64,000 bases of DNA. It comes from Candidatus Thioglobus sp. GTDB lineage: Bacteria; Pseudomonadota; Gammaproteobacteria; PS1; Pseudothioglobaceae. Under the pieces are notes generated by a model. The model ran no database searches. It was given only the letters and a program-made list of their open reading frames with translations, and was not told the DNA's origin. A program made the position numbers and the translations under genes. Positions 1 through 64,000 of the stretch are shown here, one piece after another; position 1 is the first letter of the stretch; each line of letters opens with the position of its first letter. The stretch lies in the NCBI GenBank assembly GCA_028228555.1, contig JAOJBP010000007.1:1-64000 (forward strand), given 5' to 3'.

Positions 1-1198
1 TAGCGCCAGACATTAATCTCTCTAGATCGTAAGTAACTGTTTTGTTTTGAATAACGGTAGACATAGCTTCTAAAATTTTATCTGCAGCTTCAACCCAGCC
101 CATATGCCTAAGCATCATTTCTGCAGATAGAATAATAGAGCCTGGATTAACTTTATTTAAACCGGCATATTTTGGTGCTGTTCCGTGGGTTGCTTCAAAT
201 ACAGCGGTTGTATCTGATAAATTAGCACCAGGTGCAATACCGATACCTCCAACTTGAGCTGCTAATGCATCAGATATGTAATCACCATTTAAATTTAGTG
301 TTGCGATGACTGAGTATTCTTCAGGACGCAATAAGATTTGTTGCAAGAAGGCGTCAGCAATAACATCTTTAACAGTGATAATAGTGCCTGTTGTTGGATT
401 GGTAAATTCACACCATGGTCCATCGCCTATCACTTTAGCACCGAACTCTTCTTGAGCCATCTGATAGCCCCAATCTCTAAAACCACCTTCGGTGAATTTC
501 ATGATATTGCCTTTGTGTACAAGCGTGACAGAATCTTTATCGTTATCAATAGCGTATTGAATAGCAGCGCGAACTAAACGATCTGTGCCCTCTTTAGAAA
601 CTGGCTTAATACCAATGCCTGAAGTTTCTGGGAAACGAATTTTAGTTGTACCCATTTCATTTTGCAAAAAGTCGATTAGTTTTTTGACTTCTTTTGTACC
701 TTCTTGATATTCAATACCTGCATAAATATCTTCAGAGTTTTCTCTAAAAATTATCATGTCTACTTTCTCAGGAGCTTTAACGGGAGTTGGTGTGCCTGTA
801 AAGTATTGCACAGGACGCTGACAAATAAATAGATCAAGCTCTTGACGAATGGCAACATTTAAAGAGCGCATGCCGCCGCCAACTGGGGTGGTTAATGGCC
901 CTTTAATAGAGACAACAAATTCTTGAATGGCATCAATTGTTTCTTGAGGCAAGTATTCACCATAAATATCACTCGCCTTTTCGCCAGCATAAACATCCAT
1001 CCATTTAATAGATCTTTCACCATTGTAGGTTTTCTGAATAGTGCTATCAATAACTTTTTTCATCACTGGGGAAACATCACTACCAATACCGTCACCCTCA
1101 ATATAAGTAATGATTGGATGATTAGGAACTTTGATAGTACCATTTTCAAAAGTAATTTTTTCGCCGTTTTCTGGCACTTGAATATGTTGATAGCTCAT
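1..1198 (-). CDS. icd: NADP-dependent isocitrate dehydrogenase, 3' end cut by window edge
   Basis: TCA-cycle enzyme oxidising isocitrate to 2-oxoglutarate and CO2 in the cytoplasm. 399 codons are visible from the ATG at 1198 and no stop is reached at base 1, so roughly the last 17 residues of a usual ~416-residue protein are missing. The N-terminus reads [14 protein letters not shown]. The substrate loop [17 protein letters not shown] contains the serine phosphorylated by AceK in Escherichia coli. The motif HGTAPKYAG carries the Lys-Tyr pair typical of NADP rather than NAD specificity. The next gene on this strand (rimI) ends 20 bases upstream. Identity is secure from these motifs; whether it is phosphorylated here is unknown. 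Confidence 0.97.
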
Positions 1199-1218
1199 TA
1201 GTATTTCCGGATATTTTA

Positions 1219-1527
1219 TTAAATAAGTAAGTGTAGTATTTTAGCATCCTCAAGGTTCGAGTAGTATTTTTTGCGAGTATCAATCAATTCAAAACCATAT
1301 TTTTGATAAAAGTGAATGGCTGATACATTAGAAACTCTAACTTCTAACATGATAGAGCGAACCTTGTTTTTGTCTAAACGTTGCAATAGGTCATCTAATA
1401 GCTCCCTACCCAACCCTTTACGCTGAAACTGAGGAGTAATGGCAATCGTTAAAATATCTATAAAATCTATTGAGTTTAAGGTGATCAAATAACCTGCAAT
1501 TTGATCATCATACGAAATTAATCGCAT
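1219..1527 (-). CDS. rimI: RimI-type GNAT N-acetyltransferase; true N-terminus probably further upstream
   Basis: GNAT-fold enzyme expected to acetylate the N-terminal alanine of ribosomal protein S18. The acetyl-CoA loop is seen in [12 protein letters not shown], and the C-terminal part ([19 protein letters not shown]) is typical of RimI. Coordinates start at the first ATG (1527), giving only 102 residues against the usual ~150. The frame stays open upstream to a stop at 1693-1695, and residues that look like the missing RimI N-terminus (REATKKDLEAI, then CVFSSPWSQQKF) are encoded between 1542 and 1647. No ATG, GTG or TTG lies in that extension; only CTG (1669-1671), ATA, ATT, ACG and ATC codons could serve. 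The extended frame would overlap the end of ilvA. Confidence 0.85.
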
Positions 1528-1639
1528 GCTAACGCTTGAATTTTGAAATGAATCAAGAAATTTTTGCTGACTCCAAGGCGAAGAAAATACGCAATTTTCA
1601 ATCGCTAAAATTGCCTCTAGATCTTTTTTTGTTGCTTCT

Positions 1640-3133
1640 CTAAAGGAAGTATTGATAAGCTTTATTATCAGTTTCGTTTTGGTAGAAATATCCTAGATCG
1701 TCAAAGCTTTGCTCTAATTGAGCAACATCTTGGGCTTGCAGACCAATTAATACACGGCCAAAATCAGCACCATGATTGCGATAATGAAATAAAGTAATAT
1801 TCCAATGACTACCCACTTTCTTTAAAAAATCTAGCAAGGCGCCTGGACGCTCTGGAAATTCAAATCGGTATAACACTTCATGCTCGCAGTTACTGCGTCC
1901 ACCAACCATATATCTAATATGTGTTTTGGCGATAGAATTATCACTCATATCTAGTACATCAAAAGAGTTTGATAAACGATCTAATAGTACTTGTTTTTCA
2001 TTCAGACCTTCATTGAGTGAAATACCCACAAAGATTCGCGCTTGCTCATTAGAGCCATACCGATAGTTGAATTCAGTAATTGAATGATCTTTCAACATTT
2101 CGCAGAATTTTAAAAAGCTGCCTGGTTTTTCATCAATGGTGACCGCAATAATTGCTTCATTGTTCTCACCAATGTCAGCACGCTCTGAAATATAGCGCAA
2201 TCTATCAAAGTTGACATTTGCGCCAGATACTATTGAAACTAGATTTTCGTTTTTTAAATCATGTGTTTGGAGATATTTTTTAATACCCGCAGTTGATAAC
2301 GCACCAGCTGGTTCTGAGATAGAACGAACATCTTCATAGATATCTTTAATGGCTGCACAGAGCTCATCATTACTCACTAGAATAACTTCATCGACGAATT
2401 GCTTAGCCATTTCAAAGGTTTTTTCACCAATTTGCTTAACCGCAACGCCATCAGCAAAACGACCTACTTCTGGCAAAACTACACGCTCATTATGCTTTAG
2501 GGCTTCATATAAAGTTGGAGAGTCTTGTGGCTCAACACCAATGACGCGAATATTTGGTGCGTAATGCTTAAGATAGGTTGCCATACCACCAATTAGACCA
2601 CCACCCCCTACAGGAATAAATACTTTATCAATCGCTGGTAATTGCTCCAATAGCTCTTTAGCAATAGTTGCTTGGCCTGCCATCACTTCAATATCGTCAT
2701 ATGGGTGGATAAAGACTAAATCTTGTTGTTTTTCAAGTTGTTTGGCATGCTTTAAGGCATCATCATAAACATCGCCATGAAGCACAACCTTGCCGCCCAA
2801 TTGCTTAACCGCATTAACTTTAATTTTGGGGGTTGATAATGGCATTACAATTAGTGCATTGATGCCTAATTTTGTAGCAGACAAGGCTACTCCTTGAGCA
2901 TGGTTACCTGCGCTAGCTGTTACAACACCTTTGGCTTTTTGTTCAGATGATAAAGAAGAAATTTTTTGGTATGCACCTCTATTCTTAAAAGCATGAATTG
3001 ATTGCTCATCTTCACGCTTTAAATAGATATTATTCTTTAGGCGTTTAGAAAGCTGATGCGCATGAGAAAGTGGTGTAACTGTTGCGACATCATAAACACG
3101 TGTAGAATTTGCTAATTTAACAATGTTGTGCAT
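1640..3133 (-). CDS. ilvA: Threonine ammonia-lyase (threonine deaminase), biosynthetic
   Basis: PLP enzyme converting threonine to 2-oxobutanoate, the first step of isoleucine synthesis. The catalytic domain is N-terminal; the PLP lysine lies in SIHAFKNRGAYQK and the phosphate-binding glycine loop in VGGGGLIGG. Two ACT-like regulatory domains follow from about residue 320 to the end, so isoleucine feedback control is expected. I chose the ATG at 3133 (MHNIVKLANS, 497 residues) over one ten codons upstream, because an AGGAG ribosome site sits just before it and the length fits the family (E. coli 514). It overlaps the preceding CbbY-like gene by 17 bases, suggesting translational coupling. Confidence 0.95.
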   Translation of the reverse strand: MHNIVKLANSTRVYDVATVTPLSHAHQLSKRLKNNIYLKREDEQSIHAFKNRGAYQKISSLSSEQKAKGVVTASAGNHAQGVALSATKLGINALIVMPLSTPKIKVNAVKQLGGKVVLHGDVYDDALKHAKQLEKQQDLVFIHPYDDIEVMAGQATIAKELLEQLPAIDKVFIPVGGGGLIGGMATYLKHYAPNIRVIGVEPQDSPTLYEALKHNERVVLPEVGRFADGVAVKQIGEKTFEMAKQFVDEVILVSNDELCAAIKDIYEDVRSISEPAGALSTAGIKKYLQTHDLKNENLVSIVSGANVNFDRLRYISERADIGENNEAIIAVTIDEKPGSFLKFCEMLKDHSITEFNYRYGSNEQARIFVGISLNEGLNEKQVLLDRLSNSFDVLDMSDNSIAKTHIRYMVGGRSNCEHEVLYRFEFPERPGALLDFLKKVGSHWNITLFHYRNHGADFGRVLIGLQAQDVAQLEQSFDDLGYFYQNETDNKAYQYFL

Positions 3134-3878
3134 GGAGCTCCTGCAAGTAAGCCACATCAACATAACTGGCTTTTGTTTGATTACCTTGAATTAGATTAAA
3201 CGGCTGATCTGGTTCACCCAAATTACTTAAAATAACAGCAGCGCCTGTAAAATCATGTGTATCAGTATAATCGTTAACCGTAATAATAGTTTCGAGATGA
3301 GCATCAGCTGCGGAAACAATACCGTTATGAGAATCTTCAAATGCCAAGCATTGAGATGCTTCAAGATTCATCTGCTCTAAAACATAATGATAAATGTCTC
3401 CAGCTGGCTTCAGATTTGGCACCACATCACCTGCGCCGATAACTTCAAACCAATCTAATGCCTCTCTACCTAGCGTACTAATAATCAAAGCATCAACGTT
3501 AGCTGGTGTTGTTGTTGTTGCAATAGCTAGACGCAAACCTGCTGCTCGCGCCTCATTAAACAAACGCTCGACACCAGGTCGAAGAGGCATATCGCCCTGC
3601 TCCACAATATCAACATATTTTTTTGTTTTAAGTTGATGTAATTTTAAGGCAAAAGCATTTAAATCTTCTATTTCAAAATTAGGTAAATATTTATTGACAT
3701 AGTGTTTAATTCGCAATTGACCGCCGGTCACATTTAACAATTCATGGTAAAGTTCATTGGACCAATTCCAATCAAGGTCCAATTCTTTGAAAGCTAAATT
3801 AAAAGCGACCAAATGCCCATCTCTTTCAGTGTTAGCAAGGGTTCCATCAACGTCAAAAATTAATGCTTCTAAAGTCAT
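3117..3878 (-). CDS. cbbY: CbbY-type HAD-superfamily phosphatase
   Basis: HAD hydrolase of 253 residues. Motif I is FDVDGTLANTE with the nucleophile and acid-base aspartates, motif II the ATTTTPANVDAL region, the motif III lysine is in LKPAGDIY, and motif IV is FEDSHNG. The overall pattern, including WNWSNELYHELL and VTGGQLRI after motif I, resembles CbbY, which removes xylulose-1,5-bisphosphate, an inhibitory by-product of RuBisCO. No other Calvin-cycle gene is in the window, so that role is inferred from sequence resemblance and the suggested host lineage. It shares a transcription unit with ilvA downstream. A general sugar-phosphate phosphatase is the alternative. Confidence 0.85.
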   Translation of the reverse strand: MTLEALIFDVDGTLANTERDGHLVAFNLAFKELDLDWNWSNELYHELLNVTGGQLRIKHYVNKYLPNFEIEDLNAFALKLHQLKTKKYVDIVEQGDMPLRPGVERLFNEARAAGLRLAIATTTTPANVDALIISTLGREALDWFEVIGAGDVVPNLKPAGDIYHYVLEQMNLEASQCLAFEDSHNGIVSAADAHLETIITVNDYTDTHDFTGAAVILSNLGEPDQPFNLIQGNQTKASYVDVAYLQELHAQHC

Positions 3879-3969
3879 GATGCTTTTGTAGTTAAATATA
3901 TGAGAAATAAATTGCTATTTTAAGACACTTTAGGTATAAAGATATTTTTTTTGAATTAATCTTAAATTT

Positions 3970-4380
3970 ATGTCGCAGACAGACTATCAAGATATCCCAC
4001 ATTACGTATCTAAAAAAGGTGAAGAATTTATGAGTCAAGCTCAGCTTGATCATTTCATCAACAAGTTAAATATTTGGAGAAACCAATTAGTAAGTGATGC
4101 GGAATCAACTATTAGCCATATTCAAAAAGATTCAACGCAAGTAGCTGATATTAATGATCGTGCAACACTTGAAGAAGAATTTGCATTGGAGCTCAGAACA
4201 AGAGACCGTGAACGTAAATTAATCGGAAAAATCGATAAAACTTTACATATTATTGAGATGGGTGATTACGGCTATTGTAAAACTTGTGGTGCTGAAATTT
4301 CACTGGTTCGTCTAGAGGCACGTCCTACTGCAAATGAGTGCATTGATTGCAAAACAATCTCTGAGAAGAAAGAAGTTTAA
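3970..4380 (+). CDS. dksA: RNA polymerase-binding transcription factor DksA
   Basis: DksA inserts a coiled coil into the RNA polymerase secondary channel and acts with ppGpp in stringent control. Two long helices (about residues 25-100) form the coiled coil; the tip carries ADINDRATLEEEF, keeping the two acidic tip residues. The C-terminus has a C4 zinc finger: CKTCG followed by CIDCK. Length 136 residues against 151 in E. coli. The start at 3970 is kept because the stretch before the internal Met-21 (KKGEEFMSQAQLDHF) matches the E. coli N-terminal region. It stands alone, divergent from cbbY and convergent with thiL. Confidence 0.95.
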   Translation: MSQTDYQDIPHYVSKKGEEFMSQAQLDHFINKLNIWRNQLVSDAESTISHIQKDSTQVADINDRATLEEEFALELRTRDRERKLIGKIDKTLHIIEMGDYGYCKTCGAEISLVRLEARPTANECIDCKTISEKKEV

Positions 4381-4387
4381 TCAAACG

Positions 4388-4426
4388 TTAATCAAAAGTG
4401 CTTGTAAGATTTGCACTTTTGATTAA
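4388..4426. terminator. Long perfect inverted repeat between dksA and thiL
   Basis: Two 14-base arms (4388-4401 and 4413-4426) are perfect reverse complements around an 11-base loop. The structure begins 8 bases after the dksA stop and covers the last codons and stop of thiL. It has no clear U-tract on either side, so it may act as a 3'-end stabiliser or a weak two-way terminator for the convergent genes rather than a textbook intrinsic terminator. Confidence 0.5.
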
Positions 4427-5321
4427 ACCCACCTAAGCGCTCAAGTCCTAATTCTTGGGTAATCATTCCGATAGGTGTTAGCTTTACGTTTAAATCTTTT
4501 GATAATTGTTCAACCTGTTTGATTTTATTTTGCGCTACTGTAAAGCATAACTGATAATCATCACCTCCCGCAAGCACTAAACACCAATCTTGGCTCTGTT
4601 GAGTATAGGTCTGAACCTCATTACTTAGTGGTATATCAACTAAATTAATACGCGCACCTAGGTTTGATCGCTTAAGAATATGGCCAAGATCTTGCTCTAA
4701 ACCATCTGATATATCAATACAGGCATTAGCAACTCCAACTAATGAATGACCAAGTTTTATTTGCGGATCGGGTGTGTTAAAGCTTTTTAAAAGTGATTCA
4801 CTCGGGCGAATATTTTGCTGAATTTGCTGCCAAGCAAGCGCAGCATCTCCTAATGTATTAGAAACAAAGATGGTATCTCCTACTTGAGCAGATGACCTCA
4901 ATAAAGCCTCACCCTTTTTTACTATGCCAGTGACATTAATAGTAATACTTAGCACTCCTTTAGTCGTGTCACCACCCACCAAAGTAATATGATGAAGATC
5001 GGCCAATGCTTTAAGCGAGCTAGAGAAATCATTGAGCCAGTTTTCGTCGAGTTCAGGAAATGTTAGCGCCAACGTAAAATATTGAGGGGTTGCACCCATG
5101 GCGGCCAAATCACTTAAATTAACTGCTAGAGCTTTATGAGCAATATCACTGGCAGAAGTATTCTTAGGAAAATGCACGCCTTCGATTAATGTATCGACGC
5201 TAGTTGCTATTTGATATTGACTGTCAATTAAAATTAGGGCGCAATCATCACCAACCCCTAATAGGTTAGTATCTTCAATGTTCCAATTGAAATATTTTTC
5301 AATTAGATCAAACTCATTCAT
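4392..5321 (-). CDS. thiL: Thiamine-monophosphate kinase
   Basis: ATP-dependent phosphorylation of thiamine monophosphate to the active cofactor TPP, the last step of thiamine synthesis. Family features seen: NLLGVGDDCALI near the N-terminus with Mg/ATP-binding aspartates, NLSDLAAMGATP, LVGGDTTKG, CIDISDGL and LAGGDDYQLCF. 309 residues, close to the usual ~325. Its start overlaps the stop of the upstream membrane-protein gene by four bases, so the two are probably co-translated. ThiC, the pyrimidine branch of the same pathway, lies at 13.2-15.1 kb. The last bases form one arm of a long inverted repeat. Confidence 0.95.
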   Translation of the reverse strand: MNEFDLIEKYFNWNIEDTNLLGVGDDCALILIDSQYQIATSVDTLIEGVHFPKNTSASDIAHKALAVNLSDLAAMGATPQYFTLALTFPELDENWLNDFSSSLKALADLHHITLVGGDTTKGVLSITINVTGIVKKGEALLRSSAQVGDTIFVSNTLGDAALAWQQIQQNIRPSESLLKSFNTPDPQIKLGHSLVGVANACIDISDGLEQDLGHILKRSNLGARINLVDIPLSNEVQTYTQQSQDWCLVLAGGDDYQLCFTVAQNKIKQVEQLSKDLNVKLTPIGMITQELGLERLGGFNQKCKSYKHF

Positions 5322-5824
5322 TGCGGATGTTTTTGAGTAAATTTTTGTTCTACCTCACCACGACCTGCATTAAACATAGAGCCAGACCCTAGCACGGCAG
5401 AAACAAGCACAGCAAAAAATAATGGCACAGTGCCTAGTAATGTAAAAATTGAGCCAGTAATACTAGTGCCATCCATACTACTGACACCGTTATCGCCAAT
5501 AGTTATTCCAAGCAATGTGATTAAAATATAAAACACATAAGCGCTGATCAGAATCTTATAGCGATTAAGCGACATTTGCCAATGCAGGTACACCAAATAA
5601 GCATCGTTTTTCTTAGCTTTTTTGGTTCGTAGATAGGTATAAAAAATGATACTCATAGAGATAACAATCGTTATCCCAATGGCAACATTCATACTAGTAT
5701 TAAGTAACTTTATCAGCCCCAATGTACCAATAATGTGAATTAGGATAGTGTTGATAGTAAAGAGTTCGTGAGCAGCTTTAGCACGCTTACGGTCTTGTTC
5801 AGTTGCATCAATTTTAATAATCAT
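5318..5824 (-). CDS. Hypothetical four-helix membrane protein upstream of thiL
   Basis: 168 residues, not recognised as a named family. Four hydrophobic segments are visible at about residues 21-41, 46-65, 90-110 and 124-146, with a basic stretch (RTKKAKK) between the second and third. The N-terminus is charged (TEQDRKRAKAAHE) and the C-terminus polar, so both ends may face the cytoplasm. It overlaps thiL by four bases and follows nfuA by 50 bases. Position suggests co-expression with thiL but gives no function; a thiamine-related role would be a guess. Confidence 0.7.
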   Translation of the reverse strand: MIIKIDATEQDRKRAKAAHELFTINTILIHIIGTLGLIKLLNTSMNVAIGITIVISMSIIFYTYLRTKKAKKNDAYLVYLHWQMSLNRYKILISAYVFYILITLLGITIGDNGVSSMDGTSITGSIFTLLGTVPLFFAVLVSAVLGSGSMFNAGRGEVEQKFTQKHPQ

Positions 5825-5874
5825 AGCGATTATTTTACACCATATAAAATCAAGGCCTAAGCCTCGAGAAGTTA

Positions 5875-6453
5875 TTACATATAGGCGTTTTCTTTTTGAG
5901 TGTGGTCAGTTACATCGCGCACGGATTTAATCTCTGGGAAAAGATTCCTAAGTTGGGTTTCAACACCCTGTTCTAAAGTTGCTTTTACTGACGAACAACC
6001 TTGGCAACCTCCACCGAAATTAAGAATCACATCCTTGTCTTTAGTAATTTCAACCAAATCAACAAAACCACCATGTGATGCAAGTCCTGGGCTGATTTCA
6101 GCTGCCAAAACATATTTAATTCTCTCTTCCAGGGGTGCATCGTCTTTTGGCTCTTCGCCTTTAGCATTAGGCGCAGTAATAGTCAGTTTTTTTCCGGTAC
6201 CTTCGTCTTTTAAAGCTACCTCTGATCCTTTTAAATAAGGAAAGTTAGCTTTATCAATGTAGGATAAAAATCCTTTATATTCAAACTTTTCATAGCCTGG
6301 CGTTAGATCTTTTGGATGGCAAAAATTAAATGACACAGTTGCAGCTGGTGTTCCGGCACGCGTTACATCGACCTTAAGGCCTAATTCTTGGTCATCTTGC
6401 TGAGAAAATAGATCCGCAACATACGCTTGGGCTTCATCCGAAATACTAAACAT
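5875..6453 (-). CDS. nfuA: Fe-S cluster carrier protein NfuA
   Basis: Scaffold or carrier delivering [4Fe-4S] clusters to target proteins under oxidative or iron stress. The first ~100 residues form an A-type-like domain (degenerate: no Cys triad, as in E. coli NfuA). The C-terminal Nfu domain has the cluster-binding CxxC in NFGGGCQGCSSVKATLEQGVE. Length is 192, essentially that of E. coli NfuA (191). It is preceded by panC two bases upstream on the same strand, so it is probably the distal gene of the folK-panB-panC unit. Likely clients in this window include AcnD, ThiC, IspG and NadA. Confidence 0.96.
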   Translation of the reverse strand: MFSISDEAQAYVADLFSQQDDQELGLKVDVTRAGTPAATVSFNFCHPKDLTPGYEKFEYKGFLSYIDKANFPYLKGSEVALKDEGTGKKLTITAPNAKGEEPKDDAPLEERIKYVLAAEISPGLASHGGFVDLVEITKDKDVILNFGGGCQGCSSVKATLEQGVETQLRNLFPEIKSVRDVTDHTQKENAYM

Positions 6454-6455
6454 GG

Positions 6456-7295
6456 CTATCCTTTATTAAAAATTATATTATCGATCAAACGAGTTGATCC
6501 TAAAAATACAGAACATAATATCGCAATTTTGTTGGTATTGTCTGCAATAGATTTAAGGGTATTAGCATCAAGCACTGATAAATACTCTATTTTAAAATGC
6601 TGTTCCAAGGCTCTATTTGAATTTAGCCTAGCTTGTTCTATCTCTTTATCTTGTAAAATTTCTTTTTTTAAATCTTTTAAAACTTTATATAGATTGGTTG
6701 CAAGATCTCTTTCATCCATTGATAAATATTGATTTCTAGTACTCATGGCAAGCCCATTTTTTTCACGAACAATATCACCCGATAGAATCTTGATAGGGAG
6801 TGCTAATGCTTTAACCATTTGCTCAATAACCAATAATTGTTGGTAATCTTTCTGGCCAAAAATAGCCACGTCAGGTTTGGTAATTTTAAACAGGCAATTC
6901 ACTACTTGAACCACTCCATCAAAATGACCAGGGCGAGAATTGCCACACAACCCTTGAGATAAACTTCCAGCTTTTAAAGGACTCTTAAAGCCGTCTGGAT
7001 AGATTTGTTTTTTGTCTGGCGTAAAGACCGCATCAACTGCACAAGCTTCTAACTCGGATAGATCTTGATCCAAGGTTTTTGGATAGTTTTCAAAGTCTTC
7101 ATGCTCACCAAATTGCGTTGGATTGACAAAAATACTAACAATAACTTTGTCGGCATTTTCTTTAGCCTGATGAACTAAAGATAAGTGGCCAGCATGCAAG
7201 CCTCCCATGGTTGGCACCAAAGCGATTGTTTTTCCTTGAGATTTCCATATCGAAACCACCTCAGCTATTTGCTTATTATTTGAACAAACTTTCAT
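6456..7295 (-). CDS. panC: Pantothenate synthetase
   Basis: Joins pantoate and beta-alanine with ATP to make pantothenate, the CoA precursor. Nucleotidyl-transferase signatures are present: PTMGGLHAGHLSLV carries the HxGH motif, FVNPTQF follows, and AMSTRNQYLS stands for the KMSKS-like loop. 279 residues, normal for the family. Its start overlaps the panB stop by one base, so it is translated after panB. CoA supply matches the window's emphasis on acyl-CoA metabolism. Confidence 0.96.
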   Translation of the reverse strand: MKVCSNNKQIAEVVSIWKSQGKTIALVPTMGGLHAGHLSLVHQAKENADKVIVSIFVNPTQFGEHEDFENYPKTLDQDLSELEACAVDAVFTPDKKQIYPDGFKSPLKAGSLSQGLCGNSRPGHFDGVVQVVNCLFKITKPDVAIFGQKDYQQLLVIEQMVKALALPIKILSGDIVREKNGLAMSTRNQYLSMDERDLATNLYKVLKDLKKEILQDKEIEQARLNSNRALEQHFKIEYLSVLDANTLKSIADNTNKIAILCSVFLGSTRLIDNIIFNKG

Positions 7296-8077
7296 TAATA
7301 GCTATACTCATCGCTGGGGAAGGTTTGATTTTTAACTGAGTCAACAAAGTCTTTTACTGCAGATTCAATTGAGTCATTACCAGTCAAAAAGTTTTTGACA
7401 AATTTAGGCAAATACCCTGTGTTAATTCCAAGCATATCGTAACTAACTAATACCTGCCCATCGCAGTCAACTCCTGCACCAATGCCGATCGTTGGAATGG
7501 AAATCGACTGACTAATCTTACTGGCAAGCTTTGCGGGCACACATTCAATTACGATCGCTTTAACCCCCCAAGATTCAAGCAATTTGGCATCTTTTAAAAT
7601 ACGCTGTGCACTCTGTTCATCTTTGCCTTGAACCTTGTAGCCACCCATTTCAATTACAGATTGCGGTTGTAATCCTAAATGACCACATATGGGAATGTTA
7701 TTAGCCTGCAAGAGCTTAAAAGAAGCCTCATGCTCTGACCCACCTTCAAATTTTATCATGTGTGCACCAGTACTCATTAAGCGCTCAGCATTTTTTAGAG
7801 TTTGCTCAGGATTGGTATAGCTTTGATACGGCATATCACCAATCAACAAGGCATTTTGAATCCCCTTTGCAGCTGCTTGAGTATGGTAAATCATATCTTG
7901 CATGGTAACATTTAATGTATTTTGCGCCCCTTGAATCACATTACCTAACGAATCACCTACCAAAATTACATCCACACCACACTCGTCAAATAGCTTGGAA
8001 AATGAGGAATCGTAAGCGGTTAAACAAGTAATCTTTTCACCGCTTTCTTTAAAAGATTGTAGTTGAGTAAGTGTCAT
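7295..8077 (-). CDS. panB: 3-methyl-2-oxobutanoate hydroxymethyltransferase
   Basis: Transfers a hydroxymethyl group from methylene-tetrahydrofolate to 2-oxoisovalerate, giving ketopantoate. TIM-barrel features are visible: ILVGDSLGNVIQG with a metal-binding aspartate, IKFEGG, CGHLGLQPQSV and PTIGIGAGVDCDGQVLV. 260 residues, normal length. It overlaps folK by four bases upstream and panC by one base downstream. Linking a folate gene to a folate-using step is a common arrangement. Confidence 0.96.
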   Translation of the reverse strand: MTLTQLQSFKESGEKITCLTAYDSSFSKLFDECGVDVILVGDSLGNVIQGAQNTLNVTMQDMIYHTQAAAKGIQNALLIGDMPYQSYTNPEQTLKNAERLMSTGAHMIKFEGGSEHEASFKLLQANNIPICGHLGLQPQSVIEMGGYKVQGKDEQSAQRILKDAKLLESWGVKAIVIECVPAKLASKISQSISIPTIGIGAGVDCDGQVLVSYDMLGINTGYLPKFVKNFLTGNDSIESAVKDFVDSVKNQTFPSDEYSY

Positions 8078-8540
8078 AATTTTGTTAATTTAAACTCGCC
8101 TAATTCCTCAATAAGATCTTGAATAGGGCCTAATACCGGTACTTTTAGATCATCTTCAAGTTCAGCCAATGGAATAAGAACAAAAGCTCTATTCATCATT
8201 TCAGGGTGCGGGATAATTAATTGTTTAGAGGCGACCACTTGAACGCCATAAATAATAATATCTAAATCAATAGTTCTAGCGCCCCATTTTTTTTCACGCA
8301 CTCGGTGTTGTTTGGTTTCAATATCTTGACAAACATAGAGCAATTCTAACGGCGTGAGGTGTGTGTCAACTTGAGCAATCGCGTTAATATAATCAGGCTG
8401 TTTTGAATCATCCACTGGTGGTGATTGATACAAGCTAGAAAGATTAACTACTTGTACATCTTTAGTTGCATGCAACGCCATAACTGCGGTTTTGATTTGT
8501 TGCTTTGGCTCATTAAGGTTCGAGCCTAGCCCAATATAAG

Positions 8541-8547
<7 letters not shown>
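8074..8547 (-). CDS. folK: 2-amino-4-hydroxy-6-hydroxymethyldihydropteridine pyrophosphokinase
   Basis: Transfers pyrophosphate from ATP to the pterin in folate synthesis. The N-terminal AYIGLGSNL and the diagnostic block [14 protein letters not shown] (Mg-binding aspartates) are clear, as is the [13 protein letters not shown] segment that follows. 157 residues, typical. It overlaps proB upstream by 7 bases and panB downstream by four, so it is embedded in a tight cotranscribed set running from obgE to nfuA. Confidence 0.96.
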
Positions 8548-10326
<1,779 letters not shown>

Positions 10327-10360
10327 CTAAAATACAATAAAGCTATTATACCACCGACAA

Positions 10361-11623
10361 ATGAATCGAACCCTATACAGCCTAGTTGGATATTTATTAT
10401 TACCCATTTTAATTATTCGATTATTTGTGAAATCCATCAAGGCACCAAACTACAGAAAAAGAGTATTGGAAAGACTCGGATATATCCCAAAAATATCCAC
10501 ACCTAATATCTGGATCCATTGCGTATCAGTTGGTGAATTTAGAGCTTCAATCTCCCTAATTGATGCACTGATTAAACAACATACGGCTCATCGAATATTG
10601 GTAAGCACCACGACACCAACAGGCTCAGATGCACTAAAACAACACTATGGCAACAAAGTGCTGCACTTGTATTTCCCATTTGACTTAGGCTTTATTGTTA
10701 AACGCTATATTAATAAAATAAAACCTGATTTATGTATTTTGATGGAGACTGAAATATGGCCTAATTTAATTAACGCCTTAAAACAAAAACAGATACCAAG
10801 CATTTTAATCAATGCCAGAATGTCTGAACGCTCACTTAAAAAATATCAAAAATTTGCTCCCAAACTGGTTAACGAAACACTTAATAACTTAAGTCTTATT
10901 GCAACACAAAACCAAAACTCAGCCAATCGATTTATTCTTCTTGGCGCGCAAAAAGAAAAAGTAGTTAATGCTGGTAATATCAAATTTGACCTAAACCCCC
11001 AAGCAGACATACTAACCATTAATGCGCTTAATAAAATTACAAATGACAGGCCAGTGGTAACGTTTGCGAGCACCCATGAAGGAGAAGAGCGCCAGATTAT
11101 CGATAGCTTCCTAAAATATCAGGATAGCATTGATGCGCTTTTAATTATTGTTCCAAGACACCCAGAGCGTTTTAATGAGGTGGAAAAATTAGTAACCCAC
11201 TCTAATTTAACCATTGCTCGTCGATCAAGATTAAAGTCAACCACGAGTACACAATTTCTATTAGGTGACTCTATGGGTGAAATGATGAGCTATTTTGAAA
11301 TTAGCGATATCGTGTTTATGGGTGGCAGTTTAAATGCTACAGGTGGGCACAATATGCTTGAACCAGCAGCACTTTCAAAGCCTATTATTTTTGGTCCAAC
11401 TGTGTTTAATTTTGCCGAAATATCTTCTGAGCTACTCAACAATCAGGGTGCAATTCAGGTGCAAAATTCTGATCAGCTATTGACAGAAATCATCCAGCTA
11501 TTATCCGATCAGCAAAAATCTAGTCAGCTTGGTAAAAACGCAAATCAGTACTTTAAATCAAAACAAGGAGCTGTGAACAATCTAGCCAATCAAATCAACT
11601 TATTGCTAAACCAAAAAAAATAA
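10361..11623 (+). CDS. waaA: 3-deoxy-D-manno-octulosonic acid (Kdo) transferase
   Basis: Adds Kdo residues to lipid IVA during lipopolysaccharide assembly at the inner face of the cytoplasmic membrane. An N-terminal membrane anchor (about residues 5-25) is followed by the glycosyltransferase N-domain with IHCVSVGEFRA, METEIWPN and LINARMSERS, and a GT-B C-domain with PRHPERF, FMGGSLNATGGHNMLEPAA. 420 residues, normal. It diverges from obgE and converges on the DLH-like gene with three bases between stops. It confirms a Gram-negative envelope. Confidence 0.95.
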   Translation: MNRTLYSLVGYLLLPILIIRLFVKSIKAPNYRKRVLERLGYIPKISTPNIWIHCVSVGEFRASISLIDALIKQHTAHRILVSTTTPTGSDALKQHYGNKVLHLYFPFDLGFIVKRYINKIKPDLCILMETEIWPNLINALKQKQIPSILINARMSERSLKKYQKFAPKLVNETLNNLSLIATQNQNSANRFILLGAQKEKVVNAGNIKFDLNPQADILTINALNKITNDRPVVTFASTHEGEERQIIDSFLKYQDSIDALLIIVPRHPERFNEVEKLVTHSNLTIARRSRLKSTTSTQFLLGDSMGEMMSYFEISDIVFMGGSLNATGGHNMLEPAALSKPIIFGPTVFNFAEISSELLNNQGAIQVQNSDQLLTEIIQLLSDQQKSSQLGKNANQYFKSKQGAVNNLANQINLLLNQKK

Positions 11624-11626
11624 CTA

Positions 11627-12532
11627 TTAATTTAAATTTTTTCTAACGAAGTCGGCAGTTCTTTGGATGGCATCTTTTGCTGCCAAATCATCTGCAAACG
11701 TTCTCACATGTATCGGTCTAAATTCAAACCCACGGCCAACGCCTGGATAAATAAACAACTGCGCGTCCACCCCTCTACCTTGTAATTCTTCTATGCCGGC
11801 CATAATCGGGCGAATTCTTTGATATTGATCGTGCTCACCAACAAAAACCAAAGTGGGCACATTAAGCGTGTTGAGCTCTGGTGCGTATTGATATATCTGC
11901 TTAACTTCTGGTGCATTTGGATCTTGCCAGTGCGGATAATATGATACATAACAAGCAACCTGGTCCTGCTTTTGATGTTTAACCAACGCCCTTAATGCCA
12001 TGTAACCACCTCGAGTATGAGAAACAGTGCACGCTCTGTCTCCCAAAATATCGGTTCGCTGTAGTAAAGTATCGATACCTTTTGCCACATGTTCGTCGTA
12101 AATATATTTATGCTCAACAGGAAAATTAGATGTCATATAAGTACCAAACATATCTGGTGCTAGTACAATAAATCCTCTAGCTGCCAAACGCTTAATACTT
12201 GGCAAAGTCCAACTATCAAGACCTCTACGTCCATGCTGAAATAACACAGGCAAATATTTACCTGGTTTTGTTGGTTTAAATATATAAGCTTCAACCTCAA
12301 CATCGCCATCCATATAAGTTACGCTCTGCATAGACACTTTATGATTTTGTGGCTCTGGTAATTGACCTTCTTTCCACCAGGCATCGTCCCACCAACGCTT
12401 TTCTTTATCTTGCGGATATTGAATATCAATCCAAGGTTTGGAAGGATGCGGCGCAGCGACAACCCAACTGGAAAAGATAACACCTAAGATCGTTAAACTT
12501 AATACCACTTTTTTTAAACTATCCATTTTCAT
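11627..12532 (-). CDS. Secreted dienelactone-hydrolase-like protein with altered catalytic residues
   Basis: Alpha/beta-hydrolase fold of the DLH type with a signal peptide (MKMDSLKKVVLSLTILGV, cleavage near VVAAP). I start it at the ATG at 12532, which has a GGGGT ribosome site in front; an in-frame ATG eight codons earlier is less likely. The oxyanion region LFQHGRRGLDSW is visible. At the nucleophile elbow, where the family has G-x-Ser/Cys-x-G-G, the sequence is SHTRGG, placing Thr at the nucleophile. The acid is probably the Asp of GEHDQ. Where the catalytic His is expected (YPGxGHGF) the protein has YPGVGRGF. It may be catalytically dead or changed. It overlaps the K+ channel gene by 14 bases. 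Confidence 0.85.
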   Translation of the reverse strand: MKMDSLKKVVLSLTILGVIFSSWVVAAPHPSKPWIDIQYPQDKEKRWWDDAWWKEGQLPEPQNHKVSMQSVTYMDGDVEVEAYIFKPTKPGKYLPVLFQHGRRGLDSWTLPSIKRLAARGFIVLAPDMFGTYMTSNFPVEHKYIYDEHVAKGIDTLLQRTDILGDRACTVSHTRGGYMALRALVKHQKQDQVACYVSYYPHWQDPNAPEVKQIYQYAPELNTLNVPTLVFVGEHDQYQRIRPIMAGIEELQGRGVDAQLFIYPGVGRGFEFRPIHVRTFADDLAAKDAIQRTADFVRKNLN

Positions 12533-12950
12533 TACCCCAATGACGCTGCATCTCATAAAACAAAAAAGAAGCAGTCCAAGTAATCAGTACAAAACCAACT
12601 AGAGCTTCCATGCCAACTAATAAACGAATAGAGCCTATAGGCTGAATATCACCAAAGCCAAGCGTGGAGAAATTGGTCAATGAAAAATAGATGCTATCCA
12701 TAAGTGAACCATCATAATTACCTTGTATTTCACCCCACATCTTATCTTTGCTCATTAAAAAATAAGCCAGTGCAAAGAGCCATATCTCAACCATATGAGC
12801 AATTAGCGCAATAAACACCACGAATACAATTCTAAATCGATGTTTAATATGGGCTTTAGGCACCAGCTTAGTGGCACGGTACAAAAATTCATAATGAATT
12901 AGGACACTCAGAGTAACGATAATGATGTTAATTAATGTTGCAAGCCACAT
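12519..12950 (-). CDS. Two-pore-helix type potassium channel protein (Ion_trans_2)
   Basis: Small ion channel subunit of 143 residues, presumably tetrameric in the inner membrane. Hydrophobic segments at about 4-22, 42-66 and 108-132. Between the last two lies a pore loop, SLTNFSTLGFGDIQPIG, whose TLGFGD corresponds to the K+ selectivity filter TVGYGD. No cytoplasmic RCK/TrkA-N domain is attached, so gating is unknown. It overlaps the downstream secreted DLH-like gene by 14 bases, implying coupled translation of a channel and an exported protein, an unexplained pairing. Confidence 0.88.
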   Translation of the reverse strand: MWLATLINIIIVTLSVLIHYEFLYRATKLVPKAHIKHRFRIVFVVFIALIAHMVEIWLFALAYFLMSKDKMWGEIQGNYDGSLMDSIYFSLTNFSTLGFGDIQPIGSIRLLVGMEALVGFVLITWTASFLFYEMQRHWGNENG

Positions 12951-13011
12951 AGATAAAATCTTTATAATTAAAGTAACTAATTTTACTTAAAAAATTTAGG
13001 AAATAATCGAA

Positions 13012-16141
<3,130 letters not shown>

Positions 16142-16242
16142 TCTTTATTTTTTTATATTAAAATATAATAATATTCTTATATAATTTCTAAAATCATGTA
16201 TAATAGTGTCTTAATTACACCATTTACATACGAGAACTTATC

Positions 16243-16959
16243 ATGGAAAACAAATCACTTTTTAGCGCCATTGTTCTAGCTTTTGCATTAATTGCAGGCT
16301 ACTTTTTTTATAGTGAAAAACTAGAGACTTTAGAGCAAGAGACGGCTGAAATAACAAAAGAGTACAATCAAAAACTAAACGCTTTGCAGCCAACTAAAAC
16401 TGACACTGATACCTCTGACAATGCAGTTCTTGAATCGCTTAATAATCAATTAATAAAAGCACAATCAGCACTTAAGATTTCTCAAGAAAAACTTTCATTA
16501 GTGACAAGTAAAACCAGTGTTTTAGGTAATGAAATCTCTCAAATAAGTGACGCAAGAATACAAGTTAAAACGCTTAAAGGCTCTTTGAAATCAGTTGAGA
16601 AAAAGCTAGGCATATCTACTGAAAAGCTTAGCTTCCTTCAAGGTGTTTTCGAAACTCAAAACAAAACAACAGTTGAGAAAAATATTGCCAGAATTGAAGA
16701 GCTAAAAGAAACTTCTAGTGGTATTGCTATCACTGGATTAATCGTACCTGTAATCGGTGTGGCAACATTAGTTTCTTATACAACTGAAGAGATTAACAAC
16801 TATTGTGCAAATATTAAAAACACAATTGAGCTTGAAAATCAGGTATTTGGAAAGATCGTTTCTTTAGATAAAGGCATGCAAAAAAGCTATCATAATCAGT
16901 GTGAAGTTAGCTTAAAAGATAAAATTAAAAAAGGCTTGAAAAAACTTCAAGCCCAGTAA
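16243..16959 (+). CDS. Hypothetical coiled-coil membrane protein
   Basis: 238 residues, no family recognised. An N-terminal hydrophobic segment (about 6-23) is a membrane anchor or uncleaved signal. Residues ~25-155 are rich in Glu, Lys, Gln and Leu with heptad-like spacing, predicted coiled coil. A second hydrophobic, glycine-containing segment lies at about 158-180 (GIAITGLIVPVIGVATLV), followed by a polar tail with two cysteines (NNYCAN, HNQCEVS) that could pair if exported. Two membrane segments flanking a long coiled coil suggest an envelope spacer or scaffold. A TATAAT at 16199-16204 may be its -10. Its last codons contain the terminator of convergent acs. Confidence 0.7.
   Translation: MENKSLFSAIVLAFALIAGYFFYSEKLETLEQETAEITKEYNQKLNALQPTKTDTDTSDNAVLESLNNQLIKAQSALKISQEKLSLVTSKTSVLGNEISQISDARIQVKTLKGSLKSVEKKLGISTEKLSFLQGVFETQNKTTVEKNIARIEELKETSSGIAITGLIVPVIGVATLVSYTTEEINNYCANIKNTIELENQVFGKIVSLDKGMQKSYHNQCEVSLKDKIKKGLKKLQAQ
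16927..16953 (-). terminator. Rho-independent terminator of acs
   Basis: On the minus strand an 8-base stem GGCTTGAA/TTCAAGCC with a five-base loop is followed by six T. It starts 15 bases after the acs stop and lies entirely inside the last codons of the convergent coiled-coil gene. Confidence 0.85.
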
Positions 16960-16967
16960 TTTAAGCC

Positions 16968-18881
16968 TTAAACCACTCGATTATTAATTAGATCTACCAC
17001 CACTTCTGGTTCTGCCAAAGTGGAAGTATCACCTAAATTATCGTAATCATTTTCCGCAATTTTTCTTAAGATTCGTCTCATAATCTTACCACTTCTTGTT
17101 TTCGGCAGTCCTGGTGCAAATTGAATCTTGTCTACACTTGCAATTGGCCCAATTTCACGACGCACTAACTTAACCAGCTCTGTTTTTAGTTCATCTGTTG
17201 GTTCTATGCCATTCATCATAGAAACATAAGCATAAACACCTTGTCCTTTGATATCATGCGGATAACCTACAACTGCAGCTTCTGAAACACTTTCATGCAA
17301 GACAAGTGCTGACTCGATCTCTGCTGTGCCTAAACGATGGCCTGAAATATTCAATACATCATCTACTCGTCCAGTGATCCAGTAGTAGCCGTCACTGTCA
17401 CGCTTAACGCCATCACCAGCAAAATACTTACCTTTGAAAGTTGAGAAGTAAGCTTCCATAAAACGCTCATGATTATTGTAAAGTGTGCGCATTTGCCCTG
17501 GCCACGATCTAGCTAGCACCAAAATGCCTTCCGCTTCACCGTCAAGGATATCGCCTTTTTCATTAACTACTTGCGGCTCAATACCAAAGAAAGGCTTACT
17601 TGCTGATCCTGGCTTTAAAGCGGTTGCATAAGGTAATGGTAAAATCATATGACCACCTGTTTCTGTTTGCCACCAAGTGTCAACTACTGGACATCTAGAC
17701 TGACCAACAGTGCGGTAATACCACTCCCAAGCTTCTGGGTTGATTGGCTCACCAACGGTACCTAAAATACGCAAACTAGAACGATCAGTTTTTTCAACAA
17801 ATTCATTACCAGCACCCATTAATGAGCGAATTGCTGTCGGTGCTGTATAAAAAGTATTAACTTGATGCTTGTCAATGACTTGCCAAAAGCGCGAAGCATC
17901 TGGATAAGTTGGTATACCTTCAAACATTAGTGTTGTACCACCGTTAGCCAATGGCCCATAAACAATATATGAGTGACCTGTTACCCAACCAACATCCGCT
18001 GTACACCAGTAAATATCGCCCTCTTGATAATCAAATGCGTATTTATGCGTCATGGCTGCATACAATAAATAGCCGCCTGAAGTATGTACAACACCCTTTG
18101 GCTTACCAGTAGAGCCAGATGTATAAAGAATAAATAATGGCGTTTCAGCATCAAATGATTCGCAAGGACATTCACTTGCAACATCTGCTACTAAATCATG
18201 GTACCAAACATCTTTATCACCCCATGTAACCTCGCCTTTAGTATTTTGGACAACAACGACTTTAGTAACACAATCACACCCTTCGATTGCAAGATCAACA
18301 TTAGCCTTAAGTGCCGTAGATCTTCCACCACGTAAACCCTCATCAGCGGTAATAATAACCTTACATTCAGAATCAAGAATTCTATCTTTCAATGCTTCAG
18401 GTGAAAATCCACCAAATACGACTGAATGAATAGCGCCAATTCGAGCACATGCCAGCATAGCATAAGCAGACTCCAAAATCATTGGCATATAGATGCAAAC
18501 TCGATCACCCTTTTTAACGCCTAAATTCTTTAAACCATTAGAAAGCTTTGCAACTTCATCATGTAGCTGCTGGTAAGTTACCTTTTGACTAACACTAGGG
18601 TCGTCACCCTCCCAGATGATTGCTGTTTGCTTAGCTCTTTTTGGAAGATGTCTATCTATACAGTTATAAGCAACATTTAATTCACCGCCCTTAAACCATT
18701 CGATTTTTCCTTGCGTGTAATCTACATTGGATACTTCATTCCAATCTTTATCCCAATTTAGGAATTCTTTGGCTTGAGTAGCCCAAAATTCATCTGAATT
18801 ATTAATAGAATCATCATACATTGACTCATACTTTTTTTCATCACAAATAGGCGTTTTTACTGGCTGGATAACTGGATACAT
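16968..18881 (-). CDS. acs: Acetyl-coenzyme A synthetase
   Basis: AMP-forming acetate-CoA ligase: acetate + ATP + CoA to acetyl-CoA. Adenylate-forming motifs are clear: [16 protein letters not shown] (P-loop-like A3), WWQTETGG (A5, with the Trp that limits acyl size), [17 protein letters not shown] (A7/A8) and [12 protein letters not shown] with the Lys acetylated by Pat-type enzymes in other bacteria. 637 residues, near E. coli 652. It lies downstream of the symporter and the CBS/exonuclease unit; acetate taken up by ActP would be its substrate. It is probably transcribed alone, with its own terminator. Confidence 0.97.
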
Positions 18882-18949
18882 AGTAATAGGTTATTTAAGA
18901 AATATGAATTAATAATACCTAATAATTAATTTTCAAAAAAAGTATTTTT

Positions 18950-19645
18950 TTAAATTAAGTCATCTAATTTAATTGAATTAGAGTCTCCCATGTGGCTAAC
19001 TTGGGCTAAAAATAACTCAGCAGTTGAAATGGCATCTTGCATAGCATTATGCGCTTTATATCTTGGTAAGTTATACCGCTCTCTCAAAGAAAATAATCTT
19101 AAACTGTTAGGTCGAACATAACCCTGAGTATTCATCATTTTAATATTTTCAATTTTCAGTGTGTCTATCATTATTATTGGCAGATGATTTATTTGGTATA
19201 ACTTTTGGCAGGCACAATTAATAAATCTTTTTTCAATTTTATCAAAATGAACAATCAAGACTCTATTGCGCATCTCAATAAAAAGCTGCTCCATTGCATA
19301 TTTTAGGCCAACACCTTGGCTTAAATCATCATCTGTTAATTGATGAATACTGACATTTTCTTCCGTTAAAGATTGCTTAGGATTAATTAACAAATGTCTA
19401 CTGGAGGCGGCTAATAAATGTAAATTTTTAATAACTGTATAACCCATGCTAATAATTTTTTCTTTAGAAGGGTTTAATCCTGTTGTTTCAAAATCAAGCA
19501 CTAAAAACTCAATATCTTGAATGCGTGTTTTTTTGTGAATCAAGGGTTTGCGTAAATATTGAGTAAGCGCTGGTGATAAATTAGGCTTCAATAATAAGAA
19601 TTTTTGGTAATACTTAGGCAAAAAGTAAGAGACCAATTTATTCAT
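18950..19645 (-). CDS. DnaQ-family 3'-5' exonuclease of the acetate locus
   Basis: 231 residues with a DEDDh exonuclease core: LVLDFETTGLNPS carries the Asp-x-Glu pair, VHFDKIEKRFI the second Asp, and HNAMQDAISTAE the His and last Asp, so the active site looks intact. About 40 N-terminal residues (hydrophobic and basic, LVSYFLPKYYQKFLL) precede it. It is distinct from the true polymerase III epsilon gene at 39.5 kb. Its start overlaps the stop of the CBS/nucleotidyltransferase gene by four bases; this exonuclease plus CBS-DUF294 pairing beside actP is seen in many proteobacteria. The physiological substrate is unknown. Confidence 0.88.
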   Translation of the reverse strand: MNKLVSYFLPKYYQKFLLLKPNLSPALTQYLRKPLIHKKTRIQDIEFLVLDFETTGLNPSKEKIISMGYTVIKNLHLLAASSRHLLINPKQSLTEENVSIHQLTDDDLSQGVGLKYAMEQLFIEMRNRVLIVHFDKIEKRFINCACQKLYQINHLPIIMIDTLKIENIKMMNTQGYVRPNSLRLFSLRERYNLPRYKAHNAMQDAISTAELFLAQVSHMGDSNSIKLDDLI

Positions 19646-21474
19646 AATATGGATGTTTGATACTGAGAACTCATGGCTGACTGCATATTAGAAACAATAC
19701 CAAATGCATCTTTTAAATGCTTTTGATCTAAAGAAGATATTTTTTTTGTTGGAACGAAATTATTGGCAGTATTACCACTCTTTATTTGTCTTGACTGATG
19801 CTCGATTCTAACCAAATTGATAAACTTATAAGCCTCAATTAAATCACTAGAGCCTGAACGACTTAAGGCTTTAATATCCATCAACTCTCTTAGCCTATCT
19901 TGCGTATTAACTACTCTAATTCCCTTTGATAAAGCATAAACACGAGCAAAATCAACAATCGGAACAACGCCTTTCTTTTTTAAATCCAGTGTTTTTTTGT
20001 CAGCACCATGATGATCTACAATAAAATTTCTAAAAAATCCTAAAGGTGGTACGTAATGCTCAGCATTGTGAGCCATGTGAGATTGAAAGATGGTGTTTTT
20101 TCGTGTCTTATTTAAAACATCTGGTAATAACTCATCTAACAGTTCAGAAGTGCCATAAATACATTTTAGGTCAAAGAAAATACTGGAATACATCAGCGCC
20201 TTTGGATCTGGACTCAAAATCCAGCTGTTAAAATAAGAACGCCAAACAGAAACACGTTGCCTCCATTTTGGATTGGTCGCCATAACATCACCAGGGCAAT
20301 AAATATAGCCACACTCGTTTAAACCATCACATACATAGTGAGTTAATTTTGAAAAATATTCTCCATGTAATTTATCATCATAATCATCAGATAAAATCAA
20401 TAAATTATCTTGGTCAGTATGTGCGATTTGCTCAGATCTTGCTTGAGAGCCTGCAACTACCCATGCATAAGGAACTGGCGGGGACCCTAATAAATCTTCA
20501 GCCTGTTTTAATAGCTGCTGATTAATGGATCGACCGACTGAGCTAATGGAATAAGTGATGTCATGCTCATCCATATTAGATTCAAAACTATGCTGTAATA
20601 AGAGTGGCACCTGCTCCGATATCTTTTTCAAATCTTCAACTGTCTTAGACACTAGCACTTCATTGATCAAAAAAACGACATTATGACTTTGTTTTCTCAA
20701 AAGATCTGCTGCGGTAATCATGCCGACCACCTGGTTATTTTTAAGAATTGGTAGATGCCTGATATGAGAATTAGCCATTAACAACATAGCCTCAACACCA
20801 CTTTTGTAATGTGCAATTGAGATTGGGTTGATTGTCATAATATCACTAACTGGCGAGGATACATCTAACCCGGAAGCGGCTACTTTGGTACAAAAAGCTC
20901 TGTCAGTCACGATACCACTCAACATATTGTTCTCTGTCACCACCACAGATGTCACATTCTTGCTACTCATTAACTTAGCAACATCACGAATACTCGTACT
21001 AGGATCAATCAGATAAGCATCGTTCGCTCTCGACATGGAAAGTACAGAATTATTTAGTAGGCTATTTTGCTTAGTGATATTTTGAACCTTGATACTAGAC
21101 TCTAATCCGGCATCAATGAAAAAATGATGCACGCTACTCTGATCTGAAAATAGCTCGAAAAATAACTTTTTTGGGATTTTGTAATACAAAGTGTCTTCTT
21201 GACAACTATGTGAATACAACACCAATTGAGAGTTATAACCAAGCCATTGTCTTTCACCCAAGATAGAGAATAATTGCTCATTCTCATCCTCGATCAGAAT
21301 AGCACCCTTACGCACCAGATATAAAAAATCTGGTTTAAGGGTTAAGATATATTTTCTTTTTCTATAGCCTATTTGTATTTCGTTAACTAAAGATTCAAGC
21401 TGTGAAGTAGTAGCACTATCGAGAGGTAGTGTTGATTTAAGAAAATCAATAATTTCTAAATCTTCAATATCCAT
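19642..21474 (-). CDS. CBS-pair nucleotidyltransferase signalling protein (DUF294 family)
   Basis: 610 residues. N-terminal region (about 1-120) resembles a cyclic-nucleotide-binding-like domain; a CBS pair follows (about 152-270, with DRAFCTKVAASG and LPILKNNQVVGMITAADLL); then a GlnD-like nucleotidyltransferase domain (about 310-430) with the catalytic signature GSQARSEQIAHTDQDN; and a DUF294 C-terminal helical domain. The GS and DxD residues are kept, so transfer of a nucleotide to a target, as with GlnD on PII, is plausible but unproven. CBS domains suggest sensing of adenine nucleotides. Forms an operon with the exonuclease (overlap 4) and the anchored protein upstream (3 bases). Confidence 0.9.
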   Translation of the reverse strand: MDIEDLEIIDFLKSTLPLDSATTSQLESLVNEIQIGYRKRKYILTLKPDFLYLVRKGAILIEDENEQLFSILGERQWLGYNSQLVLYSHSCQEDTLYYKIPKKLFFELFSDQSSVHHFFIDAGLESSIKVQNITKQNSLLNNSVLSMSRANDAYLIDPSTSIRDVAKLMSSKNVTSVVVTENNMLSGIVTDRAFCTKVAASGLDVSSPVSDIMTINPISIAHYKSGVEAMLLMANSHIRHLPILKNNQVVGMITAADLLRKQSHNVVFLINEVLVSKTVEDLKKISEQVPLLLQHSFESNMDEHDITYSISSVGRSINQQLLKQAEDLLGSPPVPYAWVVAGSQARSEQIAHTDQDNLLILSDDYDDKLHGEYFSKLTHYVCDGLNECGYIYCPGDVMATNPKWRQRVSVWRSYFNSWILSPDPKALMYSSIFFDLKCIYGTSELLDELLPDVLNKTRKNTIFQSHMAHNAEHYVPPLGFFRNFIVDHHGADKKTLDLKKKGVVPIVDFARVYALSKGIRVVNTQDRLRELMDIKALSRSGSSDLIEAYKFINLVRIEHQSRQIKSGNTANNFVPTKKISSLDQKHLKDAFGIVSNMQSAMSSQYQTSIL

Positions 21475-21477
21475 TAT

Positions 21478-21954
21478 CTAATAATCTTTATCCTGATAAG
21501 TAAAAATAGCTGGCACTTCAGCTCTAAAGATAATACCATTAACAGAAACAGCAAGTTGCAAGTAGTCAGATCTTTTGACATTGACCAAAGAGCTTTCCCA
21601 GATCTTGTTACCTATTTGCACTAATCTCATAGATTCTGGCTGAGAATACCCTCCTTTTTCACTCGCAACTGCAAAGATAACCCCTTCTAGTGGCGTTTCT
21701 GTTTTTAAGCGAAAGTGATTATCTCCATATAGTTGACTATCAGAAGTAATTAACAACTCCAAGTCGCCATTCACCAGATCACAATGGCCACTTTCCCAGC
21801 GACAATTAGGCTTAGCAAGCATTTTGTACAATTGGCCATCTATGGCTTTATGAGGCACCTCAGCCACATAATAGTCGACAGCAAAATAACTGATAATTGC
21901 CAATATAGGTGCAACGATCATTGAAGTAATAACGTGTTTATTCTTAAAAAACAT
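21478..21954 (-). CDS. Hypothetical membrane-anchored protein of the actP-DUF294 unit
   Basis: 158 residues with one hydrophobic segment near the N-terminus (about 9-27), then a soluble, mostly beta-like domain with two cysteines (NCRWESGHC) that could form a disulfide in the periplasm. I do not recognise a characterised family. It is the first gene of a three-gene unit (3 bases to the CBS protein), placed just after the symporter terminator. A periplasmic or membrane-bound partner of the CBS signalling protein is one reading, from context only. Confidence 0.75.
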   Translation of the reverse strand: MFFKNKHVITSMIVAPILAIISYFAVDYYVAEVPHKAIDGQLYKMLAKPNCRWESGHCDLVNGDLELLITSDSQLYGDNHFRLKTETPLEGVIFAVASEKGGYSQPESMRLVQIGNKIWESSLVNVKRSDYLQLAVSVNGIIFRAEVPAIFTYQDKDY

Positions 21955-21971
21955 AATTCCTTTATTTTAAA

Positions 21972-22000
21972 TAAAAAAACACCCGGCATTGCCGGGTGTC
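21972..22000 (-). terminator. Rho-independent terminator after the acetate symporter
   Basis: On the minus strand a GC-rich stem (arms ACACCCGGC and GCCGGGTGT, 21979-21999) with a three-base loop is followed by seven T. It separates the DUF4212-symporter operon from the downstream CBS/exonuclease unit. Confidence 0.92.
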
Positions 22001-22025
22001 AAAGTAAAAAACTTAAAAAGTTTTT

Positions 22026-23738
22026 TTAGTTAGATGATGGAACACGAATGTTCTCAACCATCTGTACAACCTCTGCAGGTACTTTAGCTGTTCGACTCAT
22101 TACAATGAATGCTACTGCGAAGTTAACTACCGCACCAATAGCACCAAATGCATTAGGCTCAATACCTAAGAACCAGTTTGGATCCATGTCACCTAAGAAA
22201 GATGTTGATTGTACAAACATAATGCCTTTGTGTTGGAATACATATAACAATGTAATACCAATACCTGACAACATACCTGCAATCGCACCTTCTTTGTTCA
22301 TCTTCTTGGAGAAGATACCCATCATTAGTGCAGGGAAGATACTAGAAGCTGCTAGACCAAAGGCAAGCGCAACTGTACCTGCAGCAAAATCCGGAGGATT
22401 AAAGCCGTAGTAACCCGCAATTAAGATGGCACCAATCATAGAGATTCTAGAGTATTTAAGCTCTTCCTTCTCTGTGATGTTTGGCTTCCACACACCTTTT
22501 AATAAGTCATGTGAAATAGAAGACGCAATGGCTAACAAAAGACCAGCTGCTGTGGATAATGCTGCTGCTAAACCACCGGCTGCAACAATTGCAATCACCC
22601 AGTTCGGCAAGCCAGCGATCTCAGGGTTCGCTAGAACCATGATATCTCTATCAACTTTAACCATTTCATTAGTCTTTTTATCGCCTGTATATTGAATCAA
22701 GCCATCGTTGTTCTTATCTTCAAACTTCAACAAACCAGTTGTTTCCCAGTTTTTAAACCAAGATGGACGGTCAGCATATGCCAAGTTTTGCTCAGCATTT
22801 GGCTGATCAATCGTTTGCATTAAGTTTAATCTTGCCATTGCTGCAACTGCAGGAGCAGTTGTATAAAGTAGCGCAATAAATACCAAAGCCCAACCTGCAG
22901 ATTCACGTGCAGCTTTCACTGAAGATACTGTGAAGAATCTCATGATAACGTGAGGAAGACCCGCTGTACCAATCATTAGAGACAGTGTGTAAACAAACAT
23001 GTTAGTTGTGCTTAATCTAGCTTGAGTTGTATACTCAGCAAAACCTAGTTGAGTAACCACTTGATCAAGCTTATCTAATAGGTATGTACCGTCTGCCATT
23101 TCACTACCTAAACCTAACTGAGGAATCGGGTTACCTGTCAGCATAAATGAAATAAAGATTGCTGGAATTGTATAAGCAATAATCATGATCACGTATTGTG
23201 CAATTTGAGTATATGTAATACCTTTCATACCACCCATGGTAGCGTAAAAAGCAACAATCACCATACCTGACACTAATCCAGTCTCATAATCCACTTCTAG
23301 GAATCTTGAGAATGCCACGCCGATACCTTTCATCTGACCAATTACGTAAGTAACTGACGCAATGATTAGACAAATAACCGCAACAACACGCGCAGTCTTT
23401 GAATAGTATCTGTCAGAGATAAACTCTGGCACTGTAAATGCTCCATGCTTCCTTAAGTAAGGTGCAAGTAACATTGCTAGCAATACATAACCACCTGTCC
23501 AACCCATTAAGAATACTGAACCACCGTATCCATAAAATGCAATTAAACCAGCCATTGAGATAAATGACGCTGCACTCATCCAGTCTGCTGCTGTAGCCAT
23601 ACCATTTGCTACAGGGTGAATACCACCACCAGCAACATAAAACTCCTCAGTTGTGGAGGCTCTTGCCCAGAAAGCAATACCAATATAGAGCGCAAATGTT
23701 GCGCCTACAAATAAAAATGTTAATGTTTGTAAATCCAT
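22026..23738 (-). CDS. Sodium:solute symporter, ActP-like (VC_2705 type)
   Basis: Inner-membrane Na+-coupled carrier of the SSS family, expected to take up acetate or related short monocarboxylates. 570 residues with about 13 hydrophobic segments; conserved starts such as ASTTEEFYVAGGGIHP and NGMATAADWMSAASFISMAG are typical of ActP relatives. A long polar loop (roughly residues 300-375) is the hallmark of the subfamily accompanied by DUF4212, and here it contains an EF-hand-like loop, DKNNDGLIQ. Twelve bases after the DUF4212 gene. Neighbouring acs supports acetate as the substrate. Confidence 0.93.
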   Translation of the reverse strand: MDLQTLTFLFVGATFALYIGIAFWARASTTEEFYVAGGGIHPVANGMATAADWMSAASFISMAGLIAFYGYGGSVFLMGWTGGYVLLAMLLAPYLRKHGAFTVPEFISDRYYSKTARVVAVICLIIASVTYVIGQMKGIGVAFSRFLEVDYETGLVSGMVIVAFYATMGGMKGITYTQIAQYVIMIIAYTIPAIFISFMLTGNPIPQLGLGSEMADGTYLLDKLDQVVTQLGFAEYTTQARLSTTNMFVYTLSLMIGTAGLPHVIMRFFTVSSVKAARESAGWALVFIALLYTTAPAVAAMARLNLMQTIDQPNAEQNLAYADRPSWFKNWETTGLLKFEDKNNDGLIQYTGDKKTNEMVKVDRDIMVLANPEIAGLPNWVIAIVAAGGLAAALSTAAGLLLAIASSISHDLLKGVWKPNITEKEELKYSRISMIGAILIAGYYGFNPPDFAAGTVALAFGLAASSIFPALMMGIFSKKMNKEGAIAGMLSGIGITLLYVFQHKGIMFVQSTSFLGDMDPNWFLGIEPNAFGAIGAVVNFAVAFIVMSRTAKVPAEVVQMVENIRVPSSN

Positions 23739-23750
23739 GTATTTCTCCCC

Positions 23751-24005
23751 TTATTTTTCGTCAACGCCAAATTCTTTGTCGATTTTGCCCATGCTTCTCG
23801 CATAGTAAAATACCAAAATTACGAACGTATAAATTGAACCTTGTTGTGCAAACCAAAATCCTAGTTTATAACCGCCCATTCTGACAGTGTTTAGCACATC
23901 TACTAGCACAATGCCAAATAGATACGAAACCACAAACCAGATTGCTAAACACTTAACGATCAGTGCAATATTAGCTTTCCAGTAGTTGTTGTTGTTATCA
24001 CTCAT
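23751..24005 (-). CDS. DUF4212 small membrane subunit of the symporter
   Basis: 84-residue protein with two hydrophobic helices (about 12-33 and 50-70) joined by a short loop with GGYKLGFWFAQQG, the DUF4212 signature. Members are found almost always directly upstream of VC_2705-type symporters and are taken to be accessory subunits. A strong GGGGAG ribosome site precedes the ATG. First gene of the operon, with a candidate promoter and upstream palindrome. Confidence 0.93.
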   Translation of the reverse strand: MSDNNNNYWKANIALIVKCLAIWFVVSYLFGIVLVDVLNTVRMGGYKLGFWFAQQGSIYTFVILVFYYARSMGKIDKEFGVDEK

Positions 24006-24039
24006 TTAGACTCCCCTCTTTATTAATAAATCAAAATAC

Positions 24040-24069
24040 ATGATACACACCTAATCTAGTGAAGGTCAA
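24040..24069 (-). promoter_or_regulatory. Candidate sigma-70 promoter of the symporter operon
   Basis: Minus-strand TTGACC (24064-24069) and TATCAT (24040-24045) separated by 18 bases, giving a predicted transcript start near 24033 and a leader of about 28 bases before the DUF4212 ATG. Together with the palindrome and terminator, this describes the 353-base gap 24006-24358. Confidence 0.55.
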
Positions 24070-24083
24070 CTATCACCATTCCC

Positions 24084-24111
24084 TTATATGACTTTTTGGA
24101 AAGCCATATAA
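24084..24111. promoter_or_regulatory. Palindrome upstream of the symporter promoter, possible activator site
   Basis: TTATATG and CATATAA arms, then a mismatch and a further four-base match (CTTT/AAAG), flank a four-base centre. The centre lies about 64 bases upstream of the predicted transcript start, a distance typical of class I activator binding. No specific regulator can be named. Confidence 0.4.
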
Positions 24112-24257
24112 CCGCTTTAAAAAATCATTTAAAAAGAATGAGTTAGCTCTTAATAAATTGAGCTAATTACGGCATTAGAAAATACAATGATTGAATAATG
24201 CACACCAAATTATGAAAATTGTAGATTTACGTTTCTCGCATAGAGGATTTAAAAAAA

Positions 24258-24292
24258 TCCAAAAAAAAAATAACGCCTAAGCGTTATTTTTA
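24258..24292 (-). terminator. Rho-independent terminator of the ABC importer operon
   Basis: Minus-strand stem ATAACGC/GCGTTAT with loop TTAG (24270-24287) followed by a long T run (ten consecutive A on the plus strand, 24261-24270). It lies 71 bases after the stop of the last importer gene. Confidence 0.9.
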
Positions 24293-24358
24293 ATAAATCC
24301 TTCGGTTAAGAAGATTTGAGATTTTTGTTACCCTACTCTAATTGACAAATATCTGTAC

Positions 24359-25108
24359 CTAGATAGCTAAATATTGATGTCTTAATGCTTCATCATCTAG
24401 AACCTCTTGAGCAGTGCCATCAAACACAATCTTACCAGTGTCTAATATAAGCGCCCTATCGGCTAAACGCAACGCAGCTACTGCATTTTGCTCTACAATA
24501 ATAGTCGTAATACCTAGTTTCTTAATACTAATCAAGATGTCTTCAATTTCATGAACAATAACTGGCGCAAGACCTTCAAATGGCTCATCTAACAATAGCA
24601 ATTTAACATCGCGTGCTAACGCCCTGGCAACTGCTAACATCTGTTGTTCACCGCCTGACAAAGTAACGCCATCTTGGTCTTTTCTCTCGCCTAATCTTGG
24701 AAAATGCTCATAGATACGCTCTATAGACCAACCAATTGGGCCCTCTATTTGCGCTAATTGCAAGTTTTCCTCTACAGTCAATCCGCCAATAATACAGCGA
24801 TCTTCTGGCACTAATGCAACACCTAATTGTGCCACTTGATAATCTTCCATATTATGTAAAGGCTGGTGATCAAGCCACATCTCTCCATGATTCACCTGAG
24901 GATCGGTTGCGCGAGCAATAGATCTAAGAGTTGAAGTCTTTCCAGCACCATTTCTACCTAATAAGGCTAAAATTTCCCCCTCGCGAATATCGAAACTAAC
25001 ACCTTGCACAATGTAACTCTCACCATAGTATGAGTGAAGATCATAACAAGAGAAAAATGCACTATCAGACCCTTGTGAAACAACGGCTTTATATTTATTA
25101 TCACTCAT
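24359..25108 (-). CDS. ABC transporter ATP-binding protein, LivF/UrtE type
   Basis: Second ATPase of a branched-chain-amino-acid or urea-type (HAAT) importer. Walker A LLGRNGAGKTST, signature LSGGEQQ, Walker B LLLLDEPFEGL and the switch His-equivalent in TTIIVEQN are intact. 249 residues with about 15 extra residues before the usual domain start. It overlaps the LivG-type gene by 8 bases and ends the five-gene operon. The transported compound cannot be told from the ATPase. Confidence 0.93.
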   Translation of the reverse strand: MSDNKYKAVVSQGSDSAFFSCYDLHSYYGESYIVQGVSFDIREGEILALLGRNGAGKTSTLRSIARATDPQVNHGEMWLDHQPLHNMEDYQVAQLGVALVPEDRCIIGGLTVEENLQLAQIEGPIGWSIERIYEHFPRLGERKDQDGVTLSGGEQQMLAVARALARDVKLLLLDEPFEGLAPVIVHEIEDILISIKKLGITTIIVEQNAVAALRLADRALILDTGKIVFDGTAQEVLDDEALRHQYLAI

Positions 25109-25865
25109 GATTACCTCCGCCTAAATAAGCTTCTTTTACGATTGGACTTGCTTTGATTTCTTCAGGTGTTCCTGTTGCGATAATTTTACCTCTTGCTAAT
25201 ACAGAAATGGTGTCTGCAACACTGAACACAACATGCATGTCATGCTCAATAATAACCTTAGTCATGCCACCTTCTTTCATCTGCTTTAATAGCTCGATTG
25301 TTTGATTGGTGTCATGTCTAGCCATACCTGCAGTTGGTTCATCCAGCAGGAGTAGTTTTGGATGCTGTATTAAGCTCATTGCTAACTCTAGTCTACGCTT
25401 ATCACCACGTGATAAACTTCCAGAGATGCCGTGCATTTTATCTTGCATACCAATACTAGATAGAACTTCAATAGATTCTTGCATAATATCTTTTTCATCA
25501 GCTAGATCTTTAAAAATTTTAAATTTAAAGGCGCCGTCACGTTTTGACAATGCTGGAATCATGACATTTTCTAGCAAAGATAGGTCTGTAAATATTTCCG
25601 GTGTTTGGAAAACTCTCGCTAGACCCATTTGATTAATCTCATGAGGTAGCTTACCAACAATATCTTGATTGTCAAACAGTACTTCACCAGTATCGGGTGC
25701 TAGTAATCCAATACATACATTTAATAAAGTTGATTTACCTGCACCATTTGGACCAATGATTGCATGAACTTTACCTTTTTCAATATCTAAATTGACGTCA
25801 GTTAATGCTTTTAATCCGCCAAAAGTTTTATTGACATTGCTAATTTTTAAAACAGAACTGCTCAT
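25101..25865 (-). CDS. ABC transporter ATP-binding protein, LivG/UrtD type
   Basis: First ATPase of the HAAT-type importer. Walker A IIGPNGAGKSTL and Walker B LLLLDEPTAGM are standard, and the H-loop is in KVIIEHDMHVVF. The signature motif reads LSRGDKRRLELA, a departure from LSGGxxQ seen also in other LivG/UrtD proteins. 254 residues, normal. One base separates it from the LivM-type permease stop; it overlaps the LivF-type gene by 8 bases. Confidence 0.93.
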   Translation of the reverse strand: MSSSVLKISNVNKTFGGLKALTDVNLDIEKGKVHAIIGPNGAGKSTLLNVCIGLLAPDTGEVLFDNQDIVGKLPHEINQMGLARVFQTPEIFTDLSLLENVMIPALSKRDGAFKFKIFKDLADEKDIMQESIEVLSSIGMQDKMHGISGSLSRGDKRRLELAMSLIQHPKLLLLDEPTAGMARHDTNQTIELLKQMKEGGMTKVIIEHDMHVVFSVADTISVLARGKIIATGTPEEIKASPIVKEAYLGGGNHE

Positions 25866-25866
25866 T

Positions 25867-27003
25867 TTATTCGTCCCCTTGTTTTAATTTTTCTTGCTCT
25901 TTACTTTTAGTAAACCTGTTCCTAATTTTTTGAAAACCTTCTGTTACCCCACCAGGTAAGAAAATAACAACTATCATAAACATTAGTCCTAGTGTTAAGT
26001 GCCAACCTTCGCCGACAAATGGAGTAATAATCACTACCATCGTATCATTTAACCATTGTGGCATAAAGGCAAAAAAACTTTGTAGTACAGATTCATTGAT
26101 AGCTGAAAAAATATTTTCTAAATATTTAATAATTCCAACACCAAGTAAAGGTCCGTATAAAGTACCTACTCCACCTAAAATAGTCATCAAGACCACTTCG
26201 CCAGAAGCCGTCCACTGCATTCTTTCAGCGCCTGCTAATGGATCTGTTACCGCCATTAATGAGCCAGCCAATCCTGCAAACATGCCTGAAATAATAAAAG
26301 CAGTGAGTAAATATGGGCGCGTATTGTATCCAGTATATTTCATTCTATGCTGATTAGATTTAATTGCTTTAAGCTTTAAGCCAAAAGGAGAGTTGAATAT
26401 TTTCAGAGAAATATAAAATGCCAGTATCAGTATCACGGCAGTGAAATAAAACCCTGAATATCCACTCATCGAGACACCAAATACCTCAGTAGAAGGCAAC
26501 CCCCCTCCTGAAGCCACATCACCAAACAAACGATCAAGTACTCTAGGATCCTCAGCGGCGATTGTTAGACCAGTTTCACCATTAGTAATTGGTGACAATA
26601 CCGAATAAGCAAGGTTATAAAACATTTGCGCAAAAGCCAATGTCAGTATCGAAAAGTAAATACCTGACCTACGTAAACTAACATAACCCACCAAAGCAGC
26701 AATCAAGCCTGCAAATAGCGTACCAAATATGACAGCAGGTATAGCATTCATACTTAACAACTTAAACGACCACACAGCTGTATAAGACCCTACACCTAAG
26801 AAGATAGCATGGCCAAATGATAAATATCCTGTTAATCCAAATAGAATGTTATAACCAATAGCAAAAATACCAAATATAGCAAATTTTTGCAGAAGATCTG
26901 GATAGCTTGCACCAAGAGGTTCAAGCCATATAGGCATACTAAATACAGCAATAGAGAACACTGTCATAGTAAATAAAACGCTACGTTTTTTTAAATATTC
27001 CAT
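25867..27003 (-). CDS. ABC transporter permease, LivM/UrtC type
   Basis: Inner-membrane permease of 378 residues with about 9-10 hydrophobic helices. The family motif near the permease-ATPase contact is visible in [20 protein letters not shown] and the conserved [16 protein letters not shown] charged C-terminal tail ([16 protein letters not shown]) follows. Three bases after the LivH-type gene and one before the LivG-type gene. Confidence 0.93.
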
Positions 27004-27006
27004 GAT

Positions 27007-28023
27007 TTAATCCTCCATTACACCTTTACGTCCCATCAACCCTCGAGGACGTGTTAATAAAATAATCACAGCAACTAAATAAATAATCACTTGATCTATA
27101 CCTGGTATTAAATTACTCACTACAGTCATAGATGCAAATGATTGCAAAACTCCTAATAAGAAGCCAGCAGCTACCGCACCGCCTAAAGAGCCCATGCCAC
27201 CAACTACAACCACAACAAAGGAAAGAACTAAGAAGTCCATTCCCATATGATAATCAGGCGGCAATATAGGCGCATACATAACACCCGCAAGCCCAGCAAC
27301 AACTGCTGCAATACCAAATACAATGGTAAATTTTCGCTGCACATTGATACCCAAAAATCCAACCATTTGTCGATCAAACATTCCCGCTCTCACAACCATA
27401 CCAAAAGTTGTTAGCTGTAAAAAAGCAAAAACTGAGACAATTATTAAAGCTGAAAAAGCAAGATAAATTAGACGCCACCAAGGATAAATAAGATTATCAC
27501 TCAGTCCAAGCCAAGTACCGATTGCTGCACTACTAGAGACAACATCAGGCGGCGGCATTGGAATTGGATTCGCACCAAAGAAATGACGAATCACTTCTTG
27601 AATCACAATAGCCAAACCAAATGTAACTAATATTTGCTCTGCATGTGAACGCTTATAAAAGTGCCTAATTAAGCCTCTTTCCATAGCCAAACCAATTAAC
27701 AACATAACGGGTATTGCCATAATAATAGACAATGGCACCGCATAATCTATAATGGCGAGCCCGGTTTCTCCAAACCATATTTCTAAATATGGTTGCTCCT
27801 TATAGGCAGTAAAAAAGGTAATGCTTGGATCAATGACTTTAACCGAGATGGTTAAAATCTTTTGAAATGTTACCGCACAAAACGCACCCAGCATAAATAA
27901 CGCACCATGTGCAAAATTAACCACACCAAGTGTACCAAACACCAATGTCAAGCCAAGTGCAATTAAAGCATAAGCAGCACCCTTGTCTAGACCATTAAGT
28001 AATTGTATTAAAACAGCATCCAT
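27007..28023 (-). CDS. ABC transporter permease, LivH/UrtB type
   Basis: Inner-membrane permease, 338 residues with about eight hydrophobic helices. LivH marks: LNGLDKGAAYALIALGLTL at the N-terminus, FGTLGVVNFAHGALFMLGA, and VVVGGMGSLGGAVAAGFLLG. An insertion of about 40 residues around position 60-95 (ISVKVIDPSITFFTAYKEQ) is longer than in classical LivH. It follows the binding-protein gene after an 89-base gap holding a hairpin. Confidence 0.93.
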   Translation of the reverse strand: MDAVLIQLLNGLDKGAAYALIALGLTLVFGTLGVVNFAHGALFMLGAFCAVTFQKILTISVKVIDPSITFFTAYKEQPYLEIWFGETGLAIIDYAVPLSIIMAIPVMLLIGLAMERGLIRHFYKRSHAEQILVTFGLAIVIQEVIRHFFGANPIPMPPPDVVSSSAAIGTWLGLSDNLIYPWWRLIYLAFSALIIVSVFAFLQLTTFGMVVRAGMFDRQMVGFLGINVQRKFTIVFGIAAVVAGLAGVMYAPILPPDYHMGMDFLVLSFVVVVVGGMGSLGGAVAAGFLLGVLQSFASMTVVSNLIPGIDQVIIYLVAVIILLTRPRGLMGRKGVMED

Positions 28024-28060
28024 AATATTTTTCTCTTATTAATTGAACTAAATTTAAAAA

Positions 28061-28092
28061 AAATGCCAACTACAGTAATGTAATTGGCATTT
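28061..28092 (-). terminator. Hairpin between binding-protein and permease genes, probable partial terminator
   Basis: Nine-base arms (28061-28069 and 28084-28092) extended by three more pairs after one mismatch, followed on the minus strand by a T-rich run. Such a hairpin after a binding-protein gene usually lowers expression of the permease genes relative to the binding protein. Confidence 0.7.
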
Positions 28093-28112
28093 AAGTTTTT
28101 AAATCTAGAGAT

Positions 28113-29468
28113 TTAAACTACGTAAGGACCTAATTCACCACCGAAAATTGAAGCATCGTACTCAACATCAGCACGTGGAACTTCTTTAACAATGTCAAGT
28201 AAGTCAAACTGAGTATTTGGATTTTGCTTACCACGAACAACCAATACATCTTTGAAACACTGATGATCTTCAGCGCGATATTCAGTTTCACCATTACCCA
28301 TACCATCAAATTTAAAGCCTTCTAGCTGCTTAATAACCTCAGGTGGGTAGAATGTACCAGCACTTTCACATGCATTTGCATAAAGCAACGTTTGCACGTA
28401 ACAAGTATGAGCCGCCATTGAAGGTGGGAAACCATATTCAGTACCAAACGACTTAACAAATGCTTTAGAACCAGCATCTTGTAACTGCCAATCCCAGTTT
28501 GTTGTTCCTAAGATACCTTGAAGGTTCTTACCAGCACCCTGTGCCATTAGACGTGAGTATAAAGGTACGATAATTTCAAACTGCTTACCATTAACCATTT
28601 TGTCACGTAAACCAAACTGTACAGATTGAGTTAGTGAGTTAATCATATCTTTACCATAATGGTTAAGAATCAATGTATCTGCACCTGAGTTTAAAATTGG
28701 CGTAATAAATTGAGAAAAGTCGCCTGCACCTACTGGTGTTCTAATCGTTGCAGCAGTATTCCAACCTAAACCTTCAGTTGTTTCTTTAATTGACTCTTCC
28801 TGTGTCCAACCCCAAGTGTAGTCAGAAGTTAAATGGTATGCATTTCTTTCAGTACCCATTTCTTCTTTCAACACTGGTCCTAATGCAGAACCTGTCATTT
28901 TAGCGTTAAAGAAATGACGGAAACCGTAACGACGCTTGTCTTTACCAGTTGTATCATTTGAGTGAGTTAGGCCAGCCATGAAAATAACACCAGCTTCTTG
29001 TGCCAAACTTTGAACAGCAATTGCTACACCTGATGATGAACCACCAGAAATCATCACAACACCATCTTTCTCAATCATACGTTTAGCAGAAGCACGTGCT
29101 GCATCTGATTTAGTTTGAGTATCACCTGTTACATAAGTAACTTTCTTTCCTAAAATACCATTACCCTTTAAGTTCATAGGTTTCATAGTATTCATCATGC
29201 CACTATCGCCTTCACCGTTTAAGTGCTTAACAGCTAGCTTAAATGCGCGTAATTCATCAGCACCTTCATCAGCATATGCACCAGTTTGTGGCACATTAAA
29301 GCCTAGTGTTACAGTAGACGAACTGCCTGGATTGTTAGTAAAGTTCTTAGAATGGCCGCCTGCATAAGCTCCCTTTGTAAAAAACATCGGTGCTGCTGCT
29401 AGAGCTGCACTTGTTTTTAGCATATCTCTACGACTAATTGTGTTTTGATCTTTTTTAGTTTTACTCAT
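28113..29468 (-). CDS. Periplasmic substrate-binding protein of the HAAT-type importer
   Basis: 451 residues, type I periplasmic-binding fold (Peripla_BP_6). The N-terminus has a twin-arginine signal: TISRRDMLKTSAALAAAPMF, with cleavage near AYAGG, so export is by Tat, folded. Ligand-domain landmarks include LGFNVPQTGAYADEGADELRAFKLAV, MISGGSSSGVAIAV, and HLTSDYTWGWTQ. Homologues are annotated as branched-chain amino acid or urea binders but the ligand is not predictable here. Setting between an acetate symporter and propionate genes hints at a small organic acid or amide. Has an AGGGGAA ribosome site. Confidence 0.92.
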   Translation of the reverse strand: MSKTKKDQNTISRRDMLKTSAALAAAPMFFTKGAYAGGHSKNFTNNPGSSSTVTLGFNVPQTGAYADEGADELRAFKLAVKHLNGEGDSGMMNTMKPMNLKGNGILGKKVTYVTGDTQTKSDAARASAKRMIEKDGVVMISGGSSSGVAIAVQSLAQEAGVIFMAGLTHSNDTTGKDKRRYGFRHFFNAKMTGSALGPVLKEEMGTERNAYHLTSDYTWGWTQEESIKETTEGLGWNTAATIRTPVGAGDFSQFITPILNSGADTLILNHYGKDMINSLTQSVQFGLRDKMVNGKQFEIIVPLYSRLMAQGAGKNLQGILGTTNWDWQLQDAGSKAFVKSFGTEYGFPPSMAAHTCYVQTLLYANACESAGTFYPPEVIKQLEGFKFDGMGNGETEYRAEDHQCFKDVLVVRGKQNPNTQFDLLDIVKEVPRADVEYDASIFGGELGPYVV

Positions 29469-29503
29469 TTTTTTGTTCCCCTATTTATTTGTTTTCAGAG
29501 GAC

Positions 29504-29533
29504 ATAATACATAGAATAGCTACTTCACTACAA
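29504..29533 (-). promoter_or_regulatory. Candidate promoter of the ABC importer operon
   Basis: Minus-strand TTGTAG (29528-29533) and TATTAT (29504-29509) with an 18-base spacer, about 36 bases before the binding-protein ATG. The remaining gap to 29762 is AT-rich and shows nothing else I can name. Confidence 0.35.
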
Positions 29534-29762
29534 CTATCAGTACTCTCTAATATACTCTTCTAAAAAGCTATCTAGAAAGGTATTTGAGCAAGACTTGCGT
29601 TAAGGCTATTAATTAAAAATTCATAATATGAAATAATATATAATTAGTTTTGCTAATAATGTTTAATAAGTTCCAATTCTAATCAAAACGAATTTCTATA
29701 CTTTTTACCTTTAATATTTTTTATTGAGTGGCGGGTAAAAAACAAATCGTAAAATAGAATAT

Positions 29763-30425
29763 TTAAGAGAAATAGCGAACTAACTTATCTAGATCTTCAC
29801 GTTCAGTTCTATAGCTATTAACATCTTCAGTAGTATCCTCATAGCCTAATGCCATGCCGCAAATCAACACTTGATCTTCATAACCCAATGCCTTTTTAAC
29901 AATCTCGGGATACTCAGCTAAAGCTGCTTGAGGGCAAGTTGCCAATCCATGTTCAACTGCAGATAACATAATAGATTGTAAGAACATACCATAATCTAAA
30001 TATGAGCCTTTTTCCATTACCTTATCGATAAAGAAAAGCAGCATCACAGGTGCATCAAAAGCGCGATAATTTGCCGCCCACTGATCAAGCTGTCTTTGCT
30101 TATCTTCACGCTTAATTTGCAGTGTAGAGTACATTAATAAGCCACAAGCCTTGCGTCTGTCTTTGTATTGTGCTTCCCATTGTTCTGGATAATACTGATA
30201 ATCCATTACGCCTTTATTACCAGCTCTAAATTCAGACTCCATCTTCTGCTCAAGGTCTTTTTTGCTTTGTCCTGACAATACAGCTACCTTCCAAGGCTGT
30301 GTATTAACACCAGAAGGTGCTGTTTTAGCTTGCTCCAAAATAGCATTTATTGTTGCAATGGGTACTTCTTTGTTTAAGAAAGCTCTTGTTGATTTTCGTT
30401 GGGCTAATGCAGTCTTTACATCCAT
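29763..30425 (-). CDS. Nitroreductase-family flavoprotein
   Basis: 220 residues. FMN-binding N-terminal motif LAQRKSTRAF and KTAPSGVNTQPW are typical, as are LLMYSTLQI and the GLATCPQAALAEYPEIVKK segment before the C-terminal. Likely a cytoplasmic NAD(P)H-dependent FMN oxidoreductase, probably a dimer; substrate unknown. It follows prpE by 38 bases on the same strand and could be cotranscribed, but nothing in the methylcitrate pathway calls for a nitroreductase, so the link is positional. Confidence 0.9.
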   Translation of the reverse strand: MDVKTALAQRKSTRAFLNKEVPIATINAILEQAKTAPSGVNTQPWKVAVLSGQSKKDLEQKMESEFRAGNKGVMDYQYYPEQWEAQYKDRRKACGLLMYSTLQIKREDKQRQLDQWAANYRAFDAPVMLLFFIDKVMEKGSYLDYGMFLQSIMLSAVEHGLATCPQAALAEYPEIVKKALGYEDQVLICGMALGYEDTTEDVNSYRTEREDLDKLVRYFS

Positions 30426-30463
30426 TGGTCTCGCTAATTTATATTAATAATTCGCATTTAATG

Positions 30464-32335
30464 TTATTTTAATTCTTGTTGAATTTCATCCAAAATAGCT
30501 GGATCATCAATGGTTGATGGTATGACATAATCTTCACCATCCACTAATTGTCTTAAGGTTTTTCTTAAAATTTTTCCAGAACGTGTTTTAGGTAAACGCT
30601 CAACAATAATGGTGTCCTTATAACAAGCCACCGCTCCAATCTTCTCTCTCATTAATTGAACTAATGCTTTTTTGATATCTGAGTGATCTGTATCAACACC
30701 TGATTTTAAAATAGTAAACCCTAATGGCATCTGCCCTTTAAGATCATCACTTCTTCCAATAACTGCACATTCAGCAACAGCTGGATGTGTGGCAATGATC
30801 TCTTCCATTTCACCAGTAGATAGTCGATGTCCTGAAACGTTAATAACGTCATCAGTCCGTCCCATCACAAATAAATAGCCATCTTCGTCAATATAGCCAC
30901 CATCACCACTCGTATAGTAGCCTGGAAAAGTTTCTAAATAACTCGCTTTAAAACGATTAATATCACCCCAAATAGTTGTTAAACAACTGGGTGGCAAAGG
31001 TAACTTGATAGCAATATTACCTTGTTTATTAACCGCAACCTCTTGTCCATTATCATCCAAAATATGTATATCATAACCCGGCACAGGAACAGTTGAAGAT
31101 CCTGGTTTGATTGGCATTTTTTCAATACCTCTCATATTAGAAGAAATTGGCCACCCTGTTTCCGTTTGCCACCAATTATCAATAATTGGCAGTTTAAACT
31201 GTTCATCTAGCCATTCATAAGTTGGCGGGTCTAATCGCTCACCTGCAGCAAATAAAGTCTTAAAAGAAGATAAATCATATTTCTTTATGAAGTCGCCATT
31301 CGGATCCTCTTTTTTAATAGCTCTAAAAGCCGTAGGTGCAGTAAATAATGCTTTAACTTTATGTTCAGAAATAACTCTCCAAAAAGCACCAGCATCAGGC
31401 GTCATAATTGGCTTTCCTTCAAAAAATATTGTAGTGCAACCTTGCAATAAAGGCGCATACACTATATAAGAATGCCCAACTACCCAGCCCACATCAGAAG
31501 CAGACCAAAAAACTTCGCCTGGTTTCATGTCATAAATGGCACTCATACTATATTTCATCGCAACCGCATGGCCGCCGTTTTCACGCACCACACCCTTAGG
31601 TTTTCCTGTTGTGCCTGATGTGTACAATATGTAAAGCAAATCAGATCCTTTAACAGGCGTACATCCTGCAGGTTGAGCCTTACTGACAGTCTCCACCCAA
31701 TCTAGATCTCCATCTCGTGAAAGTTCAGCTGTTGCTTCTGGGCGTTGGAATACAACGACATTATTAGGAGTGTGTTTAGCAATTTCGACAGCATTATCAA
31801 TTAATGGCTTATATTCAATAACTCGATTTATTTCAATGCCACAAGAAGCGCTTAAGATTACCTTTGGCTTAGCATCATCAATACGTAATGCTAATTCAGG
31901 TGCGGCAAAACCACCAAATACTACTGAATGAATAGCACCAATCCGAGCACAAGCTAGCATAGCCATTGCAGCTTGTGGAATCATTGGCATATATACAATA
32001 ACACGGTCGCCTTTTTCAACGCCCAAGTCTACTAGCATTCCAGCAATTAGGGCAACCTCATCACGCATTTCGCGATAAGTGTATGTTTTTTTTGTATTTG
32101 TCACTGGAGAGTCGTAGATCAAGGCTGCTTGATCAGCACGGCCATTTTCAACATGATAATCGAGTGCCATATAAGCTGTGTTCATCTCACCATCTGCAAA
32201 CCAATGATGAATACCATCTTTATCTTGTGTTAATATTTTCTCTGGCTTTTTAAACCATTCAAGGGCTTCAGATTTTTTTCTCCAGAAACCCTCTGGATCG
32301 TCTTTTGATAAAGCTAATTCTTGTTGGTATTTCAT
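30464..32335 (-). CDS. prpE: Propionyl-CoA synthetase
   Basis: AMP-forming acyl-CoA ligase of 623 residues, most similar in layout to PrpE rather than Acs: short N-terminus, [57 protein letters not shown] and [15 protein letters not shown] with the acetylatable Lys. In PrpE the residue after TETG is commonly W, as here, versus G in Acs; this with the neighbouring prpFDCB genes supports propionate as substrate. It lies 56 bases after prpF and is probably part of the prp operon. Confidence 0.93.
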   Translation of the reverse strand: MKYQQELALSKDDPEGFWRKKSEALEWFKKPEKILTQDKDGIHHWFADGEMNTAYMALDYHVENGRADQAALIYDSPVTNTKKTYTYREMRDEVALIAGMLVDLGVEKGDRVIVYMPMIPQAAMAMLACARIGAIHSVVFGGFAAPELALRIDDAKPKVILSASCGIEINRVIEYKPLIDNAVEIAKHTPNNVVVFQRPEATAELSRDGDLDWVETVSKAQPAGCTPVKGSDLLYILYTSGTTGKPKGVVRENGGHAVAMKYSMSAIYDMKPGEVFWSASDVGWVVGHSYIVYAPLLQGCTTIFFEGKPIMTPDAGAFWRVISEHKVKALFTAPTAFRAIKKEDPNGDFIKKYDLSSFKTLFAAGERLDPPTYEWLDEQFKLPIIDNWWQTETGWPISSNMRGIEKMPIKPGSSTVPVPGYDIHILDDNGQEVAVNKQGNIAIKLPLPPSCLTTIWGDINRFKASYLETFPGYYTSGDGGYIDEDGYLFVMGRTDDVINVSGHRLSTGEMEEIIATHPAVAECAVIGRSDDLKGQMPLGFTILKSGVDTDHSDIKKALVQLMREKIGAVACYKDTIIVERLPKTRSGKILRKTLRQLVDGEDYVIPSTIDDPAILDEIQQELK

Positions 32336-32391
32336 TTTAAATCTCCCATTATTTAATACCTCAATTCTATTTAAAATCTATTAATTGTTAG

Positions 32392-33579
32392 TTATATATG
32401 ATCAAAAATATTTCCAGGAACATGAACTGTTCCTTCCATTAAAACTCTTGCACTACGGCTCATAACCACCTTATTTACAGTCCAGTCACCATTTTCTTGC
32501 ATTGCCTCTGCGCCCACTTTTAGCGATCCAGATGGATGCCCAAAAGTAACATTTTCACGTTCGCCACCACCTGCAGCAAGGTTAACTAACGTTCCAGGAA
32601 TGGTTGCTGCAGTTCCAATAGCTACTGCAGCAGTGCCCATCATAGCATGATGCAATAATCCCATTGATAAAGCTCGAACATTAAGATCAATATCACTTGC
32701 ACTGATCTCTTTGCCACTTGAGCAAATGTAACTTTTGGCTTTACTGACAAAAGCAACTTTAGGCGTATGTTGGCGACCCGCAGCTTGTTCAATGCTATTT
32801 ATCAAGCCCATTTTTATAGCGCCATAGGCGCGAATACTTTCAAACATTGTGAGTGCTTTTTCGTTACTATTAATATCAACCTGTAATTCTGTGCCTGTGT
32901 AATTAATTGAATCAGCATTCAAGAAGATTGTTGGAATACCTGCATTAATCATAGTTGCCTTAAATGTGCCAACACCTGGGACTTCTAAATCATCTACCAA
33001 ATTTCCAGTCGGGAACATAGCGTCGCTAGCATCCACAGGGCTTATAAACTCAACTTGAACCTCTGCGGCTGGAAACGTCACTCCATCTAATTCAAAATCA
33101 CCAGTTTCTTGAACCATGCCATTAGTCATTGGGACTTTAGCAATGATGGTTTTATTAATATTTGCCTGCCAAATACGAACAGTCGCAATGCCATTTTGTA
33201 TAACACGATCAGCATCAACCAATCCATTGCTGATTGCAAAAGAGCCAACTGCAGCTGTCAAATTACCACAATTACCACTCCAATCAACAAACGGCTTATC
33301 AATTGAAACTTGGCCAAAGAGATAATCAACATCATGATCGCTTTTTAGACTTTTCGATAAAATAACAGTTTTACTGGTACTTGAAGTTGCACCACCCATG
33401 CCATCAGTTTGCTTAGCATATGGATCAGGACTACCAATCACACGAAGTAACATTGCATCGCGAGCAGGGCCAGCAACTTTACATATTTCAGGCAGATCTT
33501 CAAGATTAAAGAAAACCCCTTTGCTGGTGCCACCGCGCATATAGGTTGCAGGAATCTTGATTTGAGGTGCAAAAGACAT
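32392..33579 (-). CDS. prpF: 2-methylaconitate cis-trans isomerase PrpF
   Basis: Isomerises the 2-methyl-trans-aconitate made by AcnD to the cis form usable by aconitase. Family marks: ATYMRGGTSKGVFF near the N-terminus, DGMGGATSSTSKTVIL, SGNCGNLTAAVGSFAI with a catalytic Cys, and AAGGGERENVTFGHPSG. I start at 33579 (MSFAPQIKIPA, 395 residues); the start ATG shares one base with the acnD stop (TAATG), a coupled-translation arrangement. An in-frame ATG 31 codons earlier lies inside acnD and adds no family sequence. Confidence 0.95.
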   Translation of the reverse strand: MSFAPQIKIPATYMRGGTSKGVFFNLEDLPEICKVAGPARDAMLLRVIGSPDPYAKQTDGMGGATSSTSKTVILSKSLKSDHDVDYLFGQVSIDKPFVDWSGNCGNLTAAVGSFAISNGLVDADRVIQNGIATVRIWQANINKTIIAKVPMTNGMVQETGDFELDGVTFPAAEVQVEFISPVDASDAMFPTGNLVDDLEVPGVGTFKATMINAGIPTIFLNADSINYTGTELQVDINSNEKALTMFESIRAYGAIKMGLINSIEQAAGRQHTPKVAFVSKAKSYICSSGKEISASDIDLNVRALSMGLLHHAMMGTAAVAIGTAATIPGTLVNLAAGGGERENVTFGHPSGSLKVGAEAMQENGDWTVNKVVMSRSARVLMEGTVHVPGNIFDHI

Positions 33580-36194
33580 TATGCATTTTCCTCTAAAAAG
33601 TCTTGAGCAAATCTTTGTAGTACGCCACCAGCAGAATAAACATGTGCTTCTTGCGCTGTATCTAAGCGACATTTAACAGGGATGTTTTTCGTCTCGCCAT
33701 TAGTGCGTGTCATCTTCACTATTAATGAAGATCCTGGCGCTATATCACCTTCAACATCAAATGTTTCAGTGCCATCGATGCTGTAAGTGGATCGTGTTTC
33801 ACCATTAATAAATTCAAGTGGAAGAACACCCATGCCGACTAAGTTTGTACGGTGAATGCGTTCAAACCCTTCCGCGATAATCGTTTCAACACCTGCTAGA
33901 CGAACGCCTTTAGCGGCCCAGTCACGTGATGATCCCTGCCCATAGTCAGCACCTGCAATAATAATTAATGGCTGTGCACGATCCATGTAAGTTTCGATTG
34001 CTTCCCACATGCGCATTTGTTCACCTTCTGGCTCAACACGCGCAAGAGAGCCTTGTCTAATCTCTCCGGTTTTTCCATCAGCACCATCACGACACATTTC
34101 ATTTAACAACTTAGGATTTGCAAAAGTTGCGCGTTGTGCTGTTAAGTGATCACCACGGTGAGTTGCATAGGAATTAAAGTCTTCTTCTGGTAAGCCCATT
34201 TTATGCAAATAAGCACCAGCAGCACTTTCTAACATAATTGCATTTGAAGGAGATAAATGGTCTGTTGTGATATTGTCACCAAGCACTGCAAGAGGACGCA
34301 TACCTTTCATGGTTCGCTCACCAGCTAGTGCACCTTCCCAATAGGGAGGTCGTGTAATATAAGTACTTTTATCATCCCAATCATATAAAGGACTCTTTGC
34401 TCCTTGTATAACTCCAAGATCAAACATTGGATTGTAAATTTGATGAAACATTTCAGGTTTAACACTTGCTTTTACAATGACATCAATTTCTTCATCCGTA
34501 GGCCAAATGTCTTTTAAGGTAATAGGATTACCGTCTTTATCATTACCTAAGCTATCTTGCTCAATATCAAAACGAATGGTTCCTGCAATAGCATAAGCAA
34601 CCACTAATGGCGGCGATGCTAGGAATGCCTGTTTTGCATAAGGGTGAATTCGACCATCGAAGTTTCGATTCCCAGATAGAACTGCTGTCGCATATAAATC
34701 ACGCTCAATAATTTCATCTCGAATAACAGGATCAAGTGCTCCAGACATACCATTACAAGTAGTACATGCAAAACCTACAATACCAAAACCAAGCGTTTCA
34801 AGTTCACTCAGTAGACCAGCTTCTTTTAAGTAAAGTTCTGCAACCTTTGAGCCCGGTGCAAAAGATGTCTTAACCCAAGGCTTACGAATCAAGCCAAGCT
34901 CATTTGCTTTACGTGCCACTAATCCAGCAGCAACAACATTGCGTGGATTGGAAGTATTTGTACAGGATGTAATTGCGGCGATAATAACCGCACCATCAGG
35001 CATTTTGCCTTCAGCTTCTTCAGCTTTTGCTTTATCCAAGTCCTTTGCGATGCCGCTTGATACAAGATCAGCAGTTGCTAGACGGCGATGAGGGTTTGAC
35101 GGACCAGCCATATTACGCTCAACTAATGACAAATTAAAGCTAAGAACTCGCTCATAGTTCGCATCAATTAGATCATCCGCCCAAAGACCTGTTTCTTTAG
35201 CATAGTGCTCAACTAAAGCCACTTGTTTAGGCTCACGACCTGTGAGCTTTAAGTAGTCAATGGTTTGTTCATCAATATAGAACAAACCTGCTGAAGCACC
35301 ATATTCAGGTGTCATATTAGAGATTGTTGCGCGATCTCCAATGGTTAAACCCTTAGTTCCCTCACCAAAAAACTCAAGGTAAGCTGAGACTACTTTTTGG
35401 TTACGCAAGAACTCAGTGATCGCTAGAACTACGTCTGTTGCAGTAATACCTTCCTGGCGTCTACCAGTAAGCTCAACACCAATGATATCGGGTACACGCA
35501 TCATCGATGGCAGACCCAGCATAACAGTTTCAGCTTCTAATCCGCCCACACCTATTGCCATAACGCCTAATGCATCAATGTGTGGTGTGTGTGAATCAGT
35601 ACCGACGCAAGTATCAGGAAATGCAATACCTTCACGAGCTTGAATAACTGGCGACATTTTTTCCAAATTAATCTGGTGCATAATGCCGTTACCCGCAGGA
35701 ATTACGTCAACATTTTGAAAAGAAGTTTTACACCATTCAATAAAATCAAAACGGTCTTTATTTCGGCGATCTTCAATAGCGCGGTTTTTCTCAAATGCAT
35801 CTGGGTCAAAACCAGGTGCCTCTACTGCCAGTGAATGATCAACAATTAACTGAGTTGGAACTACCGGGTTAACCTTAGAGGGGTCGCCACCTTGATCTGC
35901 AATTGCATCGCGCAGGCCAGCTAAATCAACTAAAGCTGTTTGACCTAAAATATCATGACAAACCACACGAGCTGGATACCAAGGAAAATCTGAATCTTGC
36001 TTATTCTCGATCAGTTGTTTAAGTGACTCTGTAAGATTTTCTGGTTGACAGCGACGAACAAGCTGTTCAGCTAGAATACGAGCAGTGTAAGGGAGTTTGA
36101 CATAAGCGCCAGGTGCTATATCTTCAATTGCTTGACATGTGTCGAAGTAATCTAAATCTGTGCCTTCAAGTTTTTTTCGGTAATTGGTATTCAT
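33579..36194 (-). CDS. acnD: Fe-S-dependent 2-methylcitrate dehydratase AcnD
   Basis: Aconitase-superfamily enzyme dehydrating 2-methylcitrate. The three [4Fe-4S] cysteines appear in SCTNTSNP and CTTCNG. Other landmarks: VCHDILGQTALVDLAGLRDA, PDTCVGTDSHTPHIDALGVM, HLSPSNAIM, and DYGQGSSRDWAAKG in the swivelling C-domain. 871 residues, as in Shewanella-type AcnD; the prpF partner immediately after fixes it as AcnD rather than AcnA. Starts 31 bases after the prpC stop. Confidence 0.95.
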   Translation of the reverse strand: MNTNYRKKLEGTDLDYFDTCQAIEDIAPGAYVKLPYTARILAEQLVRRCQPENLTESLKQLIENKQDSDFPWYPARVVCHDILGQTALVDLAGLRDAIADQGGDPSKVNPVVPTQLIVDHSLAVEAPGFDPDAFEKNRAIEDRRNKDRFDFIEWCKTSFQNVDVIPAGNGIMHQINLEKMSPVIQAREGIAFPDTCVGTDSHTPHIDALGVMAIGVGGLEAETVMLGLPSMMRVPDIIGVELTGRRQEGITATDVVLAITEFLRNQKVVSAYLEFFGEGTKGLTIGDRATISNMTPEYGASAGLFYIDEQTIDYLKLTGREPKQVALVEHYAKETGLWADDLIDANYERVLSFNLSLVERNMAGPSNPHRRLATADLVSSGIAKDLDKAKAEEAEGKMPDGAVIIAAITSCTNTSNPRNVVAAGLVARKANELGLIRKPWVKTSFAPGSKVAELYLKEAGLLSELETLGFGIVGFACTTCNGMSGALDPVIRDEIIERDLYATAVLSGNRNFDGRIHPYAKQAFLASPPLVVAYAIAGTIRFDIEQDSLGNDKDGNPITLKDIWPTDEEIDVIVKASVKPEMFHQIYNPMFDLGVIQGAKSPLYDWDDKSTYITRPPYWEGALAGERTMKGMRPLAVLGDNITTDHLSPSNAIMLESAAGAYLHKMGLPEEDFNSYATHRGDHLTAQRATFANPKLLNEMCRDGADGKTGEIRQGSLARVEPEGEQMRMWEAIETYMDRAQPLIIIAGADYGQGSSRDWAAKGVRLAGVETIIAEGFERIHRTNLVGMGVLPLEFINGETRSTYSIDGTETFDVEGDIAPGSSLIVKMTRTNGETKNIPVKCRLDTAQEAHVYSAGGVLQRFAQDFLEENA

Positions 36195-36225
36195 GATTAT
36201 TTTCTTTAGTATTCCTAATTAATAA

Positions 36226-37386
36226 CTAGCCACGATCAGCTAAAGCGACAAATTCAAGATTCTCAGGACCAATATAGTTGGCCGATGGACGAATGATCTT
36301 TCCATCTTGACGTTGTTCAATTACGTGAGCACCCCAACCTGTGGTTCGTGCAATAACAAATAGCGGCGTAAACATCGCTGTTGGAACACCCATTTGCTCA
36401 TAAGAAACTGCCGAGAACCAATCTAGATTTGGAAACATTTTCTTTTCATCCATCATGACTGTTTCAATACGCTCAGCAACATCAAACATGGTCATATTTT
36501 TATTAGACTCAGAAAGTTGTTTTGCAACACGCTTGATCACTTCATTGCGTGGGTCAGAAACCGTGTAAACAGGATGTCCGAAACCAATGATAATCTCCTT
36601 ACGAGCCATGCGTTCACGAATATCAGCCTCAGCTTGATCAGCATCTTTATAGCGCTTTTGGATTTCAGAGGCAACTTCGTTTGCTCCACCATGCTTTGGC
36701 CCACGTAATGCACCAATAGCACCTGTAATACAAGAGTGAATATCTGATCCAGTGCCTGCGATGACACGACCTGCAAATGTAGAAGCATTAAACTCATGCT
36801 CTGCATAAAGTATCAAAGAAACATGCATGGCTTTTACCCATTCCTCAGAAGGTGACTCACCATGAAGCATGTGTAAGAAATGGCCACCAATTGAATCGTC
36901 ATCTGTTTCTGTTTCAATGCGTTTATTATTATGGCTAAAGTGGTACCAATAGACTAGCATTGAACCAAAGCTTGCCATAATACGATCTAAAGCAGCGCGG
37001 GTTTCTTCCTCAGGATGATCATCTTTTTCTGTCATACAAGTACCCATAGCGGAACAACCTGTACGCATCACATCCATCGGGTGTGCTGATTTTGGAATAT
37101 TTTCTAAAATCGTTTTCACAGCAGATGGTAATCCACGCATACCTTTTAATTTAGCTTTATAAGATTTCAGCTGTGAAATTGTTGGTAAGGCGCCATGAAT
37201 AATAAGATATGCAATCTCTTCAAATTCAGCATTTTCTGCAAAATCAAGAATATCATAACCACGATAATGTAAGTCATTACCTGTGCGTCCAACTGTACAT
37301 ACGGCAGTATTTCCTGCTGCTGTCCCTGAAAGAGCTACTGATTTTTTTGGCTTAAAACCTGGCGTTGTTTGTTTTATATCACTCAT
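36226..37386 (-). CDS. prpC: 2-methylcitrate synthase
   Basis: Condenses propionyl-CoA with oxaloacetate. Citrate-synthase-fold landmarks: [15 protein letters not shown]-like [33 protein letters not shown] with a catalytic His, and [15 protein letters not shown] with the second. 386 residues, normal for the short PrpC type lacking the NADH-sensitive N-domain. Its ATG shares one base with the prpB stop. The gene set around it makes methylcitrate rather than citrate synthase the sound reading. Confidence 0.96.
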
Positions 37387-38270
37387 TATGATTTATCCTC
37401 ATTTGCAAATAGTTGGTCTAATTTTTTTTCATACTCATGGTATTCGAGAAAATCATATAACTCCATACGAGTCTGCATAGCATCTACAACATTTTTCTGA
37501 TGACCATCTGCTTTAATATGTTCATAAACATTAAGTGCTGCTTTACTCATCGCACGAAATGCGCTCAATGCATAAAGTTGTAATTGAACGCCAACAGAAG
37601 AAAGCTCTTCAGATGTAAATAAAGGTGTTTCTCCAAATTCTGTGATGTTGGCTAATACAGGCACATCGACCGCTTTAACAAATTGATCATACTGTTCTAA
37701 TGTAATAATAGCTTCTGGAAATATCATATCAGCGCCAGCTTCTACACAGGCTATTGCACGCTCAATAGCAGCATCAATACCTTCAACTGCTAGTGCGTCT
37801 GTTCGCGCCATAATCACAAAATCTGAATCAGTCTTCGCATCGACAGCCGATTTAACACGATCCACCATTTCTTGTTGACTGATGATTGCTTTATTAGGAC
37901 GATGACCACATCGTTTTTGCATAACTTGATCTTCAATATGGACAGCGCCAGCACCCGCACGAGTAAACTCACGAACACATCTGGCGATATTAAAAGCGCC
38001 ACCCCAACCTGTATCAATATCAACCAATAATGGCAACTCAGTTGCATCAGTAATACGGTAAGTATCTTCCAATACATCTTTCATGGTTGTAATACCAAGA
38101 TCAGGAATGCCCATTGAGCAAGCAGCCACACCACCACCTGAAAGGTATATAGCCTTATGGCCAACTTTTTCTGCCATGATGGCTGAGTAGGCGTTTACTG
38201 CACCTACGACTTGTAACGGGTTATTATCCTCTACAGCTTTACGAAACGCTTTACCTGCACTTATACTCAT
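37386..38270 (-). CDS. prpB: 2-methylisocitrate lyase
   Basis: Cleaves 2-methylisocitrate to pyruvate and succinate, the last methylcitrate-cycle step. TIM-barrel landmarks: [52 protein letters not shown] with the diagnostic KRCGH catalytic loop, and [11 protein letters not shown]. 294 residues, normal. It begins 16 bases after the GntR regulator stop and heads the operon prpB-prpC-acnD-prpF-(prpE). Confidence 0.97.
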
Positions 38271-38286
38271 ATTATTCCTCGATTTT

Positions 38287-38961
38287 TTATTTGTCTAATA
38301 AATTTTTTACAATTTTCCATGCGCCACTAATATGTCTACGCATTAATATTTCTGCTAACTCAGGGTCTCTATTATTAATAGCATTAACAATAGCATAATG
38401 ATCATGCAATGCCGGTTCTACTCGAAATGGCATTTGACTACTACGATGACGACACATTCTTAATACTTGATACAACTTGTTGTTTAAATAATCAATTAAC
38501 CATTGATTTTGACATTTGGAAAAAATATAATAATGAAAATCTAAACTACCTTCTTCTTGTAAATAGCGCTTACCTTCTGATTGCTTAATAGATGATTCAT
38601 GTTTTTCCAATAAACGATACAAATTATCGATGTCAGACTGCGACATAGCAACACAAGCCAATCTTGTTGCAAACCCTTCCATTGCTTCACGCATTTGATA
38701 CACATTTTGCATCATAGTAAAGTCCAGAGTGATCACTCGAGAGCCAGAGTGTGGACGACGATCTACCAAATTAATAGATTCTAATTTGTGCAAGGCTTCG
38801 CGTAATGGGCCACGACTAATGTCATACGCTTTAGCAAGCTCTGCTTCACCTATTTTTTGTCCTTGTGGAATAACACCCGTAATGATATCTTCTTTAATCT
38901 GCTGGAATACATGCTCAGATAGAGTGTCTTGTTTTATAGCATGTAAAGCATTAATACTCAT
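38287..38961 (-). CDS. GntR-family (FadR/FCD type) regulator of the methylcitrate operon
   Basis: 224 residues. The N-terminal winged helix reads [43 protein letters not shown]; the C-terminal FCD ligand domain runs from about residue 90, with Asp/His metal or acid-binding residues ([12 protein letters not shown]). First gene of the prp unit, so probably an autoregulated repressor sensing a pathway acid such as 2-methylcitrate. This regulator type replaces the sigma-54-type PrpR of enterobacteria. Two matching palindromes lie in its own control region. Confidence 0.94.
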
Positions 38962-38974
38962 ATTGTCAACAATA
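38961..38974. promoter_or_regulatory. Proximal operator palindrome of the prp regulator
   Basis: TATTGTCAACAATA: six-base arms around CA, abutting the GntR start codon. It matches the general FCD-GntR operator style (TnGT...ACnA). It is inside the predicted transcript leader. Confidence 0.75.
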
Positions 38975-39002
38975 ATTAAAATAATAAATCAAATTAAGCC
39001 AA

Positions 39003-39031
39003 ATTCTACTAAATTAATTAAATATTGTCAA
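39003..39031 (-). promoter_or_regulatory. Sigma-70 promoter of the prp regulator and operon
   Basis: On the minus strand a perfect TTGACA (39026-39031) and TAGAAT (39003-39008) with a 17-base spacer. Predicted start near 38996, about 35 bases before the regulator ATG. The -35 box lies inside the distal palindrome. Confidence 0.8.
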
Positions 39032-39036
39032 CAATA
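39023..39036. promoter_or_regulatory. Distal operator palindrome of the prp regulator
   Basis: Second exact copy of TATTGTCAACAATA, 62 bases from the first (about six helical turns), covering the -35 box. Binding here would block RNA polymerase. Confidence 0.78.
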
Positions 39037-39069
39037 ATAAAATAAAAAATCACTACTTGAATAATTCAG

Positions 39070-39100
39070 GAAAAAAAAATGACGCCCTAAGCGTCATTTT
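39070..39100 (-). terminator. Rho-independent terminator of rpoZ
   Basis: Minus-strand stem ATGACGC/GCGTCAT with loop TTAGG (39079-39097), followed by nine T, 26 bases after the rpoZ stop. Confidence 0.92.
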
Positions 39101-39125
39101 TATTAAAAATAATTTTAGTTAAGTA

Positions 39126-39458
39126 TTATTCTTGAACTTCACTCACTTCGTCAACACCTTCGTCAACAGACGATACTGATAATTCTGCCTTAACCTCTTC
39201 TTCAGTTTCAGCATCATGAACTTTTTGCTGCGCAGTTAACTCTTGTTCCATAGCATATTCTTCAGTTAAGATTGAAGCGTTAACAAGGCCCGCTTCAATT
39301 TCTCTAAGTGCAACTACACTTGGCTTATCTTTACCGACATCTAAAGTTGATCTATAGCCGCCTGAGCTCAATTGGTGGGCACGTTTTGCAGCAACTAATA
39401 CCAATTCAAAACGATTATCTACAAAATCCAAACACTCTTCAACAGTTACTCTTGCCAT
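39126..39458 (-). CDS. rpoZ: DNA-directed RNA polymerase omega subunit
   Basis: Small RNA polymerase subunit that wraps the beta-prime C-terminus and forms part of a ppGpp site. [27 protein letters not shown] and [13 protein letters not shown] are the conserved core (first ~60 residues). The C-terminal 45 residues are glutamate-rich and variable. 110 residues against 91 in E. coli. Transcribed alone here, with its own terminator; gmk and spoT, frequent neighbours, are not adjacent. Divergent from dnaQ. Confidence 0.96.
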
Positions 39459-39528
39459 AATACTCTCTAACTTTTAGTTATGATAAAATCAATCAATTTT
39501 ACACGAAAAATAACAGGCACAATATTTT

Positions 39529-40200
39529 ATGGAAAGACTAATTGTTTTAGATACTGAAACCACTGGCATCGAACCCTCTGAAGGGCATCGCATTATTGAA
39601 ATTGGCTGTACCGAGATCATTGACAGAGAAATTACTGAGAATAATGAATACCATCAATACATCCAACCAGATCGTAATGTGGGGGATTCGGTACGAATTC
39701 ATGGTATCACAGATAAATTTCTAACTGGAAAGCCTAAGTTTGAAAAAGTTGTTAACGAATTTATGGAATACATTAAAGGTGCCACATTGATTATCCATAA
39801 TGCACCATTTGACTTAGGCTTTCTAAATCATGAGTTAAAAATATTTGGATCTGAAGATCGTATTGAAGACCACTGCTCAATAATCGACACACTAGAGCTT
39901 TCTAGGCAACAACGCCCAGGCACGCTTCACAACCTAGATTCCTTATGTCGTCGTTTTGAAATTGATGCCAGCGCACGAACTGTTCATGGTGCATTATTGG
40001 ATGCTCAAATTCTTGCACAGGTTTACCTAGCCATGACAGGTGGCCAATCTACTTTGTTTAGCAATGATGGCTCATCTAATGAAAAAGTTCAGAAAAATCA
40101 AAAAATTATTCGAGTAAATACTGACATTGGTAAAATTAAAGTTGTACAAGCTAATGAACAAGAGCTCCAAGCACATATTAATTACTTTTCACAAGCTTAG
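39529..40200 (+). CDS. dnaQ: DNA polymerase III epsilon (proofreading) subunit
   Basis: 3'-5' proofreading exonuclease of the replicase. DEDDh residues are visible: VLDTETTGIEPSEGHRIIEIG, IIHNAPFDLGFLN, CSIIDTLELSR, and TVHGALLDAQILAQVY. After the nuclease domain, QSTLF resembles the beta-clamp-binding peptide, followed by a short polC-binding tail. 223 residues, near E. coli 243. Followed by ubiD 16 bases later on the same strand. Separate from the exonuclease at 19 kb. Confidence 0.96.
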   Translation: MERLIVLDTETTGIEPSEGHRIIEIGCTEIIDREITENNEYHQYIQPDRNVGDSVRIHGITDKFLTGKPKFEKVVNEFMEYIKGATLIIHNAPFDLGFLNHELKIFGSEDRIEDHCSIIDTLELSRQQRPGTLHNLDSLCRRFEIDASARTVHGALLDAQILAQVYLAMTGGQSTLFSNDGSSNEKVQKNQKIIRVNTDIGKIKVVQANEQELQAHINYFSQA

Positions 40201-40216
40201 TCATTAAGGGTTATTC

Positions 40217-41683
40217 ATGATATATCAAGATTTAAGAGAGTTTATTACTGAGCTTGAAAAGCGAGGTGAACTAAAACGCATCACTACCCAAGTAGATGCG
40301 AATTTAGAAATTACTGAGATTTGTCGACGTACGCTTGACAAAAAAGGCCCTGCCTTATTATTTGAAAATGTCAAAGGTTCAAATATTCCTGTCTTGGCTA
40401 ACTTATTTGGCACCACAGGTCGGGTTGCCTCAGCAATGGGTCAAGAAGATTTAGCAGCCCTTAGAGAGTTGGGTAAATTATTAGCCGAGCTAAAACAACC
40501 TGAGCCACCTAAAGGTTTAAAAGATGCTTTTGAGAAGCTACCCACTCTCAAAAAAGTTTTAAATATGCCGGTTAAGCTGGTTAAAAAAGGACAGTGTCAA
40601 GAGGTTATTATTGAAGGGAATGATGTAGATTTATCCACCTTACCAATTCAAACATGTTGGCCAGGGGATGTTGCCCCTCTTATAACCTGGGGATTAACCA
40701 TTACCAGAGGCCCCTTAAAAAAACGCCAAAATTTAGGCATATATCGCCAGCAAGTGATTGGCAAAAACAAGCTAATTATGCGCTGGCTATCGCATCGTGG
40801 TGGCGCACTAGATTTTAAAGATTGGTGTGATAAAAATCCAGGTCAGCCATATCCAGTTGCTGTGGCCATTGGCGCTGATCCTGCCACCACATTGGCAGCA
40901 GTGACACCCATTCCTGACAGTCTAAGTGAATATGGCTTTGCCGGCTTATTGCGTGGCAAAAAAACCAAAGTATGCACCTGTATTGGTAATGATTTACAAG
41001 TACCAGAAAACGCTGAAATTATTCTTGAAGGCGTAATTTATCCAGATGAAATGGCTGATGAAGGCCCTTATGGTGATCACACTGGATATTACAATGAGGT
41101 TGAAAGATTCCCGGTTTTTACTGTTGAGCGTATCACTCATCGCAAAAATCCAATTTATCATTCGACTTACACTGGTAAGCCGATAGATGAGCCTGCCATT
41201 TTAGGTGTGGCACTTAATGAAGTTTTTGTGCCACTATTGCAACAGCAATATCCAGAAATTACAGATTTTTATCTACCACCAGAGGCTTGTTCATATCGTA
41301 TGGCTGTTGTTAGTATCAAGAAGCAATATCCTGGTCATGCTAAGCGAGTAATGATGGGAGTTTGGTCATTCTTACGCCAATTTATGTATACCAAGTTTGT
41401 TATTATTGTAGATGATGATATTGATGTAAAAGATTGGAAAGAAGTCATCTGGGCAATGACAACACGCGTTGATCCAATACGCGATACCACGCTCATTGAC
41501 AACACACCAATCGATTATCTTGATTTCGCCTCCCCTGTTTCTGGCCTAGGTTCCAAAATGGGCATTGATGCCACCAACAAACTTCCTGGTGAGACTGATC
41601 GAGAATGGGGTACACCTATTGTGATGAATAATGATGTCATTCAAAGAGTTGATGACATTTGGCAAGCGTTGGAAATTGACTAA
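40217..41683 (+). CDS. ubiD: 4-hydroxy-3-polyprenylbenzoate decarboxylase
   Basis: Prenylated-FMN-dependent decarboxylase of ubiquinone synthesis. N-terminal [22 protein letters not shown] and the catalytic region [19 protein letters not shown], with [17 protein letters not shown] near the C-terminus, are diagnostic. 488 residues, near E. coli 497. The cofactor maker UbiX is not in the window. It shares a strand with dnaQ (16-base gap) and is followed by the tRNA cluster. Confidence 0.97.
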
Positions 41684-41708
41684 TTACAAAAAATCCTAAA
41701 TTTAGCCA

Positions 41709-41736
41709 TTTACAATTCAGTTTAACAAAGTATAAT
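41709..41736 (+). promoter_or_regulatory. Promoter of the tRNA-Pro/Arg/His cluster
   Basis: TTTACA (41709-41714) and a perfect TATAAT (41731-41736) with a 16-base spacer, ending ten bases before tRNA-Pro. Confidence 0.8.
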
Positions 41737-41746
41737 TCTTTTTTTT

Positions 41747-41823
41747 CGGAGTATAGCGCAGTTTGGTAGCGTACCTGGTTTGGGACCAGGTGGTCGGGGG
41801 TTCAAATCCCTCTACTCCGACCA
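41747..41823 (+). tRNA. tRNA-Pro (anticodon TGG)
   Basis: Acceptor arms CGGAGTA and TACTCCG pair; the anticodon stem CCTGG/CCAGG encloses loop TTTGGGA with anticodon TGG; the T loop is GTTCAAATC. A genomic CCA follows the discriminator A. Confidence 0.97.
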
Positions 41824-41858
41824 AAATTATAAATAGCACTATGTTAGTACTATTTTTT

Positions 41859-41935
41859 GCGCCCTTAGCTCAGCTGGATAGAGCAACGGCCTTCTAAGCC
41901 GTAGGCCTCAGGTTCGAATCCTGAAGGGCGCACCA
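41859..41935 (+). tRNA. tRNA-Arg (anticodon TCT)
   Basis: Acceptor GCGCCCT pairs with AGGGCGC; anticodon stem ACGGC/GCCGT encloses CTTCTAA, anticodon TCT; T loop GTTCGAATC. Encoded CCA. Reads AGA/AGG codons, which are frequent in this AT-rich genome. Confidence 0.97.
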
Positions 41936-41941
41936 TATTAT

Positions 41942-42018
41942 GGCGGGAATAGCTCAGTTGGTAGAGCCCTGGATTGTGATTCCGGTGGTCGCGGGTTCGA
42001 GCCCCGTTTCTCGCCCCA
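41942..42018 (+). tRNA. tRNA-His (anticodon GTG)
   Basis: Begins with the extra G(-1) opposite C73, the His identity element. Anticodon loop contains TTGTGAT (anticodon GTG); T loop GTTCGAGCC; encoded CCA. Acceptor GCGGGAA pairs with TTCTCGC with one G-T pair. Confidence 0.97.
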
Positions 42019-42026
42019 CTACTCTT

Positions 42027-42045
42027 AAGGGTTTTCACCCTTTTT
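42027..42045 (+). terminator. Rho-independent terminator of the tRNA cluster
   Basis: Six-base stem AAGGGT/ACCCTT with a TTTC loop, followed by further T, nine bases after tRNA-His. From here to 42292 the sequence is AT-rich, with no gene or structure I can support. Confidence 0.75.
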
Positions 42046-42292
42046 CAATTTTCTGATTACTATTTAAGTAACCTATGTATAACCACATGGGAGAGAATTT
42101 TGCCGTTTACACAAAAGCTTAACTGTGCAAATATAGGTCTTGATATTGAATTGATTTACGAGTAAAGTAATGGCAAGAAAGATTTACTTGGTATAGGTAT
42201 ATTTATAGTTATAAAAATAAGATCGACTGGGCTAAAAAAATGTATAGCAAATACTACTACCCTTTAACATATCACTTAGCGCATAATAAATA

Positions 42293-42406
42293 ATGGAAAT
42301 TCTAGCGGGAATATTTTTAATTTTAATGGTGGCATTTGCAGTGATTTCTTATCCAATGATTTTGGCAGCTAGGAATGCCAAGAAGCAAGCCAAAGAAGAG
42401 GAATAA
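42293..42406 (+). CDS. Small single-helix membrane protein (37 residues)
   Basis: Short frame starting MEILAGIFLILMVAFAVISY: one hydrophobic helix (residues 3-25), then a strongly charged tail RNAKKQAKEEE. The layout (helix then alternating basic and acidic residues) looks like a real small inner-membrane protein with the tail in the cytoplasm. It ends two bases before the Sel1-repeat gene start, suggesting cotranslation. No clear ribosome site and no family recognised. Confidence 0.55.
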   Translation: MEILAGIFLILMVAFAVISYPMILAARNAKKQAKEEE

Positions 42407-42408
42407 TT

Positions 42409-42723
42409 ATGAAGATATTATTACTAACTCTATTTCTATCATTTAGTTCTATTGGGGTTTCTTATGCTGACTTTCAAAATGGAATGAATGCTTTTGATAA
42501 AGGTGAATATAAGGTCGCACTTAAAGAATTTAAACCTTTAGCTAATCGTGGTGATATTGATGCACAATATATTTTAGGTGTTATGTATGACGATGGAAAA
42601 GGTGTAACTAAAGATAATCAACAAGCAATTAAATGGTATCGTAAAGCTGCCGACCAAGGTGATATTGATGCGCAAAATAATTTAGATGCAATTTATGAAA
42701 TTGTAGTATGTAGTGCATCATGA
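42409..42723 (+). CDS. Secreted short Sel1-repeat protein
   Basis: 104 residues with a signal peptide (MKILLLTLFLSFSSIGVSYA, cleavage before DFQNG). Then a TPR/Sel1 pattern: NAFDKGEYKVALKEFKPLANRGDIDAQYILGVMYDDGKGV and QQAIKWYRKAADQGDIDAQNNL. The third unit breaks off after LDAIYEIVV, where family members continue GNGKGV-like; the last residues (CSAS) are unlike a Sel1 unit, so the gene may be a 3'-truncated remnant of a longer array. Probably periplasmic and protein-binding. Confidence 0.8.
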   Translation: MKILLLTLFLSFSSIGVSYADFQNGMNAFDKGEYKVALKEFKPLANRGDIDAQYILGVMYDDGKGVTKDNQQAIKWYRKAADQGDIDAQNNLDAIYEIVVCSAS

Positions 42724-42805
42724 TAGATAATCTTTAAGTATTTTGTTACGAATATCTATACTAGATATATATTTGTGTGTAGATTGATTAGAATTTACTT
42801 GCGAT

Positions 42806-43702
42806 CTACTTAAGTCTATCTGAAACAAAGTCAATAAAACTTTTCACTTTAGCAGGCATATATTGTCTACTTGGATACACGATAAATACGTCGATTACAA
42901 TAGGCTGATAATCACCAAATAATTCTATCAATTCACCTTTTTTAATTTCTTCTCTTAGGTTGAACAGTGGTAATCTAGTGATACCTTGGCCTGCTATGCA
43001 TAATTCTAATGCCATTTGCTCATTGTTAGTCAATGTATGGCTTTTAATTGTCGCCCTGGTCTCTATCTTTGTTTTGGAACTTATATAGCGCCAAATATTG
43101 TATTGTGGAATATGGTTAAGGCCAATTGTTTTATGCTTACTAAGATCTTTTGGGTGAACTGGGGAGCCGTATTTTTCTAAATATTTTGGAGAGGCAAGTG
43201 TTGCTAGTTTGGAAGAATAAATTTTTCGACTGATAAGATTTGAGTCTTCTAGTTTAATTGCACCTCGAAATACCAAATTAAAGCCTTCGCCAACGACATC
43301 AACATATCTACCTTCTAAATCTAACTCTATATTTACTTTAGGGTATTTATCCATGTATTCTAATATTAATGGCTGTAGCTTATATATCCCAAAACTTACT
43401 GGACAGCTTATTTTTAAATTACCTTGCGGCTCCAGCCGTTGCCCTTCAAGTTGTTGCTCTACTGTTTTCGCCTCATTAATAATATTTACACATTGGCGGT
43501 AATATAATTCACCTTCTGGGGTGAGACTTATTGTTCGAGTCGTTCTATTTAATAACAATACACCGAGCCTGGATTCAAGCCTGTTAATTACTTTACTTAA
43601 GTGAGAAGTACTATGTCCTGAGAGTCTTGCAGCGCTAGAAAATCCGTTGCTATCAACAACCATTGTAAATATCACCATTCCATCTAATATTTTGGCGTTC
43701 AT
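42806..43702 (-). CDS. LysR-family transcriptional regulator
   Basis: 298 residues. N-terminal helix-turn-helix: FTMVVDSNGFSSAARLSGHSTSHLSKVINRLESRLGVLLLNRTTR is the usual LysR pattern, followed by a substrate-binding domain from about residue 90 (GNLKISCPVSFG). It most resembles the CrgA/AaeR-like subgroup with NRTTRTISLTPEGELYY. It diverges from the CDGSH-DoxX pair 108 bases away, the classic position for a LysR regulator of that pair; ligand unknown. Confidence 0.93.
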   Translation of the reverse strand: MNAKILDGMVIFTMVVDSNGFSSAARLSGHSTSHLSKVINRLESRLGVLLLNRTTRTISLTPEGELYYRQCVNIINEAKTVEQQLEGQRLEPQGNLKISCPVSFGIYKLQPLILEYMDKYPKVNIELDLEGRYVDVVGEGFNLVFRGAIKLEDSNLISRKIYSSKLATLASPKYLEKYGSPVHPKDLSKHKTIGLNHIPQYNIWRYISSKTKIETRATIKSHTLTNNEQMALELCIAGQGITRLPLFNLREEIKKGELIELFGDYQPIVIDVFIVYPSRQYMPAKVKSFIDFVSDRLK

Positions 43703-43810
43703 AAGATGGTTTTATTAAAAGTCATATGGAAATAGTAAATGATAAATATAGTATTAATAGTCAATTTTATACAATATATAATGTTTGCTCTTACTTAAAA
43801 AGGAAATATA

Positions 43811-44050
43811 ATGAAAAATGTAATGAATTCTAATGATCAGCCTTATGTTGTTGATATATCTGCAAACGAAACGAAATATATTTGTCAGTGCGGTAAGACT
43901 AGCACCCCACCATACTGCGATGGCACTCATCAAGGCAGTGATATTGAGCCATTAGCATATACAGCTAATGTAGATGAGCAGCTATATATTTGTGGCTGTG
44001 GAAAGTCTGCTGGAAAGCCTTTTTGTGATGGCTCTCATCAGACGATTTAA
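43811..44050 (+). CDS. Dual CDGSH iron-sulfur domain protein
   Basis: 79 residues carrying two CDGSH motifs, each C-x-C-x2-(S/T)-x3-P-x-C-D-G-x-H: YICQCGKTSTPPYCDGTH (about residues 27-44) and YICGCGKSAGKPFCDGSH (about 59-76). Each binds a [2Fe-2S] cluster with three Cys and one His, as in mitoNEET-like proteins. A redox or electron-transfer role is likely. Followed 34 bases later by a DoxX gene; LysR diverges upstream. An AAGGA ribosome site is present. Confidence 0.95.
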   Translation: MKNVMNSNDQPYVVDISANETKYICQCGKTSTPPYCDGTHQGSDIEPLAYTANVDEQLYICGCGKSAGKPFCDGSHQTI

Positions 44051-44084
44051 AATATTTTATAAAAAATAAAAAAAGGAGAATTAT

Positions 44085-44462
44085 ATGGATGACCAGGCAA
44101 AATTATTACTAAGAATAACTGTTGGATTTACCATGTTATTTCATGGTATCGCTAAATTTAATGGTATTGGTTTTATTAGTGGAACACTAGCTGGAATTGG
44201 ACTGCCAGAGATTATCGCAAATGGCGTGTATATTGGTGAAGTGCTCGCACCATTAATGGTTATTGTTGGATTTTATACTCGAATTGGTGGATGGTTGATG
44301 GCTATCAATATGCTTTTTGCAATTGGCTTGATGCACTCTCAACAAATATTCACATTAACAGAACAAGGCGCTTGGGCTATTGAATTACAAGTTTTGTATC
44401 TATCAGCAGCTGTAGTAATTGCTTTGCTAGGTAGTGGAAAGTTTGCACTAAAAGCTGACTAA
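44085..44462 (+). CDS. DoxX-family membrane protein
   Basis: 125 residues with four hydrophobic helices. LLLRITVGFTMLFHGIAKFNG and YIGEVLAPLMVIVGFYTRIGGWLMAINML are the DoxX pattern. Members are linked to quinone- or thiol-based redox stress responses, though biochemical roles are poorly known. A GGAG ribosome site precedes the ATG. Probably cotranscribed with the CDGSH gene and controlled by the divergent LysR protein. Confidence 0.9.
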   Translation: MDDQAKLLLRITVGFTMLFHGIAKFNGIGFISGTLAGIGLPEIIANGVYIGEVLAPLMVIVGFYTRIGGWLMAINMLFAIGLMHSQQIFTLTEQGAWAIELQVLYLSAAVVIALLGSGKFALKAD

Positions 44463-44540
44463 TATTTAAAAGAGTAAGTGGTCATGATATTGTTAATAAT
44501 ATAGCAACTATCGACTTTTTAATCTTTATTAAGAATATTA

Positions 44541-44564
44541 AAAAAGGTGCTTAGGCGCCTTTTT
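44541..44564 (+). terminator. Rho-independent terminator after DoxX
   Basis: Stem AAAAAGGTGC / GCGCCTTTTT (one T-G pair) around a TTAG loop, followed by T, 78 bases after the DoxX stop. May also serve the minus strand. Confidence 0.88.
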
Positions 44565-44635
44565 TAACGCCCATAATAAGTTGATTTGTGAATATAATGA
44601 TTGGAAAAATAAACTAACGCAAGCGGGAGTAAGCT

Positions 44636-44794
44636 ATGGATTCAAGAGTAGAAGTAACAGATATTAAAATGCCATTTTTCTCAATGGTATGGTTCATGGT
44701 TAAATGGGCGGTAGCATCAATTCCGGCGATTATAATCTTGTGGTTTTTGTTTATGTTGTTTGGTGGTTTAATGGGTGGCTTTTCTCGTTATTAA
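44636..44794 (+). CDS. Small membrane protein (52 residues)
   Basis: Frame starting MDSRVEVTDIKMPFFSMVWF, with a GGGAG ribosome site seven bases ahead. A polar N-terminus leads into an amphipathic/hydrophobic stretch and one strong helix (about 25-48) rich in Gly, Phe and Leu, ending GGFSRY. Convergent with grxC, 24 bases away. No named family, but the ribosome site and composition support a real gene. Confidence 0.7.
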   Translation: MDSRVEVTDIKMPFFSMVWFMVKWAVASIPAIIILWFLFMLFGGLMGGFSRY

Positions 44795-44818
44795 CAAACA
44801 CCTTAAGCTTAGCAATTT

Positions 44819-45067
44819 TTAAGTTTCTATACCCATCTCGCGCAACATTAAATACGCTTCAAGATCATCACATCCACCCACATGCCTATCCGCTATGAAT
44901 ACTTGTGGGTAAGTAAGTTCGTCAGGTGCCATACTAAGCATATCGTCATTTTTCCATTTGATTTCATCAACTAAACGAACCTCATATTTAATACCCTGCT
45001 CATCTAGCATCTTTTTTGCTCGGCTACAATATGAGCAATTAGGTTTAGTCCAGATAATATTTTTCAT
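44819..45067 (-). CDS. grxC: Glutaredoxin (dithiol, GrxC type)
   Basis: 82-residue cytoplasmic thiol-disulfide oxidoreductase. Active site CSYC in TKPNCSYCSRAKKML; glutathione-binding TYPQVFIADRHVGGCDDLEAY. I start at the ATG at 45067 (MKNIIWTKPN); an open extension of 27 codons upstream covers the end of hslO and is not glutaredoxin-like. Ten bases after the hslO stop, so transcribed with that chaperone as a redox pair. Confidence 0.93.
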   Translation of the reverse strand: MKNIIWTKPNCSYCSRAKKMLDEQGIKYEVRLVDEIKWKNDDMLSMAPDELTYPQVFIADRHVGGCDDLEAYLMLREMGIET

Positions 45068-45077
45068 TGTTAATCCT

Positions 45078-45920
45078 TTAAGAATTAGTCGCAAAAATTC
45101 GATTAACATCTTGCTCATCAAAAAATAAATGCTCGTTGCAAATCTCATTATGTATGGCTATTTCTCCGCGTTCTTTGAGTAAGTCACGCGCATCTTGTTC
45201 ACCTAAATCATAGATGATTTTTTCAAACCGCTCTTTGTTTTGCTCACATTCATAGTCAACCCAATCAGCATTAAATAACTGTAAAGTCTCTTCATGAAAT
45301 AAACGATGTAGCAAGGACTCTGCATCTAAATTATTTAATTCGTTTTCTGTAATGGTGTCAGATAAAGCTCCAACCCTATGCCAGCCCTCAGAATCATGCT
45401 GATCTGCCTCTGGCATTTTTTGTAACAACATAGCGCAAAGATTTTCCTGGGTTGAACTAACCCACAATCTAGACTCTAATTGCTCTGATTGAAAAAAGTA
45501 ATCTTCAAAAGTTGCTATTAAACCTTTTTGGTTTATAGGTACTAACGATTGAAAGCTATGGTCGGTTTGAGAATTGTACAAAGTGGCAACAATCTGGCCT
45601 TTGCCTAAAATTTTATCCAAAGCGTCTTCCTCTTCAATAGCACCATCTGATCTAACCATACCGCGGATTTTAAGATCACTGGTTACCTCAACTAATAATA
45701 AACTGACAATACCACTACCTTGAACTTGCAAAGTAAGCTTACCCTCGTGTTTAATGCCATTAGCCAAAAAGATAGCCAAAGCGCTAAGTTCTCCAAATAA
45801 TTGCCTTATAGGTAGGCTATAGCGACGATTTTGGATCATATCTTGCCATGTATCAATGAGTGATAAATGTTGGCCGCGGATATCTAAGTCTTTAAATAAA
45901 AATCTGTTAATTGTATTCAT
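45078..45920 (-). CDS. hslO: Hsp33 chaperonin with incomplete zinc-cysteine switch
   Basis: 280 residues. N-terminal chaperone domain landmarks: DLDIRGQHLSLIDTWQ, GKLTLQVQGSG, VEVTSDLKIRGMVR and FFQSEQLESRLWV. In E. coli the C-terminal switch holds four Cys (C-x-C and C-x2-C) binding zinc. Here the first pair reads YECEQNKER (one Cys, then Gln) and the second HNEICNEH (Asn in place of the first Cys), so two of the four ligands are gone. The rest of the fold is preserved, suggesting a changed rather than dead protein. Operon with grxC; divergent from the pseudouridine synthase. Confidence 0.93.
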   Translation of the reverse strand: MNTINRFLFKDLDIRGQHLSLIDTWQDMIQNRRYSLPIRQLFGELSALAIFLANGIKHEGKLTLQVQGSGIVSLLLVEVTSDLKIRGMVRSDGAIEEEDALDKILGKGQIVATLYNSQTDHSFQSLVPINQKGLIATFEDYFFQSEQLESRLWVSSTQENLCAMLLQKMPEADQHDSEGWHRVGALSDTITENELNNLDAESLLHRLFHEETLQLFNADWVDYECEQNKERFEKIIYDLGEQDARDLLKERGEIAIHNEICNEHLFFDEQDVNRIFATNS

Positions 45921-45961
45921 AGGTATGATTTTAATTTATACCTAGGGATGCAAGTAAAAAA

Positions 45962-46777
45962 GTGATAGAAAGAAAAATGACCATTAAAGCCGATAATCAG
46001 CTCTTAATTGATGCCTTGGTCGAGGCAACTGAATTATCTAAGAAAACTCTTAAAAGTGCGCTGGATAAAGGCTGTATTTGGCTAAAAACAGACAAACAAA
46101 TTAGTCGAATCAGGCGTATTAAGAAATTATTGAACAAAGGTGATGAAGTCTTTATTTATTGGAATGAAGAAATTTTATCCTCAGTCCCTACTCAGCCAAC
46201 ATTAATACTAGATAAGAAAAGTTATAGCATTTGGTTTAAGCCTGCTGGTGTTTTTTCTCAGGGATCAAAGTGGGGAGATCATTGTTCAATAACTCGATTG
46301 GTTGAAAAGAAACTAGATCGCCCTAGCTTTTTAGTGCATAGACTTGATCGTGCAACTAGCGGGCTGATGATAGTTGCTCATTCAAAGGCTATGGCTCGAG
46401 ATTTTTCAAAACTATTTGCTGATAGGCTAATTAAAAAAACCTATCTGGCGATAGTTTCGGGTAGCTTTCCAGTTGATAAAATTAGCCTGAATGATGATAT
46501 CGATGACAAACATGCATTAAGTCATATCACCAAACTGGCAGAAAACCAAAAAAAAACACTGCTTAGTGTTCACATTGAAACAGGTAGAAAACATCAAATT
46601 AGAAAACATCTTAGTGATTTTAATTTCCCAATTATTGGCGATCGACTTTATAGTGATACAAAAAAAGATCACCTAGAAGACTTACAATTACAGGCGGTTA
46701 ATTTGGTTTTTAACTGTCCAATCGATCAACAATCAATTAACATTAAGGTATCTGAAAAAGAGCAGTTAAAACTCTAG
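45962..46777 (+). CDS. RluA-family pseudouridine synthase
   Basis: 271 residues. Motif II with the catalytic Asp is HRLDRATSGLMIVA; YLAIVSGSF and TGRKHQIRKHL-containing HIETGRKHQIRKH follow. An N-terminal S4-like RNA-binding segment (about 1-60) is shortened. It will isomerise uridines in rRNA or tRNA; which site cannot be fixed (RluA, RluC and TruC relatives share these motifs). Stands alone between divergent hslO and htpX. Start could also be the internal Met six codons later. Confidence 0.9.
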   Translation: MIERKMTIKADNQLLIDALVEATELSKKTLKSALDKGCIWLKTDKQISRIRRIKKLLNKGDEVFIYWNEEILSSVPTQPTLILDKKSYSIWFKPAGVFSQGSKWGDHCSITRLVEKKLDRPSFLVHRLDRATSGLMIVAHSKAMARDFSKLFADRLIKKTYLAIVSGSFPVDKISLNDDIDDKHALSHITKLAENQKKTLLSVHIETGRKHQIRKHLSDFNFPIIGDRLYSDTKKDHLEDLQLQAVNLVFNCPIDQQSINIKVSEKEQLKL

Positions 46778-46862
46778 CAAAGAGCATTGCAAGCCAACAG
46801 ACTTGAATCTATTAGATAATACCCATATCTAATATTCAATTATCATCGAACTAGGAGTACCT

Positions 46863-47750
46863 ATGAAAAGAATCTTTTTATTTTTAATGACTAACATTGC
46901 CATTCTTGTCTTGCTAAGCATCACTTTAAGCTTACTTGGTGTTGAGGGAATTCTAAAGGAGAATGGTTCAGATCTTGACTTACAAGCTCTACTTATTTTC
47001 TCTGCAGTATTTGGCTTTGGTGGTGCTTTTATTTCGTTATTAATTTCCAAGTGGATGGCTAAACGCATGACAGGTGCAGTTGTTATTAAATCACCTGCCA
47101 ATAACCTTGAAAAATGGCTCATTGAAACTGTTGAAAAACAAGCAAAAATAGTAGGTATTCGTATGCCTGAAGTGGCTATTTTCCCTACTGCTTCGTTGAA
47201 CGCTTTTGCTACCGGCGCAAGTAGAAATAAAGCTTTAGTAGCTGTTTCTCAAGGTTTGCTTGATACTATGAGTAAGGGTGAGATAGAGGCTGTTGTTGGT
47301 CATGAAATGAGTCACGTTGCCAATGGCGATATGGTAACGTTAACGCTCATTCAAGGAGTAGTAAATACTTTTGTTATTTTCTTCTCAAGAGTCATTGGAC
47401 ACTTTGTTGATCGTGTTATTTTAAAAAACCAACGCGGACATGGTATTGGTTATTTTATAACCACACTTTTTGCTCAAATTATACTTTCGATTTTAGCTTC
47501 GACTATTGTTATGTACGTTTCTAGAAAACGTGAATTTGTCGCTGATACTGGTGGTGCAGACTTGGCTGGCCATCAAAACATGATTGGTGCATTAAAACGC
47601 CTTGGGCAGGTTGAACCAGAAGCACTTCCTGAGCAAATGGCGGCCTTTGGTATTAATGATAAAAAAGGTTTTGCCTCATGGTTTTCATCTCACCCGCCTA
47701 TTGAAGATCGTATTGCAGCGCTTGAAGCGCGCTCAAAGGCACAAGCATAA
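46863..47750 (+). CDS. htpX: Membrane protease HtpX
   Basis: Zinc metalloprotease of the inner membrane that degrades misfolded membrane proteins. [10 protein letters not shown] holds the HExxH zinc site, with the third ligand in [14 protein letters not shown]. Hydrophobic helices at about 4-22, 38-58, 160-180 and 192-215. 295 residues, near E. coli 293. An AGGAG ribosome site precedes the ATG. Two bases before map, so co-expressed with it. Confidence 0.96.
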
Positions 47751-47752
47751 TT

Positions 47753-48529
47753 ATGGCTATTGATATTAAATCTGTTGATGAAATTGCAAAAATGCGTGTC
47801 GCTGGACGTTTAGCTGCCGATGTTTTAGATATGATTGCTCCCCATGTAAAAGCTGGAATAAGTACTGACGAGCTTGATAAAATTTGCCATGATTACATCA
47901 TTAACGAACAAGATGCTATCCCCGCTCCACTTGACTATCATGGGTTTCCAAAGTCTATCTGTACCAGCATTAACAACGTAGTTTGTCACGGTATTCCATC
48001 AGATAAGTTACTTAAAAAAGGTGATATTGTTAATATTGATATCACCGTTATTAAAGACGAATATCATGGTGATACATCCAAGATGTTTGTCATTGGCAAA
48101 GCCAGCGTTAAAGCTCAACGTATTTGTCGTGTTGCTCAAGAGTGCTTGTATATTGGTATTAAACTGGTTAAGCCAGGTCTTAAGCTGGGTGAGATTGGTA
48201 AAGCTATCGACGCACATGCTCAAAGTAATAACTATTCAATTGTGCGCGATTACTGTGGCCATGGAATTGGCCTTAAGTTTCATACAGAGCCTCAGGTTAT
48301 GCATTATGACGATGGTCATGTCGAGGATAGTCCTATTCTAGAAGAGGGTATGACATTCACCATTGAGCCTATGGTTAATATTGGTAATTTTGAGGTAGCC
48401 ACTTCCAATGTTGACGGCTGGACAGTTACCACCAAAGATCGTTCATTATCGGCCCAATGGGAGCATACAATTCTAGTCACTAAAGATGGCTATGAAATCC
48501 TTACACTTAGAGTCGAAGAGGACATCTAA
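47753..48529 (+). CDS. map: Methionine aminopeptidase, type I
   Basis: Removes initiator methionine from nascent proteins. The five metal ligands are visible: DITV, HGDTSKMF, GHGIGLKFH, FTIEPMV and QWEHTIL. 258 residues, near E. coli 264, with no N-terminal extension, so type Ia. Placed two bases after htpX rather than upstream of rpsB. Confidence 0.97.
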   Translation: MAIDIKSVDEIAKMRVAGRLAADVLDMIAPHVKAGISTDELDKICHDYIINEQDAIPAPLDYHGFPKSICTSINNVVCHGIPSDKLLKKGDIVNIDITVIKDEYHGDTSKMFVIGKASVKAQRICRVAQECLYIGIKLVKPGLKLGEIGKAIDAHAQSNNYSIVRDYCGHGIGLKFHTEPQVMHYDDGHVEDSPILEEGMTFTIEPMVNIGNFEVATSNVDGWTVTTKDRSLSAQWEHTILVTKDGYEILTLRVEEDI

Positions 48530-48584
48530 TCTCGTAGTTGATTATGCTAAAATAAGTGTTTTTATTGTCATCTCAATCTAAGCA

Positions 48585-49190
48585 TTGAAAAACCTAAGAA
48601 ACTATTTTATTTCCGGCCTACTTTTTTGGATTCCATTAGGCCTTAGTGTCGTTGTTATTAAATTCTTTTTAGAGCTTGTAAACGATATTGTTCCGCCCGA
48701 ATACTTACCTGAAGCTTTATTTCATCTTGATAGTGTTATTCCTGGCTCTGGTATAGTTTGGGTTGTCTTAATTATCATTATTACTGGCGCTCTAGTTAGT
48801 AATTTTATTGGTCGCAAGCTAGTTGAAATTTGGGAAAAAATACTTAATAAAATTCCTGGTTTTAGGGGTATATATAAAGCCTTAAAACAGCTCTCTGACA
48901 CAGTACTTAGCCCTTCTGGCAATAGCTTTAAAAAAGCATTATTAGTTGAATATCCACGCAAAGGCATGTGGACTATTGCTTTTCAAACAGGTGATTATCA
49001 AGGTGAAATTGCAAAGAAAATTGGTCAGGAGTTGGTCAACATTTACGTACCAACTACTCCCAATCCAACCTCTGGATTTTTCATCATGTTACCTAAAAGC
49101 GATATTATTGAACTAGACATGAGTGTGGATGAAGCATTTAAATTGATTATTTCTACCGGCGTGGTAGAACCTAGCAAACCATCAAACTGA
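48585..49190 (+). CDS. DUF502 membrane protein
   Basis: 201 residues starting at a TTG codon. Two hydrophobic helices (about 8-30 and 55-77) frame the DUF502 pattern: YFISGLLFWIPLGLSVVVIKF, IPGSGIVWVVLIIIITGALVSNFIGRKL, and later PRKGMWTIAFQTG and VPTTPNPTSGFFIMLPK. Function unknown; members commonly sit directly before aspS, as here (18 bases). Some relatives are implicated in membrane or envelope processes. Confidence 0.92.
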   Translation: MKNLRNYFISGLLFWIPLGLSVVVIKFFLELVNDIVPPEYLPEALFHLDSVIPGSGIVWVVLIIIITGALVSNFIGRKLVEIWEKILNKIPGFRGIYKALKQLSDTVLSPSGNSFKKALLVEYPRKGMWTIAFQTGDYQGEIAKKIGQELVNIYVPTTPNPTSGFFIMLPKSDIIELDMSVDEAFKLIISTGVVEPSKPSN

Positions 49191-49208
49191 TTTACAAAGG
49201 ATAAAACT

Positions 49209-50960
49209 ATGAGAACGAACTATTGCGGCGAATTAAATAAAGAAAATATTGATCAAACTGTCGAAATTTGCGGCTGGGTCAATCGTCGTCGTGACCATGG
49301 TGGTGTTATCTTCTTGGATATGCGTGACAAGCGAGGTATCGCTCAAGTTGTTATCAATCCAGATAATGCTGATTTTTCTATCGCTGAAAGTATTCGTAAT
49401 GAGTTTGTACTTAAAATTACCGGTAAGGTTATTGCTCGTGCTGTTGGCTTGGCTAATCCAAAACTTACATCAGGCGATATTGAAATTGTTGCTGATCATA
49501 TTGAAATCCTTAACACCTCTAAACCCGTTCCTTTTCAGATTGATGCAACTGATACTTCTGAAGAAGTGCGCTTAAAGTATCGCTATTTAGATCTTCGTAA
49601 CGATGCCATGCAAAAACGTATGCGTCTTCGCTCTAAAGTAACGCATTTCATGCGTGAGTTTATGGATAACAATGATTTTTTAGATATTGAAACCCCTTTT
49701 CTAACTAAAGCGACACCAGAAGGTGCGCGTGATTACTTGGTGCCTTCACGTACCCATCCAGGTGAGTTTTTTGCCCTACCTCAATCACCACAATTATTTA
49801 AACAGTTATTAATGATGTCTGGCTTTGAGCGTTACTATCAAATCGTTAAATGTTTTAGAGATGAAGATTTACGCGCAGACCGCCAGCCTGAATTTACTCA
49901 GCTTGATATTGAAGTTTCATTTATGAATGAAAATGAGATCATGGCGATGATGGAAGAAATGACTCGTGGAATGTTTAAAAATGTGATTGATGTTGACTTG
50001 GGTGACAATTTCCCAAGCATTACTTATGCTGATGCAATGCATACTTATGGTGTTGATCGTCCTGATATGCGTATTCCAATGCAAATGACGGATATGGACG
50101 AACTAATGCAAGGTGTAGACTTTAAAGTATTCTCTGGACCTGCTGCTAGTGAAAGCTCTCGTGTTGCAGCTTTGCGTGTACCAGGTGGATCTTCTATCAG
50201 TCGTAAACAAATTGACAAATACACTAAATATGTGAGTATTTATGGCGCTAAAGGTTTGGCTTATATCAAACTTAATGAAGATGGTCCTGCCTCCCCTATT
50301 TTAAAATTCTTAGGTGATGAAGTTACCGCTAAAATTATTGAATTGACAGGCGCTAAGACGGGCGATATTATTTTCTTTGGCGCTGATAAAACTAAAGTTG
50401 TAAATGAAGCACTCGGCAACTTGCGTGAACAGTTAGCTAAAGATTTAGATCTATATGATAAAAAATGGGCACCAATTTGGGTGGTTGACTTTCCAATGTT
50501 TGATCAAAATGATGACGGCTCACTTAGTGCTATTCATCACCCATTTACAGCGCCAACTGTTGATGCAAATACTTTAGAAAAAACAGCGACAACTGCACTA
50601 TCTAGAGCTTATGATTTAGTTATTAACGGCTCTGAAGTGGGTGGCGGATCTATTCGAATCCATCAGGTTGAAATGCAACATACTGTGTTAAAACTTTTAG
50701 GTATTTCTGATGAAGAAGCGCAAGATAAATTTGGTTTCTTGTTAGATGCGCTCGAGTATGGCTGCCCTCCTCATGGTGGTATGGCATTTGGTTTAGATCG
50801 TTTGGTAATGATCATGACTGGTTGCAATTCAATTCGCGATGTAATCGCATTCCCTAAGACACAAACAGCTGCTTGTTTGTTAACAAATGCACCTGCCAGT
50901 GTTTCAAGAAAAGTGCTTAGAGAATTAAGCGTACAAGTGAGTTTAGCTAAAAAAGATTAA
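49209..50960 (+). CDS. aspS: Aspartyl-tRNA synthetase
   Basis: Class II synthetase of the bacterial type, 583 residues. Anticodon-binding OB domain ([20 protein letters not shown]), motif 1 near residue 160, motif 2 [22 protein letters not shown], the GAD insertion domain, and motif 3 [12 protein letters not shown]. An AAAGGA ribosome site is near. Four bases before nadA; both are in a plus-strand run from htpX to purL. Confidence 0.97.
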
Positions 50961-50964
50961 TCCT

Positions 50965-51915
50965 GTGCATAGTATTACCGAACAAATCAAGTCAGCACTA
51001 ACGGCTAATAATGCCGTCTTAGTTGCGCATTATTATGTCAGTGCTGAATTGCAAACTTTAGCTGAAGAAACCGGTGGTATTGTTTCTGATTCTTTAGAGA
51101 TGGCACGTTTTGGTAAAAACTGCGATGCGGATATTATTGTGGTTGCAGGTGTTAAATTCATGGGGGAAACGGCTAAAATCCTTTCTCCAGAAAAAACTGT
51201 ATTAATGCTTGATGAAAATGCCACTTGCTCTTTAGATCTTGATTGCCCGATTGAAGAATTTTCAAAATTTTGTGATCAGCACCCTGACAGAACTGTCGTA
51301 GTTTACGCTAATACTTCTGCCGAAGTTAAAGCCAGAGCTGACTGGGTAGTTACCTCTGGTAGCGCCTTAAAAGTAGTTAAACACCTCAAAGAACAAGGTA
51401 AAAAAATTCTTTGGGCGCCAGATAAACACCTTGGTAACTATGTTCAGAGTGAAACTGGTGCAGACATGCTATTATGGAATGGATCTTGTGTGGTGCATGA
51501 GCGCTTTAAAGCAGACGCATTGGCTAATTTAAAAAAACACCACCCTCGAGCTTGCGTTTTAGTGCACCCAGAATCGCCACAATCAGTAGTTGACTTAGCT
51601 GATGTGGTTGGCTCAACAACAGCTCTTATTAATGCGGTGCGAGATCGAGATGAGCAAACATTTATTGTCGCAACAGATAATGGAATTTTCCATAAGATGC
51701 GTGAAGTAGCGCCTCATAAAATACTCATTGAAGCCCCAACTGCTGGCCAAGGAGCACATTGCGAGTCTTGTGCACATTGTGAGTGGATGGCGATGAATAC
51801 ATTAGATAATTGCTTAAGTTCGCTCAATACCGGTAACAACGAAATACTAATCGATCCATCTGTGAACCAAAAAGCAAAAAATTCCATACAAAAATTACTC
51901 GACTTTACTGCATAA
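50965..51915 (+). CDS. nadA: Quinolinate synthase A
   Basis: Condenses iminoaspartate with dihydroxyacetone phosphate to quinolinate, an early NAD synthesis step; needs a [4Fe-4S] cluster. 316 residues beginning at GTG, four bases after aspS. Cysteines are seen in [24 protein letters not shown] and [16 protein letters not shown], covering the family ligands. [16 protein letters not shown] is the N-terminal signature. Confidence 0.96.
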
Positions 51916-51968
51916 AGTTGACCTTTAAAAAGTAAAATTTAACACTCATATTCATTGGAGAGAACACC

Positions 51969-52712
51969 ATGGCAGGACATAGTAAATGGCACAATATTCA
52001 ACATCGTAAAGGCGCACAAGATGCCAAGCGTGGTAAAGTATTTACTAAATTAATTAAAGAAATTGTCATCGCTGCTAAAGCGGGTGGTGGTGTAATTGAA
52101 AATAATCCAGGCCTTAGAATGGTAATCGATAAAGCATTGGCTTCAAATATGAAGCGCGATACTATTGAAAACGCAGTTAAACGAGGTAGTGGCGACTTAG
52201 AAGGCGAAAACTATGATGAGGTGCGTTATGAAGGTTATGGCCTTGCGGGCACTGCAATTATGGTGGATACCTTAACGGATAATCGAAATCGTACTGTTGC
52301 TGATGTGCGTCATGCGTTTACCAAACATGGAGGCAATCTTGGCACTGATGGTTCGGTCTCTTATCTGTTTACCAAACAAGGATTTATAAGCTTCGCCACT
52401 GGTGATGATGAAGATCAAATTATGGAGATCGCACTCGACACAGGTGCACAAGACGTGATTACCAATGATGATGGATCTATTGACGTTATAACTTCTCCTG
52501 AAGAGTTTTTTATCATTAAAGATGCATTGGCGGATGCCGGTTTAGAATCTGCCCATTCACAAGTAACTATGGAGCCCTCTCTACGTGTAGAGTTAAATCT
52601 TCAAGATGCAGAAAAATTTATGAAACTCATTGAGCGCCTAGAAGATTTAGATGATACACAAGAGGTTTATCACAACGCTGATATTTCAGACGAGGTTATG
52701 GCACAATTATGA
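51969..52712 (+). CDS. yebC: YebC/PmpR-family transcription or translation factor
   Basis: 247 residues beginning [20 protein letters not shown], the invariant family start. Family members act as DNA-binding regulators or, as shown for some, help ribosomes through proline-rich stretches. GGAG ribosome site. Usually next to ruvC; here it is joined to purL, whose ATG overlaps the yebC stop by four bases. Confidence 0.95.
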
Positions 52713-55700
52713 TTCACATTCATCAAGGTATTAGCGCATTAGGCGCTTTTAAAACTCAATCTTTACAGTTAAAAATTACTCAAGCCCAAGTAGGATTAAA
52801 ACTTCTTGGCGCAGAGTTTGTTCACTTTGCAGATCTTAATGACAACCTTGATGACAACAAAAAAAAGCAATTAACACAACTATTAAGCTACAGCGAATCT
52901 CTAAACGTTAAGAACGCAGTATCTAGTATTGTTGTGATCCCAAGATTAGGTACCATCTCTCCTTGGTCTTCAAAAGCAACCGACATTATGCATTTGTGTG
53001 ATATGACACAAATCAAGCGTATAGAGCGTGCAATTGTTTATCACTTTGACGCTAAAATTCAAAATCAATCAGCTGTTTTAGCTTGTGTCATGGACAAAAT
53101 GACTGAATCAGAATTAAGCTCAATGGATGAAGCACATACAATTTTTGATAATTTTGAGCCTCGACTTTTTTCTAATGTTGACATCCTTAATCAAGGAAAA
53201 ACAGCGCTAGAGAAGACTAATATTGAACTTGGTTTGGCACTATCTAGCGGTGAGATTGATTATTTGACTCAAAGCTTCATTAAGCTAGAACGCAATCCTA
53301 CAGATATTGAACTCATGATGTTTGCCCAAGCAAATTCAGAGCATTGTCGTCATAAAATTTTCAATGCAGATTGGAAAGTTGACGGTGTCGAACAAGCAAA
53401 AAGTTTGTTTAGTATGATTCGTAATACTTATCATAAGCATCCAGAAGGCTTGCTTAGCGTCTATTCAGACAACTCTGCAGTAATGGCAGGCTCTGAAGGT
53501 GAGCGTTTTTATGCGAATAAAAATGGAAAGTACGTCGCCACTAAAGAGCATAGAGCCATCTTAATGAAAGTTGAAACTCATAACCACCCTACCGCTATTG
53601 CTCCACACCCAGGTGCAGCGACTGGTTCTGGTGGTGAAATTCGTGACGAAGGCGCAACAGGACAAGGCTCTAAGCCTAAAGTTGGCCTATGTGGCTTTAG
53701 TGTTTCTAATTTAAAAATTGATGATGCCACCCAACCCTGGGAAGAAGACAACGGCAAACCCTCGCAAATCGTTTCAGCTCTTGATATTATGCTTGAAGGC
53801 CCAATTGGCGCTGCCGCTTTTAACAACGAATTTGGTCGCCCTAATACTTTAGGCTATTTTAGAACCTACGAGCAAGCCACACCAGAAGGTGACATTCGCG
53901 GCTATCACAAGCCTATTATGCTAGCTGGTGGCTTAGGTCATATTCAAGAACAACATATTAAAAAAGGTGAAATTCCTGTTGGTAGTAAAATTATTGTTTT
54001 AGGTGGCCCTGCTATGCTGATCGGCCTTGGTGGTGGCGCTGCTTCGAGCATCAAGAGTGGCGATCAAAGTGAGGACTTAGACTTTGCCTCAGTTCAACGT
54101 GCTAATCCTGAGATGGAAAGACGCGCTCAAGAAGTCATTGATCGCTGTACAAATCTTGGCAATGAAAACCCTATTATCTCTATTCACGATATCGGTGCAG
54201 GTGGTTTATCAAATGGTCTGCCTGAACTGGTCAATGATTCAGGTCGTGGTGGTCGTTTTGAATTACGCAATATTCCTAATGATGACAATCAAATGTCACC
54301 CCTTGAAATTTGGTGCAATGAATCTCAAGAGCGCTATGTACTAGCCATCGCACCTTCTAGTTTGGATATTTTTAGTGATATTTGTCTGCGTGAGCGAGCA
54401 CCTTTTGCTGTTTTAGGTGAGTCAACTAAAGAGCAAGAATTAGTACTAAGCGATGAGCTTTTTAGCGATACCCCTATCGATATGCCGATGTCAGTTTTGC
54501 TTGGAAATCCCCCAAAAACCAGCATTGAAGCCATTACTCAAGACATCAATCTTAATCCGCTAGATACCAGCAATATTCATCTAGATGAAGCAATCAATAG
54601 AGTCTTACAACTTCCTACTGTTGCTAGTAAAAATTTCCTAATCACCATTGGCGATCGAAGCGTCACTGGTATGGTAGCACGTGACCAATTTGTTGGTCCA
54701 TGGCAAGTACCTGTCTCAGATTGTGCGATTAGTGTTGCTGATTATGTTGGTTACAAGGGTGAAATCATGTCGCTCGGTGAGCGCACACCTTTAGCTTTGT
54801 GTGATGCTAACGCTGCAGCACGCATGACCATTGGAGAGGCGCTTACCAATATGCTGGGTGGCTATGTTGCTGATATTCATGACATCAGTCTAAGTGCCAA
54901 CTGGATGAGCGCTTCTGGCCACAAAGGTGAAGATGCCAAACTGTTTGAAGCTGTTAAAGCGGTAGGCATGGACTTATGCCCTGAACTTGGTCTTACCGTG
55001 CCAGTAGGCAAAGACTCAATGAGTATGAAAAGTTCTTGGAGTGAAAATGGCGAAGATAAATCCGTTACCTCTCCTTTATCACTAATTATTACCGCTTTTT
55101 CAAAAACCAGCGATGTTAGATTACAAAAAACCCCGTTACTAGAAACGGATTCAGATTCTGAATTATTACTCATTGACCTTGGTTTTGGTCAAAATCGCAT
55201 GGGTGGCTCGTGTCTGGCACAGGTATTCAACCAGATTGGTAATATTGCACCAAATCTTGACGATTCAGCTTTATTTAAGCGCTTCTTTACCGTCATTAAC
55301 CAGCTTAACAAAGATGATTTAATTAGCGCTTATCATGATCGCTCTGATGGTGGTGTAATCACTACTTTACTAGAAATGGCATTCACTTCACATTGTGGTT
55401 TAGATATTGAAACTACTGATAATGAAATTAGTGATTTATTTAACGAAGAACTGGGTTGTGTCATTCAAGTTATGGCTAATAAAAAACCCGCTGTGATGAG
55501 TGCACTTAATGCAGCAGGATTATCTGATTACGTTCGCATGATTGCCACTATTAATTCTTCAGATAGCATCCAAATTAGCTCAAATGGTAAAAATATTTAT
55601 CAAAAACCTAGAGCTGAGCTACACACACTTTGGTCATCTACTTCTTATCAGGTCGCCAAACTTAGAGACAATCCTGAGTGTGCCCAGCAAGAATTTGACG

Positions 55701-56539
55701 CTATTAGCAAATCAACAGACGGCATTAAAACAGACCTGAGTTTTGACCTTAATCAGTCTATCATTAGCCCTTATATTAAAACCAACGTTAAACCTAAAAT
55801 TGCTATTTTGCGTGAGCAAGGAGTTAACGGACAAGTGGAAATGGGTGCTGCATTTAACCAAGCAGAGTTTGAAGCAATTGACGTCCATATGAGTGATGTA
55901 TTGTCGGGTCGCATCTCATTGACAGACTTTAAAGGTTTAGTCGCATGTGGCGGATTCTCATATGGTGATGTACTTGGTGCTGGTAGAGGTTGGGCTAGCT
56001 CGATTCTTTATAATGCTCGTGCAAAAGATGAGTTTGAAGCCTTCTTTAATCGTGAAGATAGCTTTGCTTTAGGCGTTTGTAATGGTTGCCAGATGATTTC
56101 TAATTTAAGCGAAATTATCCCTGGCGCGCAAAACTGGCCAAGCTTTAATCGCAATGTTTCTGAGCAGTTTGAAGCGCGCTTCTCCAGTATTAAGATTGGC
56201 AAAACCAACTCAATTTTTCTAAATGACATGCAAGATTCTATCATGCCGATCGCTATTGCACATGGCGAAGGAAAAGCAATCTTTACTGGCAATTCAAACA
56301 ACATTGCTTTGCAATATGTTGATCATCAAGGTGATATTACTCAGTCTTATCCTCATAATCCAAATGGTTCAGACTTTGCAACAGCAGGTGTCACTAATGA
56401 TTCTGGACGAGTCACTATTATGATGCCGCATCCTGAGCGTGTATTTAGGACTGTACAACATTCACATCATCCAAAAGATTGGAACGAGCGAAGCCCGTGG
56501 ATGAGAATGTTTGAAAATGCTAGAGCTTGGGTTGATTAA
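52709..56539 (+). CDS. purL: Phosphoribosylformylglycinamidine synthase
   Basis: Single-chain FGAM synthase of purine synthesis, 1276 residues, typical of proteobacteria. Order: PurS-like N-terminal domain, FGAM domain with [16 protein letters not shown] and [20 protein letters not shown], second AIRS-like repeat, and a C-terminal glutaminase with the catalytic Cys in LGVCNGCQM and His in [10 protein letters not shown]. Overlaps yebC by four bases, last gene of the plus-strand run; no clear terminator seen after it. Confidence 0.97.
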
Positions 56540-56579
56540 ACACTAAAAAGAAATATATCATAGAGGTTGTAGCTAAATG

Positions 56580-56873
56580 CTAAACACTTGATTGATAACT
56601 CGTTAAGTCTATATCTGCTGCGAGTTCTCGAATCGGTATTAATGCTTGATAAGCATCAGATAAAAACCAATTATCTAAAGCTTGATGATTGGGAAATCGA
56701 ATAATTACATTATCTGAATGATTACACTCTCCAGATAAGGTTTTTAATTTTTGACCTCGAAAAGTAATCTCACCACCCCAAGGACTGATAGTCTCAAGTA
56801 CTTTACTACGATATTCAGCCCATTTAACTTTATCTTTAACAGTGATATTGCCAATGACATAAGCCTCTTGCAT
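56580..56873 (-). CDS. DUF1330 family protein
   Basis: 97-residue small alpha/beta-barrel protein: AYVIGNITVKDKVKWAEYRS at the start and NVIIRFPNHQALDNWFLSDAYQALIPIR at the end fit DUF1330. Biochemical role unknown. Lies 13 bases after metY on the same strand, so probably cotranscribed. Confidence 0.9.
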   Translation of the reverse strand: MQEAYVIGNITVKDKVKWAEYRSKVLETISPWGGEITFRGQKLKTLSGECNHSDNVIIRFPNHQALDNWFLSDAYQALIPIRELAADIDLTSYQSSV

Positions 56874-56886
56874 ATTTCATCCTTTT

Positions 56887-58158
56887 TTATGCTTTATCTA
56901 GTGCCTGACTAACATCAGCAATAATGTCATCAATGTGCTCAATACCAACAGAAATTCTGATCAAATCAGCACCGACTCCTGCTGCTGCGAGCTCTTCATC
57001 GTTAAGCTGTCTGTGAGTGGTAGAGGCTGGGTGACAAGCAAGCGATTTTGCATCACCTATATTAACTAAACGCAAAATCATTTCAAGAGAATCAATAAAT
57101 TTAGTTGCGGATTCAACTCCACCAGTAATTCCAAAGCTTAAAATACCGGAAGCTTTACCAGAGGTAATTTTTTCGCAGTTTTCTTTATAAGGACTGTCAG
57201 CCAATGTCGCGTAATTAACCCATTCAACTTTCTTATGCTGCTGAAGATATTCGGCAAGTTTTTGTGCATTTTCGCAATGACGATCCATACGCAATCCAAG
57301 TGTTTCAAGGCCTTGTAAAATTTGAAAAGAATTCATGGGTGATATTGCTGCGCCAGTATTCCTTAGGGGTCCAACACGACAACGACCTATGTAAGCCGCC
57401 GCACCTAAAGCTTCTGTATATACAACACCATGATACGCAGGATCTGGCTCATTTAATATAGGGAAACGTTCCTTATTGGCTGCCCAATCAAACTTACCAG
57501 AGTCAACTATAGCACCACCAATCGATGTGCCATGGCCGCCAATATACTTAGTCAATGAATGCACCACGATATCTGCACCTAGCTCAAAAGGACGACATAA
57601 ATAAGGTGTGGCAACAGTGTTATCAACAATTAAAGGAATACCATGCTTATGTGCAATATCCGCTAAGCGAGAAATATCGACAACATTACCAGCAGGGTTG
57701 CCGATAGACTCACAAAATATGGCTTTAGTTTTTTCGTCAATTGACTGTTCAAACTTTTCAAAATCATTATGCTTTATCATGCGAACTTCGACACCTTGTC
57801 TTGGCAAAGCATGGGCAAACAGATTATAAGTACCACCATAAAGCTCGCTGGTACTAACAAAATTATCACCCGCCTCAGTGATACATTGAAGTGCATAGGT
57901 AATAGCGGCCATACCTGAAGCAACACAAACAGCTCCAATACCATCTTCCATAGCAGCTATACGCTTCTCCAAAACATCAGTGGTTGGATTCATGATGCGT
58001 GTGTAAATATTTCCCGGTACTTTAAGATCAAATAAATCTGCACCATGCTGAGTGTCATCAAATGTATAAGAGGTTGTTTGGTAAATAGGAACAGCAGCAG
58101 CTTTAGTAGTTTCTTCAGACTTGTAGCCTTCGTGTAACGCTATGGATTCTAGTTTCAT
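56887..58158 (-). CDS. metY: O-acetylhomoserine sulfhydrylase (aminocarboxypropyltransferase)
   Basis: PLP enzyme of the Cys/Met family making homocysteine from O-acetylhomoserine and sulfide. PLP-binding Lys in VVHSLTKYIGGHGTSIGG; NIYTRIMNPTTDVLEKR, ASGMAAITYALQ and SELYGGTYNLF follow the family. Long MetY type, 423 residues. I start at the ATG at 58158 (MKLESIALHEGY); 15 earlier codons are open but off-family. Direct use of sulfide suits a sulfur-oxidising host, an inference. Confidence 0.94.
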   Translation of the reverse strand: MKLESIALHEGYKSEETTKAAAVPIYQTTSYTFDDTQHGADLFDLKVPGNIYTRIMNPTTDVLEKRIAAMEDGIGAVCVASGMAAITYALQCITEAGDNFVSTSELYGGTYNLFAHALPRQGVEVRMIKHNDFEKFEQSIDEKTKAIFCESIGNPAGNVVDISRLADIAHKHGIPLIVDNTVATPYLCRPFELGADIVVHSLTKYIGGHGTSIGGAIVDSGKFDWAANKERFPILNEPDPAYHGVVYTEALGAAAYIGRCRVGPLRNTGAAISPMNSFQILQGLETLGLRMDRHCENAQKLAEYLQQHKKVEWVNYATLADSPYKENCEKITSGKASGILSFGITGGVESATKFIDSLEMILRLVNIGDAKSLACHPASTTHRQLNDEELAAAGVGADLIRISVGIEHIDDIIADVSQALDKA

Positions 58159-58525
58159 AAGTTTTTTTTCAAGGTTATGGTTTAAATTAGTGACAAAATA
58201 CAAGGCCTAAAAAGCACTTGCGATAAATAATAATGTTAAAGGTAAGTTTAGCTTATTTTGTAAAACTTACTTGTTTTATTTATTAATACTGATATTCATA
58301 ATTGATCTAGCAAATTTTCAAAAAAATTTGGCAAATAATGAAAATGGCCTGAAATATAGCAATTAAATACTAGTTATTTACTAAAATAGTAACAATAATG
58401 ACGATTTATGGCATAAAACAGAAGTTTTTGAAGAATTAAGCCTATATTTATTTTAATAATTAAAAAATTTCACAAATTTTAACAATGATCCATTTTTTAA
58501 ATTGATTTCGGGTTAAATAACGATT
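58159..58525. other. 367-base AT-rich gap between divergent metY and ygjP-like genes
   Basis: Holds an inverted repeat (arms 58242-58249 and 58263-58270, GTAAGTTT/AAACTTAC, loop 13) about 85-110 bases upstream of metY. I looked for a SAM riboswitch and did not recognise one. No gene, tRNA or other motif can be supported. Confidence 0.5.
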
Positions 58526-59176
58526 ATGGATTATCAACTGATACGAACAAAACGTAAAACTCTAAGTTTACAAATTAACAGTAATGCTGAGCTAATTGTT
58601 CGAGCGCCAAATCGATTATCTGTAAAAAAAATTGAGCAATTTATTAATGAAAAATCAGATTGGATTGAAAAAAAATCAAACTCTATTAGCTTAAAAAAAC
58701 CTCAAAAGCCTCATTATATCAACGGTGAAAAATTCTTGTATTTGGGGGAAGAGTATCCATTAAAAATTAATGCTACTCAGGTTAAAGGGTTAAGCTTTAA
58801 TGGGAAAATATTTAGTCTTGAAACGGGCGGAAAAGAGGAGTTTTTAATTTGGTACAAGGCTTCTTTTAAAAAAATCGCCCTGCCGCGTCTTGAATATTAT
58901 GCCAAAAATCATCATCTTAGCTATAACCAAGTGCGACTAAAAGCTCAAAAAACTTTATGGGGCTCTTGTAGTGGCGTGAACAATATCAACCTCAACTATC
59001 TATTGATAGGTGCGCCCATTTCAGTGATCGATTATGTGATTGTGCATGAGCTATGCCATAGCGTGCATAAAAATCATTCGAAGAATTTTTGGCAATTGGT
59101 ATTTAGCATTTTGCCAAACTATAAAGCCAGCAAACGCTGGCTTCAAGTCAATGGTCATAGGTTACAAAACCTATGA
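58526..59176 (+). CDS. YgjP-like (DUF45/M48) zinc metalloprotein
   Basis: 216 residues. C-terminal zinc site VIVHELCHSVHKNHSKNFW has HExxH and a third His; KTLWGSCSGVNNINLNYLL precedes it. This is the YgjP/WLM pattern, presumed zinc peptidase; target unknown. Stands alone, divergent from metY and convergent with grxD. Confidence 0.9.
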   Translation: MDYQLIRTKRKTLSLQINSNAELIVRAPNRLSVKKIEQFINEKSDWIEKKSNSISLKKPQKPHYINGEKFLYLGEEYPLKINATQVKGLSFNGKIFSLETGGKEEFLIWYKASFKKIALPRLEYYAKNHHLSYNQVRLKAQKTLWGSCSGVNNINLNYLLIGAPISVIDYVIVHELCHSVHKNHSKNFWQLVFSILPNYKASKRWLQVNGHRLQNL

Positions 59177-59187
59177 AAATTTAATTA

Positions 59188-59517
59188 TTATTTATCGTTA
59201 AATTTAGACGTTGCATCTTCCATGGCCGCTTTTAAGCTACCCATTTGAGACATTTCAACAATAATATCACCGCCACCAACAAGTTGACCGTTCATATAAA
59301 TTTGTGGGAAAGTGGGCCAATCTTGGAAAGATGGTAAATTTTGCATAACCTCTTGGTCTTCAAAAATATTTACATAGGCAAATTCAACACCTGTAGAAGC
59401 TAGTGTTTGTGCTGCTGTTGCTGAGAAGCCACATTGTGGAAATTGAGGTGTACCTTTCATATAAAGTACGACTGGTGCGCTATCTACTTGCGCTTGAATT
59501 CTTTGCATTACATCCAT
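59188..59517 (-). CDS. grxD: Monothiol glutaredoxin GrxD
   Basis: 109 residues with the monothiol active site CGFS in FPQCGFSATAAQ and the glutathione-binding WPTFPQIYMNGQLVGGGDI. GrxD binds and delivers [2Fe-2S] clusters. MDVMQRIQAQVDSAPVVLYM is the family N-terminus. An AAAGGAA ribosome site precedes the ATG. Confidence 0.96.
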   Translation of the reverse strand: MDVMQRIQAQVDSAPVVLYMKGTPQFPQCGFSATAAQTLASTGVEFAYVNIFEDQEVMQNLPSFQDWPTFPQIYMNGQLVGGGDIIVEMSQMGSLKAAMEDATSKFNDK

Positions 59518-59575
59518 GATTAGTTCCTTTTCTTATGCTTGTAAAAACCTAGTATTTTACTCGTATATTAAGCTT

Positions 59576-60166
59576 TTATGATTTAATTGCTTGAGCAATT
59601 GTATATTTTTGTCCTTGTTTAAGTTTTTTGTAATTACCAAAAACTGATTTAAAGTTATCTTTAATAAAATGTCGTAGGCCATTAATAGTCACAAAAGTAA
59701 TTTTTCCGCCGGGTTTAAGCGCATCATACGCATCATACAATATAATACTTAGTTGCTCTCTGCCAACTTTCGCAGGGACATTAGATATCACTTGATCAAA
59801 ATAATTTTGCTTACCAACAGCTGAGAATGCATCAGATAAATAAGCTTGGGCATTATTAATATGATTAAGCTCAGCATTGATATTTGACAACTCAACAGCC
59901 ACAAAATCTTTATCCACCATGTGCACTTCACCCTGAGGACAGGATTTAGCAACGCTAAGTCCAATAGGGCCATAACCACAACCCAAATCTAGGCATTTAT
60001 CGTCCTCAGCAATATCAAGATATTTCATAAACATAACGGTACCGTCATCAATCGCTCTTGGACTAAATACACCCCAACGAGTTTTTAAATTGAGCTTGTG
60101 GCCCAGAAGATCTGATTCGATCAGTAAGTCTTGTTTGAGTTTTGGAATATCTTGACGATTAAACAT
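59576..60166 (-). CDS. Class I SAM-dependent methyltransferase, RsmC-like (small domain)
   Basis: 196 residues. Motif [16 protein letters not shown] binds SAM; the catalytic NPPx-type motif reads [11 protein letters not shown] (N-V-P rather than N-P-P). This matches small-domain methyltransferases related to RsmC and YbxB, which modify rRNA guanines; the exact target is uncertain. It begins 8 bases inside the end of trhO, and both could act on RNA. Confidence 0.88.
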
Positions 60167-61133
60167 TTTTATTTTTATTTGTTATTTTTAGTGCTTTTTT
60201 CTTGGCCTTAGCAGCAATAACCTGGCTAGCATTATCGCCAATATGATCTTCCCCTCTTGCTTTGGCTAGCTGAACTTGTTTTTCTCTTTCGCGATAGCGG
60301 CTGACTTGATCTGTACTTTTTGAGCCATGACATCTTGGGCAAGATACGCCTTTTTCGTAGTACTTGTGTGTCTTATCTTGTTCGGTAATTGGGTAGCGAC
60401 AAGCATGACATTGATCATATTGACCTTGCTCTAAATTATGCTTAACGGCGACACGATCGTCAAAAACAAAGCATTCACCTTCCCATAGACTACCCTCTTT
60501 TGGCATTTGTTCAAGGTACTTTAGAATGCCACCTTGAAGATGATAAACCGTGTCAAAGCCTTGAGTTTTTAAATAAGCGGTTGATTTTTCACAACGAATA
60601 CCGCCGGTACAAAACATGGCTACTTTTTTGCCTCGATATTGCTCTAAATTGTTCTTAGTGTACTCTGGAAACTCTCTAAAAGTTTCAGTAACAGGGTTGA
60701 TGGCGCCTTTAAAGCTTCCAATTTCATATTCATAGTTATTTCTGGTATCTATCAAAATAACATCAGGATCGCTGATTAATTCATTCCAGTCTTGTGGAGA
60801 TACATAAGTACCTACTGACTCTTTAGGGTCAATTCCTGACACACCCAAAGTAACAATTTCTTTTTTTAGTTTTACTTTTAGGCGCTTAAAGGGCAACTCT
60901 TTACTTTGAGAAAACTTAATTTCTAATTGATTAAAGCGTCCATCTTTATCTAAAAAATCTAGTAATTGATTAATTGAATCTTGAGTGCCTGATATTGTGC
61001 CATTCAAACCTTCTAAAGCTAACAAGATTGTGCCTTTAATCTCTAGCTTAACCATTAATGCGCGCAAAGGCTCTCTGAACTCTTTGAAATCATCTAAACG
61101 GACAAATTGATACAAGGCGCAAACTGAAAACAT
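60159..61133 (-). CDS. trhO: tRNA U34 hydroxylase TrhO (rhodanese-like, YceA)
   Basis: Oxygen-dependent hydroxylation of U34 to ho5U in tRNA. Rhodanese domain with the catalytic Cys in [18 protein letters not shown]-terminal zinc-type cysteines CHAC and CPRC. 324 residues, near YceA. Forms a unit with the overlapping RsmC-like methyltransferase (8 bases). Confidence 0.94.
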
Positions 61134-61382
61134 AAAAAAATTAACAACTCATCAAAAAAATCTATTTTACCGCAAACGTATAATTTCAATATATAAAATG
61201 GGGTTATTTGTAAAATCATTGATTACAAAAATGAAAAACTCTAATTCTTATGAAATCCATTCATCCTAAAGCGAAATTCAGTGCTCGAGACTTTGATAAA
61301 TAAATAATAAACTATTCTATTTCAAAGAGATTCCTTGCATAAAAATCATCACCCTTCTTAGTAGTTAATTAACCTACTCACG

Positions 61383-61388
61383 TATAAT
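61383..61388 (+). promoter_or_regulatory. Candidate -10 box for dxs
   Basis: Perfect TATAAT just nine bases before the TTG codon at 61397, so the transcript would begin at about 61395. No clear -35. Confidence 0.45.
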
Positions 61389-61396
61389 AAGTATCT

Positions 61397-63220
61397 TTGC
61401 AACAAAGTTTTATTAGCGTGCTCGATCAAATTCACTCACCACAGGATATCAAAAAGCTTGACTTAGATCAGCTACAATCCTTGGCAGATGAGATTCGAGC
61501 CTTTTTAATTCAAACTATTCAAACAACAGGTGGGCATTTAGCGCCAAATCTTGGCACCATTGAAATGACACTTGCTATGCACTACGTATTTGATACACCT
61601 AAAGATAGCTTTGTTTTTGACGTGGGTCATCAGGCCTACACCCATAAAATACTAACTGGTCGACTCAAGCAGATGTCTACTTTACGCCAAAAAGACGGTC
61701 TTTCAGGATTTACCAAGCGCAGTGAAAGTGAGCACGATAGCTTTGGTGCTGGACATTCTTCTACCTCAATTAGCGCCGCACTAGGCATTGCTATTGGTAA
61801 TCGTTTGCATAATAATGACAAAAAATCAATTGCTGTAATTGGTGATGGCGCTTTAACAGGTGGTATGTCATTTGAAGCACTTAATCACGCAGGTGACTCA
61901 AATGCTGATTTGCTGATTATTCTGAATGATAATGACATGAGCATCTCCAAAAATGTTGGTGCCATGAATAAGTATCTGACCAAGCTCATCTCTGGAAAAG
62001 TGTACTCAACCATGAAAACCAAGTCGCTGGATTTTCTTGAAAAAGTACCCATGATTCATGAATTTGCCAGACGCTCCGAAGAACATTTAAAAGGCATGGT
62101 GTTACCGAGCACTTTGTTTGAAGAATTAGGGCTTGATTATTTTGGACCGATTGATGGTCATGATCTTCCAACATTAATTAAAACCTTACAGAACTTAAAA
62201 CGACAAGAAAAGCCTCGTTTATTACATATTATTACTAAGAAAGGCTATGGTCTTGAGAGTGCTGAAAAAGATCCTTGTAAATTTCACGGGGTGGCGCCTG
62301 CACAATCTCAGGCCAATACGTTACCTAGCTATAGCGATGTCTTTGGTGCCTGGATTAACAATACCGCCAAGCAAAATACAGATTTAATCGCCATTACTCC
62401 CGCTATGTGTACCGGCTCAGGTATGAGCGATTTTGAAAGGGATTTCCCTGAGCAGTATTTCGATGTGGGAATTGCCGAGCAGCATGCCATTACTTTTGCA
62501 GGTGGATTAGCTGTACAAGGGTTTAAACCAATTGTAGCTATCTACTCTACTTTTTTACAGCGAGGCTATGATCAGCTTATTCATGATATTGCCTTGCAAG
62601 ATTTAAATGTAGTTTTTGCTATTGATAGAGCGGGACTGGTTGGCGCTGATGGTGCCACTCATGCTGGTAGTTTTGACTTAAGTTTTTTGCGTTGTATTCC
62701 AAATTTAGTTGTTATGTCTCCGAGCAATTCAGCTCAAATGTATCAAATGCTTAATACCGCATTTGAAACTAAAGGTGTATTTTGTGTGCGCTACCCAAGG
62801 GGCACTTCAGTTATTGAAGATTACATTAGTTCAGAGCAAATTCAAATTGGCAAGGCTGACGTGGTTCGTCAAGGCTCTAATATTGCAATACTTGCTTTTG
62901 GTACCATGCTAAATAACGCTCTAGAAGCGGCAGAGTCGATCAACGCAACCGTGGTTGATATGCGTTTCGTGAAACCATTAGATGAGACGCTATTACTTGA
63001 GCTTTCTAAGTCTCATACTCAGTTTATTTCTATTGAAGATAATGCAATTCATGGGGGTGCCGGTAGTAGTGTTAGCGAGTTTTTCCATCAACAAGGCATA
63101 AATACTTCATTTAAAATTCTTGGCTTGCCTGATATATTTACCGAACAAGGTACGCAAGCTCAACTTCATGAATTATATGGTTTAGATGCTAAAGCAATTA
63201 TTGCTGCTAGTAAAACATGA
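61397..63220 (+). CDS. dxs: 1-deoxy-D-xylulose-5-phosphate synthase
   Basis: TPP enzyme making DXP from pyruvate and glyceraldehyde-3-phosphate for isoprenoids, thiamine and pyridoxal. TPP/Mg motif GDGALTGGMSFEALNHAG; GHQAYTHKILTGR, DGHDLPTLIKTL and the transketolase C-half GIAEQHAITFAGGLA are clear. 607 residues from TTG at 61397. A GTG at 61418 (VLDQIHSPQD) may be the real start, given the -10 box at 61383 and E. coli alignment. Followed with a 4-base overlap by DUF2062. Confidence 0.97.
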   Translation: MQQSFISVLDQIHSPQDIKKLDLDQLQSLADEIRAFLIQTIQTTGGHLAPNLGTIEMTLAMHYVFDTPKDSFVFDVGHQAYTHKILTGRLKQMSTLRQKDGLSGFTKRSESEHDSFGAGHSSTSISAALGIAIGNRLHNNDKKSIAVIGDGALTGGMSFEALNHAGDSNADLLIILNDNDMSISKNVGAMNKYLTKLISGKVYSTMKTKSLDFLEKVPMIHEFARRSEEHLKGMVLPSTLFEELGLDYFGPIDGHDLPTLIKTLQNLKRQEKPRLLHIITKKGYGLESAEKDPCKFHGVAPAQSQANTLPSYSDVFGAWINNTAKQNTDLIAITPAMCTGSGMSDFERDFPEQYFDVGIAEQHAITFAGGLAVQGFKPIVAIYSTFLQRGYDQLIHDIALQDLNVVFAIDRAGLVGADGATHAGSFDLSFLRCIPNLVVMSPSNSAQMYQMLNTAFETKGVFCVRYPRGTSVIEDYISSEQIQIGKADVVRQGSNIAILAFGTMLNNALEAAESINATVVDMRFVKPLDETLLLELSKSHTQFISIEDNAIHGGAGSSVSEFFHQQGINTSFKILGLPDIFTEQGTQAQLHELYGLDAKAIIAASKT

Positions 63221-63711
63221 AAAAACTATTAAAGCGTTATAGTCCAAACCCTAATGAGGTTAAAAATAACAAACGCCTAGGCTGGCTTAGTAAGCATTTG
63301 CACGATCCTAGTTTATGGAATTTCAATCGAAAATCAATTTCTAAAGCTTTTGCAGTGGGTTTGTTTTTTGCTTTTACTCCTGTCCCATTTCAAATGCTAC
63401 TTGCTGCACCAGCTGCTGTTATTGTTAGTGCTAACCTACCTTTATCCATTGCTCTAGTTTGGATCACCAATCCGCTTACCATGGCGCCTATTTATTATGG
63501 ATGCTATAAGCTAGGTGCTTGGTTACTTGGTGTTCAAATCGAGGCTGATTTTGTTATGTCACTTGAATATGTTTGGCAAGTATTTGATAGTATTTGGCAG
63601 CCATTCTTATTGGGCTGTTTAATAGTTTCAATCGTCAGCGCAGTAATTGGCTATTTTAGTATTCAGTTTATTTATCGATACCGAGTTTATAGACGCTCAA
63701 AAAAACTATAA
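63217..63711 (+). CDS. DUF2062 membrane protein
   Basis: 164 residues with three to four hydrophobic segments. [30 protein letters not shown] is the basic N-terminal region, then [23 protein letters not shown] and [19 protein letters not shown] are diagnostic for DUF2062. Function unknown. It overlaps dxs by four bases and overlaps the end of the convergent ispG by six. Confidence 0.93.
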
Positions 63712-64000
63712 ATTATCTAAACCAAGTTTGAGTTGCGCTCTAATTTTTTCTTCTAGAGTGTCAACTAAATTTTCATTACTGACCTTTTGATCCGTCTTAC
63801 CCTCTACATACATCAAATTTGGCTCGCCACCTGTAAGACCCACTGAAACTGCTTTTGCCTCACCCGGGCCATTCACAACACAGCCAATAACAGCAACATC
63901 AATTGGCTCACTAATATCTTCTAGGCGAGACTCTAATTCATTCACCACCTTAACGACGTCAAATTTTTGACGAGAGCATGAAGGACAGGCGATTAAATTA
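63706..64000 (-). CDS. ispG: 4-hydroxy-3-methylbut-2-enyl diphosphate synthase, C-terminal part
   Basis: Later step of the same isoprenoid pathway as dxs. Only about 97 codons are visible; the frame runs off the window end without a start. CPSCSR and [13 protein letters not shown] carry the conserved cluster-binding cysteines. The frame ends KLGLDNL. Convergent with DUF2062, with a six-base overlap of 3' ends. Confidence 0.94.

Follow-up and report, generated by a model that had tools for sequence, protein, structure and literature searches.

Two exact copies of one 14-mer, TATTGTCAACAATA, stand in front of the GntR-type regulator gene prpR in the window (the whole stretch of 64,000 nucleotides analysed here), 62 bp apart from centre to centre and in the same orientation. 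What holds two such sites at this distance, and does the distance itself matter to regulation? The initial annotation described the copies as identical palindromes, the first placed at the -35 box and the second at the start codon, and suggested that the encoded regulator binds both, possibly looping the DNA. These proposals are considered below in the light of the spacing of such sites across the Gammaproteobacteria.

The twin sites, promoter and operon

The coordinates of the twin sites were confirmed, and a search of the 1.25-Mb genome found them to be the sole exact copies. The nearest named relatives of this genome are uncultured Gammaproteobacteria, Candidatus Thioglobus among them. The copies are identical, but each is only an imperfect palindrome, with perfect 6-bp arms (TATTGT/ACAATA) around an asymmetric CA/TG centre. 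Base composition alone would give about 3.9 perfect ATTGTNNACAAT sites per genome by chance, and about 0.001 pairs within 100 bp. The remaining perfect ATTGTNNACAAT sites inspected in the genome are single and lie inside open reading frames, so the prp operon seems to be the only target in this genome, and a wider regulon there was rejected on the same grounds. The A of the prpR ATG (38961) falls within the proximal copy. Ahead of this ATG, positions 38961-38990 hold no Shine-Dalgarno-like sequence, and the operator sits where one would be expected; the ATG itself is inside the operator in the g282 clade (L075-L079). The near-perfect minus-strand promoter of the initial annotation, with its -35 hexamer inside the distal copy, was borne out (Table 1).

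The genes prpR-prpB-prpC-acnD-prpF follow one another in this order on one strand with prpR at their head, and the rpoZ terminator lies between rpoZ and the prp promoter, setting them apart. The mechanically assigned start of prpF runs about 90 bases into the end of acnD (window 32392-33672), and a start deeper in the frame, at MSFAPQ, is more probable.

Table 1. Features of the prp region, in window coordinates
Feature	Position	Strand	Basis
Distal operator (predicted) TATTGTTGACAATA, core ATTGTTGACAAT	39023..39036	-	exact match; holds -35 hexamer
Proximal operator (predicted), identical 14-mer	38961..38974	-	exact match; abuts prpR start codon
Sigma-70-type promoter TTGACA-17-TAGAAT (17-base spacer)	39003..39031	-	11/12 consensus matches; -35 TTGACA at 39031-39026, -10 TAGAAT at 39008-39003
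prpR, GntR regulator with FCD domain, VanR group, 224 aa	38287..38961	-	Pfam GntR + FCD
prpB, methylisocitrate lyase	37386..38270	-	TIGR02317 above cut-off
prpC, 2-methylcitrate synthase	36226..37386	-	NF009006 above cut-off
acnD, 2-methylisocitrate dehydratase	33579..36194	-	TIGR02333 above cut-off
prpF, 2-methylaconitate isomerase	32392..33672	-	TIGR02334 above cut-off
Intrinsic terminator of upstream rpoZ	39075..39101	-	12-pair stem + T tail

The encoded regulator

The prpR product matches PF00392 and PF07729 above their gathering scores, giving an N-terminal GntR winged helix-turn-helix and a C-terminal FCD domain. In its AlphaFold model (pLDDT 89) the FCD has six helices (81-105, 108-127, 142-148, 153-174, 178-196 and 200-223), as in the VanR group, and the nearest solved structures by sequence and fold are those of PmiR of P. 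aeruginosa (7xp0/7xp1). By sequence and gene context PrpR groups with the PrpR/PmiR propionate repressors: PmiR is its closest homologue, prpB and prpC are adjacent, and two perfect ATTGT-NN-ACAAT sites lie upstream. This core matches ATTGTCGACAAT, the predicted operator of GntR-type PrpR (PMC9765439). A survey of GntR motifs places PrpR in FadR-subfamily groups whose GT and AC stand 2 nt apart (PMC4494728), and the operator here likewise has a 2-nt gap. The core itself is thus already known as the operator of GntR-type PrpR/PmiR; the novelty here is the spacing.

The proposal that the adjacent FCD-GntR regulator binds the twin sites is supported by the known PrpR/PmiR motif and by the way in which pairs track the regulator across genomes, and its autoregulation also appears to be supported. 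Among the columns that do not vary across 42 orthologues are residues D141, H143, H188 and H210; they resemble an FCD metal site (an acid or Asn plus three His) and may form a putative one. The effector may perhaps be 2-methylisocitrate instead of the 2-methylcitrate named initially.

Spacing between the sites

The DNA upstream of the gene was compared for 102 orthologues (39-100% identity), which cover the source family and lineages as far as P. aeruginosa, Acinetobacter, Photobacterium and Pseudoalteromonas; they were picked by similarity, some distant ones may be paralogues, and several loci share one clade and are not independent. A pair was counted where two cores carried at most one mismatch in all, and some pairs use a one-mismatch site. 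On this definition a pair is present in 93 of the 102 regions, compared with 0.1% of Markov-shuffled copies of the same regions. The distal copy is kept in five congeneric genomes and most orthologues, and the proximal copy is kept in orthologues at a spacing of 61-64 bp. A recognisable pair was not found in a few of the 102 orthologues (f111, f141, Halomonas), so there a single site may be enough, or its partner has decayed too far for detection.

The spacings of the 93 pairs fall at 51-53 bp (8 loci), 61-64 bp (80) and 71-75 bp (5), with nothing between, in bins one helical turn apart that correspond to five, six and seven turns. Looping repressors such as AraR and LacI are characterised by operators set whole helical turns apart, and the occurrence of these three ranges only lends support to the suggested looping. 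With the main class removed, a phase test using one value per family gives p of about 0.004, which rests on seven families, while all distinct values per family give p of about 2e-5, in which related values are counted. For these reasons weight is put on the overall picture and on neither p value; beyond the main class there are only 7-12 values, several of them from one-mismatch sites. The orthologue-only phase test is clear; the class-wide version on off-peak pairs, in which chance pairs are counted as well, is less so.

In a scan of 369 genomes spread over the Gammaproteobacteria for TTGTNNACAA cores lying 48-78 bp from one another, 52 pairs were found, and 30 of them stand at 62 or 63 bp, of 31 possible spacings. 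A pair at 62-64 bp occurs in 22 genomes, and 21 of these encode the regulator orthologue, which only 39 of all 369 genomes have (p 1.5e-22); in the single exception the pair lies inside a coding region. The eight genomes classed as having off-phase pairs only are all without the orthologue. All seven genomes with pairs near five or seven turns encode it, with the qualification that at least one of these pairs (G441, in L143) sits inside an open reading frame and may be due to chance. Several 62-63-bp pairs stand before other propionate genes (acnD, prpB, prpE or acs). At one locus (L018:2330-2533), where prpR and a periplasmic-binding-protein gene diverge, the intergenic region holds four cores that make up two separate 62-bp pairs. 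Genome G315 has 62-bp pairs near aceE/aminopeptidase, a GST-like gene and an oxidoreductase gene (L132:2004-2075, L133:2035-2106 and L134:2068-2139), hinting at a wider regulon with twin-site architecture in that genome.

Much around the sites varies while their spacing holds. In the six-turn class the inter-site spacing has a standard deviation of 0.6 bp, compared with 8.6 bp for the gap between proximal site and start codon (-1 to 29 nt), where start codons were mechanically assigned and individual gaps may be wrong. Between lineages the inter-site DNA has a median identity of 38%, against 31% expected from composition. The promoter occurs in two registers 20 bp apart, with the -10 offset from the distal core by about 27 or 47 bp. 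In this genus, f154 and g282, the -10 begins 26-28 bp from the distal core and the distal copy lies on the -35 box, and the same register is found in the g1 and g4 clades. In the g287/g85 clade the -10 is at 47 bp, which puts the promoter 20 bp further downstream; there the -35 follows the distal copy, and the proximal copy spans about +4 to +15. Promoter geometry was rejected as the cause of the fixed spacing, since one spacing is common to both registers. The initial description, with a site over the -35 box and another at the start codon, thus holds in this genome, but not as a conserved feature: because promoter position and start gap vary while the spacing stays at 61-64 bp, these overlaps would be a lineage-specific detail, and the conserved unit appears to be the helix-phased double operator.

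Readings of the spacing and known systems

We consider it fairly probable, on comparative grounds, that the two palindromes form one composite operator of the encoded GntR/FCD repressor (PrpR, a PmiR orthologue), with a dimer on each core, a dimer of dimers, a loop of about 62 bp and derepression by a cycle intermediate. Each 12-bp core would take one repressor dimer and, since the cores are separated by a whole number of helical turns (six), the dimers would face the same side of the DNA and could join as a dimer of dimers. The joined dimers would close the loop and trap the prp promoter in it, the distal copy on the -35 box blocking the entry of RNA polymerase and the proximal copy, at about +23, blocking elongation. 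A methylcitrate-cycle intermediate would then free the repressor and derepress prpR-prpB-prpC-acnD-prpF. The locked spacing in most of the gammaproteobacterial relatives examined points to a repressor that holds the two sites at once and bends the intervening DNA. Whole-turn, same-face spacing is a signature of cooperative contact between bound dimers, and cooperativity between the two sites can be regarded as well supported by the comparison. A dimer of dimers that spans the helix-phased double operator and throws the DNA into a small loop is most likely, judging from this spacing and from the tetramer of Atu1419 and the small loop of AraR discussed below. Counting against a loop is the stiffness of 62 bp of DNA, which would need protein-assisted bending.

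Two independent operators, with a distal dimer blocking the -35 box, a proximal one acting as a roadblock or ribosome block, and no contact between them, would suit the positions in this genus exactly. Such operators need no fixed spacing, yet the spacing varies by only about 1 bp and otherwise changes in steps of a turn, and in another clade the promoter has shifted by 20 bp with the pair spacing unchanged. A constraint from RNA polymerase would have shifted with the promoter, so the fixed spacing speaks against this as well, and independent operators are unlikely. Phased cooperative assembly without a free loop, in which extra dimers occupy the stretch between the sites or a larger oligomer has the DNA wound around it, is also rather improbable. 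Same-face spacing fits wrapping equally well as looping, and extra weak boxes have been reported beside GntR-family sites (PMC4494728), but a conserved third site between the two was not found.

The initial annotation also allowed that the proximal copy folds in the leader RNA, and a hairpin there governing prpR translation might be expected from a site that abuts the start codon where no Shine-Dalgarno sequence is seen. The leader, however, folds worse than 192 of 200 shuffles, the arms are 4 bp at best with a short loop, and orthologues do not keep the site at a constant distance from the start codon; the hairpin was rejected on its folding and is very improbable. Equally hard to credit is a spacing that was simply inherited and is unconstrained. 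The orthologues do all derive from one regulator gene, most with prpB adjoining, but the inter-site DNA is near the composition level and flanking distances drift while the spacing stays, its changes are whole-turn jumps, and same-spacing pairs also occur at other target genes. Common descent alone was rejected on the held spacing, the diverged inter-site DNA and the whole-turn jumps.

The bridged composite operator may extend beyond this genus. It is about an even call whether gammaproteobacterial GntR propionate repressors in general are dimers of dimers closing a minimal loop of about six turns round the promoter, with selection across the class acting on the loop geometry, rather than on where the promoter or start codon lies, and permitting only switches between five, six and seven turns. 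GntR regulators form one of the largest families in bacteria, and the customary picture of them is one dimer bound to one palindrome; to our knowledge their tetramers and loops have been demonstrated only rarely. Here, sequence alone yields a large natural collection of operator spacings, comparable to a classical helical-phasing experiment, and does so for a regulator whose structure is solved and whose host is tractable. The C-terminal domain of AraR, another repressor with a GntR-type DNA-binding domain, is not an FCD.

The closest known system is PmiR/PrpR of P. aeruginosa (PA0797), an orthologue with about 45% identity, the same prpR-prpB-prpC order and the 12-bp motif ATTGTCGACAAT; it represses the prp operon and binds the DNA upstream (PMC9765439). 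It differs in that one site is described there, 84 bp upstream of the regulator (PMC9765439). The P. aeruginosa sequence (L144:1360-1434) holds this perfect site, ending 84 bp before the start codon, and a one-mismatch copy, ATTGTCGACACA, 63 bp downstream of it and about 21 bp before the start codon. PMC9765439 mentions the first site only, and its 250-bp probe may have contained both copies; a second operator in this well-studied organism has probably been overlooked. The predicted PrpR regulon of Shewanella also has a GntR-family regulator of propionate genes (PMC3223726), of the FadR subfamily with a 2-nt GT-AC gap (PMC4494728). A fixed helical double-site spacing is not reported for Shewanella PrpR in these two papers, although the 2012 paper that defined the regulon may already have it. 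Atu1419 of Agrobacterium fabrum is of the same fold group as PrpR here (VanR-group FCD) and is a tetramer that places two dimers on two palindromes and loops the DNA (PMC7797058); its operators are 109-190 bp apart, its pathway and effector are different, and its identity is about 22%. AraR of Bacillus subtilis shares the GntR-type DNA-binding domain and binds cooperatively to two operators that need to be in phase, forming a small DNA loop (PMC4218819), whereas it controls arabinose genes, responds to arabinose and recognises a different operator sequence.
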